Source: a virus
Length of the DNA stretch: 47,364 nt
Direction: 5' to 3' (one strand)
Virus record (IMG/VR): IMGVR_UViG_3300031616_000012
Span: 1-47,364 of that record
The notes beneath the pieces were generated by a model. The model did no database searches and had not been told where the DNA came from. It saw only the letters and a list, made by a program, of their open reading frames with translations. Position 1 is the stretch's first letter. The number at the start of each line of letters is the position of its first letter. Position numbers and translations under genes: made by a program. Shown piece after piece: positions 1-47,364 of the stretch.

Positions 1-127
1 GATCCATTCGGTGCCGCAGGCGTCCGCGTTCCGGCAGAGCACGTTGCCGCTGCGACAGATCGCCGCCGATGAGCGGGTGTCGCTGCAGGTGTCGTGCCCG
101 GTGCCGTTGGGCGGCAACCTGGAGCCC
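1..127. repeat. Terminal direct repeat, left copy
   Basis: Bases 1-127 are identical to 47238-47364. The repeat lies inside one open reading frame that continues in phase across the join. It is therefore best read as the assembly overlap of a circular contig rather than a biological terminal repeat, and a 127-base overlap is a common k-mer setting. One copy should be removed to give the unit genome. Confidence 0.95.
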
Positions 128-2320
128 GGCAACATCATGCTGCGCCGCCTGGACCCGTTGAACTTCTACCTGTGCCGGGTCCAGGTCACGACCGCGTCCG
201 TCGTCCAGATCGTGATCTTCCGGAACTCGACCGCAGGTGGGTCGGTGACCCTGCTCGGCCCGGTTGCCGTCGCCGGGATCACCCACTCCGCCGGGATACC
301 GCTGAAGATCGAGGCTGAAACGTACGGGTCGACGATCCGGATGCGGGTCTGGCAGGGAACGGCGAAACCGGCAGGTTTCACCGCCCAGGTCGTCGACCCG
401 ACACCGCTGGACCAGGCCGGGATCGCGGTCGGGATCCGCAACGGGGTCGCGGCCGGCAACACCAACACGTTCCCGGTGCAGTTCACCGTCGACAACTACC
501 TTGCCGAGCAACTTCCGGTCCGGTTCGAGGGCCGCATCGACGAGTTGCCCGTGTCGTGGGACCCGACCGCCCGGGACTCCACCGTGTCGATCTCGGCGTC
601 CGGGGTTTTCCGGCAGATGCAGCAGGGCACCGGGCCGCCGCTGTCGGCGGCGATCCGGGCGATGACGTCCCGGTTCCGGCCGCATCCGGTCGAGTTCTGG
701 CCGATGGAGGACCCGGCCGGGAGCGTGTCGCTCGCCTCCCAGGTCGGCGGTACACCGATGTCGTACAGCGGGTTGAGTCTCGCCTCCTATGCCGGTGCGC
801 TCGGCTGCGGGTCGCTACCGACCTACGGTGCGGTCGGCTACTCCACCGGCCCGGTGCCGCTCGTGGTCGGCGCGACCCAGTGGGCCATCCGGGCCATCAT
901 CAAGGTCGACACCACGCCGTCGGTCAACTCGCAGCTCCTGGCCTGGTCCACGACGTCGGGGATCCGCTGGTCCCTGGTGATCGACACCGGTAACGGGATG
1001 ACGCTGCGCGGGACCGACAGCACCGGCAGCCTCGGGTCCGTCGCGGTCAGCTGGTCCCAGTTCTACGGCAAACCGATGTACGTGGTCATCAACGCGCAGC
1101 AGTCCGGCTCGGACATCAGCTACTCGCTGCAGGGCTTCGACATCCTCGCGAACACGTTTTTCGCTCCGTTCACCGGCACCCTGACCACCCAGTCCGTCGG
1201 CTGGCCGCAGCAGATGACGACCGGTAACTCCGCCAACGGTTTCACCGGGTCGATCGGCGAGACCGCCGTCTACAGCGACATCAACGGGGGGCAGTTCAGC
1301 GGCGCGTTCGGCGGCTGGATCGGGAACACCGCCACCAACCGGATCGCCGGTGTCTGCGCCGACGCGCAGATCCCGGTGTCCGTCGCGGACGACACCACCG
1401 GCAAGGTGTCGACGCTAGGCCCGCAGCCGATGCTCAACACCCTGGGTTTGATCCAGGACGCCGCCACGGTCGACGGTGGGATCCTCTACGAGCGTGGTTT
1501 CGGCGCCTTCTACCTCGCCCGGTACGAGAGATACAACCGGCCCGTTGATCTGACGCTGAACCACAGTCTGAAGCAGTTGTACGACCTGAAGCCCACCGAC
1601 GACGACCAGACGTCCCGTAACTACGTGGTCGTGTCCCGGCCGAACGGGTCACGGGCGGTCGCGTCGAACCCCGCGCACATCGCCAAATTCCAGTTGTACG
1701 ACGAGGGGATCACCCTCAACCTGCAACTCGACTCGGACCTGCTGTACCAGGCCGGGTGGCGGGTCAACCTGGGCACCGTCGACGACATCCGCGTCGGTCA
1801 GCTCACCATCAACTTCGCCGCCAATCCGGAGTTGCTGACGGCGTGGAAACGGTGCTGGACCGGCTCCCGGATCCAGATCCTCAACCCGCCGCCGGAGCTC
1901 GGCGTCCCGCTCCTGGACCTGCAGATCGAGGGCTGGACGGAGACCATCGACCCCGGTGAGGGCTCATGGATGGTCACCCTGAATCTCACGTCGGCCCTGC
2001 CGTGGCAGGTGTTCGAACTCGAGGCCGCCGGGAACGCGTCCCGGCAGGACACCGACGACTCGACCCTCAGTGTGGGTGTCACCGCCTCGGCGACGACCCT
2101 GTCCGTCGCCACCGTCGCCGGGAGTCCCCTGTGGACGACGGCGGGCGGGGATGTCCCGTTCGACGTCGAGGTCGACGGGGAACGGATCACCGTCACCGCC
2201 GTCACTGGCTCGTCGAGCCCACAGTCGTTCACGGTCGTCCGCGGCGTCAACGGGACCGCGATCGCCCATTCCAGCGGTGCCCAGGTGTCGCTGTGGCAGC
2301 CGGGCGTGATCGCCCTGTGA
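2..2320 (+). CDS. Large minor tail protein, 3' part (gene begins at 46813 across the circular join)
   Basis: This is the C-terminal 772 residues of a protein of about 914 aa that starts at GTG 46813. The order of parts in full-length numbering is: an N-terminal tail-type domain; a beta-sandwich-like stretch (about 130-310); a return to the tail fold at PVRFEGRIDELPVSWD (about residue 314) and FWPMEDP (about 374), motifs I associate with siphovirus Dit/Tal-type minor tail proteins of actinophages; a second laminin-G/concanavalin-like stretch (about 400-590); and a C-terminal beta domain with DVEVDGERITVTAV. The likely role is distal tail or baseplate, with the inserted beta domains perhaps binding cell-surface glycans. 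It sits downstream of the tape measure and upstream of the lysis candidates. The tail assignment is firm; the exact Dit versus Tal role is inference. Confidence 0.8.
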   Translation: MHSVPQASAFRQSTLPLRQIAADERVSLQVSCPVPLGGNLEPGNIMLRRLDPLNFYLCRVQVTTASVVQIVIFRNSTAGGSVTLLGPVAVAGITHSAGIPLKIEAETYGSTIRMRVWQGTAKPAGFTAQVVDPTPLDQAGIAVGIRNGVAAGNTNTFPVQFTVDNYLAEQLPVRFEGRIDELPVSWDPTARDSTVSISASGVFRQMQQGTGPPLSAAIRAMTSRFRPHPVEFWPMEDPAGSVSLASQVGGTPMSYSGLSLASYAGALGCGSLPTYGAVGYSTGPVPLVVGATQWAIRAIIKVDTTPSVNSQLLAWSTTSGIRWSLVIDTGNGMTLRGTDSTGSLGSVAVSWSQFYGKPMYVVINAQQSGSDISYSLQGFDILANTFFAPFTGTLTTQSVGWPQQMTTGNSANGFTGSIGETAVYSDINGGQFSGAFGGWIGNTATNRIAGVCADAQIPVSVADDTTGKVSTLGPQPMLNTLGLIQDAATVDGGILYERGFGAFYLARYERYNRPVDLTLNHSLKQLYDLKPTDDDQTSRNYVVVSRPNGSRAVASNPAHIAKFQLYDEGITLNLQLDSDLLYQAGWRVNLGTVDDIRVGQLTINFAANPELLTAWKRCWTGSRIQILNPPPELGVPLLDLQIEGWTETIDPGEGSWMVTLNLTSALPWQVFELEAAGNASRQDTDDSTLSVGVTASATTLSVATVAGSPLWTTAGGDVPFDVEVDGERITVTAVTGSSSPQSFTVVRGVNGTAIAHSSGAQVSLWQPGVIAL

Positions 2321-2330
2321 GGAGCCTGTC

Positions 2331-2837
2331 ATGACGATGCCGACCCCGAACGCGGGCGCCCGGTGGACCGCGGCGCAGATCGCGGCGCTGCTGCCGGTGC
2401 GGGCGTACAAACCGTCCGACACGATCGTGGTCTCCACGACGACGATCGCCGCCGACCCGGACCTGTCCATCCCGGTGGTTGCGAACGCCGAATACGACAT
2501 CCGGCTGCACATCGTCTACCAGCAGGGGACCGTCGCGCAGCTCATCAACGGTTTCACGGCGCCGGCCGGGGCGACGTTCGAGTGGGTCGCGTACGGCCTG
2601 GCCACGTCGGTGACGGCGTCGGACATCGGTTCGATCAGCGTCCAGCAGCGCGGGCTGACCGACGTCAAGACGATCGGCGGGACGAACGCGGTCAGTGTCG
2701 TCTGCGACATCGACGGCCGTCTGGTCGTCGCGACGAACGCCGGGTCGTTCGTATACCGCTGGGGGCCCAGCGCGGTCAACGCCACCGGCGTCGTCGTCAA
2801 GGCCGGCAGTTTCATGGTCGCCCGCCGGATCGCCTGA
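2331..2837 (+). CDS. Virion-associated protein of unknown function (tail tip region)
   Basis: A protein of 168 aa beginning ATG 10 bases after the large tail gene, with GAGG at 2321 as ribosome site. It is Val/Thr/Ala-rich with alternating beta-type segments and no membrane segment or cysteine cluster, apart from one Cys near residue 124. The TIVVSTTTIAADPDLSIPV segment looks like a short beta-sandwich fibre or decoration protein. The position between the tail protein and the endolysin candidate suggests a minor tail or fibre component. No specific family recognised. Confidence 0.6.
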   Translation: MTMPTPNAGARWTAAQIAALLPVRAYKPSDTIVVSTTTIAADPDLSIPVVANAEYDIRLHIVYQQGTVAQLINGFTAPAGATFEWVAYGLATSVTASDIGSISVQQRGLTDVKTIGGTNAVSVVCDIDGRLVVATNAGSFVYRWGPSAVNATGVVVKAGSFMVARRIA

Positions 2838-2847
2838 GGAGAGTGTC

Positions 2848-3702
2848 GTGACGAACGCCCCGGCCGATCTGCTAGGCCTCCGCTCGGAACTGGAGTCGCT
2901 CACCGGTCTATCCCCTGTGGACATCGGGATCGTCGGGAACGGCGCCCACCAGAAGAGCGGCGGCTACCACGAGGGCAAGGACACCCTGCAGGCGAACGGT
3001 CTGTGGGCCGGGGACTACTCGGTCCGGCTGGCCAGGGACCGCAACGGGTGCACGCTGTCGGCCAGCGCGACGGACATCGGTGCCGGCTGGCGGCAGGGCC
3101 GTACGACGTGGCTGCAGTGGAACAACCTCCTCGCCAACACGCTGCGCGCGAACGATCCGGCCCTGGCCGCGGTCCGGGCCATCAACTACAGCCCGAACGG
3201 TACGACGCGGTGGCGGATCGACCGGGAGACCGGGTGGCGGACAGAGTCGTCCGGGGACACCGTCGACATCCACACCCACATCGAGTTCTACCGGGACACC
3301 GAAGGCCACCGGCAGCAGGCCCTGGACCGGATCGTCGCCCTCGCCCAGCAGGCCATCACCGGGCAGGCCGCCCCATCCTCGGAGGTTGATGTGACACCGG
3401 AAGAGCACACCAAACTGGACGCCGTCTACAACCTCTACGACCAGGTGCAGTTGCCGGGCGGCGGCGCGACGCAGTTCCAGGTCCCGATCACCAAGTTCAT
3501 CAAGGGCATCGCCGCGGACGTCGCCGCGGTCAAGGTCGCGGTGGGTACCCCGGCGCCGATCGTGTTGTCGCCGGAGCAGATCACCGAGGTCGCCGCAGCC
3601 CTCGCCGGGCTCGTCCCGACCCTGGAGGAGTTCCGGGCGGTCGCGGACGCGGCGGTCAAGGCCCGGCTCGACGGGGCGTCGATCCACACCGCAGGCGCGT
3701 AA
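2848..3702 (+). CDS. Putative endolysin / M15-like peptidase
   Basis: A protein of 284 aa. GTG 2848 is chosen because GAGGAGAG lies just upstream and the preceding gene stops at 2837. The N-terminal 160 residues carry GGYHEGKD (H41), SASATDIG (D76) and DIHTHIEFYRD (H142/H144). This spaced His-Asp-His set could ligate zinc as in M15/VanY-type peptidases, and the pattern is common in actinophage proteins in this position. The C-terminal 110 residues are helical and Ala/Val-rich, without a classical cell-wall repeat. No other amidase, lysozyme or peptidase gene occurs in the genome, and the next gene is a small membrane protein, so a role as lysin is the best reading. A tail-associated peptidase is the alternative. 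Confidence 0.55.
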   Translation: MTNAPADLLGLRSELESLTGLSPVDIGIVGNGAHQKSGGYHEGKDTLQANGLWAGDYSVRLARDRNGCTLSASATDIGAGWRQGRTTWLQWNNLLANTLRANDPALAAVRAINYSPNGTTRWRIDRETGWRTESSGDTVDIHTHIEFYRDTEGHRQQALDRIVALAQQAITGQAAPSSEVDVTPEEHTKLDAVYNLYDQVQLPGGGATQFQVPITKFIKGIAADVAAVKVAVGTPAPIVLSPEQITEVAAALAGLVPTLEEFRAVADAAVKARLDGASIHTAGA

Positions 3703-3758
3703 CACAACCTCACCGCGGACTCCCAGACCCGATTCCGCCGAGCCACACGGGGTACACG

Positions 3759-4046
3759 TTGAACCAGGTGCTGCTGTACGCCGGATGGCTCGCGGGCATC
3801 GGCGCGGGCCTGACCGCTGGAGGCTGGATCATGTCCAAGGCCTGGCGAGGCTGGCGCAAGATCGGCCACTTCATCGACGACATGGCCGGTGAGCCGGCCC
3901 GGCCCGGGGTCGCTGCCCGGCCGTCGCTGGTTGAGCGGATCGCCGCCATCGAGACCGAGGTCAAACCCAACGGCGGCGGCAGCATGCGCGACGTCGTCAA
4001 CCGGATCGAGCGGCGCCTCACCGAGCTGGAGCAGCGGCCCCGCTAG
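3759..4046 (+). CDS. Small membrane protein with coiled coil, holin candidate
   Basis: A protein of 95 aa starting at TTG 3759 (GTG 3768 is an alternative). Residues 4-24 (VLLYAGWLAGIGAGLTAGGW) form one membrane segment. It is followed by a basic amphipathic stretch and a C-terminal charged helix ending RIERRLTELEQRPR. It lies directly after the endolysin candidate and before a bidirectional terminator, the usual place for a holin or holin-like protein. A single membrane span and the C-terminal coiled coil are also seen in actinophage membrane proteins of unproven function, so the holin label is inferred from position. Confidence 0.5.
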   Translation: MNQVLLYAGWLAGIGAGLTAGGWIMSKAWRGWRKIGHFIDDMAGEPARPGVAARPSLVERIAAIETEVKPNGGGSMRDVVNRIERRLTELEQRPR

Positions 4047-4104
4047 GGCTGGCAGGCCAGCGTCTCGACGGTCGCCCCGCCCGCCCTGTGACCCGCCAGA
4101 CGAC

Positions 4105-4146
4105 AGCGCCCCCCGACTCGGCTTCACGGCCGGGCCGGGGGGCGCT
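4105..4146. terminator. Bidirectional hairpin terminator between convergent operons
   Basis: A perfect 11-bp inverted repeat, AGCGCCCCCCG (4105-4115) and CGGGGGGCGCT (4136-4146), with a 20-base loop. It lies between the stop of the plus-strand lysis/tail operon (4046) and the stop of the minus-strand cluster (4166). There is no long T-tract, as is usual for high-GC actinobacterial terminators. Confidence 0.7.
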
Positions 4147-4165
4147 TCCGTGTGCCCGGCGCACG

Positions 4166-4450
4166 TCACACCCCCGTGACGGCGGTCAGGCGCTCCTCCT
4201 CCCGGATCCGTCCGCGTGCCTGGCGGCGCTTGTCGTCGGCCCGCTCCAACGCCTGCATGACAGCCAACTGTGCCCACTCCGGTGTGCCGTGCGGCAGGAC
4301 GGAGTACAACTCGGCCCACAGCCGGCCCTCGCGCTGGGCGTTGGCGAGAGCCTGCCGGTAAGAGGCGAGTATCCCGCCCTCGGTCGACGGCTCGCCGGCC
4401 GCGAGCAGGCTCTCCAGGTCGTGCTCGATCTGCTGGACGGTGCGCGTCAT
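4166..4450 (-). CDS. Small helical protein of unknown function, last gene of minus-strand cluster
   Basis: A protein of 94 aa. ATG at 4450 is chosen because GAGGAGC lies 5 bases upstream and the codon overlaps the previous stop as ATGA. The sequence is acidic and helical (QIEHDLESLLAAGE, then WAELYSVLPHGTPEWAQ) with a basic C-terminal tail (DDKRRQARGRIREEERL). The EWAQLAVMQALERADDKRR segment suggests a helical bundle or dimer. No cysteines, no membrane segment and no recognised family. It is translationally coupled to 4447-4638. Confidence 0.65.
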   Translation of the reverse strand: MTRTVQQIEHDLESLLAAGEPSTEGGILASYRQALANAQREGRLWAELYSVLPHGTPEWAQLAVMQALERADDKRRQARGRIREEERLTAVTGV

Positions 4451-4638
4451 GACTGCTCCTCGATGCCTAGGTCTTCCGGGTACCACAGGGGTGTGCGGGC
4501 GTTCAGGCGTTCGGCGGGCTGGACGTGGTTCCGGGCGATCCAGGCGCGGAGGGCGCCGGTGGACGGCCAGCGGTCGGAGGCGGCCACCGCCTGCTCGGTG
4601 GTGAGAGCCAGGCGGCCGTCGACGCGGATCTCGATCAC
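4447..4638 (-). CDS. Small winged-helix/excisionase-like DNA-binding protein
   Basis: A protein of 63 aa starting GTG 4638, overlapping the upstream stop (GTGA) and the downstream ATG (ATGA). After a short beta segment (VIEIRVDGRLAL), the stretch TTEQAVAASDRWPSTGALRAW reads as a helix-turn-helix. PAERLNARTPLWYPEDL resembles the wing of MerR/excisionase-type domains (hydrophobic wing followed by an xxWYPEDL helix). It could be the cluster's own regulator acting at the 20-bp palindrome at 4875-4894, or a recombination directionality factor. Both roles are inference. Confidence 0.6.
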   Translation of the reverse strand: MIEIRVDGRLALTTEQAVAASDRWPSTGALRAWIARNHVQPAERLNARTPLWYPEDLGIEEQS

Positions 4639-4862
4639 TTCGTCGCCAGGAGCCAGGCGGTGAGGCGCTGCTGCAGGGCCAGCAGCTGGTCGCGGGTCAT
4701 GTCGATCTGCACGGCGTCGGTGTCGGTGCCGGCCTCCATGCGGTACGTGCCGTCGCCGTCGCCGGTCGACCAGTCGAAGTACCCGCCCTCGGTGTTGTCG
4801 AGGTAGTAGCCGGCTTCGGCGGTGGCGGTCAGGTCGGCCATGAGCTGCTCGGTCTGCGTCAT
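4635..4862 (-). CDS. Small acidic protein of unknown function
   Basis: A protein of 75 aa starting ATG 4862 with TTGGGGGC just upstream. It is strongly acidic in the middle (DNTEGGYFDWSTGDGDGTYR) and ends in a helix (DMTRDQLLALQQRLTAWLLATK). First gene of a three-gene minus-strand operon with 4-base overlaps. The 20-bp palindrome ends 13 bases upstream of this start. The small, acidic, beta-then-helix layout would suit a protein-binding inhibitor, but there is no family match to support a function. Confidence 0.6.
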   Translation of the reverse strand: MTQTEQLMADLTATAEAGYYLDNTEGGYFDWSTGDGDGTYRMEAGTDTDAVQIDMTRDQLLALQQRLTAWLLATK

Positions 4863-4874
4863 GCCCCCAAGGTA

Positions 4875-4894
4875 GTACGCGAGCGCTCGCGTAC
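4875..4894. promoter_or_regulatory. 20-bp perfect palindrome upstream of the minus-strand operon
   Basis: GTACGCGAGCGCTCGCGTAC reads the same on both strands. Its near edge is 13 bases upstream of the ATG at 4862, where a repressor would overlap the leader or promoter of the 4862-4166 operon. A perfect 20-bp dyad is unlikely by chance, and no coding gene covers it. The binding protein is unknown. Candidates are the excisionase-like product of 4447-4638 and the GntR-type product of 6330-6557. Confidence 0.7.
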
Positions 4895-5193
4895 GCCATG
4901 CCCTCTGACCTGCTGTTGCTTGACCTGTAGGCCTTGACGTCCGGCTCCGGCCGGCCGGCCGCGCCCGTAGTGTCCGGGTTGGATATGAACCCGTCGGTAA
5001 CTTGTTCAGAGAGTTAGCGATCTTCAATGCGCCCGAACCGGACAGGAGGATCTGCGACCGACCCCACGCCGTCCGATCCCGACCGAACGGGTGAGCCCAA
5101 ACCGGACGCATCGCCCTTGATCAATAAGATTGGCACGGATAACGGACGAATCGACTTGATCAAAGAACGAAACGGGCAACACTCTGCGTCAGG
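4895..5193. other. Non-coding stretch between two minus-strand operons, with possible promoter
   Basis: No supported gene lies between 4863 and 5193. Apart from the 20-bp palindrome there is an AT-richer segment at 5110-5170 with two copies of CTTGATCAA (5116-5124 and 5155-5163), 39 bases apart. Read on the minus strand, TTGATC (5163-5158) is followed 16 bases later by TATCCG (5141-5136), a weak promoter match. It could drive the 4862-4166 genes. Confidence 0.4.
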
Positions 5194-5490
5194 TCAGACC
5201 GTCAAACACACCCGCGCCAGCTGGCCGGCCGCCGCCGCGCGCCCCTCCGCAGTCGTGGCATCCCGCAGCCGCATCCCCGCCTCTGCGATCTCCGGCACCG
5301 CCGAGTCCGCGGCCATCCGTCCGACACCTGCCGGGTCGTCCGGGACCACTCCCGCGTTGACGTACCCGCACACCCGGGCCCCCGGGTCGGTGTGGTCCTC
5401 GGGTGCACCCCACGCTGCCGTCCCGAGCACCAGCACCGCAGCCAGCACGGTCAGACCTGCCAGTTGTTGCTTCACGTCCACCCTCTCCAT
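5194..5490 (-). CDS. Small secreted protein
   Basis: A protein of 98 aa starting ATG 5490. MERVDVKQQ is a short n-region, followed by a hydrophobic core (LAGLTVLAAVLVLGTAAWG) and a probable signal-peptidase site near AWG-APED. This leaves a mature acidic protein of about 70 aa with two cysteines (RVCGYVNAG and ARVCLTV) that could form a disulfide outside the cell. It lies 3 bases after the stop of 5494-5661 and is the last gene of its operon. Export of a tiny protein from a lysogeny-side cluster suggests a surface or exclusion role, which is inference. Confidence 0.65.
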   Translation of the reverse strand: MERVDVKQQLAGLTVLAAVLVLGTAAWGAPEDHTDPGARVCGYVNAGVVPDDPAGVGRMAADSAVPEIAEAGMRLRDATTAEGRAAAAGQLARVCLTV

Positions 5491-5493
5491 GTC

Positions 5494-5661
5494 CTATCGA
5501 GCGACGCGCCTGCGCGCGGTCGCGACCAGCCGCCGCACCACGGCCGCCATCTGCTCCCGGTCCAGATCCGTCCTGCCCACGACCGCGCTGATCGCGTCCA
5601 ACGTCGCCGACAGGATCGCGGCCTCCGTCGACACCCGCTCCAGCGCCCGCTGCGGGCTCAC
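5494..5661 (-). CDS. Very small helical protein
   Basis: A protein of 55 aa starting GTG 5661, overlapping the upstream stop as GTGA. It is almost entirely helical, with a hydrophobic/Ala repeat (STEAAILSATLDAISAVVG), a short turn (RTDLDRE) and a strongly basic end (VVRRLVATARRRVAR). The two-helix layout is compatible with a dimerising DNA- or protein-binding element. No recognised family. Confidence 0.55.
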   Translation of the reverse strand: MSPQRALERVSTEAAILSATLDAISAVVGRTDLDREQMAAVVRRLVATARRRVAR

Positions 5662-5873
5662 CGTCCACCAACCCAGCCCAGAAACCGCAGGTACAGGCCC
5701 TTCGTGTCGCCGAGGTCCTCGATCGCCTGCGCCCACGACGCTGCCATCGCCAGGCCCCGCGGCACGCTCGCCCAGGTCGTCATCATCCGCTCGCGGGCGT
5801 CGGCGCACGGCCACTCCAGTCCGCAGGTGTCGCAGGCCCACGACGGCCGCAGCGGATCGTGCCGCGCGGTCAC
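5658..5873 (-). CDS. Small CxxC protein of unknown function
   Basis: A protein of 71 aa starting GTG 5873 (GTGA overlap with the upstream stop). It contains WACDTCGLEWPCADARERM, a three-cysteine motif found in small actinobacterial and actinophage proteins of unknown function. A helical C-terminal half follows (AASWAQAIEDLGDTKGLYLR). With three Cys it may bind metal together with His5 or with a partner. Both neighbours overlap it by 4 bases, so the genes are probably made together. Confidence 0.6.
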   Translation of the reverse strand: MTARHDPLRPSWACDTCGLEWPCADARERMMTTWASVPRGLAMAASWAQAIEDLGDTKGLYLRFLGWVGGR

Positions 5874-5986
5874 CGGCCCCTCGCCATCTGGGCCCAGTAG
5901 GTGGTGCACCGGTCCAGCCAGAGGCCGCACGCGCACCGGTAGTACTTGCTCCACCAGTGCCGTCGTACCGGTCGATGCTCGTCCAT
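5870..5986 (-). CDS. Tiny aromatic two-cysteine protein, first gene of minus-strand operon
   Basis: A protein of 38 aa. ATG 5986 is chosen because a strong GGAGG lies 5 bases upstream. The frame stays open further upstream, but no other start has a ribosome site. The sequence is basic and aromatic (HWWSKYYRCACGLWLDR) with CxC and a third Cys-free tail. It may be a half zinc site that pairs with the next product (5658-5873), which also carries unpaired cysteines. No family recognised. Confidence 0.5.
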   Translation of the reverse strand: MDEHRPVRRHWWSKYYRCACGLWLDRCTTYWAQMARGR

Positions 5987-6194
5987 CGTCGCCTCCAACG
6001 TCTGGGTGAGCGCGGTCCGGTCCAACCCCGCGGCCGCCGGGCACTTGTCGGCATCCGCGGACCGGACCGCGCTCGGTCCGGGAGCGCCGGGCGGGGCGGC
6101 GGCCCGACCACCGCTCACGCGGTTTGCTGGACCAGCGCAGGGCGCCCCGCCCGGCTTCGGTGGGGGAAACCAGCCCCGATTTTGCCGACCAGGG

Positions 6195-6223
6195 TTGGGT
6201 ACCACCTCGATCGAGGTTAGAAT
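6195..6223 (+). promoter_or_regulatory. Candidate sigma70-type promoter of the GntR-type gene
   Basis: TTGGGT (6195-6200), a 17-base spacer and TAGAAT (6218-6223) form a good actinobacterial -35/-10 pair, with a start predicted near 6230. The spacer contains a 14-bp palindrome, and a second palindrome covers the predicted start, as expected for autoregulation by the product of 6330-6557. Confidence 0.55.
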
Positions 6224-6268
6224 GCTTAGCATGCTAACCGCAAGCCCCGTGAGTGGTGAGCATGCTCA
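6204..6268. promoter_or_regulatory. Three helically phased palindromes (operator array)
   Basis: The sites are ACCTCGATCGAGGT (6204-6217), TTAGCATGCTAA (6226-6237) and TGAGCATGCTCA (6257-6268), all perfect palindromes. The last two share the core AGCATGCT. Centres are 21 and 31 bp apart, close to two and three helical turns. The array overlaps the candidate promoter and leader of the GntR-type gene, and lies upstream of the minus-strand operon starting at 5986. Confidence 0.65.
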
Positions 6269-6329
6269 GCATCTTGAGTCCGGAGGTGGACACGTGGGAT
6301 CTTGGTCGAGCCGACCAGGGAGTTTCACG

Positions 6330-6557
6330 ATGCCACGTCCGTCTTTTCGGGCGACGATCGTCGCCGACATCACCCAGAAGATCACCGATGGGACATGGCC
6401 GCCGGGCCACCGCCTGCCGTCCCAGCGGGAGCTTGCCACCGCCTACCACTGCTCCGCCCAGCCGGTCATCGCCGCCATGGAAGAGCTGGAGCTACGCGGC
6501 TTCGTCGAGAGCCACCGCGGTATCGGGTGGTTCGTCCACGATCACCCTCCGGTGTAA
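6330..6557 (+). CDS. GntR-type winged-helix regulator lacking an effector domain
   Basis: A protein of 75 aa starting ATG 6330, with AGGGAG 7 bases upstream. It is essentially only the GntR DNA-binding domain: a first helix (SFRATIVADITQKITDG), the GntR signature WPPGHRLPSQRELATAYHCS, a recognition helix (AQPVIAAMEELELRG) and wing (FVESHRGIGWFVHD). The usual C-terminal ligand-binding domain is absent, so it is probably a constitutive dimeric repressor. Three palindromes directly upstream suggest autoregulation and control of the divergent minus-strand operon (first start 5986). Confidence 0.8.
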   Translation: MPRPSFRATIVADITQKITDGTWPPGHRLPSQRELATAYHCSAQPVIAAMEELELRGFVESHRGIGWFVHDHPPV

Positions 6558-6671
6558 ACACCGTCACCCAAACGGGGGATAGTAACGAGTCTTTACAGAT
6601 CGTTAACGTCCGATGACACCTCGCGACAGCCCCGGACCTCGGCGCGCGGCCATCCCAAGGAAGGCGCCCCG

Positions 6672-7055
6672 ATGCACGCCGTCGTCGTCGTACAGTTCGG
6701 ACCCGTCCCGCCGATCAAACAGATCACCGGTTGCATGACCTACATCTGGGAGCGCGGGTACCGGCTCGCCGCGATCGTCTGGGCGGGCGGGAACTCCGCC
6801 GACGCCGTGACGATGGTCGCCCGCGGCGCCGCCCAGGTCGTCGTCGTCGGGTTCGGCGGCCGGGCGCTCGCGGGCGAGACCACCGCCGCCGGCGGAACGG
6901 TCGAGGCGGTCCACCCTCACCCGCACGTCGTCAAGCCGTACACCCACGCGAAGAGCCTGTTCGTGCAGCTGCGGGAGCGCGGGAAGTCGGTCGTGGAGAT
7001 CGCCCAGATCCTCGGCGAGACGACCCGCGAGGTGCGCCGCAACCTGAGTGAATGA
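6672..7055 (+). CDS. Putative DNA-binding protein with resolvase-like N-terminus and C-terminal HTH
   Basis: A protein of 127 aa starting ATG 6672 with AAGGAAGG 8 bases upstream. The N-terminal 75 residues alternate strands and helices (HAVVVVQFGPVPPIKQITG; VARGAAQVVVVGFGGRALAG), a Rossmann-like pattern reminiscent of serine-recombinase N-termini, but the catalytic Ser and Arg set is not evident. The C-terminus (SLFVQLRERGKSVVEIAQIL) is a resolvase-type helix-turn-helix followed by GETTREVRRNL. A short inverted repeat, TAACGA-N11-TCGTTA (6583-6605), lies upstream. The gene ends before a terminator shared with the integrase. Regulator or recombination accessory protein; exact role unknown. Confidence 0.5.
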   Translation: MHAVVVVQFGPVPPIKQITGCMTYIWERGYRLAAIVWAGGNSADAVTMVARGAAQVVVVGFGGRALAGETTAAGGTVEAVHPHPHVVKPYTHAKSLFVQLRERGKSVVEIAQILGETTREVRRNLSE

Positions 7056-7063
7056 GTGAATGA

Positions 7064-7103
7064 ATCGACCGCCCCGGTGGCCAGTGCTGCCGGGGCGGTC
7101 GAT
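7064..7103. terminator. Bidirectional hairpin terminator
   Basis: A perfect 14-bp stem, ATCGACCGCCCCGG (7064-7077) and CCGGGGCGGTCGAT (7090-7103), with a 12-base loop. It separates the convergent stops of the 6672-7055 gene and the integrase (7125). Just before it lies the short tandem GAGTGAAT GAGTGAAT. Confidence 0.8.
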
Positions 7104-7124
7104 ACTGCGTGGAGGTCTGACTCG

Positions 7125-8021
7125 CTACCAGGCGGCCGGGCCCGAACCAGGGAGCGCGTCGATTGCGTCGGCGCGCTCTTCGGGCGACACGAGGGTGTAA
7201 ATCGCGGTCGTGGACGGTGAGGCGTGGCCGAGTAGCTCCTGCACGGTGCGCAGGCTGGCCCCTCCCCCGCCGAACTCCTTCGGCTTCAACGCCGTCGTGC
7301 CGAACCAGTGCCGGAACGCGTGCGCGGACAGGTCGAGTCCGATCTCACCGAGCGCCCACCGGACGCCGTTGGACACGTACGCCGCGGTGACCGGGCCGCC
7401 CTTGTAGATCCGCCGCGCGACCGGACCCGGTGGGAGCGGCTCGACGAGTTCCCAGATCCTGCGGTGGGTCTTCAGGACGCGGACCTTGTCGCCCTTCCCG
7501 GTGAGCCGGATCGTCCGGGCCGACACGTCCTTCCGTTGAAGGGCTGCGATCTCGCAGCAGCGCGCGCCGGCGTACGCGGCCAGGGCCACGTAAAGCTTCC
7601 ACGGGTTGAGGAGTTCTTCCAGGGCCCGGCAGACCTCCTCGAAGGTGGCGGGCTTCGGAATGCCCTGCGGCGCGCGGGGCCGGATCATCCCGGCCGTCGG
7701 GTCGTAGTCGAGGCGGCCGTCCGGCCCGCTCGCCCAGCGGAAGAACCCGACGAGGTGGTTGTAGTAGTTCTTCCGGGTCTCCCGCGACCACGGCTGTGGG
7801 TTGTCCTCGGTCGGCGCCGGCCCGCAGAGCCAGTCCTCGAGTTCTTCGGTCGTGGCCTTCGCGAGACCCATCGGCAGGGCGTCGTCGACGCGGTGGAGGA
7901 GTTCGCCGCGGTCCGTCACGGTGGTCTCGGCGGACGCGGGTTTGATGTGAGCCAGATACCTATCGATCAATGCCGTCATTTCAGCAACACTGGCCTCACG
8001 CTGCGCATTTCGCTTCGGCAT
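7125..8021 (-). CDS. int: Tyrosine-type site-specific recombinase (phage integrase)
   Basis: A protein of 298 aa starting ATG 8021, with AGGTAGGG upstream. An N-terminal SAM-like core-binding domain (about 1-115; TRKNYYNHLVGFFRWAS) precedes the catalytic domain. The active-site set is visible: Arg154 in AYAGARCCEIAAL, Lys176 in TGKGDKV, His234-x-x-Arg237 in HAFRHWF, His266 in LLGHASPSTT and nucleophile Tyr275 in AIYTLVS. It would integrate the phage at an attB site. It lies 7 bases after the repressor stop on the same strand, so the two are probably cotranscribed. attP was not identified with certainty. Confidence 0.93.
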   Translation of the reverse strand: MPKRNAQREASVAEMTALIDRYLAHIKPASAETTVTDRGELLHRVDDALPMGLAKATTEELEDWLCGPAPTEDNPQPWSRETRKNYYNHLVGFFRWASGPDGRLDYDPTAGMIRPRAPQGIPKPATFEEVCRALEELLNPWKLYVALAAYAGARCCEIAALQRKDVSARTIRLTGKGDKVRVLKTHRRIWELVEPLPPGPVARRIYKGGPVTAAYVSNGVRWALGEIGLDLSAHAFRHWFGTTALKPKEFGGGGASLRTVQELLGHASPSTTAIYTLVSPEERADAIDALPGSGPAAW

Positions 8022-8028
8022 GTCGGCC

Positions 8029-8472
8029 CTACCTGACCAGGGCCGCGCGACGGGGGGTGTTGGAGGGACCTCGTGGATCAGTCCTACCTTTCGGCCGGTG
8101 GTTGCTTGACCTAGCGCTATCAACCCGTGACTGATCGGTCAGATTTGGATACCATCCGGTAACCGGGTTTGGCCTGTTGGTGGGCCGACCCCTCGCCGAC
8201 AGGAGTTGGCCGCCGAACAGCAGCCAGTTGAAGTCGATGTCGAGCGCGTCGGCGATCGCGCCGATGACGTCCGTCTCGCGCTGGGGTCGCCGGCCCGCCT
8301 CCCAGTTCGCCCAGCTCGACGGCTTCACGCCGGCGGCCTCGGCGGCCTGGTCGATCGTCATGCCGGCGAGCCTGCGCGCGAGCACGAGCCGATTGCTCAA
8401 CGTGTCGGCCGGAATTCGGCCCTGGCGTGGTGTGGGAGCCGTGGTCTCGGGCTCTCCAGGAGTCGCGGTCAT
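8029..8472 (-). CDS. Immunity repressor, HTH_3 (Cro/CI-like)
   Basis: A protein of 147 aa starting ATG 8472. A flexible N-terminus precedes a classic HTH_3 domain, LVLARRLAGMTIDQAAEAAG with recognition helix KPSSWANWEAGRRPQRET, ending near DALDIDFNWLLFGG. The remaining 55 residues are Arg/Ser/Pro-rich and probably disordered, with no peptidase fold, so RecA-dependent self-cleavage is unlikely. The predicted transcript starts about 18 bases upstream, nearly leaderless, inside an operator at 8482-8496. The gene lies head to tail with the integrase, and its 3' part (8101-8160) is only about 52% GC. Confidence 0.85.
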   Translation of the reverse strand: MTATPGEPETTAPTPRQGRIPADTLSNRLVLARRLAGMTIDQAAEAAGVKPSSWANWEAGRRPQRETDVIGAIADALDIDFNWLLFGGQLLSARGRPTNRPNPVTGWYPNLTDQSRVDSARSSNHRPKGRTDPRGPSNTPRRAALVR

Positions 8473-8481
8473 GCCCACAGT

Positions 8482-8496
8482 TTGGCGTATCACCAA
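8482..8496. promoter_or_regulatory. Repressor operator, left copy
   Basis: TTGGCGTATCACCAA fits the form TTGG-N7-CCAA. In reverse it matches the right operator (8578-8592) at 12 of 15 positions. It lies at the predicted start of the leftward repressor transcript, suited to autorepression. Confidence 0.65.
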
Positions 8497-8525
8497 CTTT
8501 CATGGCAACCGCCCAATAGTGTCAA
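8497..8525 (-). promoter_or_regulatory. Leftward repressor promoter
   Basis: On the minus strand a perfect TTGACA (8525-8520) is followed after 17 bases by TGAAAG (8502-8497), a weak -10. The start would fall near 8490, giving a leader of about 18 bases before ATG 8472 and placing the left operator across the start site. Confidence 0.5.
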
Positions 8526-8565
8526 CCTCCCCGAGTTCTACCTGAAAGGCTGATGTTCTGGGGGC

Positions 8566-8595
8566 TTGACGTAAGAGTTGGTGAGAGACCAACAT
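8566..8595 (+). promoter_or_regulatory. Rightward early promoter with overlapping operator (8578-8592)
   Basis: TTGACG (8566-8571) is followed 18 bases later by CAACAT (8590-8595). The right operator TTGGTGAGAGACCAA (8578-8592, part of the perfect inverted repeat GTTGGT-N5-ACCAAC at 8577-8593) overlaps the spacer and -10. The predicted start near 8602 coincides with the first codon of the Cro-like gene, implying a leaderless message. The -35 and operator are clear; the -10 is weak. Confidence 0.55.
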
Positions 8596-8602
8596 ATTGG
8601 TC

Positions 8603-8830
8603 GTGAAGCAAACGCCGACGTACCTCCTCCTCGAAACGAAGCTCGGGGAGCCGCTCGCTCCGCTCGTCGAGCGGATGCGCGCCGACGAACGCTCCTTTCC
8701 CTACATCGCCCGCAAGCTGCGTGAGCGCACCAACCACGAGGTCGCCTTCTCCGACGAGTCGCTGCGCCTGTGGTTCGCCGAGGACCTGGTGGCCGCCGAG
8801 CGCGGCGAGACCCCAGCGAGCGCAGCATGA
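8603..8830 (+). CDS. Cro-like small DNA-binding protein, first early gene
   Basis: A protein of 75 aa. No ribosome site is present, but GTG 8603 falls at the predicted transcription start, so leaderless translation is proposed (TTG 8597 is the alternative). Residues about 24-60 (RADERSFPYIARKLRERTNH and FSDESLRLWFAEDL) form a helix-turn-helix similar to those of small phage regulators that choose when to read an inverted sequence. It is divergent from the repressor, with shared operators between them, the usual Cro position. Confidence 0.65.
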   Translation: MKQTPTYLLLETKLGEPLAPLVERMRADERSFPYIARKLRERTNHEVAFSDESLRLWFAEDLVAAERGETPASAA

Positions 8831-9129
8831 ACGCCCTCATCGACTTGTTCCCGACGGCACAGCGCCGCCTGGCCGCCGAGCTTGAAGAAGCCTGCGAGCA
8901 CATCGAGGCGACCGCCGGTCGGCCGTTCTCGGAGCCGAGCCTCGCCAAGGCCACCAACTGGTACGGCGCCCGCCACGCCATCGCGTCGATGCTCACCCTC
9001 GGCCTGATCGAGCGGATGAGCCCGCCCCGGTCGCGTCCCGTCTACTACGTCGTCCCCGAGCGGTACGCGGTGCCGCTGCGCACCAACGGCGTTGCCGGCA
9101 CGCGGCAGCCCGAACGGAGCGCGGCATGA
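8827..9129 (+). CDS. Small winged-helix protein
   Basis: A protein of 100 aa with ATG 8827 overlapping the previous stop (ATGA). The N-terminal helix (NALIDLFPTAQRRLAAELEE) precedes a probable winged helix (SLAKATNWYGARHAIASMLT, then LGLIERMSPPRSRPVYYVV). The last segment is typical of a beta-wing reading out DNA. Likely an early regulator or replication accessory protein. No named family recognised. Confidence 0.6.
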   Translation: MNALIDLFPTAQRRLAAELEEACEHIEATAGRPFSEPSLAKATNWYGARHAIASMLTLGLIERMSPPRSRPVYYVVPERYAVPLRTNGVAGTRQPERSAA

Positions 9130-11117
9130 AGGGCGACAGCGTCAAGACGAAGTCGAGCGCCGAACTGCGGGCGATGCGCGACGCCCGCCCGGCCGCTGCG
9201 CAGTCCGATGCGCGCCGGCCCGGCGCCATCGCGCCGGTCAAGACCCGGCGCCAGCAGCTCGACGACTACAAGGGCGTGGTCGATCGCCGGCAGCGGGACT
9301 TCGTGGAGATCGGTACCGCGCTGGGCCTGATCCGCAAGGAGGGGCTCTTCGAGGAGGACGGGTACAGGTCCTTCGAGGAGTTCGTGGAACGCGAGTTCGA
9401 CATGACTCGCTCCTACGCGTATCGCCTGGTAGATGCGGCTCGGGTGATTTCGATCTTGTCGCCAATGGCGACACTCGAAGAGCCAGGCTCGAAGATCAAG
9501 AACGAGGCCCAGGCCCGCCAACTCGTCCCGCTCGGCAAGGACCGCGCCGCCATGCTCGCCGTCCTCGCCGCGGCCGAGAAGCGCGGCGAGCGGCTCACCG
9601 CGGCGGCGCTGGCCGACGCCCGCGACGAGTTGTACCCGGACAAGAAGATCATCGACGGCGACATCGTCAGGCCCAAGCCTGCGGTCGTCGCCGGCATGCG
9701 GAAGGCGATCACCGACGTCGCCTCCAAGAACTCCCCGACAGACCCGACAACCGCCAGCGACCGCCCCGCGAAGGTGGACAACGGCGAGTTGTCAGGTCAG
9801 ACGGGGCCGTCGGGGGACGCCGATCGCGCGGCGTCCCCCGACGCGGGGGCCAGTGTCGGTGCCGGCGTGGCGTACGACGCGCCTCAGACCTCGGTGATCC
9901 TCTGCCCCGTACCGCGCGACCTCGACTATTGCGGGATCTGCGGCAACGAGCTCGCCGAGAAGAACGGCGGCTACCTGCGCTGCCCGAACTGCGACCGCCG
10001 TCAGGAGCACATCGCTGAGGCGCTGCTCGACGGGTCGTGGGGCGAATGCCGCCTGTGCACCAAGACGTCCGCGGCCGTCACCGCGGCGAACACCGAGGAC
10101 GCTTCCCTAGCCCTCGGTGAGCCGGCCGACACCGATCAGGCGGCGGTGTCGGCCGGCATCCAAACGGCTGCTGAGGGTCTGACACACCCAGAGGCAGATG
10201 GAGGCGAGGCGGTTTCAATCCCGTTTCACGCTGATGACCCTCCAGCCCCGACCGGCGACGACGCAGCCTCGCCGCCGCCGGTCGGGGTCACCCACGAACA
10301 GGAGAACGGCTGGGCGGGCCCGAACGGCGACTGCGGCGCCTCCTGCACGTGTGGCGTGATGTTCGACGGGTTCGACACGATCGGCGAAGCGCGGGCGCTG
10401 CTGGACGCGCACATCGCCAACCCCGAAGAGCGCGACGAGGACGAGGTTCACCTCGCGTCGATGTTCCGGCCGCGCGGCGCCCCGGACTGCTACGCGGTCG
10501 GTGCTGTCGAGGCGGTGACGACCTCGACGTGCCCGACGTGCGAGGCGTGGCTGCTCACTGAGGACGGCTCCGAGTGGATCGACCGCTGGAACCGTCGCTG
10601 GACCACCACAGACACCCCGGCTGCTGCCACGACGTCCCTCCCGGACGGCGAAGGCCACCCCATGCCCGAGCAGTCGCAGCAGCCGGGGCAAGACTCTCCG
10701 ACCGGTCGTGAGGGCGGCCGGTCGGAGACCGACACCCCGGTGGGGCCGGACCATCCGGTCGCTACGACGGTCCTGCCGGGGATCGACCACCACCAGGTTT
10801 CAGGGGTGTTCCCTGGTGGTGATGAGGCTCCGGTCTCGGTACTCAGCGGCCCAGCCGCTGGCTACGCCGATGCCCGTGAGCCGGTAGAGCTGGAGGGCGG
10901 CGGCGATGCCTCCCTGCCGTCCTCCAGCGACCCAGACGAGCTGATGAACGCGTTCGGTGTCCTCGTCCACTTCCTCGACAACGCCGACCTCGACGCGATC
11001 GGACCGCTCCTACTCGGCGAGGACATGGAAACCCTGCACAGCCACGTCGACGCGATCGCGGCGTACGTCGGGAAGCTCGGCCGTGCCCGCTTCGGCGAGA
11101 TGCTCCACACCCCGTAG
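9126..11117 (+). CDS. Large ParB-like DNA-binding protein with zinc-ribbon modules
   Basis: A protein of 663 aa with ATG 9126 overlapping the previous stop. Residues 40-190 have a KorB/ParB-type central HTH layout (GTALGLIRKEGLFEEDGYRS, then FVEREFDMTRSYAYRLVDAA). A linker rich in Asp, Ala and Gly follows, then a zinc ribbon near 269-291 (CGICGNELAEKN...CPNC), a Cys cluster near 403-410 (CGASCTCG), CPTC near 469 and a long acidic low-complexity stretch to a C-terminal helical domain (NAFGVLVHFLDNADLDAIGP). An N-terminal ParB-like fold with zinc ribbons suggests nucleic-acid scaffolding in replication or transcription takeover. A partition role is unlikely beside an integrase. Confidence 0.6.
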   Translation: MKGDSVKTKSSAELRAMRDARPAAAQSDARRPGAIAPVKTRRQQLDDYKGVVDRRQRDFVEIGTALGLIRKEGLFEEDGYRSFEEFVEREFDMTRSYAYRLVDAARVISILSPMATLEEPGSKIKNEAQARQLVPLGKDRAAMLAVLAAAEKRGERLTAAALADARDELYPDKKIIDGDIVRPKPAVVAGMRKAITDVASKNSPTDPTTASDRPAKVDNGELSGQTGPSGDADRAASPDAGASVGAGVAYDAPQTSVILCPVPRDLDYCGICGNELAEKNGGYLRCPNCDRRQEHIAEALLDGSWGECRLCTKTSAAVTAANTEDASLALGEPADTDQAAVSAGIQTAAEGLTHPEADGGEAVSIPFHADDPPAPTGDDAASPPPVGVTHEQENGWAGPNGDCGASCTCGVMFDGFDTIGEARALLDAHIANPEERDEDEVHLASMFRPRGAPDCYAVGAVEAVTTSTCPTCEAWLLTEDGSEWIDRWNRRWTTTDTPAAATTSLPDGEGHPMPEQSQQPGQDSPTGREGGRSETDTPVGPDHPVATTVLPGIDHHQVSGVFPGGDEAPVSVLSGPAAGYADAREPVELEGGGDASLPSSSDPDELMNAFGVLVHFLDNADLDAIGPLLLGEDMETLHSHVDAIAAYVGKLGRARFGEMLHTP

Positions 11118-11219
11118 CTCCCGGGCTGCCGGTTCCAGAGACGCCTCGTCGAGGCCCTCAGGTTGTGCAGCGGCGGTCCGGGTGGTCCATCCACATTCGA
11201 CAGTCAGAGGAGGGCCACC

Positions 11220-11882
11220 GTGCCCGGCACCGAAGAGAAGACCCCGGTCACCCACGTCCTGTGCATCATCGATATGTCCGGCTCGATGCAGCACCTTGTC
11301 GACGACGTGCGCGGCGGCTTCAACGCCTACCTCGACGGCCTGAAGGCCGACAGCGACATCGCGTACCGGCTGACCGTCACGGTCTTCGACACGGCGTTCG
11401 AGTCCCTCGCCGTCGACGTGGCGCTCGCCGACGTCCCGCAACTGGACTCGTCGAACTATCGGCCGCGCGGCGGTACGGCACTCAACGACGCGATCGGGAA
11501 GACCCTCGGCGAGTTCGCGGCCAAGCACGGCAAGGTCCGTAAGCACGAGCGGGTGCTGGTCGTCATCCAGACCGACGGGTACGAGAACTCCAGCGTCGAG
11601 TTCACCACCGACCAGGTCCGCAAGATGATCGCTGAGCGGGACGCGTCGGACCGGTGGGGCTTCGTCTTCCTCGGCGCCGGCCCGGACGCGTTCGCGACCG
11701 GCTCTTCCTACGGCCTCGGCGCGCAGACGATCGCCACCAACCAGAGCAGCGTCGGCACCCGGTCCACGTACTCCGGGCTGGCCATGGCGTCCGGCGGCTT
11801 CTCGCGCGGCGCCACGTCCGCCGAAACCGTCCACACCGTTGCCGCCACGCCCGGGGTCGTCGACCCGAACGTCACCCCGTAG
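11220..11882 (+). CDS. von Willebrand factor A (vWA) domain protein
   Basis: A protein of 220 aa. GTG 11220 is chosen with GAGGAGGG 5 bases upstream. A single vWA domain fills the chain. The MIDAS metal site is intact: DMSGSM at 18-23, Thr86 in GGTALNDAIG and Asp119 in IQTDGYENSS. The C-terminal part (GAGPDAFATGSSYGLGAQT) matches TerY-like/phage vWA proteins. Such domains usually bind a protein partner through a divalent cation. No AAA ATPase partner is encoded nearby, so the partner is probably a host protein or the preceding large protein. Confidence 0.85.
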   Translation: MPGTEEKTPVTHVLCIIDMSGSMQHLVDDVRGGFNAYLDGLKADSDIAYRLTVTVFDTAFESLAVDVALADVPQLDSSNYRPRGGTALNDAIGKTLGEFAAKHGKVRKHERVLVVIQTDGYENSSVEFTTDQVRKMIAERDASDRWGFVFLGAGPDAFATGSSYGLGAQTIATNQSSVGTRSTYSGLAMASGGFSRGATSAETVHTVAATPGVVDPNVTP

Positions 11883-12038
11883 AGCCCCGGGTCGGCTGGC
11901 GCGGACACGGAGGGCGGACTGGCCTCACCTGACGTACCAGCCTGCCGGCCGACCCGGTCACCAAGACAGCAAAAGACGGCCCCGCTCAACCATTTCCCGT
12001 GGACCGCGAAGCCGCTCAGACGAAGGAGATCGTAACCG

Positions 12039-13145
12039 ATGAGCCACTACGGCGTCATGGTGTGCCTGCCGCGAGAGACCGAGCAGGCGGACATCGAGAG
12101 CGCGCTGGAGAAGGTGCTCGCACCGTTCGACGAGAACATGAGCGTCGAGCCCTACCGCCGATACGAGGGCGGCTTCGCCGAGGAGTACTGGTGGGTCAGC
12201 TCGGTCCGACGCGGCGCTGCGCACCTGAAGGACGGCACCGGGGTCGACGAGCGCGACCTGGAGTCCCACAGCTACGGCAAGCCGCCGCTGACGGTCGAGG
12301 AAAAGCGCTCCGAGTACGAGGAGGACGCGCGCTGGGCCGCCGCGATCGGCGAGCCGGCCACCTGGAAGGCGGTCGTCGAGCAGTACAACGCGAAGTGGCA
12401 CCCGAAGAACGCGGTAGCCACGGGCGACGAGGTCGACGACTCGGACGACGGCCTGTTCTATGAGGCGGAGACCGACCGGGCGTACACCATGTCGACGTAC
12501 AACCCCGAGTCCAAGTGGGACTACTGGCGCGTCGGCGGCCGGTGGAGCGGCTACTTCATCGCCGACGGGATGGAGGAGTTCATCCTTCTACCGGAGCGGC
12601 ACTGGGACGGACCTCAGGGCCTCGGTCGAGGACGCTGCGACGGCGGCCGGATGCGCTCGCTGGACCTCGCCGCGATGCGCGAGGAGGCGGCGACCAAGGC
12701 GAACGCCGACTACGACCAGTGGGAGAAGCTCGTCGCGGAGTACGGCGCGAGCGCCAAGCCCTGGTCCCACTTCATCGGCCTGGTCGATGTCGTTGAGGGC
12801 TACACGATCGACCAGGCGCGCCAGGAGTACCGCGTGCAGCCGATCGTCGCGGCGCACGACCGCATGGAGCGCAACCACGACGGGCTCGTCAGCTGGGGCC
12901 GGTGCGTCATCGACGCCTTCCTGTCGCCGCGTGAGGAGATCGTCCGCCTACGCGTCGCCGCCGCAGTGCCCGCGTACGCCACGGTGACGCTCGGCGGGGA
13001 ATGGATCGCGCCCGGCCGGATGGGCTGGTTCGGGATGTCCTCGGACGGCCCGGGAGAGCGTGAGGGCTACCAGATCGCGGTCAGCAAGTACCTCCAGGAG
13101 TTGCACCCGGACACCTGGCTCGTCGTCGTCGACTGCCACATCTGA
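12039..13145 (+). CDS. Conserved-type early protein of unknown function
   Basis: A protein of 368 aa starting ATG 12039 with GAAGGAG 12 bases upstream. It is rich in Trp, Tyr and acidic residues. An N-terminal beta-alpha-beta segment (SHYGVMVCLPRETEQADIES) precedes a middle region containing KWDYWRVGGRWSGYFI, a motif I associate with actinophage early proteins of unknown function. A helical C-terminal half includes DVVEGYTIDQARQEYRVQP. No catalytic motif or membrane segment is evident. The preceding 156-base gap (11883-12038) shows no clear promoter, so it probably belongs to the early operon. Confidence 0.7.
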   Translation: MSHYGVMVCLPRETEQADIESALEKVLAPFDENMSVEPYRRYEGGFAEEYWWVSSVRRGAAHLKDGTGVDERDLESHSYGKPPLTVEEKRSEYEEDARWAAAIGEPATWKAVVEQYNAKWHPKNAVATGDEVDDSDDGLFYEAETDRAYTMSTYNPESKWDYWRVGGRWSGYFIADGMEEFILLPERHWDGPQGLGRGRCDGGRMRSLDLAAMREEAATKANADYDQWEKLVAEYGASAKPWSHFIGLVDVVEGYTIDQARQEYRVQPIVAAHDRMERNHDGLVSWGRCVIDAFLSPREEIVRLRVAAAVPAYATVTLGGEWIAPGRMGWFGMSSDGPGEREGYQIAVSKYLQELHPDTWLVVVDCHI

Positions 13146-13156
13146 GGAGCGTCGCC

Positions 13157-13534
13157 ATGTCCGAGTCCATCAGCAGCGCAGTCCCGCCGGTCTCGCACCA
13201 CTTCGAGTGCCAGGTCGGCTCCCAAGCCGGCGTACCGATGTCCCTCGTCTACTGCGGGCACGAGGTCTGCATCACCGTCGCCAAGCATCAGGTGTGGACG
13301 GTCAGCCGGACCGTGCTCGCCGAGTCCCTGGTCTTCCCGGTGCGCCAGTCGTCGATGACGTTCGCGGCGCACGTCGTCGACGACCTCGTCGTCATGGACC
13401 TCGCGCTCGACCTGCCTCTGCACCTCGTGATGGAACTGGCCGACGTCGAGGCGTTCCTCAACGCCACCTACGCGGTAGACCCGGAGCCCGTCGACCCGGG
13501 CGAGTTGTCGGTGGCCATGGTCGGTGCGCTGTGA
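13157..13534 (+). CDS. Small protein of unknown function
   Basis: A protein of 125 aa starting ATG 13157 with GAGGAGCG upstream. The N-terminal half has beta-type segments with two Cys and several His (HHFECQVGSQAG; SLVYCGHEVCITVAKHQVW). The C-terminal half is acidic and hydrophobic (DDLVVMDLALDLPLHLVMEL). The three-Cys/His cluster could hold a metal, but spacing does not match a known finger. Its stop overlaps the next GTG. Confidence 0.55.
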   Translation: MSESISSAVPPVSHHFECQVGSQAGVPMSLVYCGHEVCITVAKHQVWTVSRTVLAESLVFPVRQSSMTFAAHVVDDLVVMDLALDLPLHLVMELADVEAFLNATYAVDPEPVDPGELSVAMVGAL

Positions 13535-13812
13535 GCGTCGAAGGCGAGATCAACGGCCTGAAGCCCACGCGCCACAGGCTCGCGCTGTTGAAGGCGATCG
13601 AGCAGCCGGGCCGCGTCTACGGCGAGGCCAACGACATCTTCGACAAGGTGTCCGGCTCCCGGGTCTACGCCCGCGTTCTGGAGCTCATCCAGCACGACTG
13701 GATCGAGCCGGTCCCGCGCGAAGAGCAGCACCGAGATGAGTGGTCCCAGACGCGGACGTACTACCGCCTGACCGACTTCGGCCGGGCGGCTATCGAGAGG
13801 GGACGACGGTGA
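13531..13812 (+). CDS. Winged-helix transcriptional regulator-like protein
   Basis: A protein of 93 aa starting GTG 13531 (GTGA overlap). The order helix (KPTRHRLALLKAIEQPGRVY), second helix (EANDIFDKVSGSRVYARVLE), third helix (LIQHDWIEPVPREEQ) and wing (RDEWSQTRTYYRLTDFGRAA) is that of PadR/MarR-type winged helices, where TYYRLTDFGRAAIERG is the typical wing-to-helix end. It probably binds DNA as a dimer. Confidence 0.65.
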   Translation: MSVEGEINGLKPTRHRLALLKAIEQPGRVYGEANDIFDKVSGSRVYARVLELIQHDWIEPVPREEQHRDEWSQTRTYYRLTDFGRAAIERGRR

Positions 13813-13988
13813 GCGAACCGATCGACGTTGGCGCGTACGAGGCCGCCGGCGTTGCCCGCGTCGAGGAGGAGTGCGACGGCGAGTGCGATTGCAGCACCAC
13901 CGGCGCGTGCAGCGACCCCGACGACTGGTGCTCGCACTGCCACGTGTGCTGCGGATGCCTGCCGTGCGAGTACGGGAGGGTCGCGTGA
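13809..13988 (+). CDS. Small cysteine-rich protein
   Basis: A protein of 59 aa starting GTG 13809 (GTGA overlap). Ten cysteines and two histidines lie in the last 38 residues (EECDGECDC, then WCSHCHVCCGCLPCEYG), spaced for one or two zinc clusters. The N-terminus is acidic. It might be a metal store, a protein-binding knuckle or a small regulator. No family recognised. Confidence 0.6.
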   Translation: MSEPIDVGAYEAAGVARVEEECDGECDCSTTGACSDPDDWCSHCHVCCGCLPCEYGRVA

Positions 13989-14101
13989 ACGGGCTCACGC
14001 TGGCCGCCCTCGTCCTCCTCGCAGCGCTCTTCTTCGGGCTCGCGCTGGCCGGTAGCCCAGAGCCCACACCAGTACCCATCGAGGAGGAACGGGATGCCTG
14101 A
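13985..14101 (+). CDS. Tiny single-span membrane protein
   Basis: A protein of 38 aa starting GTG 13985 (GTGA overlap with the cysteine-rich gene). Residues 2-23 (NGLTLAALVLLAALFFGLAL) form one membrane helix, followed by a short Pro/Glu-rich tail (SPEPTPVPIEEERDA) with acidic charge. The topology cannot be settled. It could be an early membrane disruptor or a partner for a host membrane protein. Confidence 0.55.
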   Translation: MNGLTLAALVLLAALFFGLALAGSPEPTPVPIEEERDA

Positions 14102-14435
14102 GCTGACTCTTGCGCAGGTGTACCGGCGGGCTGCCGAGGTGCTCGACGAGCGGGGCTGGCATCAGGGCTGGTACGTCGACGCCAAGCGCTGCAAGGTCTG
14201 CATCCTCGGCGCCGTCATCTGCGCACTCGGCGGCCAGCCCCAACCCGAGACCGATACCCCCGCCATCGACTGGGCCGACCAGCAGGAGGACGAGCGGTTC
14301 CACGAGATCTGGGACGACCTGCGTGCGCGGCTCGGGCAGCATCCGCCCACGTGGAACGACCGCATGGGACGCACCGTCGTCGAGGTCAAGGCCGCGCTGC
14401 TGCGGGCTGCGGAGGAGGCGGAACGCCGTGGCTGA
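14094..14435 (+). CDS. DUF6197-like small protein
   Basis: A protein of 113 aa starting ATG 14094, with GAGGAGG upstream inside the previous gene. The layout VYRRAAEVLDERGWHQGWYV, then CILGAVICALGG and a C-terminal WNDRMGRTVVEVKAALLRAA, matches small actinobacterial proteins I recall as DUF6197 (an ALGG core and a WND near the C-terminus). Function is unknown. The helix-rich fold and conserved Trp suggest a compact binding domain. Confidence 0.6.
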   Translation: MPELTLAQVYRRAAEVLDERGWHQGWYVDAKRCKVCILGAVICALGGQPQPETDTPAIDWADQQEDERFHEIWDDLRARLGQHPPTWNDRMGRTVVEVKAALLRAAEEAERRG

Positions 14436-14730
14436 CGAGGCGTACGAGCGGGTGTACGAGGCGCTCCGGAAACTCGGCAGCAGCAGCGTGGAGATCGCCG
14501 AATCCCTGGAGGCGCGCGGCATCCAGGGCCGCGTGATGAAGGAGCGGGACTGCCCGCTCGCCAACTACATCCGCGTCGAGCTCGGCATCGAGTCGCAAGT
14601 CGAATTCGGCTCCATCCAGATCGACGGCACGGGCACGTTCATGTCGACCGGCGTCCTGCCCGGGGTCGAGGACTTCATCGACGACTTCGACGGCAAGGCG
14701 TACCCGGACCTCATCAAGGAGGCAGCGTGA
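14428..14730 (+). CDS. Small early protein with helical N-terminus
   Basis: A protein of 100 aa starting GTG 14428, overlapping the previous gene by 8 bases. Residues 1-35 (YEALRKLGSSSVEIAESLEA) read as a helix-turn-helix-like pair. The middle holds a CPLANYIRVELGIESQVEFG segment and the C-terminus is acidic (VEDFIDDFDGKAYPDLIKEA). Possible DNA mimic or regulator. No family recognised. Confidence 0.5.
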   Translation: MADEAYERVYEALRKLGSSSVEIAESLEARGIQGRVMKERDCPLANYIRVELGIESQVEFGSIQIDGTGTFMSTGVLPGVEDFIDDFDGKAYPDLIKEAA

Positions 14731-15236
14731 TCACCACCTCAACCGCGTGGCTGGACGTGTCGATCGCCGTGCTCACCGCCGGCCTCGTCCTCGGTGCGCT
14801 CTTGTCCCTGACGGCATGGGACCGGCGCCGGCAGGACCGGGCCGCGCTGCACGTCGCCCAGCACCGCCCGGCCGAACTGCCGCCGGCACCCGTCGAGGTG
14901 ATCCGACCGGTAGCAAACCCGGAGGAACACGAGCGCACCGAGGAGACGCCGCGCGTGGAGGCGCCCGTCGCCCACCACGAGGCCGCCGAGCAAGCACCCG
15001 TCGAGGGCGCGATCGGGACCGTCGCTGTCGAGGACTCACCGGAGATGGCCGAGGCCGTCTGGCGGCATGAGCACGACAAGCGTTGGACGGCGCTCCTCGT
15101 CGGGTGGGCTGAGAGGCCGCCGTGGCTCGCGGAGTTCGGCGCCGACTCGCTGCAGCTGCCGGAGTACCGACGGCTGGTGCTGGAGCACACCGGTGAGATC
15201 CCGATGGCCGCGCTCCTCGAGGCGGGTGTCCGGTGA
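14727..15236 (+). CDS. Single-span membrane protein with acidic cytoplasmic domain
   Basis: A protein of 169 aa starting GTG 14727 (overlap with the previous stop). Residues 9-31 (DVSIAVLTAGLVLGALLSLT) form a membrane helix, then a basic stop-transfer (WDRRRQDR), a Pro/Glu-rich linker and a C-terminal helical domain (WTALLVGWAERPPWLAEFGA). The Pro/Glu linker suggests a tether holding the C-terminal domain away from the membrane. Role unknown. Confidence 0.6.
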   Translation: MITTSTAWLDVSIAVLTAGLVLGALLSLTAWDRRRQDRAALHVAQHRPAELPPAPVEVIRPVANPEEHERTEETPRVEAPVAHHEAAEQAPVEGAIGTVAVEDSPEMAEAVWRHEHDKRWTALLVGWAERPPWLAEFGADSLQLPEYRRLVLEHTGEIPMAALLEAGVR

Positions 15237-15418
15237 GCGTCCTACCCATCACCGAGACCCCGGAGCCCGACGCCGCCTTCGACGTCGACCTGAGCATTCC
15301 GCCTCTCGTCCAGCCCCGGCCCGTCCCCGATCCGGCGATCAGGTGGCGAGTGCTCATCGACGGCGATCCGGTCACTCCGTCCACAGTGCACGTACGACAG
15401 AGGAGAGCAGCAGCATGA
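15233..15418 (+). CDS. Small proline/acid-rich protein
   Basis: A protein of 61 aa starting GTG 15233. It is acidic and Pro-rich in the first half (ITETPEPDAAFDVDLSIPPL), then a beta-hairpin-like WRVLIDGDPVTPSTVHV and a basic tail. Probably mostly unstructured. It is kept because start and stop overlap both neighbours exactly in the ATGA/GTGA pattern. Confidence 0.5.
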   Translation: MSVLPITETPEPDAAFDVDLSIPPLVQPRPVPDPAIRWRVLIDGDPVTPSTVHVRQRRAAA

Positions 15419-15669
15419 GCGGCCATGAGGATTGGCTACCGGATGAGCCCTGGCGCGGTTGGGCCATGTTCGGCGGCGCGGCACTGGCCCTGTCGTCCTG
15501 CGGCTGGGCGGCTGTTGCCGGATGGCTCGCGGACATCGCCGTCATCGCCGGGCTCGTGATCGTGTGCGCCGCTTACATCGCGCCGAGGAGGGTCCCCGGG
15601 GATCTCGGGCATCACGAGGCGTGGACGGCTGCTGTACGGCTGGCCCGGCAGATCGTCGGCGCCCCGTGA
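15415..15669 (+). CDS. Two-span membrane protein
   Basis: A protein of 84 aa starting ATG 15415. Two hydrophobic segments (GWAMFGGAALALSSCGWAAV and WLADIAVIAGLVIVCAAYI) with a short turn between them would place both ends on the same side. The C-terminal tail is polar and basic (GHHEAWTAAVRLARQIVG). It resembles small two-span phage proteins of unknown function; a second holin-type role cannot be excluded, but it lies in the early operon. Confidence 0.55.
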   Translation: MSGHEDWLPDEPWRGWAMFGGAALALSSCGWAAVAGWLADIAVIAGLVIVCAAYIAPRRVPGDLGHHEAWTAAVRLARQIVGAP

Positions 15670-15950
15670 CCGCCCGGGAGGACTACGTCGCGCATCTTCT
15701 CGATGAGCACCGGATCAGCCTGGCACGGGCCGAAGCGTCGGAGGAGACGTACCGGACGCGGATCGACCAGCACATCGACGAGGGCGCGAGGGTCGGCCGG
15801 AAGGCGGTCGACTGCGAGGTGCGCGCTTCGACGGATGCGATCGTGCGCGGCGCTGCTGCTGACGGGACCTTCTACCGCGACCGGGCCGCGACGTACGCGC
15901 TCGCCTACCTGGTCGAGCGGAACGTCGACGACCGAAAGGATCGGCGATGA
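15666..15950 (+). CDS. Small helical protein
   Basis: A protein of 94 aa starting GTG 15666. Almost entirely helical and charged (DYVAHLLDEHRISLARAEAS; TRIDQHIDEGARVGRKAVDC), ending in basic residues. One Cys at 53. A dimeric coiled coil is plausible. It precedes a ribbon-helix-helix gene, and their overlapping coupling might suggest joint function. No family recognised. Confidence 0.5.
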   Translation: MTAREDYVAHLLDEHRISLARAEASEETYRTRIDQHIDEGARVGRKAVDCEVRASTDAIVRGAAADGTFYRDRAATYALAYLVERNVDDRKDRR

Positions 15951-16210
15951 GCGACGAATCGACGAGGGTATCCGTCTACCTCACGCCGCCCGCGGCGAAC
16001 GCGTTGGAGGAGATCTCGCACCGCACGCACGACACCCGGACCGACGTCATCAGCCGCGCGCTGCTGCTGTACCGGGCGGTGGCCGACGTCTCCGACCACG
16101 AGGGCATGTACCTGGTCACCGTCGACGACTTCGACGGTCGGCCGCTGTACCTGATGTGCTGGCGTCAGCCGTTCGCCCCCGCGACCCGCAGGTGGTGGCA
16201 GCGGTGGTGA
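15947..16210 (+). CDS. Ribbon-helix-helix DNA-binding protein
   Basis: A protein of 87 aa starting ATG 15947. The first 50 residues match the CopG/MetJ/Arc pattern: beta strand TRVSVYLTP, helix A PPAANALEEISHRTHD, turn, helix B RTDVISRALLLYRAVADV. The C-terminal 35 residues add a beta segment and a basic Trp-rich end (APATRRWWQRW). It would bind DNA as a dimer, probably regulating phage or host promoters. Confidence 0.75.
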   Translation: MSDESTRVSVYLTPPAANALEEISHRTHDTRTDVISRALLLYRAVADVSDHEGMYLVTVDDFDGRPLYLMCWRQPFAPATRRWWQRW

Positions 16211-16488
16211 CCTTCTGGACGATCGCCGGTGCCGTCTGGGCCACCGGCACCGTGGTGCTGCTGCTGATGCTGGCGTGGACTGTCCGCCGCGATCCGGCAT
16301 GCCCCGATCCGGTCGACGAGGCGTACGCCGACACGGGCATGGTGCTGCGCGGTGAACTCCTCGACGTCGAGCGGCTCCGGGAGTTGGCGGCGGCTGACGG
16401 TCAGGAGCGCGCCGAGATGAAGCCGTGGCTCATCGCCATCTACCGGTACCAGTTCGATGCCCACTACGGCCGGAAGGACCCGACGTGA
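16207..16488 (+). CDS. Single-span membrane protein
   Basis: A protein of 93 aa. GTG 16207 is chosen for the GTGA overlap (GTG 16204 is next to it). Residues 4-24 (WTIAGAVWATGTVVLLLMLA) form one membrane helix, followed by the basic stop VRRD and an acidic helical tail (VDEAYADTGMVLRGELLDVE). Function unknown. Confidence 0.55.
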   Translation: MTFWTIAGAVWATGTVVLLLMLAWTVRRDPACPDPVDEAYADTGMVLRGELLDVERLRELAAADGQERAEMKPWLIAIYRYQFDAHYGRKDPT

Positions 16489-16790
16489 TCTGGCGCCGCC
16501 GTCCCGCACCCGGGGTCCACCGGCCGGTCGACCAGGCCACCTTCCTCGGTGCGCAGTTCGACGTCCGCGACGCGCAGATCGAGGGACTCCGCGACGCCCT
16601 CGCCGAGGCGCACCGGCATCTGGCGATCGTGCAGGCCGAGTTGGCGACGCACAAGACCCGCGCGTTCATGGCGCACGCACTGCGGTTGCGGGCGCGGCTG
16701 GCCGAGGAACCGACCGCGCACGTGACCCGGGAGCAGCTGGCGAGGTCCCGTCCGATGGACGCCCCTACCGAGCAGTGGAGGACCCGGTGA
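16485..16790 (+). CDS. Coiled-coil protein
   Basis: A protein of 101 aa starting GTG 16485. Basic N-terminus (IWRRRPAPGVHRP) then a long heptad-like helix (RDAQIEGLRDALAEAHRHLA, then QAELATHKTRAFM). It likely dimerises. The 4-base gap to the next gene is the first non-overlapping junction in this stretch. Confidence 0.5.
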   Translation: MIWRRRPAPGVHRPVDQATFLGAQFDVRDAQIEGLRDALAEAHRHLAIVQAELATHKTRAFMAHALRLRARLAEEPTAHVTREQLARSRPMDAPTEQWRTR

Positions 16791-16794
16791 CCCG

Positions 16795-17418
16795 ATGCGC
16801 TACTTCGGCACGGCGAGCGGGCCGAAGGTGAGGGCCGCGATGGACTGCGGGCTGCTCGGCCAGATCGCCACGCCGGCGGCCGGCAACCGGGTCGAGGTGG
16901 GCCGCGACTGGATCGCCGACGACGCGGTGTTCGCCGGCCGCTACCCAGGCGACGAACCGTTCCTCGCCTGGCTCGCGGCGCGCCGGCACCTCGCCGCGTC
17001 GTGCCGGTTCGTCGTCGCGCCCGACGTCGTCTGTGACGCCGCCGCGACCCTGGCCCGGTCGGCGCCGATGCTGCCCCGGATCCGCGCGCTCGGCTTCCCC
17101 GTGGCGCTCGTCGCACAGAACGGTCTCGAAGACCTCGACGTGCCCTGGCATTCCTTCGATGCGCTTTTCATCGGCGGTGACGACGCCTGGAAGCTCGGCC
17201 CGGCCGCCCGCACGCTCGCGGCGGAGGCCAGGCGGCGCGGCAAGTGGGTCCACATGGGACGCGTCAACTCCCAGGAGCGGTTGAGGTACGCGCGGCACAT
17301 CGGCTGCGACTCGGTCGACGGCACCTATCTGGCGTTCGGACCGGACCGCAACCTGCCCCGACTCCTCGGCTGGATGGCCGAGGTCAACGACCAAGGACTG
17401 CTCTGGGAGGTCTCGTGA
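16795..17418 (+). CDS. DpdA/tRNA-guanine transglycosylase-like protein
   Basis: A protein of 207 aa starting ATG 16795. It has a compact TIM-barrel-like pattern: YFGTASGPKVRAAM, GLLGQIATPAAGNR, RFVVAPDVVCDAAATLARS, FPVALVAQNGLEDLD, DALFIGGDDAWKLGP, GKWVHMGRVNSQERL and GCDSVDGTYLAFGPDRNLP. This set recurs in actinophages and I associate it with short DpdA/queuine tRNA-ribosyltransferase-like proteins, which swap guanine for a 7-deazaguanine in DNA or tRNA. No preQ0 synthesis gene (FolE, QueD, QueE or QueC type) is visible, so the base would have to come from the host. Family moderately sure; substrate inferred. Confidence 0.6.
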   Translation: MRYFGTASGPKVRAAMDCGLLGQIATPAAGNRVEVGRDWIADDAVFAGRYPGDEPFLAWLAARRHLAASCRFVVAPDVVCDAAATLARSAPMLPRIRALGFPVALVAQNGLEDLDVPWHSFDALFIGGDDAWKLGPAARTLAAEARRRGKWVHMGRVNSQERLRYARHIGCDSVDGTYLAFGPDRNLPRLLGWMAEVNDQGLLWEVS

Positions 17419-17831
17419 CGATCCGGAACCATCGCTCCCCGGCCCGCCGACCGACCGGCCCCGACGCCTTGACCGTGGAGGCGCTCGTCGCCCGCTCGCA
17501 GGGACGGTCAGAGATCAGCGGCGAGGAGCTACGCGGGGTGCGGGGTGAGGACTGGCACGTCCACCATCGCCGGCCGCGCGGCGCGGGCGGGAGCAAGCGC
17601 CGGGACACGAACGGTGTGGAGAACCTCCTCGTCCTGTCGGCGGCCGACCACGACCTCGTGGAGAGCCAGCGCACCCTCGCGTACGCGCGGGGCTGGCTGG
17701 TGCGGCAGAACGCGATCCCGGCGGCCGTGCCGGTGCTGCTGCTCGTGGACGGTGTGCGCCAGCTGGTCGTGCTTACAGACGATGGCGGCTATCGGCCGGT
17801 CGAGGACGTCGACCTCCCGGAGGTGAGCTGA
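17415..17831 (+). CDS. HNH nuclease-like protein
   Basis: A protein of 138 aa starting GTG 17415 with GGGAGG upstream (GTGA overlap). WHVHHRRPRGAGGS, then TNGVENLLVLSAADHDLVES, gives the beta-beta-alpha metal layout of HNH proteins (HH, a conserved Asn, then His). The C-terminal 60 residues (AAVPVLLLVDGVRQLVVLTD) form an extra beta domain. The nuclease probably cuts DNA; target unknown. Position next to the DpdA-like gene is notable. Confidence 0.65.
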   Translation: MTIRNHRSPARRPTGPDALTVEALVARSQGRSEISGEELRGVRGEDWHVHHRRPRGAGGSKRRDTNGVENLLVLSAADHDLVESQRTLAYARGWLVRQNAIPAAVPVLLLVDGVRQLVVLTDDGGYRPVEDVDLPEVS

Positions 17832-18073
17832 TGGGCGGGACGTGGGTGTCGGGCGACCGGCGCCGCGAGGCGATCGTCGAGTTCGTCGCCGAGCACCACC
17901 GGTTGAAGGGCTACGGCCCGACCCTCCGCGAGGTGGCGCGGGCGGTCGGGTTGCGGGCGCACGGCACCGCCCAATATCAGATCGGGGTGCTGGTCGCCGC
18001 GGGTGTACTGGCGCAGGAGCCCGGCATTCCGAGGTCGATCCGACTGGTGGCGCACTCCAGGGAGCCGCTGTGA
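17831..18073 (+). CDS. LexA-type DNA-binding domain without protease domain
   Basis: A protein of 80 aa starting ATG 17831 (one-base overlap TGATG). Its sequence follows the LexA N-terminal winged helix: RRREAIVEFVAEHHRLKGYG, then PTLREVARAVGLRAHGTAQY, QIGVLVAAGVLAQEPG and PRSIRLV. The chain ends where LexA's self-cleaving Ser-Lys protease domain would begin, so a DNA-damage signal could not remove it. It could occupy host LexA boxes or phage operators. Recognition specificity cannot be read by eye. Confidence 0.75.
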   Translation: MGGTWVSGDRRREAIVEFVAEHHRLKGYGPTLREVARAVGLRAHGTAQYQIGVLVAAGVLAQEPGIPRSIRLVAHSREPL

Positions 18074-18456
18074 CGGCGACGCTGCGGGACTCGCCCCGCG
18101 CCCCGTCCTGGGATGGTGCCGCGTGCAGGGGCCACAACCCGGAGCTGTGGTTCCCGAACGAGGCCGGCGGCGCGGACGGGTCGGGAGCGAAGGCGACGGT
18201 TGCGAAGGCCATCTGTGTTGGATGCCCGGTGGTCCGAGCGTGCGCAGAGTACGCCCTGGCGATTCCAGAATTGGTCGGCGTGTGGGGTTCGCTGACCATG
18301 GCCGAGCGGCGGCAGATCCGGGACCGACGTAACCCGCCGACGGGTGTGTGCCTCTGTGGCTGCGATGAGGGGGCTCACAAGCGGCGGTGGGGATCCGGGA
18401 GCCGTAAACGCGGTCCGTGCTCGGGATGTGGCTGCGACGAATACGTGGGCGTCTGA
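18070..18456 (+). CDS. WhiB-family iron-sulfur regulator with extra C-terminal cysteine cluster
   Basis: A protein of 128 aa starting GTG 18070 (GTGA overlap). The four 4Fe-4S cysteines are present as C19, C49-x-x-C52 and C58 within AKAICVGCPVVRACAEYAL, followed by the GVWGS turn (70-74) and basic helix AERRQIRDRR. WhiB proteins act with sigma factor to redirect transcription. After residue 93 there is a second cluster, CLCGC (94-98), HK (103-104), C117, C120 and C122, probably a zinc site not found in short WhiB proteins. It follows the LexA-like gene and precedes the initiator-like gene. Confidence 0.88.
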   Translation: MTATLRDSPRAPSWDGAACRGHNPELWFPNEAGGADGSGAKATVAKAICVGCPVVRACAEYALAIPELVGVWGSLTMAERRQIRDRRNPPTGVCLCGCDEGAHKRRWGSGSRKRGPCSGCGCDEYVGV

Positions 18457-18968
18457 TGGCGTACTGGCTCGACGAGGGATGGCACGGCTGGCCCGAGATC
18501 GACGCAGTTGGCACGGCAGCCGCCGGGCTCTACTCGCGCTGTGGCAGCTACATCGCGCACTCGCAGACCGACGGGTTTATCCCGTTGGCACGGGCGCGCA
18601 TGTATGGCACACCTGAGTGGATCGGGCGGTTGGTCGAGGTCGGGCTGTGGGCGGCCGAGGAGCACGGCTACCGCGATACCCGGTACTTCCCGTTGAACAG
18701 CACCAGGGCGGAGATCGACAGGAGGAAGGCGGACGCGGCGGAGCGGCAGCGTCGGGCCCGCGCGTCACGCGTGAGTCACACAGATGTCACGCGTGACTCA
18801 CGCGTGAGTCACAGTGCCCCTACCCCTCCTCCTAAAGGAGGGAAGGGCAGGGCGCTCACCGCCGTCCCTGACTGGTGCGGACGGTGCCACCGCGATACCC
18901 GCATGGCCGCTGACGATCTCGACCGGTCGGTGCCATGTCCGACCTGCCATCCGAGGAGGACGGCGTGA
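18456..18968 (+). CDS. Replication initiator-like HTH protein containing ori-like repeats
   Basis: A protein of 170 aa starting ATG 18456. The N-terminal 95 residues (YWLDEGWHGWPEIDAVGTAA, SYIAHSQTDGFIPLARARMY and WIGRLVEVGLWAAEEHGYRD) resemble the helix-turn-helix replication-organiser domains of phages that recruit host replication. A basic helix (EIDRRKADAAERQRRARASR) and a Ser/Thr stretch follow, then a zinc ribbon (CGRCHRD...CPTC). DNA for residues about 103-120 carries three phased palindromes. It is the only initiator candidate in the genome. Confidence 0.6.
   Translation: MAYWLDEGWHGWPEIDAVGTAAAGLYSRCGSYIAHSQTDGFIPLARARMYGTPEWIGRLVEVGLWAAEEHGYRDTRYFPLNSTRAEIDRRKADAAERQRRARASRVSHTDVTRDSRVSHSAPTPPPKGGKGRALTAVPDWCGRCHRDTRMAADDLDRSVPCPTCHPRRTA
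18765..18842. other. Candidate replication origin inside the initiator-like gene
   Basis: Three perfect copies of TCACGCGTGA lie at 18765-18774, 18787-18796 and 18798-18807, with centres 22 and 11 bp apart (two and one helical turns). Copies two and three share a larger perfect palindrome, GTGACTCACGCGTGAGTCAC (18793-18812). A pyrimidine-to-purine hairpin, CCCTCCT-N5-AGGAGGG, follows at 18824-18842. The placement is like lambda, whose origin lies within the initiator gene. A codon-level origin of the repeats (SRVSH twice) is the alternative. Confidence 0.5.
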
Positions 18969-19261
18969 TCGAGATCGAGGAGCCACCCGAGGGCCGCACC
19001 TGCTGCTCGACCTGCATGAACCCGTTGACCTGGGTGTATCTGTTCCACCAGCAGCGCACCGTCGCCGTCGTCCCGGTGCACGACATCGACCGGTTCACGT
19101 TCCGGATCCACACCTGCGAGCTGAAGCCCGAACGGACCTGGCGCAACGTCCAGCGGGTCGACCCCAAGACCGCCAAACGAGGCGCCCGACGAGCACGAGC
19201 GGCTCTCGCTGCCGCTGCTGGCCGGCCCGACCAAACACTCACCGAGGAGAGCACGCCATGA
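18965..19261 (+). CDS. Small zinc-binding-type early protein
   Basis: A protein of 98 aa. GTG 18965 (GTGA overlap) is preferred to ATG 18935. RTCCSTCMNPLTWVYLFHQQ and FRIHTCELKPERTWRN give three to four Cys and one His, a plausible zinc site, followed by a basic Ala/Arg helix. It resembles actinophage early proteins of unknown role that follow replication genes. Confidence 0.6.
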   Translation: MIEIEEPPEGRTCCSTCMNPLTWVYLFHQQRTVAVVPVHDIDRFTFRIHTCELKPERTWRNVQRVDPKTAKRGARRARAALAAAAGRPDQTLTEESTP

Positions 19262-19542
19262 TCACAAAGTTCCGGAAGCGGCCCGTCGAGATCGAGGCCG
19301 TACAGCTCACGGTCGAGAACGGCCGGGACGTCTGGGAGTGGGCCAACTCGAAGCCGCTCTACGACCCCGCCGGCAACGTGTGCGGCCTGCGGATCTACAC
19401 CCTCGAAGGCACGATGCGCGCCGACTTCGGCGACTGGGTCATCAAGGGCGTCAAGGGCGAGTTCTACCCGTGCAAGCCCGACATCTTCGCGCTGACGTAC
19501 GAGGCCGTGGCGGGTATCCAGGAGAGCGAGACCGCCCGATGA
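19258..19542 (+). CDS. Conserved phage protein of the PGDYG type
   Basis: A protein of 94 aa starting ATG 19258. KFRKRPVEIEAVQLTVENG, then TLEGTMRADFGDWVIKGVKG and EFYPCKPDIFALTYEAVAG, is a widespread phage and bacterial pattern (beta-rich, with GDWVIKGVKGEFYPCKPDIF as its signature). No enzymatic role is known to me. The family is common next to replication genes. Confidence 0.8.
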   Translation: MITKFRKRPVEIEAVQLTVENGRDVWEWANSKPLYDPAGNVCGLRIYTLEGTMRADFGDWVIKGVKGEFYPCKPDIFALTYEAVAGIQESETAR

Positions 19543-19784
19543 GCCGCCAGTTCCGCGTCACGGTCGACGACCTGGAGACCGGCGAGCAGCGGGTCATGGA
19601 GTTCGCCGCCGGGGACTACGTGCTGATCCCGTTCGCACCCTGCCACCGCTCGTCGATCAGCGCCTACCCGAAGTCGGGGACGCACGTCATCACGATCAAG
19701 GATCACCGACCGCAGGACGCGCCCAGGCTCGTGAGCGGCACGCCCGTCGAGTCCTCGGGTAGCTCCTCTGGAGCTACCACATGA
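19539..19784 (+). CDS. Small beta-rich protein
   Basis: A protein of 81 aa starting ATG 19539 (ATGA overlap). QFRVTVDDLETGEQRVMEFA and GDYVLIPFAPCHRSSISAYP, followed by THVITIKDHRPQD, suggest a compact beta barrel with a Ser/Gly-rich tail. One Cys. No recognised family. Confidence 0.55.
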   Translation: MSRQFRVTVDDLETGEQRVMEFAAGDYVLIPFAPCHRSSISAYPKSGTHVITIKDHRPQDAPRLVSGTPVESSGSSSGATT

Positions 19785-20125
19785 GCGGCGAGAGCCTGAC
19801 GCGCGCCCTGAACATCCTCACCAAGTGGCGGACGCTGTTCACCGGCTGGCAGCTCGGCACCCGGCCGAAGGGTGACCCGGAGGGCGACGCGGTCCGGGAC
19901 CACCGGGAGGTGACGATCCTGCTCCGCGCCGAGTCGTCCGCCCTGATCGGCCTGCTCGTCGAGAAGGGCGTCATCGGCTTGGAGGAGTGGCAGGACGCCC
20001 TCGAACGTGAGGCCGGCCTGCTGTGCAAGGACTTCGAGCGCCGATTCCCGGGCGTCACCGCATCCGAGACCGGGCTGACCATCGACAAACGCGCGTTGCC
20101 GTGGATGAAGGGCTGGAAGACGTGA
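19781..20125 (+). CDS. Small early protein of unknown function
   Basis: A protein of 114 aa starting ATG 19781. N-terminal helix (SLTRALNILTKWRTLFTGWQ), a charged middle (PKGDPEGDAVRDHREVTILL) and a C-terminal helical part (LEEWQDALEREAGLLCKDFE). It appears to be a soluble helical protein. The early-operon setting between small beta-rich proteins gives no specific clue. Confidence 0.55.
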   Translation: MSGESLTRALNILTKWRTLFTGWQLGTRPKGDPEGDAVRDHREVTILLRAESSALIGLLVEKGVIGLEEWQDALEREAGLLCKDFERRFPGVTASETGLTIDKRALPWMKGWKT

Positions 20126-20466
20126 GCGAGACCACCGACCCGAACGACCCGCTGCTGGGCCACGGATCCGACGACCAGCCGGTGCCGCAGAACGCCGCCT
20201 ACCTGGTGCTGACGGCAGAGGACCGCTCCAAGGGCTTCGTCCGGCCGCTGCGCACCGCCTACTGGCACGAGACGTGCGGCACCATCACGACCATGAGCCG
20301 GGGCATCGCGGAGACCTACGCGACCCGCCCGGACTTCTACGGCTCGACGTACTGCGTGCGCTGCGCCAAGCACCGGCCGGTCGGCGCGGACGGCGAGTTC
20401 TACTGGTGCGACCCGGCCGACCCCGAGCGGCAGGCGCCCGCCTCGCAGTCGAAGGTCGGCACGTGA
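20122..20466 (+). CDS. Small zinc-type early protein
   Basis: A protein of 114 aa starting GTG 20122. TAYWHETCGTITTMSRGIAE and the C-terminal DFYGSTYCVRCAKHRPVGAD with GEFYWCDP provide four Cys and three His, a probable zinc site. The FYGSTYCxxCxxHxPVG pattern is frequent in actinophages and actinobacteria. Role unknown. Confidence 0.65.
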   Translation: MSETTDPNDPLLGHGSDDQPVPQNAAYLVLTAEDRSKGFVRPLRTAYWHETCGTITTMSRGIAETYATRPDFYGSTYCVRCAKHRPVGADGEFYWCDPADPERQAPASQSKVGT

Positions 20467-20798
20467 CCGCCCGGAACACGCGCCGAGCACCGTCCACCCC
20501 GACGTCGGACATGACCTCAGAGCGCACCGAGAAGCCGGGCGTCAACGCCTCCGTATCGACGATCGGGCCGTGGGAGCCGCCGTCCGAAGCCGACCGGGCG
20601 CGGGTCCGCGACGGCCTCGTGCGCCACGGTGCTCACGACCTCGCCGAGATCTTGGGGCTGATCGGCCCACCCGCCGAGACCGGACCCCTCGCGGTCGGCT
20701 GCCCTACCTGCGGCAGTGCGGTCGGTGCGGCATGCCGGGACAGCGGAGGACGGGACAGGTATCGGGGCACTCACAGGGCACGTCTGGAGGCGGCGTGA
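20463..20798 (+). CDS. Small zinc-finger protein
   Basis: A protein of 111 aa starting GTG 20463. Disordered N-terminus (30 aa), then a helical stretch (ADRARVRDGLVRHGAHDLAE) and C-terminal zinc finger VGCPTCGSAVGAACRD followed by DRYRGTHRARLEAA. The CPxC...C...H motif with GxxxRxxHxxR is common in actinobacteria and phages and probably binds nucleic acid. Confidence 0.65.
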   Translation: MTARNTRRAPSTPTSDMTSERTEKPGVNASVSTIGPWEPPSEADRARVRDGLVRHGAHDLAEILGLIGPPAETGPLAVGCPTCGSAVGAACRDSGGRDRYRGTHRARLEAA

Positions 20799-20971
20799 GC
20801 ACTCTCCATGAGCACGCGCCACTGCCGTGCCTCACTCCCTGCACTGCGCGGCACGAGCACGTCGCCTGCCGGCAGTGCAGACCCGAAGACCCTTTCGGTC
20901 CGCACTGGCCCTGTTCGACCATCACCGCTATCGCTGCCGCGCTGGGTGTGGAGATAGGAGAGACACCGTGA
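20795..20971 (+). CDS. Tiny Cys/His-rich protein
   Basis: A protein of 58 aa starting GTG 20795 (GTGA overlap). CLTPCTARHEHVACRQC and WPCSTITAIAAALGVE give five Cys and two His, arranged as a treble-clef-like knuckle plus a final helix. The CxxxCxxxHxHxxCxxC core suggests a zinc site. Unknown role. Confidence 0.6.
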   Translation: MSTLHEHAPLPCLTPCTARHEHVACRQCRPEDPFGPHWPCSTITAIAAALGVEIGETP

Positions 20972-21630
20972 CGGACCCGATGCACGACCGCTGCCCCGCA
21001 CTGGAGCCCGGCACCGGGGAGCGCTGCGTGCTGTACGCCAAGCACATCAGCGACAGGAGTGGCGTACACGTGGCTACCGGTTCGTGGCCGGTCGAGGCCG
21101 AGGGCAGCGACGAGGAGTTGACCGCGCTGGTGACCGACGCCATCGCGGTCGGCGACGTGGCCCGCCGGTACGCCCGGATCTACGACCGCGACCCGATGAC
21201 GGTGCTCGCCGCCGTCGAGGCCACGCTCCACGTGATCGAGCACCGCCAGCCGGTCGAGGGGAGCACTCCCCTCGACTCCCCGCCGCGCCCATGGCCGCGA
21301 GGTATGGCCGAGCTCCTCGGGTACGACGCTGACACCGAGCCTGCCGGTGAGGTGGTGTCCGTACCACCACCCGCCCGCGTCGAGGTCGAGGTGAAGCTGC
21401 TCCAGATCCTCTACGACATGGTGGTCGGCTCGCTGGACTGGGGCTCGGGCTTCTTCGACGGCGATGACGTCACCGCCGTCCACCACGTAGGACGACTGCT
21501 GGGTATCGAGGACTCCGAGCCCCCGACGGAGCGCGAGCCGCACCTGTGGCACCAGGACTGTGCACTGCCGTGGCGCTGCGGCCAGTCGGCCGGGGCAGAG
21601 ATTCACCGGATGGAGATGCCCAGTGTCTGA
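20968..21630 (+). CDS. Early protein of unknown function, possible regulator
   Basis: A protein of 220 aa starting GTG 20968. N-terminal part has CPALEPGTGERCVLYAKHIS (one Cys pair), then an acidic helix (EGSDEELTALVTDAIAVGDV), a segment AGEVVSVPPPARVEVEVKLL leading to a helix (LQILYDMVVGSLDWGSGFFD) and a C-terminal HLWHQDCALPWRC pair. Two Cys pairs at opposite ends could meet in a zinc site. Not recognised as a known family. Confidence 0.55.
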   Translation: MTDPMHDRCPALEPGTGERCVLYAKHISDRSGVHVATGSWPVEAEGSDEELTALVTDAIAVGDVARRYARIYDRDPMTVLAAVEATLHVIEHRQPVEGSTPLDSPPRPWPRGMAELLGYDADTEPAGEVVSVPPPARVEVEVKLLQILYDMVVGSLDWGSGFFDGDDVTAVHHVGRLLGIEDSEPPTEREPHLWHQDCALPWRCGQSAGAEIHRMEMPSV

Positions 21631-21907
21631 CCTCACGCCCGATGCCGAGCCTGCCCCGGTGCCACCTCCCGTCGATGCGCTCTTGAAGCTGATCAACAGC
21701 TACGGCCGCCACGCCCTCGAAACCGGCGAGGGCATCGACGACGCGGGCGCTTCGGCAGGCATCACCTGGCGACAGATCAAGACGGCAGTCCCCGCCCTGT
21801 ACGCGGCTGGTGTCGCGGAAGGCCGCCGACAGGCAACCGAAGAGCGCACCGAGAAGCTGGCGAAGGTCGAGCAGTACCTGACGAGCCCGGAGGTCAACCG
21901 TGGCTGA
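21623..21907 (+). CDS. Helical HTH-like small protein
   Basis: A protein of 94 aa starting GTG 21623, overlapping the previous gene by 8 bases. After a Pro-rich N-terminus, VDALLKLINSYGRHALETGE and the stretch DDAGASAGITWRQIKTAVPA resemble a helix-turn-helix. An acidic/basic C-terminal helix follows (EERTEKLAKVEQYLT). Probably DNA-binding; identity unknown. Confidence 0.5.
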   Translation: MSDLTPDAEPAPVPPPVDALLKLINSYGRHALETGEGIDDAGASAGITWRQIKTAVPALYAAGVAEGRRQATEERTEKLAKVEQYLTSPEVNRG

Positions 21908-22082
21908 CTCCCCGCGCCCCTGGTACCTGCCTTCGGCTCGCGAGACCGTCACGTGGGGCGACGCGCTCCGCCGTGGCCGTGCTCGCCGCTTCCGTCGGGA
22001 GACGACCGCTTCGACCCCGCACCTCTCCTCGATGCGCTCTTCGTACCGTCACCGGATGATCGCGAGGCGCCGCCGTGGCTGA
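21900..22082 (+). CDS. Small basic protein
   Basis: A protein of 60 aa starting GTG 21900, overlapping the previous stop by 8 bases. It is very basic and Arg-rich, with an aromatic N-terminus (PRPWYLPSARETVTWGDALR) and a C-terminal tail SSYRHRMIARRRRG. Its stop overlaps the next GTG gene. A short nucleic-acid-binding peptide is possible. Gene status rests on overlap pattern and frame continuity. Confidence 0.4.
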   Translation: MADSPRPWYLPSARETVTWGDALRRGRARRFRRETTASTPHLSSMRSSYRHRMIARRRRG

Positions 22083-22239
22083 GGCCTGCGACATCGAAAT
22101 CGCCTACACCAGGAACGCCGGCTGGTGCTGGCGCTGCCACGTCCATGACGTCAACGGCTTCAACCTGCCAGGCAAGGCTGATGCGGGAGTGGCCGCCACA
22201 GCACACCAGCGGGCGTGGCGGGAGACCAACCATGGCTGA
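22075..22239 (+). CDS. Tiny Trp/Cys/His protein
   Basis: A protein of 54 aa from GTG 22075, starting inside the previous gene's end and overlapping the next start (ATG 22232). CDIEIAYTRNAGWCWRCHVH is followed by a helix ATAHQRAWRETNHG. The WCWRCHVH knuckle, one upstream Cys and later His could hold zinc. Similar tiny proteins recur in actinophage early regions. It is easy to miss because of its size. Confidence 0.5.
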   Translation: MAEACDIEIAYTRNAGWCWRCHVHDVNGFNLPGKADAGVAATAHQRAWRETNHG

Positions 22240-22903
22240 TCCCCGTCCCCGTGGCCCCTCCGGTGCGCTCCTGTGTGTCTGCTGCATGCAGGTAGAGCCC
22301 GACAACCCCCCGGTGTGCACCCGGGACCGCAACCGCCTCGCCCAGGCCCTGTGGGAGCTACGCGACCTCCACGCCCTACTCCCGTACGCGCTACCACCCG
22401 GCCGCGGCGAGCTCGTCCGGGTCGGCGGGACGAGGGAACGTCAACTGCCACTGCGCACCGAGGCGCTGGACCTGGCCGGGCGGGCGACGACGGCCGCGGT
22501 GCTCGACAGCGACCACGACCAGCTCGGCGCGGTCGCCGTCGCGGGTATCCTGGACAGTTGGGCGCAGGACTGGGCGTCCTACCTCGACGAGGCACTACCC
22601 GATCCCTCTGTCGATGCGCTCGTGTCCTGGTTGTCCAGACGTCTCCCATGGGCGTTGGACCACCATCCGGCGATCGACGAGTTCGCCCGCGAGCTGACGG
22701 TCACGCTCTACACCTGCCGCAGCGTCCTCGCGGTGAGCCGGCGCCCGGAGTACTCGCCGCTGGCGTGCCCGAGCTGCGGGACGGCAGCGCTGCGGCGGAA
22801 CAGCGGAGACCCGTCGTGGCGGTGCGGCGAGTGCAAGACAGAGGTCGAGGTCGAGCACCCCGACGAGTGTGAGTGTGGCTGCGAGAGAGGACAGGTGGCA
22901 TGA
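22232..22903 (+). CDS. Zinc-ribbon protein of the actinophage early type
   Basis: A protein of 223 aa starting ATG 22232. N-terminal Cys pair (LLCVCCMQVEPDNPPVCTRD), a central all-helical region (LAQALWELRDLHALLPYALP to WASYLDEALPDPSVDALVSW) and a C-terminal zinc ribbon (LACPSCGTAALRRN, then WRCGECKTEVEVE) followed by a Cys-rich end (ECECGCERG). This N-helical/C-ribbon layout is common in actinophages and integrative plasmids, but its role is unknown to me. Confidence 0.7.
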   Translation: MADPRPRGPSGALLCVCCMQVEPDNPPVCTRDRNRLAQALWELRDLHALLPYALPPGRGELVRVGGTRERQLPLRTEALDLAGRATTAAVLDSDHDQLGAVAVAGILDSWAQDWASYLDEALPDPSVDALVSWLSRRLPWALDHHPAIDEFARELTVTLYTCRSVLAVSRRPEYSPLACPSCGTAALRRNSGDPSWRCGECKTEVEVEHPDECECGCERGQVA

Positions 22904-23148
22904 AGCGCTACGAGAATGAGTCGGTCATGGTCGAGCGCGAGGTGCTCGCCGAGGCCGTATGCGACCGCTGCGGCTGGAGCACCCGGTACGCGTCCCAGCT
23001 CATCACGGTGGTCATCTCGGTGCACGAGGGTGAGGAGGGCGGCGCTGTCGACGAGTACGACTACTGCGATGACTGCCTCGTCGAACTGGCCCCGGTGTTG
23101 GCGGCGGCCGGTAGTAAAGCGGACGTGGTCACGGCGAAGGAGGTGTGA
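22900..23148 (+). CDS. Small zinc-binding protein
   Basis: A protein of 82 aa starting ATG 22900 (ATGA overlap). AVCDRCGWSTRYASQL and DEYDYCDDCLVELAPVL form two CxxC pairs, a likely zinc site bridged by a beta hairpin. Acidic overall. Function unknown. Confidence 0.65.
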   Translation: MKRYENESVMVEREVLAEAVCDRCGWSTRYASQLITVVISVHEGEEGGAVDEYDYCDDCLVELAPVLAAAGSKADVVTAKEV

Positions 23149-23150
23149 CG

Positions 23151-23363
23151 GTGGAGCTCCGCGAGGACGGGTACGCCTTCCATCGCCTTTGCGAGCGCCA
23201 GGGCTATCGGGTCTCCGGCGAAGCCCTGAGGCTGCTCGCCGATGCGGGTTGGGACCCGGAGAAGGCGGCGGCGGTCGTGATGGTGGCGAATGAGCAGCAG
23301 CGGGATCCGGTGGCGATGGCGCGGAAGTTCATCGCCTTCGCCGAGATCGTGAAGGAGGACTGA
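23151..23363 (+). CDS. Small helical protein
   Basis: A protein of 70 aa. GTG 23151 is preferred because AAGGAGGT lies 6 bases upstream and the next gene has the same start context. Helical: EDGYAFHRLCERQGYRVSGE, then WDPEKAAAVVMVANEQQRDP. The first 15 bases of the gene recur at the start of 23366-23719, suggesting a small local duplication. Unknown role. Confidence 0.55.
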   Translation: MELREDGYAFHRLCERQGYRVSGEALRLLADAGWDPEKAAAVVMVANEQQRDPVAMARKFIAFAEIVKED

Positions 23364-23365
23364 CG

Positions 23366-23719
23366 GTGGAGCTCCGCGAGTTCATAAAGGCCCGCCTAGC
23401 AGATGACCAGAAGATCGCCGAGGACGCGAGCGCGCTGGACAGCGACTGGCCGTTCGGGATCGAGGTAGAAGGCATGGCGGAATTCTTCGCTGCGAACGCA
23501 TTTCGGCAACGCCTCGGCCCTGCTCGGGTACTCAGAGACGTCGAGGCGAAGCGCCGGATCCTGGAGATGTCACGGCTCGACGACAACTACTCCTCGGCCA
23601 TGGACGACGTCCTGCTGTTCCTGGCCCTGCCGTATGCCGGGCATCCGGACTACGCCGAGCATTGGCGCCCGCGAGCATCGAGCGCCCCCTCATGGATACC
23701 GGAGGCAACGCATGGCTGA
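23366..23719 (+). CDS. DUF6221-like protein
   Basis: A protein of 117 aa starting GTG 23366, with GAAGGAGG upstream. The pattern LREFIKARLADDQKIAEDAS, then ARVLRDVEAKRRILEMSRL and VLLFLALPYAGHPDYAEHWR, matches what I recall as DUF6221 of streptomycetes and their phages. No catalytic motif is seen. Its first residues (MELRE) match those of the upstream gene. Confidence 0.7.
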   Translation: MELREFIKARLADDQKIAEDASALDSDWPFGIEVEGMAEFFAANAFRQRLGPARVLRDVEAKRRILEMSRLDDNYSSAMDDVLLFLALPYAGHPDYAEHWRPRASSAPSWIPEATHG

Positions 23720-24128
23720 GGAAGAGCCCACCGATTGGATCCCGGTCGACGGTCAGGTCGGACTCTGGGCGCGCTACCGCCGCGACCGGACCGGGCGGCT
23801 GATCGTCTGCGGGCTGAAGATCGAGGCCAACGCCATCACGGCGGACGCACTCCACGGGATACCGCTGTCCCGTATCGAAGCCATCGCCAACGGCGCGGGC
23901 GGCGAGGTCGACAACCTGCCGGCGCTGGTGCGCGCGCCCGGCATGGACCCGGCAGCCTTCTCGGCGATCGTCGCGGCGCACTGGCGGTGCCACGCGGCGC
24001 GCTCGCCGCACCCGGGTGCGTACATGGCCGAGATCGCGGGTGTGCCCGTTCCGACCGTACATAGCTGGATCCGAGAGGCGCGGCTGCGCGGGCTGCTGCC
24101 GGCCGCCCGGCGCCGCAAGGGAGACTGA
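23712..24128 (+). CDS. HTH regulator-like protein with C-terminal DNA-binding segment
   Basis: A protein of 138 aa starting ATG 23712 (overlaps previous stop by 8). N-terminal beta domain (WIPVDGQVGLWARYRRDRTG, LIVCGLKIEANAITADALHG), a linker and C-terminal helix-turn-helix (YMAEIAGVPVPTVHSWIREA) ending in a basic RLRGLLPAARRRKGD. The VPxxTVHxWIREARLRGLLP pattern recurs in actinobacterial mobile elements. Probably binds DNA. Confidence 0.65.
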   Translation: MAEEEPTDWIPVDGQVGLWARYRRDRTGRLIVCGLKIEANAITADALHGIPLSRIEAIANGAGGEVDNLPALVRAPGMDPAAFSAIVAAHWRCHAARSPHPGAYMAEIAGVPVPTVHSWIREARLRGLLPAARRRKGD

Positions 24129-24130
24129 CC

Positions 24131-24313
24131 ATGGATCACCCCGGATGGCTCCTAGCCCTCGTTGCCGCTGTAGAGCGCTACGAGGACGAGCACAGCAAGA
24201 TCCCGCCAGGTACTGAGTGTCTGGCGACTGCGCTGCTGGACGTCCCAGCTCCGGTGCGGGACATGGCTCGTGGCTACGCCCAGGCTCGCCGTGATGCGGC
24301 GGCAACACCATGA
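24131..24313 (+). CDS. Small helical protein
   Basis: A protein of 60 aa starting ATG 24131. HPGWLLALVAAVERYEDEHS, a loop KIPPGTECLATALLDVP and a helix VRDMARGYAQARRDAAATP. It could be a small helical bundle or dimer. No family recognised. Confidence 0.5.
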   Translation: MDHPGWLLALVAAVERYEDEHSKIPPGTECLATALLDVPAPVRDMARGYAQARRDAAATP

Positions 24314-24582
24314 CGGGCTTCGACTACGGCCCCGTACCGCCGCCGTACGCCTTCATCCAGTGGAAGAGCACGGACGCCTACTTCGACTTCCACTGCACCT
24401 GCGGTCGGCACACCCATGCCGACGCCGAGTTCGCGTACACGGTGCGCTGCCCGTGCGGGCTGGTGTGGGAGATGCCGTTCATCTTGGTGCCGCGGCTCGT
24501 CGAGGGCGAGACGGAGGCGCACGTCGAGCTGGTGGAGAGCCCACACACCGGGGCGCCGGAAAGTGTCGGACGCGACTCCTAG
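24310..24582 (+). CDS. Small zinc-type protein
   Basis: A protein of 90 aa starting ATG 24310 (overlap with the previous stop). AYFDFHCTCGRHTHADAEFA and TVRCPCGLVWEMP form two CxC pairs with neighbouring His residues, a beta-rich zinc site. The FHCxCGxHTHADAEFAYxVxCxCG pattern is common in actinophages. Role unknown. Confidence 0.65.
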   Translation: MTGFDYGPVPPPYAFIQWKSTDAYFDFHCTCGRHTHADAEFAYTVRCPCGLVWEMPFILVPRLVEGETEAHVELVESPHTGAPESVGRDS

Positions 24583-24605
24583 ACTGGCGTACTTGCAAAG
24601 ATCAC

Positions 24606-24619
24606 CGTGACGCGTCACG
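24606..24619. promoter_or_regulatory. Palindrome upstream of the MerR/excisionase-like gene
   Basis: CGTGACGCGTCACG is a perfect 14-bp palindrome in the 103-base gap before ATG 24686. Two GTTGAC hexamers (24632-24637 and 24655-24660) follow it, either of which could be a -35. The site could be the operator of the gene that follows. Confidence 0.45.
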
Positions 24620-24685
24620 ATGGGCGCAGCCGTTGACCCTGCCCAAAATCAGGTGTTGACGGCTTCGTCGCGTCTGGAGGTCACC

Positions 24686-24901
24686 ATGGATCTCGACCTG
24701 GACGAGCTGTGGGACGTCGCGACCGCGGCGAGGCACGCCATGGTGAAGCCCGCGACGATCCGAAAGTGGATCGAACGCGGCCACCTGAAGGTCGCCCGCC
24801 CGGACGCTGCCGATGGTCGCCGGCTGCGCCCGCTCGACGTCGCACGCGCTGAGCACGCGACCCGCGAACGCGCCCGCCGGACCATCACTGCTGCTGCCTG
24901 A
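24686..24901 (+). CDS. MerR/excisionase-like DNA-binding protein
   Basis: A protein of 71 aa starting ATG 24686 with GGAGG 6 bases upstream. ELWDVATAARHAMVKPATIR, then KWIERGHLKVARPDAADGRR and LRPLDVARAE, is the HTH_17/MerR-type winged helix used by excisionases and small regulators. It might be the recombination directionality factor for the integrase at 7125-8021, but a transcription role is equally possible. Confidence 0.65.
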   Translation: MDLDLDELWDVATAARHAMVKPATIRKWIERGHLKVARPDAADGRRLRPLDVARAEHATRERARRTITAAA

Positions 24902-24914
24902 CCGGAGGTCACCC

Positions 24915-25184
24915 ATGGACGTCGCCGAGCGGGTCTACCTCGACTCAGCGTTCCGGGAGAAGCTCCTGGCCTGGCTGGCCAGCAACGGCGTCGACGGGAA
25001 GCACGTACCGATCCTCGCGCGGCCGACGGTCGCGAACGGGCAGCTGACCATCGACGTCCATACCCTGAACGCAGCGGGCCGGCGGCAGATCGACCCAGCG
25101 GACGACACGCGCTGCCTCACTCATTCGGTGACGGTCCCGGTGGTCGTGCAGCCGGACGCCGACGTCCAGACCTGGCTGAGGTGA
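24915..25184 (+). CDS. Small protein with RRQIDPADDTR motif
   Basis: A protein of 89 aa starting ATG 24915 with GGAGG upstream. Helical N-terminus (RVYLDSAFREKLLAWLASNG), a beta segment (HVPILARPTVANGQLTIDVH) and GRRQIDPADDTRCLTHSVTV. The motif RRQIDP-x-DDTR recurs in the 39-aa product of 25631-25750. Unknown role. Confidence 0.55.
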   Translation: MDVAERVYLDSAFREKLLAWLASNGVDGKHVPILARPTVANGQLTIDVHTLNAAGRRQIDPADDTRCLTHSVTVPVVVQPDADVQTWLR

Positions 25185-25414
25185 CCGTCGTGAGCACCGT
25201 CCCGACGCTCCACGTCACCCTGGCCGAGCTGGGTACCGAGCGTTTCTGGGTCGAGCACCTCACCCCGATCACCCGGGCTGCGGGCCTGCCGGATCCGACG
25301 GAGATGCTCCGCGACGCCCACGACCCCGCAGTCCACATGCTCCGGTCGCCGACCGGCGAGCTCCTCGCGGTGGTGCGCACGGATCGCCCGCCGTGCTCGT
25401 CCTGCGGTCGCTGA
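25181..25414 (+). CDS. Small protein ending in CxxC
   Basis: A protein of 74-77 aa (GTG 25181 overlaps the previous stop; GTG 25190 is an alternative). TVPTLHVTLAELGTERFWVE, then PTEMLRDAHDPAVHMLRSPT and a C-terminal DRPPCSSCGR. The CxxC at the extreme end may pair with another zinc ligand. Unknown role. Confidence 0.5.
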   Translation: MTVVSTVPTLHVTLAELGTERFWVEHLTPITRAAGLPDPTEMLRDAHDPAVHMLRSPTGELLAVVRTDRPPCSSCGR

Positions 25415-25455
25415 ACCTCACCAGGGTCAACTGAATACAGCTCGGAGGAGTGTCC

Positions 25456-25617
25456 ATGGTCGAGTTCGGCAAGCGGGGCCCGTCGGGTCCTGCCGGTCGA
25501 GGCCCCCGCGGTCCTGCTGGTCGTGGTCCGCGGACTTCGGGAAAAGGCGGCGGCTGCGGAGTCGCCGTGGCCTTCCTGCTGCTCGCCGTCGGCGCGTTCG
25601 TCGCTTTGCTCGCCTGA
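25456..25617 (+). CDS. Collagen-like membrane microprotein
   Basis: A protein of 53 aa starting ATG 25456 with GGAGGAG upstream. Residues 7-26 are Gly-Pro-rich (RGPSGPAGRGPRGPAGRGPR), approximating Gly-X-Y repeats. A Gly/Lys linker and one membrane helix (VAVAFLLLAVGAFVALLA) follow to the end. A short collagen-like stalk on a membrane anchor is unusual. Its small size makes it easy to overlook. Confidence 0.55.
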   Translation: MVEFGKRGPSGPAGRGPRGPAGRGPRTSGKGGGCGVAVAFLLLAVGAFVALLA

Positions 25618-25630
25618 TCCGGAGGTGACC

Positions 25631-25750
25631 ATGACCCGCGTAGACCTGACCCGTCGGCAGATCGATCCGCTGGACGACACGCGCCCGAAGTCTCCTCCAC
25701 CACCTCCACCGGGGTCGTCGGTGCACCGCGACGTACCAGCTGCGGTGTAG
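25631..25750 (+). CDS. Microprotein with repeated RRQIDP motif and polyproline
   Basis: A protein of 39 aa starting ATG 25631 with GGAGGTG upstream. TRVDLTRRQIDPLDDTRPK shares RRQIDPxDDTR with 24915-25184, followed by six prolines and a short tail. Either a truncated paralogue or a carrier for a short linear binding motif. Confidence 0.5.
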   Translation: MTRVDLTRRQIDPLDDTRPKSPPPPPPGSSVHRDVPAAV

Positions 25751-25753
25751 GCC

Positions 25754-25912
25754 ATGGTCGCGATCCGTTGCCTACTCGGTCGTCACGACCGCCGGCCTGA
25801 CGCCTTGCCGAGGATGACGTACACCTGCTCGCGGTGCGACTCCCGCTGGCACGCCGTGACCTTGCATGGAGTATTCGACGCGGCACGCTTCCAATGGTCG
25901 CGGGCGGACTGA
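25754..25912 (+). CDS. Tiny zinc-knuckle-like protein
   Basis: A protein of 52 aa starting ATG 25754. CLLGRHDRRPDALPRMTYT, then CSRCDSRWHAVTLHG, gives one CxxC pair, an upstream Cys and His residues, with a basic, aromatic end. This layout resembles small actinophage proteins of unknown role. Confidence 0.5.
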   Translation: MVAIRCLLGRHDRRPDALPRMTYTCSRCDSRWHAVTLHGVFDAARFQWSRAD

Positions 25913-25915
25913 GCC

Positions 25916-26248
25916 ATGGCACTACGTCCCTGCCTCGGCCGTCCGGGTAAGCCGTGCGGCCGTCTGACTGATGGGCCAGGCTCACGCTGCCCGGCCTGCC
26001 AGCAGGTGAGGGAACGCGCCCGCGGTTCGGCGACCCGCCGCGGCTACGACGTCGAGCACCAGCGCACTCGTGTAAGGCTCCTGCCGCTGGCCTATGGTCG
26101 GCCGTGCCCGCGCTGCGGTGAGCTCATGGTCCGAGGTCAAGCCCTGGACCTGGGCCACACGGTGCCGCTGATGGTTGACCGGAACTCGCGCGCCGACCGG
26201 ATCGAGCACGCGGCTTGCAACCGCGGTGCACGCGACTCGATATCATGA
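25916..26248 (+). CDS. HNH endonuclease-like protein with Cys pairs
   Basis: A protein of 110 aa starting ATG 25916. N-terminal Cys set (PCLGRPGKPCGRL, RCPACQQ), then PCPRCGELM and LDLGHTVPLMVDRNSRADRI with EHAACNRGARDS, the beta-beta-alpha HNH layout (DLGH, Asn, then Asn-Arg-Gly). The second half matches small actinobacterial HNH proteins that bind zinc through two CxxC pairs. It lies 67 bases before a second HNH gene. Confidence 0.7.
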   Translation: MALRPCLGRPGKPCGRLTDGPGSRCPACQQVRERARGSATRRGYDVEHQRTRVRLLPLAYGRPCPRCGELMVRGQALDLGHTVPLMVDRNSRADRIEHAACNRGARDSIS

Positions 26249-26314
26249 GATGGAAGGACCCCGGCGTCGACGGACATCGACCCGGGGCGTGGTCAACCTA
26301 GACAAGAGGCTGAC

Positions 26315-26995
26315 ATGGCCAGCATATGCCCGAACTGTGACGGCGAGTTCACGCCCAAGTCGAACCATCACCCCGTGCAGCGCTACTGCTCCAGACCATG
26401 CAAAGAGCGGGCCGCCGCGAATAGGCGCCGAGATCCCGAGCGTGCTGTCCGTGCCGCGGCGCGACTGGCTCAGCGGGACCTCGCCATGGTGGAGCGGGTG
26501 CGTACGTGCTTCGAGTGTGGCGTGAGCTACGTCGGGCCAAGATGGCGCTACTGCTCGCAGCCCTGCGCCGACCTGGCTATCCGCCGGCAGGGCTTGGCTC
26601 GGTACGGCAAGACGCCCGATGATGCGGATCGCTGTCATCGGTGTGGTGCCAGCAAGCCCATGCGCAGGCGCGTGTGTGACCCCTGCCGGGTGGCTGCCGA
26701 ACGGGCGGAGAAGCGTCGAGCGCGTCGTGCGCGCAAGATGCGCAAGCGAGGCGTGACGACCGAGCCCTACACGATGGCGGAGATAGCACTCCGGGACCGC
26801 TACATGTGCGGGCTGTGCCACAAGCGGGTGGCTATGACGAGGGCGGTGCCTCATCCCAGAGCGCCCACCATTGACCACGTAGTCCCGCTTGCTGAGGATG
26901 GGCACGACGTGCGGGCCAATGTGCAGCTGGCCCACTTCGAGTGCAACTGGCGCAAGGGTTCGCGTGGCACGCAGCAGCTAGCACTGATCGGATAG
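26315..26995 (+). CDS. HNH endonuclease with tandem zinc ribbons, next to terminase
   Basis: A protein of 226 aa starting ATG 26315. Three N-terminal Cys modules (ICPNCDGEFTPKSN...YCSRPCKER; RTCFECGVSYVGPRWRYCSQ; RCHRCGASKPMRRRVCDPC) precede a basic helix and the nuclease domain MCGLCHKRVAM with IDHVVPLAEDGHDVRANVQL and HFECNWRKGSR. The DH...N...H set is complete. HNH proteins beside terminase genes often assist packaging-end cleavage. The ribbons may recognise DNA near the cos region. Confidence 0.85.
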   Translation: MASICPNCDGEFTPKSNHHPVQRYCSRPCKERAAANRRRDPERAVRAAARLAQRDLAMVERVRTCFECGVSYVGPRWRYCSQPCADLAIRRQGLARYGKTPDDADRCHRCGASKPMRRRVCDPCRVAAERAEKRRARRARKMRKRGVTTEPYTMAEIALRDRYMCGLCHKRVAMTRAVPHPRAPTIDHVVPLAEDGHDVRANVQLAHFECNWRKGSRGTQQLALIG

Positions 26996-27262
26996 CCCTC
27001 ACTATGAGTGACTACGATGCATGATCAATTAGATTGATATTGCATAGCGTAATGAGGCGATGTAACAGAGGGTAGGGGGGGCACGTCCGCGACGTGCGCT
27101 CGATCAACGCCCAGGACCCCGGGCCACAAGGCTCGCGCCGTGTACGGGATCCAGGAAAGTGGATCTTGACACAGCGTAGTCACGTAGCGGAACGTAACTG
27201 TCGACCGATCTGAATACCAACACTCAGCGTGAGCTACACAGCGTGAGGGTCGGTGATCGTCG
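26996..27262. other. AT-rich non-coding region before terminase: cos/late promoter candidate
   Basis: A gap of 267 bases without a gene. Bases 27001-27060 are about 38% GC. It holds a 29-bp dyad (27017-27045, arms matching 11 of 13), a G-run followed by a hairpin GCACGTC-CGC-GACGTGC (27081-27097), and TTGACA at 27166-27171 with a weak -10 near 27190. Its place between an HNH nuclease and the small terminase is typical of cos sites or late promoters. Confidence 0.5.
27017..27045. repeat. 29-bp imperfect dyad, AT-rich
   Basis: ATGCATGATCAAT-TAG-ATTGATATTGCAT has two 13-base arms that agree at 11 positions around a 3-base centre. It is the most AT-rich structure in the window and lies 246 bases before the small terminase start. 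It could be a regulator or integration host site, or part of a packaging region. Confidence 0.55.
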
Positions 27263-27670
27263 ATGCCCGGTCCTGCGCCCTCCTCGAACCCGCGCCGCCG
27301 CAACGCCCGACCGAACACCACCCAACTCCCCGCGAAGGGCTTCGCCGGCCCGGCCCCCGACTGGCCGATCGGCGACCCGGACGGCGACGAGCTCGACGCG
27401 TGGGAAGAACTCTGGCGCCTGCCGCAGGCCGCCGCCTGGTCGCAGATGAACGTCGCCCGGACCGTCGCCCGGTACGTCCGGGCCCTGATCGTCGGCGAGT
27501 CCCGCACGGCCAAGCCGTCGCACCTCGCCGAAGTCCGCCAGTTGGAGGACCGGCTCGGCCTCACCCCGATGTCGATGCTGCGGCTGCGCTGGGAAGTCGT
27601 CGCCGACGAGCTCGCCGAGCAGCGGGCCCCGAAGCGGCAGGACCGGCCCCGGCTGCGGGCGGTCGAGTAG
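27263..27670 (+). CDS. Small terminase subunit
   Basis: A protein of 135 aa starting ATG 27263. The N-terminal PGPAPSSNPRRRNARPN and TTQLPAKGFAGPAPDWPIGD, then EELWRLPQAAAWSQMNVART and VARYVRALIVGES, are characteristic of actinophage small terminases (basic N-terminus, WPL/WPI motif, helical oligomerisation core). It recognises packaging DNA and forms the motor with the next product. It is followed directly by the large subunit at GTG 27671. Confidence 0.85.
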   Translation: MPGPAPSSNPRRRNARPNTTQLPAKGFAGPAPDWPIGDPDGDELDAWEELWRLPQAAAWSQMNVARTVARYVRALIVGESRTAKPSHLAEVRQLEDRLGLTPMSMLRLRWEVVADELAEQRAPKRQDRPRLRAVE

Positions 27671-29257
27671 GTGCCGTGGCGTGGCCCCGAGGTCGAGGGC
27701 GAATATCCGACCCTCGGCTACGCGGTCGGCGAGTGGATCGAAGAGAACTGCGTCATCCCTGACGGCAACCACCAGGGCGAGCCGTACAAGCTCACCGACG
27801 AGATGTGGCTGTTCCTGTTCCGGTTCTACCGCCTGAAGCCGCACGCCCGCCGGCTTCCGGACCGGCCCTCGGCCGCATTCCATAACCGCGGCGGCCTCCT
27901 GATGCGGCCGCAGAAGTGGGGCAAGGGCCCGTTCGCCGCGGCGATCTGCCTCGCCGAGGCCTTCGGCCCAGTCCGGTTCGACGGCTGGGACGAGGACGGC
28001 GAGCCGCTCGGCATCGCGCACCCGACGCCGTGGATCCAGATCGTCGCCACCTCCGAGGAGCAGACCGACAACACGTGGCTGTGCGTCTACGAGATGGCCC
28101 GCCGCGGCGCGGTCGCCGACATTCCCGGTGTCGACATCGGCGTCGAGGACATCAACCTGCCCTCGGGCGGGAAGATCGAACCCCGGACCTCGGCCGGCCG
28201 CGCCCGACTCGGTGCCCGCCTCACCTTCGCCGTGTTCGACGAGACCCACCTGTTCGTCGAGTCCAACGGCGGCGTGCTCCTCGCGAGCACGATGAAGCGG
28301 AACATCGGCGGCATGTCCGGCCGCTGGCTGGAGACGACGAACGCGTACGACCCGTCGCAGAAGTCGGTCGCGCAGCGCACCCACGAGCACAAGGCCACGG
28401 ACGTCGTCGTCGACTACCGGCCGCCGCCGCGACAGCCGGACGAGTCCGACGACGAGGACTGCCTGGCGCTCCTCGAAATCGTGTACGGCGACAGCTGGTG
28501 GGTCGACCGCGAGCGGGTTCTCACCGACGCCCACGACCCCGGGGTCTGCCCGACCTGGCCGGACGCGTTGCGCTACTTCTTCAACCTGATCGTCGTCGGC
28601 GTCTCGGACGCGGTCGACGCCACCCGCTGGGATGCGCTCGTCCGCGACCACGACCTCCAGCCGGGCGAGATGATCGCGATCGGCTTCGACGGGTCCCGCT
28701 CCCAGGACTGCACATCCCTCGTCGCGTCCCGGATCGTCGACGGCCGCTGGTTCCACCTGAAAACCTGGGACCCGGCCGCGCATCCCGACCACAAGGTCCC
28801 CCGGATCGAGGTCGACCAGACCCTGCAGAACGCGTTCGACGCGTACGACGTCCGCTACTTCTTCGGCGACCCCTACCGGTGGCAGGAGTACTTCGACGTC
28901 TGGGCAGCACGCTGGCCGGACCGGATCGTCGAGTTCCCCACCAACGTCGAGAAACGCATGGACGACGCGATCGTCCGCTTCCAAACGGTCCTCGCCCGCG
29001 GGCTCACCCACGACGGCGACGAGACCCTGCGCGCGCACGCGATGCAGGCCGCGATCGCCCGCGGCCGGAAACGCGCACCCCGCCCCGAAGAGGACCCGTC
29101 GGCGACGCACCACTATCTGCGGGTCATCCCGAAACGCGACAAGGGCCACATCGACGCTCTCGTCGCCGGGCTCCTCGCCGAGGCGGCCCGCGGGCAGGCC
29201 ATCGAAGACGGAGCCCTGGAGGAGGAGGACAACGAGCCGTGGGCCATATTCGCCTGA
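27671..29257 (+). CDS. terL: Large terminase subunit (ATPase and nuclease)
   Basis: A protein of 528 aa starting GTG 27671. Walker A-like RPQKWGKGP at 79-87, Walker B in LTFAVFDETH with Asp190/Glu191, and the nuclease domain starting MIAIGFDGSRSQD with catalytic Asp340, then YFFGDPYRWQ and DKGHIDALVAGLLAEA. ATP hydrolysis drives DNA into the prohead and the nuclease cuts the ends. The length is normal for the phage terminase large-subunit family of siphoviruses. Confidence 0.95.
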   Translation: MPWRGPEVEGEYPTLGYAVGEWIEENCVIPDGNHQGEPYKLTDEMWLFLFRFYRLKPHARRLPDRPSAAFHNRGGLLMRPQKWGKGPFAAAICLAEAFGPVRFDGWDEDGEPLGIAHPTPWIQIVATSEEQTDNTWLCVYEMARRGAVADIPGVDIGVEDINLPSGGKIEPRTSAGRARLGARLTFAVFDETHLFVESNGGVLLASTMKRNIGGMSGRWLETTNAYDPSQKSVAQRTHEHKATDVVVDYRPPPRQPDESDDEDCLALLEIVYGDSWWVDRERVLTDAHDPGVCPTWPDALRYFFNLIVVGVSDAVDATRWDALVRDHDLQPGEMIAIGFDGSRSQDCTSLVASRIVDGRWFHLKTWDPAAHPDHKVPRIEVDQTLQNAFDAYDVRYFFGDPYRWQEYFDVWAARWPDRIVEFPTNVEKRMDDAIVRFQTVLARGLTHDGDETLRAHAMQAAIARGRKRAPRPEEDPSATHHYLRVIPKRDKGHIDALVAGLLAEAARGQAIEDGALEEEDNEPWAIFA

Positions 29258-29469
29258 CCCGCCGCCGGCGCGCCCTGCTCGGCTACGTCCTCGGCGTCGG
29301 CCTGGTCGTTGCCGGCGCCTGGGTCGCCAAAGGCCTCGCGGCAGCCCTCATCACCGCCGGGATCATCACGGCCGCCTCGTTCCTGCTGCTTACCGACGTC
29401 GAGGAGGTTACGGGTGAACCTCCTGCAGTCGCTGTTTCGCCGGTCCGGCGCTACGACCCAACGCTATGA
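29239..29469 (+). CDS. Small membrane protein between terminase and portal
   Basis: A protein of 76 aa starting GTG 29239, overlapping terL by 19 bases. Basic N-terminus (GHIRLTRRRRALLGYV), then two hydrophobic segments (LLGYVLGVGLVVAGAWVAKG; AALITAGIITAASFLLLTDV). It overlaps the portal start at 29414. The family is common here in actinophages, but its role is unknown. Confidence 0.65.
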   Translation: MGHIRLTRRRRALLGYVLGVGLVVAGAWVAKGLAAALITAGIITAASFLLLTDVEEVTGEPPAVAVSPVRRYDPTL

Positions 29470-30736
29470 CGGCGCCGACTACGCAGGTGCAGACCCGCTC
29501 GACTTCAGCTTCAGCTTCGGCGGGACGACGTACACGGGGCTGCCCGGCCAGGCCGGCGCGCAGGCCGAACGCATCGAATCGAACTTCGTGGGGATGGTCC
29601 AGGGCGCCTACAAGCGCAACGGGATCATCTTCGCGTGCATGCGCGCCCGGTTGGGTGTGTTCTCCGACGGCCGGTTCCAGTACCAGAGGTTGAGGAACGG
29701 CCGCCCGGGAGACCTGTTCGGCGACCAGTCCCTGAGCCTGCTCGAGACCCCGTGGCCGAACGGCACCACCGGCGACCTCCTCACCCGGAACCTGCAGGAC
29801 GCCGACCTGGCCGGGAACGCGTTCTTCACGATCCGCAACGGCCACCTGCGGCGGATGCGCCCGGACTGGGTGACGATCGTCATGGGTTCCCACGACGACC
29901 CGTCCGTCCTGCCCGACGATCTGGATGCGGAGCTGCTCGGCTATGGGTACTTCCCCGGCGGGTGGATGTCGGACCGGCCGCCGATCTTCCTGCTCCCCGA
30001 CGAGGTTTCGCACTTCGCGCCGGTCCCGGACCCGATCGCGCACTACCGCGGCATGTCCTGGCTGACCCCGGTCATCCGGGAGATCCAGGCCGATACCGCA
30101 GCGACCGTGCACAAGTTGGCGTTCTTCGAGAACGGCGCCACCCTCCAGACGATCGTGTCCTTCAAGGACATGAAGCAGGAGAAGTTCGAAGCGTTCCAGA
30201 AGACGATGGACCTCGCGCACAAGGGCGCCCAGAACGCGTACAAGACTCTGTACCTCGGCGGCGGAGCGGATGCGACCGTCGTCGGAGCCGACCTGAAGCA
30301 GTTGGACTTCAAGGTCACGCAGGGCGCGGGTGAGACGCGGATCGCGGCGGCCGCCGGCGTCCACCCGGTAATCGTCGGGTTATCCGAAGGCCTTGCCGGC
30401 TCGTCGCTGAACGCGGGCAACTTCGGCCAGGCACGCCGGCTGTTCTCCGAGGGCACGCTCAACACCCTGTGGCGAAACGTGTCCGCCTCGCTGTCGACGC
30501 TCGTCCCGCCACCGCCGGGCGCGCAACTCGTCATCGACAAGCGGGACATTCCGTTCCTACGCGAGGACGCGAAGGACGCCGTCGAGATCCAGCAGAACAT
30601 GGCCTCCACGATCGTCTCCCTGGCGACCGGCGGCTTCACCCGCGACTCCTCGATCAGCGCGGTCGTCGCGCAGGACATGACGCTCCTCGTCGAGGACCCG
30701 AACTGGGTGTCCGTCCAGCTGCAGGCGTCCGCCTGA
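29414..30736 (+). CDS. Portal protein
   Basis: A protein of 440 aa starting GTG 29414, with GAGGAGGT upstream. HK97-type portal layout: NLLQSLFRRSGATTQR, then MVQGAYKRNGIIFACMRARL, VSHFAPVPDPIAHYRGMSWL, ASTVKL-like stretch (ATVHKLAFFENGATLQTIVS) and the wing/clip region PVIVGLSEGLAGSSLNAGNF. It forms the dodecameric channel for DNA entry. The order TerL-membrane protein-portal-protease-capsid is the standard siphovirus head operon. Confidence 0.92.
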   Translation: MNLLQSLFRRSGATTQRYDGADYAGADPLDFSFSFGGTTYTGLPGQAGAQAERIESNFVGMVQGAYKRNGIIFACMRARLGVFSDGRFQYQRLRNGRPGDLFGDQSLSLLETPWPNGTTGDLLTRNLQDADLAGNAFFTIRNGHLRRMRPDWVTIVMGSHDDPSVLPDDLDAELLGYGYFPGGWMSDRPPIFLLPDEVSHFAPVPDPIAHYRGMSWLTPVIREIQADTAATVHKLAFFENGATLQTIVSFKDMKQEKFEAFQKTMDLAHKGAQNAYKTLYLGGGADATVVGADLKQLDFKVTQGAGETRIAAAAGVHPVIVGLSEGLAGSSLNAGNFGQARRLFSEGTLNTLWRNVSASLSTLVPPPPGAQLVIDKRDIPFLREDAKDAVEIQQNMASTIVSLATGGFTRDSSISAVVAQDMTLLVEDPNWVSVQLQASA

Positions 30737-30930
30737 CCACCCCCGGCCGGCGGTACGCCTGCCGTGCCACCCGCGACCGAACCGCCGGCGGTGGAGACTC
30801 CAAAAGCACGGGCCGCGCTAGCGGCCACGGCGACCTGCTGACACACCTCGGCGACATCCAAGGCCAACTCGACTACAGCGCCTAGCTCTCCGCACTCCCA
30901 CGCATTCCCAGTCTTTTGAGGAGGTGCGTG

Positions 30931-32427
30931 GTGGCTGACGCCGAGCGCTTCAACACGGTCCATGTCGCTGCCGGCTCGTCGACGGGCGGCCAGTTCGGGA
31001 GTGCCGGGGGTGGCGGCTCCGCGAAGCCAGCCAGCGGTCACGGCCACACCGGAACCCATCCGGCGGCGCACCACGCGGCCCATACGGGTCCGCCGCACCA
31101 CACTCTGGCCTACAACCCGAAGACGAACACGGGCGCCGGGTACGGCGTGAAGGGCGGCGACCCGAACGTCAAGCAACTCCAGACCGCCCTGAACAAGCTC
31201 GGCCTGACCGACAGCCACGGCAAGCCGTTGAAGATCGACGGCCGGTTGGGGCCGCTGACCACCTCGTCGATCAAGGCGTTGCAGACCCGGCTTGGGGTGA
31301 AGGCGGACGGCCAGGTCTCCCCGGCGTTCTTCGGCCAGATCGCGACCCTCAAGGCGCTCCCACCTCCGCACCCCCGCCCGCATTCCCAGCACCGCGGCAT
31401 ACAGACCGCCCACGAAGGCGACACCGAACGCCTCCACGAGTACTGGGTGCACGGCGAAGGCGCCGCGAAGATCGCCTGGGGCGCACCCGGGGACTTCGAG
31501 CGGTGCGTCGGCGAGCTCGGGAAGCACATCAGCGACCCGCAGGGCTACTGCAACCTCGCCCACCACGCCGCCCTCGGCTACTACCCGGCGACACACGCCA
31601 AGATGGAAGGTCGGGGTGAGATGCCCGAGTTCGCATCGCTGCCGTTCGTGCGCAGCTTCCCCCTGTCGGACGTCTCGATCCGGGCCGGCGGCGACGGCCG
31701 CACCGTCGACGCCTACGCGACCGTCTTCGACACGCCGACGCCGATCCACGACCAGGACGGCGACTACATCGAGGTCATCGACCCGCACGCGTTCGACCGG
31801 ATCCTGCCGAAGCTCGCCCCGTCCGGCGGGCGGAGCTCGTGGAAGGTCGGCGTCTTCTACAACCACGGCATGACGTTGCACGGCACGCCGTCGGACCGCA
31901 ACAGCATGCCGATCGGTGTCCCGCTGGAGATCAAGGCGGACGGCCACGGCCTGTTCACCCGCACCCGGTACCAGCGGGGCGCGGACATCGACCGGATCCT
32001 CGAATCAATCAACGAGGGATCGCTGTCCGCCTATTCGTTCTCCGGACGTTTCGACCGTTCGGACCCGATGCCGCCACGCGGCGGGTTCCGCCAGGACCGA
32101 CGCGGGAACCTCCCGACCGTCCGGCGGACCGAAAGCACACTGCGGGAGTACGGGCCGACACCGTTTCCCGCTTACCAGGAAGCGGCGATCGTCGGCGTCC
32201 GCGCCGAACACATCACCGAGCAGCTCGACCGCATCACGGAACTACTGCGCAGCGGCGGCACTCTCCCGGCCTACGACCCGGGCGACTTGCCGCAGCTCTC
32301 CGGCGCTCCCGAACACCGGGACTCGCCGCCCGAGGACTCGCACACGGTGCGCTCCGGCCGGTCAGTCAAGGAGGAACTCGCCGCCCAGCGGTCCGCGTTC
32401 CTCCAGAAGTACGGGAGTCAACGTTGA
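30931..32427 (+). CDS. Prohead protease fused to a peptidoglycan-binding-like domain
   Basis: A protein of 498 aa. GTG 30931 is chosen with GAGGAGGT at 30918-30925. Residues 1-22 carry HVAAGSSTGGQF, a flexible His/Gly/Ala-rich linker follows, then a PGBD-type repeat at 78-140 (NVKQLQTALNKLGL, IDGRLGPLTTSSIKALQTRL), a helical module at 165-225 (TERLHEYWVHGEGAAKIAWG) and an HK97-family serine protease at about 240-380 with His312 (FYNHGM) and Ser369 (SAYSFSGRF). The protease trims the capsid protein during maturation. The N-terminal fusion is unusual, and its use is unknown. The 194-base gap before it (30737-30930) shows no supported gene. Confidence 0.8.
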   Translation: MADAERFNTVHVAAGSSTGGQFGSAGGGGSAKPASGHGHTGTHPAAHHAAHTGPPHHTLAYNPKTNTGAGYGVKGGDPNVKQLQTALNKLGLTDSHGKPLKIDGRLGPLTTSSIKALQTRLGVKADGQVSPAFFGQIATLKALPPPHPRPHSQHRGIQTAHEGDTERLHEYWVHGEGAAKIAWGAPGDFERCVGELGKHISDPQGYCNLAHHAALGYYPATHAKMEGRGEMPEFASLPFVRSFPLSDVSIRAGGDGRTVDAYATVFDTPTPIHDQDGDYIEVIDPHAFDRILPKLAPSGGRSSWKVGVFYNHGMTLHGTPSDRNSMPIGVPLEIKADGHGLFTRTRYQRGADIDRILESINEGSLSAYSFSGRFDRSDPMPPRGGFRQDRRGNLPTVRRTESTLREYGPTPFPAYQEAAIVGVRAEHITEQLDRITELLRSGGTLPAYDPGDLPQLSGAPEHRDSPPEDSHTVRSGRSVKEELAAQRSAFLQKYGSQR

Positions 32428-33974
32428 ACATCGACCGCCAGCCGAAGATCATCGGCTATCGCAAGAGCGGCGCACCGATCTGGCTTGTCCAGGGCGCTGC
32501 CGAGACCACCACCCGCGACGCACCCGAGGTGGACGAGGCGCAGCGCGCTCGCCAGCAAGCGCTGCGCGACCAGTACCCGACCCTGCAACTGATGGATCGT
32601 CGGCAGGACGCGATCCGCTCCGAACTCGCGGCGATCTCGGCGATCCCGGAGCCGGCCGACGACGACCTGTCGTGGCAGACGACGCTGATCGCGGAGTTCG
32701 ACGACCTCAACCCGATGGTCGAGAAGCTCCGCAAGCGCGCCCGGGACCTGGAGCGGGTCATGCACGCCGCCGCCGACCCGGCGAAGGTCGAGCACACCAC
32801 CGCGGACAACCGCACCCCGGACCTGGTCACCCGCAACGTCATCGGCCAGGACCCGTTCCGGGACATCGATCGGGTCCGGCGCAACATGGTCGAGCCGACC
32901 GAGGTCCGCGGCCGGGCGCTCGACGCGATCGAGATGGCCTCCCGCCGCGGCGACCTCGCGCACGACTACGCGGAGACTGCGACCCGGATGGCGCAGGGCC
33001 AGTTCACCGGCCAGTCGAAGGTCGCGCAGCACATCCTGGAGACCGGCTCCCCGGAGTACCTGGAGGCGTTCCAGAACTACATGAGGGACCCGCAGGGCCA
33101 CAGCAACCGTGCCGCGCTGTCCCTGACCCTCGCCAACGGCGGCTACCTGCTGCCGTTCGTGCTGGACCCGAGCATCATCCTCACGAACGCGTCGAGCGCG
33201 AACCCGTGGCGGCGCATCTCCCGGGTCGTGCAGACCACGAGCAACACGTGGAACGGCGTCAACTCCGCGGGTGTCACCGCGGGGATGATCGGTGAAGGCA
33301 CGGTGGTCGCGGACGCGACCCCGACCGTCGCGAACATCGTGATCACGCCGCAGAAGGCCAACGCATGGATCTTCGGCTCCTACGAGGTCCTCGAAGACAC
33401 CGACTTCGGCCAGCAACTCCCGGTGCTCCTCGCCGACGCCAAGGACCGACTGGAGGAGTCGCAGCTCGCCACCGGCAACGGCACCCCGCCGAACGTCCAG
33501 GGTGTCATCCCCGCGGCGACGGTCGTCGTCACCACCGCCACCACCCTGGTCGTGGCGGTCGGCGACGTCTACGCCACCCAGCAGGTCCTGCCGGCCCGGT
33601 TCCGCAACGCGCCCGGCGCGGCCTGGGTCGCGAACGTCGCCCAGATCAACCGCTTCCGGCAGCTCGACACCGCCGGCGGCTCGTCCTTCTGGACGAACCT
33701 CGGCAAGGGCCAGCCGGCGACGCTGCTCGGCGCACCGATCTACGAAAGCACGACGATGGACGCGACCGTCGCCGTCGGCGCGCTCGAGGCCATCTACGGA
33801 GACTTCGCCCAGTTCATCATCTGTGATCGTGTCGGGGTGAGCATGATCTACGAACCCTTGGTCAAGGACACGGCCACGGGCCGCCCCACAGGCCAGGCTG
33901 GCTGGTTCATGTTCTGGCGATTCGGGTCACAGATCAGCACCACCAACGCCTTCCGGGTCATGAAGGGCAAGTAA
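32424..33974 (+). CDS. Major capsid protein (HK97 fold)
   Basis: A protein of 516 aa starting TTG 32424, overlapping the protease stop (TTGA). Residues 1-200 are helical and charged, the delta/scaffold region normally removed by the prohead protease. The HK97 core follows: GYLLPFVLDPSIILTNASSA, NAWIFGSYEVLEDTDFGQQL, LEESQLATGNGTPPNVQGVI and GNG-type P-domain, ending FGSQISTTNAFRVMKGK. The initiator TTG is kept because of the exact overlap and the GGGAG upstream. A terminator follows the gene. Confidence 0.93.
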   Translation: MNIDRQPKIIGYRKSGAPIWLVQGAAETTTRDAPEVDEAQRARQQALRDQYPTLQLMDRRQDAIRSELAAISAIPEPADDDLSWQTTLIAEFDDLNPMVEKLRKRARDLERVMHAAADPAKVEHTTADNRTPDLVTRNVIGQDPFRDIDRVRRNMVEPTEVRGRALDAIEMASRRGDLAHDYAETATRMAQGQFTGQSKVAQHILETGSPEYLEAFQNYMRDPQGHSNRAALSLTLANGGYLLPFVLDPSIILTNASSANPWRRISRVVQTTSNTWNGVNSAGVTAGMIGEGTVVADATPTVANIVITPQKANAWIFGSYEVLEDTDFGQQLPVLLADAKDRLEESQLATGNGTPPNVQGVIPAATVVVTTATTLVVAVGDVYATQQVLPARFRNAPGAAWVANVAQINRFRQLDTAGGSSFWTNLGKGQPATLLGAPIYESTTMDATVAVGALEAIYGDFAQFIICDRVGVSMIYEPLVKDTATGRPTGQAGWFMFWRFGSQISTTNAFRVMKGK

Positions 33975-33994
33975 CCGCCAGAACGTTCAACGGC

Positions 33995-34023
33995 GCGAGG
34001 GACGGCCACGGGCCGTCCCTCGC
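33995..34023 (+). terminator. Hairpin terminator after the major capsid gene
   Basis: GCGAGGGACGGCC (33995-34007), a 3-base loop and GGCCGTCCCTCGC (34011-34023) form a perfect 13-bp stem. It stands 20 bases after the capsid stop and before the next late gene, so it is probably a partial terminator lowering expression of downstream head and tail genes. Confidence 0.75.
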
Positions 34024-34044
34024 CGTCTTGAGAGGACCCGGCCG

Positions 34045-34257
34045 ATGGTCGCGATGTTCGCCCTGCAGCAGTTCGTCTACAAGAACACCGTCTCCGGACA
34101 CGAGGAGACGATCATCCAGGGCTCTACGCGCGACTCGGTCACGTCGCAGGCGTTCCTGGAAACCCCCGCGTCGTACTGGTCCGCCGCCCAACTCGTGACC
34201 GGCACCCAGATCTCGCCGCAGCTGGCCGCGTACCTCGCGGCCTACCCGTCCACATAG
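34045..34257 (+). CDS. Small head-region protein
   Basis: A protein of 70 aa starting ATG 34045 after GAGAGGA. VAMFALQQFVYKNTVSGHEE, TIIQGSTRDSVTSQAFLETP and a C-terminal helix AQLVTGTQISPQLAAYLAAY. It lies directly after the capsid terminator. It could be a head decoration or completion protein. No family recognised. Confidence 0.6.
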   Translation: MVAMFALQQFVYKNTVSGHEETIIQGSTRDSVTSQAFLETPASYWSAAQLVTGTQISPQLAAYLAAYPST

Positions 34258-34265
34258 GAGCCTCG

Positions 34266-34460
34266 ATGCACAGGGCAGAAGACACGTTCGTCATCGAGCT
34301 GGACGGCACGCCACGCCGGGTCAACAAGGGTGACGTGCTGGCAGACACCGACGAGGTCGTCCGGCACGACCTGGCCAACGGCGGTGGTCTCTTCACCCGG
34401 ATGAACTACGGCGAGGAGCCCGAGCCGCCGAAGACGACCCGAGGTCGGAGGGCTGCATGA
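34266..34460 (+). CDS. Small beta-rich head-region protein
   Basis: A protein of 64 aa starting ATG 34266 with TAGGAG upstream. TFVIELDGTPRRVNKGDVLA, then DEVVRHDLANGGGLFTRM, suggests a beta barrel. The C-terminus is basic and Pro-rich (EPPKTTRGRRAA). Similar small proteins occur here in actinophages, role unknown. Confidence 0.6.
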   Translation: MHRAEDTFVIELDGTPRRVNKGDVLADTDEVVRHDLANGGGLFTRMNYGEEPEPPKTTRGRRAA

Positions 34461-34777
34461 TCACGCCTGCGGACAACTCGCCGACAACCCCGGAGCAGAT
34501 GCCGGCGTCCACCTGGGACATTCAGGCCCCGTACACGCCCGGCATGCCGCAGGACATCGCGTTCCACGCGTCGGGCGGCTCCCTCGGTGACGACGTTGCC
34601 GGGTCCGTCGCCGAGGCGCAGGCTGGGGCCGAGGCCCGGTACGCCGTCCACATGCAGCAGACCCACGGGCAGGGCTCGACGATCGGTGTCGGCCTGACAC
34701 TGCCCGACGTGGTGTCCGACCACAGTCTCACCACCGGCGGCGACGGCGCCGGGCATCCCTTCGAGGAGCGCACATGA
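34457..34777 (+). CDS. Late protein of unknown function, tandem pair member 1
   Basis: A protein of 106 aa starting ATG 34457 (overlap with the previous stop). MITPADNSPTTPEQMPAS followed by WDIQAPYTPGMP resembles the start of the next gene (MITPSD...DIQAP), so the two may be a diverged tandem pair. Mostly polar, Gly/Ala-rich, probably extended. Possible minor head protein. Confidence 0.55.
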   Translation: MITPADNSPTTPEQMPASTWDIQAPYTPGMPQDIAFHASGGSLGDDVAGSVAEAQAGAEARYAVHMQQTHGQGSTIGVGLTLPDVVSDHSLTTGGDGAGHPFEERT

Positions 34778-35031
34778 TCACGCCGAGCGATTCGCCGTCC
34801 GCGCCGGGCCTCTACGATGCGGTACCCGTCCAGAACACCGACATCCAGGCGCCGCAGGGCGACGTGTCCGGGGCGTTCCACGCCGCGACCGCGCTCACCG
34901 CGCCCGGCGGCCCGCGGCAGGCGGCGACGGAGACGCTCCTGCAGTCGCCGCAGGGCTTCGCCGTCGAGGGCTACGACATCGACGCCGGCTTCGCGGCCGG
35001 ATGGGACACCAACGTCGAGCCCGGTGGCTGA
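34774..35031 (+). CDS. Late protein of unknown function, tandem pair member 2
   Basis: A protein of 85 aa starting ATG 34774, beginning MITPSDSPSAPGLYDAV and containing TDIQAPQGDVSGAFHA and AATETLLQSPQGFAVEGYD. It shares its opening and the DIQAP segment with its neighbour. The C-terminus is Gly-rich and overlaps the glycosyltransferase start. Confidence 0.55.
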   Translation: MITPSDSPSAPGLYDAVPVQNTDIQAPQGDVSGAFHAATALTAPGGPRQAATETLLQSPQGFAVEGYDIDAGFAAGWDTNVEPGG

Positions 35032-35674
35032 CCACGCCGTCATCGGGTGCGTCCACCCCGGGGTCGTCCGGGCCGAGTTCTGCGCGTCGCTGCTCGCGAC
35101 CGCGATGGAGGGCAAGACCCCGCTCGACTCGGTGTTGATGCTGGCGTCCGGGCCGAACATCTCCACCGCCCGGAACCGGGTCGTCGACGACTTCCTCGAG
35201 CGACAGCGGGCTCCGTGGCTGCTGATGGTCGACACCGACATGGTCTGGTCGTCCGACGCCCTCGACCGGCTCATCGCCGCCGCCGACCCGAACAACCGGC
35301 CCATCGTCGGCGGGCTGTGCTTCTCCCAGGACGGCGCAGACGCATACCCGGTCATGTACGAACTCGGCGAGAACGACAACGGCAGCGTCGCGTTCGTGCG
35401 GTACACGACGTGGCCGGAGGACGGCCTCCAGCGGGTCTCCGCGACCGGGGCCGCGTTCCTCCTCATGCACCGGCGGGCGCTGCGGAAGATCGCCGCGAAC
35501 ACCGAGGACAAGGCCGCGCCGTGGTTCCGGGAGACCGCCGTCGCACCCCTCGCCCTGATGGGTGAGGACATGACGTTCTGCCTCCGCGCCGCCTCCGCAG
35601 GACTCCCGATCTATGTCCACACCGGCATCCAGATCGGGCACATCAAGTCGGTCATGCTCGGGAAGGTCGGGTGA
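35024..35674 (+). CDS. GT-A-type glycosyltransferase in the head module
   Basis: A protein of 216 aa starting GTG 35024 (overlap). DHAVIGCVHPGVVRAEFCAS, PNISTARNRVVDDFLERQRA, PWLLMVDTDMVWSSDALDRL with the DxD-type metal site DTD, then GLCFSQDG, TGAAFLLMHRRALR and GEDMTFCLRAASAGLPIYVH. This is a GT2-like domain with an ED/H end typical of actinophage glycosyltransferases. The acceptor is unknown: a virion protein, DNA or host wall polymer. Confidence 0.8.
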   Translation: MADHAVIGCVHPGVVRAEFCASLLATAMEGKTPLDSVLMLASGPNISTARNRVVDDFLERQRAPWLLMVDTDMVWSSDALDRLIAAADPNNRPIVGGLCFSQDGADAYPVMYELGENDNGSVAFVRYTTWPEDGLQRVSATGAAFLLMHRRALRKIAANTEDKAAPWFRETAVAPLALMGEDMTFCLRAASAGLPIYVHTGIQIGHIKSVMLGKVG

Positions 35675-35678
35675 GCCG

Positions 35679-36239
35679 GTGGCTGTCATGTACTGCACGG
35701 TCGCCGAACTCGCGAGCTTCCTGAAGCAGGACGTCGACACCTCGACGGCGACCCTCGCGATCCAGGTGGTCAGTGAGCTGTTCGCACGTAGAGCGCACAC
35801 CCGGTTCGAGTCGACGGCGACGACATGCAGCCAGCCCGGCCGGTGCGCGTTCGAGATCGTGTTGCCGTTCCAGCCGTTGATCGCCGTACAGCAGGTACGG
35901 ATCACCGTGTTCGGCGGAAGCCCGCAGATCCTCGCCACCACCGAATATTCGGTGATCCCGCCGTCGATCTACCGCCGTACGGGTTTCGGCCGGTACCAGT
36001 CCTTCCCGCCAGACCTCGTCGAAATCGACTACACGCACGGCTACCTCACCGTCCCCGACGACGTCAAAGGCGCCGTGCTCGAGTCCGCGGCCGCGGCGTA
36101 CATCAACCCGGACCTCACCACGAAGTCCGAGTCGATCGACGACTACTCGATCAGCTCAGCGCCGAACGCCGGCGGCGTCATGCTCAGCCCCGCAGCGACG
36201 ATCCTCGCCGACTACTACGCGGGCGCACTCGTCGCCTGA
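35679..36239 (+). CDS. Head-tail connector protein (gp6-like)
   Basis: A protein of 186 aa. GTG 35679 is used; ATG 35688 is an alternative. CTVAELASFLKQDVDTSTAT, LAIQVVSELFARRAHTRFES, DLVEIDYTHGYLTVPDDVKG and AVLESAAAAYINPDLTTKSE, SIDDYSISSAP match the helical connector family that binds beneath the portal. Position after the capsid genes agrees. Confidence 0.75.
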   Translation: MAVMYCTVAELASFLKQDVDTSTATLAIQVVSELFARRAHTRFESTATTCSQPGRCAFEIVLPFQPLIAVQQVRITVFGGSPQILATTEYSVIPPSIYRRTGFGRYQSFPPDLVEIDYTHGYLTVPDDVKGAVLESAAAAYINPDLTTKSESIDDYSISSAPNAGGVMLSPAATILADYYAGALVA

Positions 36240-36308
36240 ACCACCTCACACGTCCCCGGGCCGGGTGCTCGGGCGATCCGTCATGCCCACCCGATAGGGA
36301 GCACCTGA

Positions 36309-36827
36309 ATGGCCCGCTACGGCGCAACCCTGCTCTCGCAGGCGCAACAGCTGTCCGGCGTCAACGCCACGACCACCGTCAACGGCTACATGGGCTACTG
36401 GGGTGGCTCCGCGACCTCCGGGTTCCGCATCCGGCGCATCATGGTCGGCACCAAGACCCCGAACTCCGTCCCGACGTCGCAGCAGATCGGCGTCGGCGTC
36501 TTCCGCCAGACGGTCGCCCCTGCCGGCACCGGCATCGCCGCCGCCGTCCTCGGCCAGCCCCTGGAGATCTGGACCCCGCAGACCGACCCGACGGCCGGCA
36601 TCTTCGCGATCACGGCGACGACGATCGGCACCACCGGCCCGACCCTCGCCGCGAACCCGATCACCGTCATCCCGTACAACACACAGTCGTCGATCGAGAC
36701 GCTGTACGAGTACGTCGACGAGCTCGTCTGCGCGATCGGCACCGCCAACGGGCTCGCGTTCGTGAACATGGACAACACGCTGCCGGCGTCGCACCAGATC
36801 CGGATCAACGTCGAGATCGAGGTCTGA
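36309..36827 (+). CDS. Virion structural protein of unknown role
   Basis: A protein of 172 aa starting ATG 36309 with AGGGAG upstream. GATLLSQAQQLSGVNATTTV, GYMGYWGGSATSGFRIRRIM and SIETLYEYVDELVCAIGTAN. Beta-rich, with few charged residues, as for capsid decoration or head-tail proteins. No specific family. Confidence 0.6.
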   Translation: MARYGATLLSQAQQLSGVNATTTVNGYMGYWGGSATSGFRIRRIMVGTKTPNSVPTSQQIGVGVFRQTVAPAGTGIAAAVLGQPLEIWTPQTDPTAGIFAITATTIGTTGPTLAANPITVIPYNTQSSIETLYEYVDELVCAIGTANGLAFVNMDNTLPASHQIRINVEIEV

Positions 36828-36831
36828 CCGG

Positions 36832-37098
36832 GTGGCAAGCCTGTCGGCACAGCAGGTCAAACAGCTCTACGAGGCGGGCGACGCGGACCGGGTCGCCCTG
36901 TACGCGGTCCGCAACGTCACGACCGGCGACACGTTCGACTTCGCCGCCGACTTCTCCCTGATCAAGCGGGCCATCATGATGGCCGCGACAGCGTCCAGCC
37001 AAGCGGTCGCCTCCGTCTCCGCGAGCACCACGATCACGATGCCGGCCGGACTGTCCGGCGACGCCGCGTACATCCTCGCGTGGGGATGCGCCACCTGA
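36832..37098 (+). CDS. Small virion protein
   Basis: A protein of 88 aa starting GTG 36832. A helical start (SLSAQQVKQLYEAGDADRVA), a beta segment (ALYAVRNVTTGDTFDFAADF) and a hydrophobic C-terminal half (AASVSASTTITMPAGLSGDA). Probable decoration or joining protein, co-translated with neighbours. Confidence 0.55.
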   Translation: MASLSAQQVKQLYEAGDADRVALYAVRNVTTGDTFDFAADFSLIKRAIMMAATASSQAVASVSASTTITMPAGLSGDAAYILAWGCAT

Positions 37099-37115
37099 CG
37101 ACGGGGGCGTGACCC

Positions 37116-38138
37116 ATGCCGAACACGAGCATCCCGATCACGTCCGGGGTCAACGTCGACGCCTACAGCATGGCGGGCGGCAACCGCCGGCAGGCGATGA
37201 CGATCGGCGACCCGGTCACGCAGGCCAACGTGACGACCGTCTTCGCCGGCGGCCAGATGCGGGTCGCATTCGACCCGACGCAGCAGTTCCTCGACACGTT
37301 CGACACCGGCCTCGACACCGTCAACCGGTGGCGGACGCCACTCACCGGCGGGACCGGGATCGCGGCGACGTCCACAGTGGGCGCGACCGTCCTCGATGGA
37401 GGCACCACCAACGGGTCGTTCAGCGTCCTGGAGTCGCAGCCGAGCTTCATACCGGACGAGCCCGGCTGGGACCTGGTCCAGATGCGGCTCAACATCGAGT
37501 TCCCGGTCGTGACGACCGCGCATCGCTTCTGGGGCCTCGGCACCACACCGGGATCCCCGACCACGGCCGCGCCGTTGACCAACGCGGTCGGGTGGGAGAT
37601 CCGCACCGACGGCGGGTTGTACGCGGTGACGTTCGCGTCCGGCGCCCGCAACTTCTCCACCGCGCTGTCTTCGGTCCAGCCGACCGACTCGGCCGCCCAC
37701 AAGTACTACATGTACACCCGCGGTGACCTCACATTCTGGGCGATCGACTCGCTCGACAACGTGGTCGCCTCCTTCACGACCGGGGCGAGCGGGCCGGACG
37801 TCAACACGCTGCCGATCAAGTTCCAGGTGTGCTCCGCGGGCGGGACGCACGCCACGATCCAGCTCAACGGCCTGTCCCTCGGCGACACCGCCCGGAACAA
37901 CGCGGCGATCTCCGACCCCACCTACCCGTGGCGGCAGGCGCAGGTGTCCGCCGCCGGCGCCCTGGCCGTCGCCCAGCAGGGCGCCATCAGCGTCAACGGC
38001 CTCGCCACGTCCAGCGGGGCGATCCTCGTCTCCGAGGACACCGCCGGGCAGATCCTGCTCGAGCTGAAGCGCATCAACACCTACCTCTCGTACCTGACCC
38101 AAGAACGCGTCAGCGACGCCGACATTCTGGAGCTGTGA
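37116..38138 (+). CDS. Laminin-G/concanavalin-like virion protein
   Basis: A protein of 340 aa starting ATG 37116. It opens with IPITSGVNVDAYSMAGGNRR and QAMTIGDPVTQANVTTVFAG, then FLDTFDTGLDTVNRWRTPLT and a jelly-roll pattern to LPIKFQVCSAGGTHATIQLN. A C-terminal helix (GQILLELKRINTYLSYLTQE) may anchor oligomers. Probably a fibre or decoration protein binding sugars. Not recognised as an enzyme. Confidence 0.65.
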   Translation: MPNTSIPITSGVNVDAYSMAGGNRRQAMTIGDPVTQANVTTVFAGGQMRVAFDPTQQFLDTFDTGLDTVNRWRTPLTGGTGIAATSTVGATVLDGGTTNGSFSVLESQPSFIPDEPGWDLVQMRLNIEFPVVTTAHRFWGLGTTPGSPTTAAPLTNAVGWEIRTDGGLYAVTFASGARNFSTALSSVQPTDSAAHKYYMYTRGDLTFWAIDSLDNVVASFTTGASGPDVNTLPIKFQVCSAGGTHATIQLNGLSLGDTARNNAAISDPTYPWRQAQVSAAGALAVAQQGAISVNGLATSSGAILVSEDTAGQILLELKRINTYLSYLTQERVSDADILEL

Positions 38139-38139
38139 C

Positions 38140-38751
38140 ATGCCCGCATCCGCGTATCTGACCGTCGGGCCGCAGACCGGCACGGACGGCGCCGTAGTCG
38201 CATCCCGGGCCGGGCGTACCGGCGAGGGGATCGTCACCGAGTTGCAGGCCCGCTACGCCGAGCAGGTCATCCGCGGCAACACGTTCCTCGCCGCGAACAC
38301 CGGCGCGCAGGCCGTCTCGGTCGCATTGGCGACGACGTACACCGGGCTGTGCCTGTCCAATCCGATCGGCTCCGTGCGGAACCTGGTCCTCGTCGAGGTG
38401 TCCTTCGGCCTGACGGTGGCGCCCGCGGCGATCGCGAGCATCCACCTCATCGGCGGCAGCTCGGCGACGGCGCAGGTCACCCACACGACCCCGGTCACGC
38501 CCACGTCGGCACTCCTCGGCAGCTCGTTCACGGCCGCCGGGAAGGCGGACTCCGCGGCGACGATCCCGACCCCGATCTACCTGGACACGCTCATGGGTGG
38601 TTTCACCGCCGCCGCCTTGCCTTCCTCGCCGTCGACCACGTTCGACATCGCCGGCCGGATCGTCCTCGGCCCGGGCGGTTTCATCGCGATCGGCGCCCTG
38701 ACCGCGGTCACCGGCATCGGGTCGATGACCTGGGTAGAGGTCCCCGTCTAA
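38140..38751 (+). CDS. Virion protein of unknown function
   Basis: A protein of 203 aa starting ATG 38140. VGPQTGTDGAVVASRAGRTG, ELQARYAEQVIRGNTFLAAN and a beta-rich body with IASIHLIGGSSATAQVTHTT. Low charge, Gly/Ala/Thr-rich. Likely a structural neighbour of the laminin-like and repeat proteins around it. Confidence 0.6.
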   Translation: MPASAYLTVGPQTGTDGAVVASRAGRTGEGIVTELQARYAEQVIRGNTFLAANTGAQAVSVALATTYTGLCLSNPIGSVRNLVLVEVSFGLTVAPAAIASIHLIGGSSATAQVTHTTPVTPTSALLGSSFTAAGKADSAATIPTPIYLDTLMGGFTAAALPSSPSTTFDIAGRIVLGPGGFIAIGALTAVTGIGSMTWVEVPV

Positions 38752-38780
38752 CCCGGTCCGTCGACGATCGGGGCTGAGTC

Positions 38781-40676
38781 GTGTCTCTCCTGCTGCTGCT
38801 CAGCCCCGAAGCCGCCCCGGCGCAGATCTCCCGGCGGGGCCCGTACCGGCCGCGCCGGACCCGGACCTGCGTCGCCCCGCCCGCGTCGGGCCTCGCCCTC
38901 GACAACACGACACCCGCCGCGGTCCGCTCGTTCACCGCGACGACCGACACAGCGCCGTTCTCCCCGCCGGCCTCGCTGTTGCTCGCGTTCGCGATCGGTG
39001 ACGCGAACAACGGTTCCCTCGACGAGCAGCTGACGGTCACGTCTACCGGCGGCCTCACGTGGACCCTCGTCGCCCGCGGCAACGGCTCCAACGGCGGCGC
39101 CTCCACCGTCGAGATCTGGAAGGCGCGCGCCTTCACCCCGCCCGGGTCGATCGTCGTCACAGCCACCGACAACAAGGGCGCGGTCGCGAAATCCCTCGCC
39201 GTGCAGGTCATCATCGACCTGTCCGGCCGGGGCGTCCCGGACACGGGCGCGGTCGCGTTCGCCGCCGGGAACGCCACCTACGTCTCCACCGCGCCCGACT
39301 CGTGGGGCTGGGCGGTCGGCCTCGGCGGCTCCAACGCAAGCACCACCGCGGGCGCCGGGCAGGTCGTTGCCGACTCCGTCAGCGGCGGCGGCTTCGACTC
39401 CGGCGACAACATCTGGACCATCTACCAGCAGTACCTGACCGCGGTCCAGGGCACCTCGGTGACGATGTCCGTCACCCTCCCCCCGGTCGTCGTCCACAAC
39501 GTCGCCGTCGAGGTCGTCCCGTTCACCGTCCCCCTGCCGCCGGCACCGCCGCGGCGCGGGTGCCGGATGCCGGCCATGGCCCGCCGCACCCGCACCGTCT
39601 CCCCGCCGTGGACGGCGAGCCAGACCATCCAGGCGCCCGCCTACGTCCAGCAGCCGCCCGCCCGGCGGCGGCCGGCCCCCGTCCAGCGCCGGCCGAGGCC
39701 GGTGCTCGTCCCGCCGGTCGACCGGACCGTGTTCGCCCCGCCGGACCGCCGCGCCCGGCCGCCGATCCTGCTGCGCCGCCGGCCCGCCCTCGTCCTGCCT
39801 GCAGCCGACCAGCCGACGATCCCGGTCCGGCCGCGGGCCCGGTTCCTCACCGCGGTCCGCCGCGGCCGGACCGTCACCGTCGTACCCGCCCAGGTCGCCG
39901 TGGCCGCACCCGCCTACCCGCCGGCGAACATCCGCAGCCGGCTCCGCGGCATCCGGACCGTTCGGGGCCGCACAGCCCCGTTCATCCCCGACCAGATCCT
40001 CGTCGCCGCACCGGCGTACCCACCGTCGACAATCCGGACCCGGCTCCGCGGGATCAGGATCGGCCGCGGCCGCGCGACACCGTTCATCCCGGATCAGATC
40101 GCCGTCGCACCACCCGCTTACACGCTCCAGCCGGTCCGGACCCGGCTCCGCGGCGTACGGCTCTTCCGGGGCCGCACCGCACAGGTCGTCCCCGCCCAGG
40201 TCGCTGTCGCGGCACCCGCATATCCGCCGCAGGCCGGCCACACCCGGTTCAAGGGCATCCGGGCCGTCCGCGGACACGCCACCTCGACGGTCCCGCCGCA
40301 GGAACTCATCCCGTCAACAAGCCGGACGCGGCAGGCGATCCAGCGGGCCGCGCTGCTCCGCCGCGGCCACACCGCCACAGCGCCTGTCCCGCAAGGCGTG
40401 CCACCGCTGTGGGCGCGCGCCCGGGCCCGGCTGACCCGGATCTTCCGCGGCCGGTCCCGGACACCCGTGCCACCGCAGATCGTCATCCCGCCACCCGTCT
40501 ATGTCCCGGCGAGCCGCCGCACCCGCCGGGTCCTCGTCCTCGCCGCCCGGCAACGCCGCACCGCGTGGACGTCGCACTACTGCACCGTCCCCCGACCCAG
40601 CTCCGGCACCACACCGGAACCGAGCACCGGCATAACGCAACGCCCGAATACGGGAGTCACAACGGATCCATGCTGA
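38781..40676 (+). CDS. Large basic Arg/Pro-repeat virion-associated protein
   Basis: A protein of 631 aa starting GTG 38781. Residues 1-250 form a beta-rich structural domain (PASLLLAFAIGDANNGSLDE, STVEIWKARAFTPPGSIVVT). From about 270 it becomes strongly basic and Pro-rich: tandem 34-residue units at 369-504 each with AAPAYPP-type, R-x-RLRGIR and RGR-x-x-PF blocks, flanked by degenerate copies, then an Arg/Pro tail and a Ser/Thr end. The repeats read as extended, DNA- or polyanion-binding. No known family. It sits at the head-tail border. Confidence 0.7.
   Translation: MSLLLLLSPEAAPAQISRRGPYRPRRTRTCVAPPASGLALDNTTPAAVRSFTATTDTAPFSPPASLLLAFAIGDANNGSLDEQLTVTSTGGLTWTLVARGNGSNGGASTVEIWKARAFTPPGSIVVTATDNKGAVAKSLAVQVIIDLSGRGVPDTGAVAFAAGNATYVSTAPDSWGWAVGLGGSNASTTAGAGQVVADSVSGGGFDSGDNIWTIYQQYLTAVQGTSVTMSVTLPPVVVHNVAVEVVPFTVPLPPAPPRRGCRMPAMARRTRTVSPPWTASQTIQAPAYVQQPPARRRPAPVQRRPRPVLVPPVDRTVFAPPDRRARPPILLRRRPALVLPAADQPTIPVRPRARFLTAVRRGRTVTVVPAQVAVAAPAYPPANIRSRLRGIRTVRGRTAPFIPDQILVAAPAYPPSTIRTRLRGIRIGRGRATPFIPDQIAVAPPAYTLQPVRTRLRGVRLFRGRTAQVVPAQVAVAAPAYPPQAGHTRFKGIRAVRGHATSTVPPQELIPSTSRTRQAIQRAALLRRGHTATAPVPQGVPPLWARARARLTRIFRGRSRTPVPPQIVIPPPVYVPASRRTRRVLVLAARQRRTAWTSHYCTVPRPSSGTTPEPSTGITQRPNTGVTTDPC
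39885..40292 (+). repeat. Four 102-bp coding repeats in the Arg/Pro protein
   Basis: Units begin at 39885, 39987, 40089 and 40191, each exactly 102 bases (34 residues). The protein pattern is P-x-Q-[IV]-x-V-A-x-P-A-Y then [IV]-R-[ST]-R-L-R-G-[IV]-R and R-G-R-x-[AT]. The fourth is more diverged, with weaker copies before and after. Exact length conservation suggests duplication under selection. Confidence 0.85.
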
Positions 40677-40691
40677 CGGTGGGGGTGGTGT

Positions 40692-41096
40692 ATGTCTGCC
40701 ACCTCCGCTGTCCAACGAGGACGGATCGCTGCCGAAGCGTTGATGGTCGATACCTGTCTGATCACCAGGGACATCTCCACCCCGCCGGGCAACACCAACG
40801 CGGACACCGGTGTCGTCACGCCGGTCTACTCGACGATCTACGCCGGGAAGTGTCGGCTCAAACTCCCGGTCGCCGTGGCCCGGCCGATCAAGGTTGGCGA
40901 GGCGCAGGAGTTCAGCCAGCACCCGATCCTGTCGCTGCCGGCTACGACAACGGGCGTGCTCGTCGACGACATCCTCACCATCACCGCCTCGCTGCTGATG
41001 CCGTCCCTGGTCGGCCGACTGTTCCACGTCCGGGCCGTGCCGGGGCAGAGCCACATGACCGCTGCCCGGTTCGAAGTCATGGAATTGATGAGTTAG
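40692..41096 (+). CDS. Head closure / stopper protein
   Basis: A protein of 134 aa starting ATG 40692. RIAAEALMVDTCLITRDIST, VVTPVYSTIYAGKCRLKLPV, AQEFSQHPILSLPATTTGVL and ARFEVMELMS match the small beta-barrel proteins (DUF6093-like in my recollection) that close the head after packaging. The gene order connector-stopper-gp10-like-terminator agrees. Confidence 0.7.
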   Translation: MSATSAVQRGRIAAEALMVDTCLITRDISTPPGNTNADTGVVTPVYSTIYAGKCRLKLPVAVARPIKVGEAQEFSQHPILSLPATTTGVLVDDILTITASLLMPSLVGRLFHVRAVPGQSHMTAARFEVMELMS

Positions 41097-41106
41097 GCGG
41101 CCATCA

Positions 41107-41538
41107 ATGGGTGCCAAGGTTACCGGGTTGCGCGAGCTGAGCGCCGACCTCCGCAAAGCCGTCGAAGACGCGATCCCGGACGCCAAGAAGATCTGCGGCA
41201 AGGGCTCGCTCAACGTCAAGCGCGAAGCGCAGCGGATCATCAAGGAGCGCTCGAAGCGCGGCTACCTACCGCACTACGCGCGCGCTATCACATACGAGGT
41301 CAAGGCGGCCGGGTCCGTCGTCTCCTCGGAAATCGGTCCGGAGAAAGAGAAACTCCAGGGCGGCCTCGGCTCGATCATCGAAAACGGTTCGCCGACCTCA
41401 GCACCGATCCCGCACCTGAGCCCTGCGCTCGACCTCGAAGAGAACAACTTCTACAGCTACATGGAAGACCTCGGCGAGAAGCTGCTCGAGGGCAAACAGG
41501 TCGATGGCGGCCCCGTGGTCGACCCGGGCGGCGGCTGA
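41107..41538 (+). CDS. HK97 gp10-like neck protein
   Basis: A protein of 143 aa starting ATG 41107. GLRELSADLRKAVEDAIPDA, LNVKREAQRIIKERSKRGYL, then PHYARAITYEVKAAGSVVSS and SIIENGSPTSAPIPHLSPAL. The basic helix plus beta C-terminus with a PAL-like P-x-x-PHLSPAL end is typical of HK97 gp10-type neck proteins. Confidence 0.8.
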   Translation: MGAKVTGLRELSADLRKAVEDAIPDAKKICGKGSLNVKREAQRIIKERSKRGYLPHYARAITYEVKAAGSVVSSEIGPEKEKLQGGLGSIIENGSPTSAPIPHLSPALDLEENNFYSYMEDLGEKLLEGKQVDGGPVVDPGGG

Positions 41539-41975
41539 TGCCCATCACCGACGGACTCGACCAGGCGATCATCAACTCGGCCCTGAACCTGCTCCGCGCC
41601 GACCTCGGACCGCCGCCGCTCGTCGTCATCGACGGTCCCGTCCCCGCCGGCACCCAGGTCAACGCCGGTTATGTCGTTGTCTACGCCGGCCTCACCCGGC
41701 CCTCTGAGGATCCCGACAACGCGCTCAACGGCCGCACCGGCGTGTGGATCGCCCGGTGGATCTGCCACTGCGTCGGCGGCTCCGCTGTCGCATCCAGGGC
41801 GGTCGCTCAACGCGTCCGGACCGCGCTCCTGGACCTGTCGCCGACCATCCCCGGGTTCGGTGCGGTCGGACTCATCCGGATGGACGGCGACGAAACCCCG
41901 CCGCAGCCCGACGAGACCACCGGGCAGCCGGTCCTCGACACCATCGTCACCTACCGCCTGAGGGCGATGTCCTGA
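41538..41975 (+). CDS. Tail terminator protein
   Basis: A protein of 145 aa starting ATG 41538, sharing its first base with the previous stop. Beta-alpha-beta segments: LDQAIINSALNLLRADLGPP, NAGYVVVYAGLTRPSEDPDN and VASRAVAQRVRTALLDLSPT, ending TIVTYRLRAMS. The layout matches small tail terminators that cap the growing tail tube. Supported by its place before the major tail gene. Confidence 0.7.
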   Translation: MPITDGLDQAIINSALNLLRADLGPPPLVVIDGPVPAGTQVNAGYVVVYAGLTRPSEDPDNALNGRTGVWIARWICHCVGGSAVASRAVAQRVRTALLDLSPTIPGFGAVGLIRMDGDETPPQPDETTGQPVLDTIVTYRLRAMS

Positions 41976-41985
41976 AGGGACAGCC

Positions 41986-42324
41986 ATGACGCTCAACGCC
42001 GCCCAGTCGGTGGTGCTGGCCGGCACCACGCCGGCCCCCTACACACCAACAGCGTCGGACACGATCTCGGCGGGCGACATCTTCCCCGGCGGCGGATGTG
42101 TCATCAGGGTCGTCACCACCGGCACCGCGACGAACGTGTCCGTCAACGACCCGAACACCACCAGCCAGGGCAACCCAGGCACGGTGACCGCGGTCGCCTG
42201 CCCGGCCACGGGTGTGCGGTACATCCTCATTCCCGTCACCGCGGTCAACCCGACGACGCAGGTCGCCACCGTCCTGTTCTCCGGCGCCCTGACCGGTGTC
42301 ACCTACGACATCGTGAAGTTCTGA
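41986..42324 (+). CDS. Small tail-region structural protein
   Basis: A protein of 112 aa starting ATG 41986 with GAAGGGAC upstream. LNAAQSVVLAGTTPAPYTPT, SAGDIFPGGGCVIRVVTTGT and VRYILIPVTAVNPTTQVATV. A beta sandwich with one or two Cys. Similar small proteins accompany actinophage tail tubes, perhaps as decoration. Confidence 0.6.
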   Translation: MTLNAAQSVVLAGTTPAPYTPTASDTISAGDIFPGGGCVIRVVTTGTATNVSVNDPNTTSQGNPGTVTAVACPATGVRYILIPVTAVNPTTQVATVLFSGALTGVTYDIVKF

Positions 42325-42331
42325 GGCCGCG

Positions 42332-42553
42332 ATGCTCCCCAGCGAACACCCGTGGATGCAACACGACCAGACCGGCCACCGGGCGCAACTCCCCGACATC
42401 CCGTACTGGCGCGCCAACGGCTGGAACCCGTGCGACGGACCACCACCCGAGACCGATCTGACCCTCGCCCCGATCGACCAGGCCCCGCCCAGCGCGGGGC
42501 TTTCTGCTGTCCCGGACCGGCCGTCCGCCGCACCGGCGTCCAAGGAGGACTGA
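42332..42553 (+). CDS. Small Pro/acid-rich tail-region protein
   Basis: A protein of 73 aa starting ATG 42332 with only a weak ribosome site. LPSEHPWMQHDQTGHRAQLP, DIPYWRANGWNPCDGPPPET and a Pro/Ala-rich tail. Probably extended. It precedes the major tail gene. Low information content, kept because frame and spacing fit the operon. Confidence 0.5.
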   Translation: MLPSEHPWMQHDQTGHRAQLPDIPYWRANGWNPCDGPPPETDLTLAPIDQAPPSAGLSAVPDRPSAAPASKED

Positions 42554-42556
42554 TCC

Positions 42557-43039
42557 ATGGCCGACGTATTCGCAGACGGCAATACGTGCGTCACGTTCAC
42601 ATCATCGATCGCCAACATTGCCCTGCCCACCGCGGCCGAACTCAACGCCGGGATCCGGCTGCAGTCGTTCCTCACCGCTGACGGGCTGATGGGCTACGAG
42701 GCCACCTCCGCCGAGGTCGACACCAGCTCGCTCGCGTCGACGTTCGACACCAAGACCATCGGCCGGGACTCCTTTTCCGGGACCGGGCTGCGGCTCAAGA
42801 AGCAGACGTACGGCGCCGACACGCCGTTCAGCACGCTGACCCGTGCCACCTCGGGCTTCGTCACGATCCGGCGGGGCATCGTCGAAACCACCGCGTACGC
42901 CAGCGGCCAGGCCATCGAGGTCTACCCGGTCACCTGCGGCCAGACGAAGTTCCTGGCGCCGACCGCGAACTCCGTCCAGAAGTACGAGGTGCCGACACCG
43001 ATCACGTCGGCGCCGAACCTGCGCGCGGCCGTCGCGTGA
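42557..43039 (+). CDS. Major tail tube protein
   Basis: A protein of 160 aa starting ATG 42557 with AAGGAGGA upstream. DVFADGNTCVTFTSSIANIA, LNAGIRLQSFLTADGLMGYE, STFDTKTIGRDSFSGTGLRL and a C-terminal beta part (FVTIRRGIVETTAYASGQAI). Size, position just before the tail assembly chaperones and beta-rich fold agree with the actinophage tube subunit. Confidence 0.85.
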   Translation: MADVFADGNTCVTFTSSIANIALPTAAELNAGIRLQSFLTADGLMGYEATSAEVDTSSLASTFDTKTIGRDSFSGTGLRLKKQTYGADTPFSTLTRATSGFVTIRRGIVETTAYASGQAIEVYPVTCGQTKFLAPTANSVQKYEVPTPITSAPNLRAAVA

Positions 43040-43578
43040 GCCGCGAAGCCGACCTCATCCGCGGGGCGAAGTTGCGCCGCGACGAGTACAGGATCTGCAC
43101 GGATCCGGACCTCGTCGACGAGTACGAGCGGCTCGTCGAGGCGAAAGCTGCCGCGACAGTCCGGGACGCGGATTCACTCGCCGGTGGGCAGGCCATCGAG
43201 ATCCAGTCGGAGATCGACGCCCTGCGCGAGGAGATGGAAGAAGCCACCGTCACCCTCGTCCTGCAGGCCCTGTCACGGCGGGAGTACGCGGCCCTTGTCG
43301 ACAAGCACCCGCCCCGCAAGGACGCGGAAGGGGTCACCCTGCCGGTCGACGTCCGGTACGGCGTCGACTACGAGGGCTTCTTCAACGAGCTCGCGCGCCG
43401 GTCGATCGTCGCGCCCGAACTCGACGCGCAGACCCTGGATCTGCTCATCGACGAAAAGCTCTCTGACGGCCAGTGGGAAGACCTCACGACCCGCTGCGGC
43501 AAACTAAACCGGACCACGGTCGACGTCCCTTTCTGGCCGGCCGGCTCGCCGAGTCGCCGGCGCTCGTCCGCGAGCTGA
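43036..43578 (+). CDS. Tail assembly chaperone, unshifted product
   Basis: A protein of 180 aa starting GTG 43036 (overlap with the major tail gene). READLIRGAKLRRDEYRICT, EYERLVEAKAAATVRDADSL and the C-terminal helix DLLIDEKLSDGQWEDLTTRC. The helical, charged chain coats the tape measure during assembly. At codons GTC CCT TTC (43525-43533) part of the ribosomes should slip back one base and make the longer product at 43533-43925. Confidence 0.85.
   Translation: MSREADLIRGAKLRRDEYRICTDPDLVDEYERLVEAKAAATVRDADSLAGGQAIEIQSEIDALREEMEEATVTLVLQALSRREYAALVDKHPPRKDAEGVTLPVDVRYGVDYEGFFNELARRSIVAPELDAQTLDLLIDEKLSDGQWEDLTTRCGKLNRTTVDVPFWPAGSPSRRRSSAS
43527..43533 (+). promoter_or_regulatory. Canonical -1 ribosomal frameshift heptamer CCCTTTC
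   Basis: In the zero frame GT-C CCT TTC the heptamer is X XXY YYZ with X=C, Y=T and Z=C. A slip pairs Pro and Phe tRNAs with CCC and TTT, and then CTG GCC GGC continues the downstream frame as LAGRLAE. This fuses the two overlapping tail chaperone frames, as in lambda G/GT and most siphoviruses. Confidence 0.85.
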
Positions 43579-43925
43579 CGGCCGCCGAAGCCCTCGGCAT
43601 CAGCCTCAAGCGGTTCCGCGGGTGGGAGCCGGTCACTCGACATTGGACAGACGACGGCGAGCACTTGTCGCAGCCCGAAGCCGAATGGGACGAGCAGCAG
43701 CAGGCGTGGATGGTTGCCCTCGCAACCCACCGGGACAGTCTCTGCCCGACCTGCAACGGCGTTCTCGCCGACACGACAGCGGCCGAGAACGAGGGCAAAT
43801 ACCGGGCCGAACTGCCGCTGCAGTGCTTCCGGTGCCTCGCGTTCGGCTACTCGTACGACGCGTACGCCGACCAGCCACAACCGGGCAGCTTCCTGCACCT
43901 CGTTCCGCACAAGCCGAGGCGGTGA
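43533..43925 (+). CDS. Tail assembly chaperone, -1 frameshift extension
   Basis: The extension is 130 residues, giving a fusion of about 296 aa with the first 166 residues of 43036-43533. It begins LAGRLAESPALVRELTAAEA, then ISLKRFRGWEPVTRHWTDDG and a zinc-type part (CPTCNGVLADTTAAENEG, LQCFRCLAFGYSYDAYADQ). Such extensions recruit tail tube subunits. A four-Cys ribbon in this extension is common in actinophages. Confidence 0.85.
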   Translation: MAGRLAESPALVRELTAAEALGISLKRFRGWEPVTRHWTDDGEHLSQPEAEWDEQQQAWMVALATHRDSLCPTCNGVLADTTAAENEGKYRAELPLQCFRCLAFGYSYDAYADQPQPGSFLHLVPHKPRR

Positions 43926-43928
43926 GTC

Positions 43929-46046
43929 GTGTCCCGCACCGTCAAGGTCAACCTCGAAGCCGACGTCGCGGGGTTCCTCGGCCCGGTCCTCGAGGCGGAC
44001 AAGGCCACCGGAGCGCTCGACAAGAAGGTCGAGGCCCTCGACCGGGACGTCGACAAGCTCGGTCGGGACTCGGTCAAGGCCGGCGCCGAGGTCGGGGTGC
44101 TCGGAGCGGAGGCGAAGAAAACCGCCGACTCCACGGACAAGCTGGGTGCGAAGTCGAAAGACACCACCGGTTCGTTGAAGCTCCTCGGGATCCAGGTCCA
44201 GGACACCGGCGACAAACTCGCCCTGGTCGGCGGGAAACACACTTCCCTCGATGTCGTCGACAAGAAGCTGAAGGACTTGCGGCAGTCCGCGAAGGACCTG
44301 GCCAACGAGTTCAACAAGACCGGCGACGTGTCCGTCTTCGCGAAACTCGGCCAGACGAACAAGGACGTTGCAGCGCTCTCGAAGCTCCGCAAGTCCCTCA
44401 CCAACGCCATCGAGGGCGGCGCTTCGGACGCGGGCGGGTCGCCGCAGATGATGCAGATCGGCGCCGGGATCGGCGCAGTCCTCGCGATCCCGATCATCGC
44501 CTCGATCGGTGGCGCTATCGCCGCTGTTGCTGGTGCTGGTATCGCCGGGCTCGGCGTCGGCGGTGCCGTGTTGGGCAACCCGGATGCTTTCAAGGCGGAC
44601 TGGTCCGCGGCGTTGGGCAGCGTGAAGAAGGACTTCCTCGACGCCACCGCCCCGTTCACCGGCGTCACCCTCGACGCGATACGCACCATCGGCCCGCTCA
44701 TCGCGAGCTGGCACCTCAAGGAGGCGTTCGCGCCGGCGGTCAAATTCGTCCCCGAGCTCGTCAAGGGGGTCGAGGGATTCGCGACCGGCATCGAGCATGG
44801 TGTCGCGAACCTCGTCGGCAAGGCAGGCCCTGCGGTGACCGCCCTGTCGGAAGGGCTGACGCAACTCGGCATCTCCGCCGGTCGCGCGCTGAACTCGATC
44901 TCCGACGGCGCCAAGGGTGGTGCGCAAGCCCTGCACGCCACCACGACCGACGTGTCTCTCCTCGTCGAGGGTTTCGGGAAGGTTGTTGAGGGCGCGGAGA
45001 AGGCGTACGGCTTCATCCACGACCACCCGATCGGGTCCGCGATCGCGACCGGCGGGATGTCCCTGGGCATCACCGCTTGGGATCTCCTGTCCCGCAGCGT
45101 GGACGGTGCCCACACGTCGATCACCGCCACCGCCGCAGCCACCGCCGCGGCCGTCCCCGACTTCGCCGCATTGACGACCGAGGTGAATAAGGCCACAGCC
45201 TCAGCGGACACGCTCGCCGCGGCGATGGTGAACAAGGTCTTCAACGGACTGATGGGCCTTGATCAGGCAACTCTGCACTGGCACGAGTCGCTGACGACCC
45301 TCGCCGGGTCGATCACCAAAGGCAAAGACGCGATCAACGAAAACACCGCGGCGGGTCAGAAGAACGTCTCGGCCATCCTCGGCGCGGTCCAGGCGAACAT
45401 GCAGTTGTATCAGGCGCAGGTGAGTGCCGGCATGGGTGCCGGGGACGCGGCGAAGATCTACGACGACAACACCGCCGCGTTGGAGCGGCAGCTACGCAAG
45501 GCCGGGCTCACGGCCGCTCAAATCGACGACCTGGTCGGGAAATATCGGGGCATCCCGAAGAAGGTCGACACCGACATCGCGATGAACGGCCTGACCGCGG
45601 CGATCAACGACCTCGACAACCTGATCCGGCAGCTGAACGGGCTCCCGCCCCGCAAGGACATCACGATCTACACCCACACCGGCACCGTCGGTGGCAAAGA
45701 GAGCGGGAACCTGTATTCCGGCGGCGCACCGCCGACCAGCAAGAAGAAAGTCCAGTTCAACGCAGCGGGAGGCTATCCCGATCCGGGCTGGGGCTGGGCC
45801 GGCGAGCAGGGCCCGGAGCTGGTCAACTGGTCCGGCCGCGAGCAGGTTTTCAGCGCCCCCGAGAGCCGCAGCATGCTGGCCAACTCGCGATCCTTCGCAG
45901 GACCGTCATCCACGGGCATGTCCGGGACGCTCGTGCTCGAGTACAGGGGCCCGACCAGCGGCCTGGACGCTCTGCACCTCGGCTGGCTCGCGGAGCAGAG
46001 CCGTCAGGGCAACCTTCAGATCCACAGCAAGTCGGTCGTCGCGTAG
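43929..46046 (+). CDS. Tape measure protein
   Basis: A protein of 705 aa starting GTG 43929. N-terminal coiled coil (DKATGALDKKVEALDRDVDK), a hydrophobic middle (ASIGGAIAAVAGAGIAGLGV), repeated helical stretches and a C-terminal QGPELVNWSGREQVFSAPES that is the usual tape-measure end (GxQGPELV). At roughly 0.15 nm per residue a tail of about 105 nm is predicted. No lytic domain is seen in it. Confidence 0.92.
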   Translation: MSRTVKVNLEADVAGFLGPVLEADKATGALDKKVEALDRDVDKLGRDSVKAGAEVGVLGAEAKKTADSTDKLGAKSKDTTGSLKLLGIQVQDTGDKLALVGGKHTSLDVVDKKLKDLRQSAKDLANEFNKTGDVSVFAKLGQTNKDVAALSKLRKSLTNAIEGGASDAGGSPQMMQIGAGIGAVLAIPIIASIGGAIAAVAGAGIAGLGVGGAVLGNPDAFKADWSAALGSVKKDFLDATAPFTGVTLDAIRTIGPLIASWHLKEAFAPAVKFVPELVKGVEGFATGIEHGVANLVGKAGPAVTALSEGLTQLGISAGRALNSISDGAKGGAQALHATTTDVSLLVEGFGKVVEGAEKAYGFIHDHPIGSAIATGGMSLGITAWDLLSRSVDGAHTSITATAAATAAAVPDFAALTTEVNKATASADTLAAAMVNKVFNGLMGLDQATLHWHESLTTLAGSITKGKDAINENTAAGQKNVSAILGAVQANMQLYQAQVSAGMGAGDAAKIYDDNTAALERQLRKAGLTAAQIDDLVGKYRGIPKKVDTDIAMNGLTAAINDLDNLIRQLNGLPPRKDITIYTHTGTVGGKESGNLYSGGAPPTSKKKVQFNAAGGYPDPGWGWAGEQGPELVNWSGREQVFSAPESRSMLANSRSFAGPSSTGMSGTLVLEYRGPTSGLDALHLGWLAEQSRQGNLQIHSKSVVA

Positions 46047-46052
46047 GCGGCG

Positions 46053-46712
46053 CTACGGGATCACCCACGACCCGAGCGGCGTTCCGTTGGGGCCGTCGTA
46101 CTCGACGGCCCCGTGCGGGCTAGCCACGTCGAATGCGAGCCGCCCGGTCCGCTTGATCCCGGCCGGCACGTCCGCGGCCGGGACGCCCTTGCAGTCGGAG
46201 AAGATCGCGTAGGTGTCGGAGTTGCCACTCGGGTCGGTCCACAGGAAATACAGGTTGTTGATCGGCATTGTCCCGGCGGTGACCTCCAGCGTGACCGTGA
46301 CCACCACGTAGACGCCGTTCGTCGGCTTGTCCGCGTACTTGTCGCAGCCCTCCTTCTGTGCCTTCGCGTCGGTCAGCGTGACGGTCATTGCGCCGCCGCT
46401 GTGGTCGCTTAGCATGAAAGGCGTCCCGATGGCCACATTGAAGTAGCTCGGATCTGGCGCAGCCTCCGTGGCCGGCTCGGCCGCCGGCGCGTTCGCCGCG
46501 GCGGTGTTGTCACCGAAGACCGAGTGCCAGGTGGGTGTCGGGGATGCGGTGGTCTTGGCGTTGTACGCCTTGACTGCGAACGCCGCGCCGATGCCCGAAC
46601 CGACTACCACGACGGCGCCGACGATGACCAGTACGACAATCAGTCGCCCGCGTGCGCGGCGCCGCGGCGTCGGGGGCGGCACCCAGCCCGGCGCGCGGCT
46701 CAAGGTGGACAT
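46053..46712 (-). CDS. Membrane-anchored DUF4352-like moron
   Basis: A protein of 219 aa. ATG 46712 is used; GTG 46730 would add six residues. Neither has a clear ribosome site. The N-terminus is Pro/Arg-rich, then one membrane helix (RLIVVLVIVGAVVVVGSGIG), a Thr/Pro/Ala linker and an extracellular beta domain: IGTPFMLSDHSGGAMTVTLT, GVYVVVTVTLEVTAGTMPIN and NSDTYAIFSDCKG, as in DUF4352 immunoglobulin-like domains of actinobacterial lipoproteins. It is encoded against the late operon between tape measure and tail gene, typical of a moron expressed from the prophage. Confidence 0.75.
   Translation of the reverse strand: MSTLSRAPGWVPPPTPRRRARGRLIVVLVIVGAVVVVGSGIGAAFAVKAYNAKTTASPTPTWHSVFGDNTAAANAPAAEPATEAAPDPSYFNVAIGTPFMLSDHSGGAMTVTLTDAKAQKEGCDKYADKPTNGVYVVVTVTLEVTAGTMPINNLYFLWTDPSGNSDTYAIFSDCKGVPAADVPAGIKRTGRLAFDVASPHGAVEYDGPNGTPLGSWVIP
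46089..46112. terminator. Hairpin inside the 3' end of the moron
   Basis: GGGGCCGTCG (46089-46098), loop TACT and CGACGGCCCC (46103-46112) form a perfect 10-bp stem 43 bases after the tape measure stop (46046). It lies in the moron's coding end, and could reduce collisions of the convergent transcripts. No T-tract. Confidence 0.5.
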
Positions 46713-46812
46713 GTCATCTGAGGGATTCACGCGCGCCAGTGTCGCAGCGTCACGCAGCGCTCACCTCGTCCACACGGTCTGTCCGTCTGCATGATCGGCG
46801 GAGGTGGGCCAG

Positions 46813-47364
46813 GTGGCGCTCACCATCACCGGAGCCCTCGAAGTCGCTCTCAACGCGGACCTGACCTTGGGCCCGGGCGCCTGGACCTGGACGGACGCGA
46901 CCCCGTACGCGCGCGCGATCGGGAAGATCCAGATCACCCAGGGTCGTACCGACGGCATGTCGGTGATGCCGCCGTCCCGGATGCGGGTCGTCGTGGACAA
47001 CAAGGGCGGCCGGTGGGTCGCCCGTAACCTCGCCGGACCGTGGTATGGGGGGATCCGGCGGAACATCCCGATCCGGGCCCTTGCCGACACGGCGAATTAC
47101 GTGCAGCAGGCCCTCGACACGTTCACCCGTACGTCCGCAGCCGACTGGGGCACCTGCGACACGGGGCAGACCTGGGTCGACGCCGGCGTTGGCGGGTCGG
47201 TCCTGCCGACCGATTTCACCGTCTCGGGCGGCGCCGGGATCCATTCGGTGCCGCAGGCGTCCGCGTTCCGGCAGAGCACGTTGCCGCTGCGACAGATCGC
47301 CGCCGATGAGCGGGTGTCGCTGCAGGTGTCGTGCCCGGTGCCGTTGGGCGGCAACCTGGAGCCC
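46813..47364 (+). CDS. Large minor tail protein, 5' part (continues at position 2 after circular join)
   Basis: GTG 46813 is chosen because GGAGGT (46800-46805) lies 7 bases upstream; GTG 46804 would leave no spacing. The N-terminal segment reads VALTITGALEVALNADLTLG, then MSVMPPSRMRVVVDNKGGRW and WYGGIRRNIPIRALAD, a Dit/Tal-type start common in actinophage minor tail proteins. Reading is open to the end of the window and resumes at position 2 with no frame change, so bases 47238-47364 repeat 1-127. Confidence 0.85.
   Translation, partial: MALTITGALEVALNADLTLGPGAWTWTDATPYARAIGKIQITQGRTDGMSVMPPSRMRVVVDNKGGRWVARNLAGPWYGGIRRNIPIRALADTANYVQQALDTFTRTSAADWGTCDTGQTWVDAGVGGSVLPTDFTVSGGAGIHSVPQASAFRQSTLPLRQIAADERVSLQVSCPVPLGGNLEP
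47238..47364. repeat. Terminal direct repeat, right copy
   Basis: Identical to 1-127 over 127 bases. Read with the in-frame tail gene, it shows that the molecule was assembled as a circle and that the window should be shortened by 127 bases. Confidence 0.95.

Follow-up and report, generated by a model that had tools for sequence, protein, structure and literature searches.

A candidate replication origin of phased 11-bp repeats and a C-rich hairpin tract within the initiator gene of a probable actinobacterial phage

The region at 18764-18852 of a 47-kb viral contig (the window, i.e., the whole stretch of 47,364 nucleotides that was analysed) is a strong candidate for the site at which a temperate-type actinobacterial phage begins to replicate, and it lies inside the initiator gene of that phage. 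As a class, it is best read as an iteron-type phage origin that is embedded in, or trails from, the initiator gene. An embedded candidate origin had been proposed in a sequence-only reading of the window, and the proposal is now supported by DNA sites that are kept while the encoded peptide changes, as well as by known precedents. The window has a GC content of 69% and carries WhiB-like, large terminase, and tape-measure genes, a combination that points to a tailed phage with an actinobacterial host as its likely source. The features on which the argument draws are the following:

17842-18456, forward strand: WhiB-like gene (Pfam Whib, E 3.6e-17), whose TGA shares one base with the initiator ATG
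18456-18968, forward strand: initiator gene (170 aa; PHROG 2447 match)
18764-18818, forward strand: iteron array of five 11-bp units (GTCACGCGTGA / GTCACACAGAT / GTCACGCGTGA / CTCACGCGTGA / GTCACAGTGCC)
18765-18774, no strand assigned: palindrome 1, TCACGCGTGA, read S-R-V-S; probability of the motif given the peptide 0.0015
18787-18796, no strand assigned: palindrome 2, TCACGCGTGA, read V-T-R-D in the other frame; probability of the motif given the peptide 0.029
18798-18807, no strand assigned: palindrome 3, TCACGCGTGA, read S-R-V-S, the core of a 20-bp palindrome; probability of the motif given the peptide 0.0015
18817-18852, forward strand: C-rich tract that pairs with the G-rich stretch after it to form a hairpin, the stem being conserved in relatives

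The initiator gene and its embedded array

The product of the gene at 18456-18968, which the sequence-only reading had singled out as initiator-like, is recovered in profile searches as a member of PHROG 2447 (“replication initiation protein”), with a significant match (E 7e-24) across residues 5-120, i.e., over its N-terminal domain. Homologues were detected with tblastn in 327 phage records, and many of them, in Gordonia, Mycobacterium, and Microbacterium phages, carry the annotation “RepA-like replication initiator” or “replication initiation protein”. The predicted layout comprises a folded N-terminal domain (approximately residues 1-105), a disordered linker, and a C-terminal CxxC...CxxC segment, with AlphaFold2 pLDDT values of ~97 for the N-terminal domain and 53-67 for the tail. 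In the model, the N-terminal domain displays the order helix-strand-helix-helix-strand-strand, and its long helix ends near residue 109, where the disordered tail begins; this order of secondary-structure elements suggests a winged-helix-like domain. A fold search against the PDB recovered nothing at E <= 0.001 and thus gives no fold backing for a specific DNA-binding mode, and a sequence search of the PDB likewise found nothing. In Pfam, the protein matched no plasmid Rep family, and neither Phage_rep_org_N nor DUF1376 was hit at E <= 0.001; there was also no sequence-family match to the O-like PHROGs. A distant similarity to Phage_rep_org_N-type proteins emerges by profile-profile comparison only (hhalign probability of 97%, and of 84%, mainly over the basic helix, with DUF1376). 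The C-terminal part (18880-18968) additionally has cysteines paired as CxxC at two places (CGRCH...CPTCH), which may form a zinc-binding module, and similar cysteine pairs are seen in Gordonia homologues.

Profile searches of ~30 other ORFs of the window recognized no polymerase, helicase, or primase, in agreement with the sequence-only reading. The ORFs adjoining the initiator gave no family match, and no neighbouring helicase loader was recognized in the window. The genomic context in phages grown in the laboratory supports a replication module: the initiator homologue of Microbacterium phage Pickles13 adjoins a DnaC-like loader and a DnaB-like helicase, and that of the Gordonia phages has RecE/RecT upstream of it. 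The GC skew of the window is weak, with no clear turning point, and is confounded by all the genes running one way.

Inside the initiator coding sequence, the five 11-bp units start at 18764, 18775, 18786, 18797, and 18808, arranged head to tail, with GTCAC marking the start of each except for CTCAC at 18797. This array is the top-scoring five-unit repeat of period 9-15 within the window, and TRF reports a period of 11 at 18787-18812. Three of the units complete the palindrome TCACGCGTGA; their exact positions bear out the earlier description of three copies with centres 22 and 11 bp apart, and the rest of the window has nothing within one mismatch of the motif. The perfect 20-bp palindrome of the earlier description is also present (GTGACTCACGCGTGAGTCAC, 18793-18812), but it comprises the third TCACGCGTGA copy and the flanking GTGAC/GTCAC rather than exactly two merged copies. 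The array is better described as an 11-bp direct repeat than as palindromes alone, a point that the earlier reading missed. At the protein level, the palindrome DNA encodes residues 103-118, the passage from the folded domain to the start of the predicted disordered tail. No AT-rich unwinding element lies beside the repeats: the array itself has a GC content of 60%, and the lowest 60-bp GC value within 18300-19400 is 57%, at 19233.

The hairpin that had been noted near the palindromes is likewise present, with a core stem formed by 18827-18832 and 18837-18842 around a TAAA loop (CTCCTCC-TAAA-GGAGGG). The earlier reading missed that this C-rich tract and hairpin constitute a second conserved element beside the array. 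We also considered the hairpin as a transcription terminator and rejected this possibility, as no T-run accompanies it and terminator scoring did not pick it up.

When the peptide was held fixed and 20,000 synonymous versions of the gene were drawn using the codon usage of the window, three TCACGCGTGA copies were never obtained (none in 19,375, one in 623, and two in 2). Further, within 44 bp the identical 10-mer is translated as S-R-V-S and, in another frame, as V-T-R-D, and the peptide therefore cannot be the cause of its copies. Selection is acting on the DNA of the array and not on the peptide, as indicated both by the synonymous resampling and permutation tests and by the persistence of the sites past stop codons.

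Conservation among relatives and across initiator families

To obtain relatives independently of the motif, we retrieved genes solely through alignments of the N domain; 80 were left once redundancy had been removed. The tails of this set hold 25 12-bp palindromes, against 6.9 expected from synonymous permutation, and 36 ACGCGT sites against 9 expected. The N and C regions show neither excess, and GTGAC/GTCAC is raised in the C region too, where longer tails extend. The query alignment included some motif-selected phages; leaving these out in a repeat of the permutation test did not abolish the excess of palindromes, ACGCGT, and GTGAC/GTCAC. The general half-site is GTNAC, which is about fivefold denser in the tails (312 per 26.1 kb) than in the N domains (53 per 21.1 kb), with successive copies placed 7-8, 11-12, or 15-16 bp apart and other spacings being rare. 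A GTNAC-N1-4-GTNAC palindrome is found in the tail of 51 of the 80 relatives, as against 2 in the N domain, and the GTNAC copies occupy all three codon phases (88, 131, and 47).

In relatives with short ORFs (13 genes of at most 137 aa, one of which, L264, is cut by the contig end), the array runs on past the stop into non-coding DNA with the same spacing, with 44 GTNAC copies around the stop versus 4 further downstream, and in five cases the stop codon itself overlaps a GTNAC half-site (GTAAC carries TAA). At four loci (L026, L064, L081, and L099), the palindromes lie 3' of the initiator stop. The sequence-only reading had named relatives that keep the peptide and lose the palindromes as the observation that would count against it; the reverse is seen, in that relatives change, re-frame, or end the peptide and keep the phased sites.

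Behind the array, a C-run tract is present in 64 of 78 relatives; the corresponding counts are 0 of 80 for the N domain and 2 of 76 for downstream DNA. The tract is kept in non-coding DNA in 10 of the 13 short-ORF relatives; in the window's own subfamily, it corresponds to the C-rich stem. Tail stems of at least 10 bp occur in 14 of 69 genes, against 0.45 expected under synonymous permutation. A comparison of the window with four relatives (L332, L333, L334, and L335) shows that, at four of the six positions in the core stem, both partners have been replaced and pairing is preserved; this comparison used a centred manual alignment, automatic consensus folding having misaligned the stems.

We found TCACGCGTGA not to be a universal feature of the family. 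Most unselected actinobacterial prophage homologues are without it and bear GTTAC-, GTAGAC-, or unrelated repeats instead, and it is absent from a sample of DUF1376 matches. One initiator clade (L274, L276, L286, L288, L290, and L301; peptide VDGDVDAST) has another palindrome, GTAGACGCGTCTAC, in the same place in the tail and is a candidate for motif-initiator co-evolution.

A scan of 2.9 million viral contigs with TCACNCGTGANTCACNCGTGA returned 11 contigs, with most matches inside initiator-like ORFs just past the N domain. Exact TCACGCGTGA pairs with gaps of 1-30 were found in 113 of these 2.9 million contigs (45 clusters), with centre distances of 11-12, 21-24, and 33-35 bp. Of the 61 distinct spacings, 53 are no more than 2 bp away from a multiple of 11.4 bp, where 37% would be expected, while a shuffled control palindrome, TGACGCGTCA, gave 27 clusters with 16 of 34 spacings in phase; thus, TCACGCGTGA pairs are helically phased and the control is not. 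Many of the carriers are initiator genes (PHROG 2447, 3926, 9474, 1408, 16167, 4880, and 10469; Pfam DUF1376 and Phage_rep_org_N), and carrier representatives match replication initiation, replisome organizer, DnaD-like loader, O-like, and primosomal PHROGs. Among ten ORFs sampled from the minor clusters, six matched replication families and about four did not. The motif is spread across many initiator families, which the earlier reading had also missed. An idealised 34-nt array used as a BLAST query against 50,697 phage records gave its best matches (E 2e-4) in the initiator genes of the Gordonia phages Zipp, Verity, and Zitch, which RefSeq labels “replication initiation protein”.

In a scan of a genome collection, about 14 of 29 matches proved to be C-termini of ribosomal protein S9 (TRDSRVKERKKYG), mostly from Nitrospira, and were set aside as a coding coincidence; the remaining matches include prophage initiators. 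The S9 C-terminus encodes the same 21-bp pattern (L133, L138, L139, L141, L143, L146, L148, L151, L154, L156-L158, and neighbours) and is a useful false-positive class for motif scans. At two loci (L054:11523-11554 and L060:4144-4175), a phased TCACGCGTGA pair without an adjoining initiator lies between genes, immediately ahead of a small ORF (MSDGLDKWRSWPVAPEDERPK...). Another (L089:2064-2156) has four regularly spaced TCTCACGCGTGAGA palindromes at the edge of an unrelated ORF; these are different and longer and may be a repressor operator set. Pickles13 has two more 11-bp-spaced GTCAC unit pairs, GTCACGAGTGAGTCACGCGTGAC and GTCACGAGTGAGTCACGCCGTGAC (L212:1597-1619 and 3012-3035, at ~37.3 and ~38.7 kb), which lie ~11 kb from its initiator gene and are possibly a second origin like SPP1 oriR.

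Proposed mechanism and alternative explanations

The most parsimonious model resembles lambda or SPP1. We envisage that dimers of the N-terminal DNA-binding domain of the initiator would bind the 11-bp units, one per helical turn and all facing the same side of the DNA, and that the bound initiators would form a compact nucleoprotein complex. Such binding might strain the neighbouring DNA, and the adjoining C-rich tract or hairpin could be opened or extruded as a single strand to provide the entry point for a helicase and a primase, supplied by the host or by unrecognised phage genes. No AT-rich element adjoins the array; the C-rich tract or hairpin would be the candidate for strand opening or priming, and host replication proteins would presumably be recruited. 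Several results weigh against the origin reading, namely the missing AT-rich region, the GC skew with its lack of a clear turning point, the limited occurrence of the exact TCACGCGTGA unit among homologues, the PDB fold search that gave no match, and the minor-cluster ORFs that fell outside replication families.

The placement of the sites and their distribution bear on other readings of the array. Operators are commonly built as palindrome arrays in or next to the gene of a regulator, and autoregulation by the initiator is common in iteron replicons. The array might then be an operator through which the initiator or another phage regulator controls the initiator operon, with replication starting elsewhere. 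We regard this as unlikely: the sites lie 300 bp into the gene or past its stop rather than at a promoter, no sigma-70-like promoter is found near the array, and no promoter or terminator signature accounts for it. Moreover, the companion C-rich tract and hairpin are conserved, and the array is linked to replication initiators of several families. Operator and origin roles could also coexist, as at lambda ori. The recurrence of VTRD/SRV peptides in many carriers could instead mean that the peptide is what is conserved (VTRD/SRVS-type repeats in a disordered tail that binds a partner, e.g., a helicase), with the palindromes as a by-product of codon usage. We give this very little credence. The same DNA is encoded in two frames within one gene, synonymous permutation fails to reproduce the sites, GTNAC occurs in all codon phases, and the array persists past stops as non-coding DNA; a peptide repeat as the sole cause is ruled out by the two frames, the permutation tests, and this persistence.

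Recognition of the units by a host DNA-binding protein, and not by the phage initiator, would explain why phages from different phyla have the same 10-mer in their initiator genes, and it fits the occurrence of TCACGCGTGA pairs alongside initiators with only distantly similar N domains. However, the variants (GTCAC, GTTAC/GTAAC, and GTAGAC) track families of close initiators, as expected if the cognate initiator co-evolves, and we know of no host factor with a TCACGCGTGA-type site; we therefore consider a host factor an improbable reader of these units. Under the origin reading, it is conceivable, and we put it forward tentatively, that one origin code is common to tailed phages from several bacterial phyla. 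This would consist of GTNAC half-sites on one helix face, at 11-12 bp, followed by a C-rich strand (with a GGG-run, G-quadruplex-capable complement) or a hairpin in place of an AT-rich element, situated within or directly after the genes of several initiator families and, in certain phages, ending the protein. Were such a code real, origins would be predictable from sequence for hundreds of phages.

Relationship to known origins

The origins of actinobacterial phages are mostly unknown, and more than 300 annotated actinophage records (Mycobacterium, Gordonia, Streptomyces, Microbacterium, and Arthrobacter) carry an initiator homologue. If the origin reading is true, the origins of such phages could be read from sequence, opening the way to minimal replicons and a test bed in lab-grown phages, and the array would illustrate clearly how DNA signals can constrain a protein-coding sequence or even bring it to an end. 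Origins inside initiator genes are already known, e.g., in lambda O (PMC7466680), SPP1 gene 38 (PMC6316719), and repC (PMC3155836). In the open-access literature, the TCACGCGTGA 10-mer was found in no phage-origin paper among the results listed, which is weak evidence given that scope, and we found no description there of a GTNAC array with 11-12-bp units that is accompanied by a C-rich tract, recurs in several initiator families, and has stop codons built from its units; this widespread signal appears to be undescribed.

The lambda ori lies in the middle of gene O and consists of iterons and an AT-rich region (PMC7466680). Like the window, it presents initiator-bound repeats in mid-gene, so that origin and initiator form one cassette, and its repeat copy number varies among relatives, lengthening the linker (PMC7466680). 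However, lambda has 4-6 longer iterons followed by the AT-rich region, whereas the window has 11-12-bp units, one per turn, and a C-rich tract and hairpin with no AT-rich region. In SPP1, oriL similarly places direct repeats within the gene of the origin-binding protein (gene 38, replisome organizer gp38), the host replisome is recruited, and a second origin is located elsewhere (PMC6316719), to which the second 11-bp-spaced pair of Pickles13, ~11 kb from the initiator gene, may be likened. SPP1 differs in having an AT-rich element and the neighbouring loader gp39 and helicase gp40, none of which was recognized in the window. The window protein is a PHROG 2447 initiator. The array in its gene would function like a lambda/SPP1-type embedded origin, but we do not class it as one because an AT-rich element and an adjoining loader were looked for and not found.

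In the repABC plasmids, oriV also lies within the initiator coding sequence, inside repC, as shown by silent mutations (PMC3155836), although that origin has no iterons, a large A+T-rich region, and an unrelated protein (PMC3155836). The RepA-like origins of the mycobacterial prophages Miko, Rachaly, and Jeeves can be likened to the window by description. In these prophages, an actinophage initiator is necessary and sufficient for replication, and the origin is suspected to lie in or beside repA (PMC7157519). Their RepA proteins are of the plasmid type (pMSC262 family), and no repeats were detected by the authors (PMC7157519).
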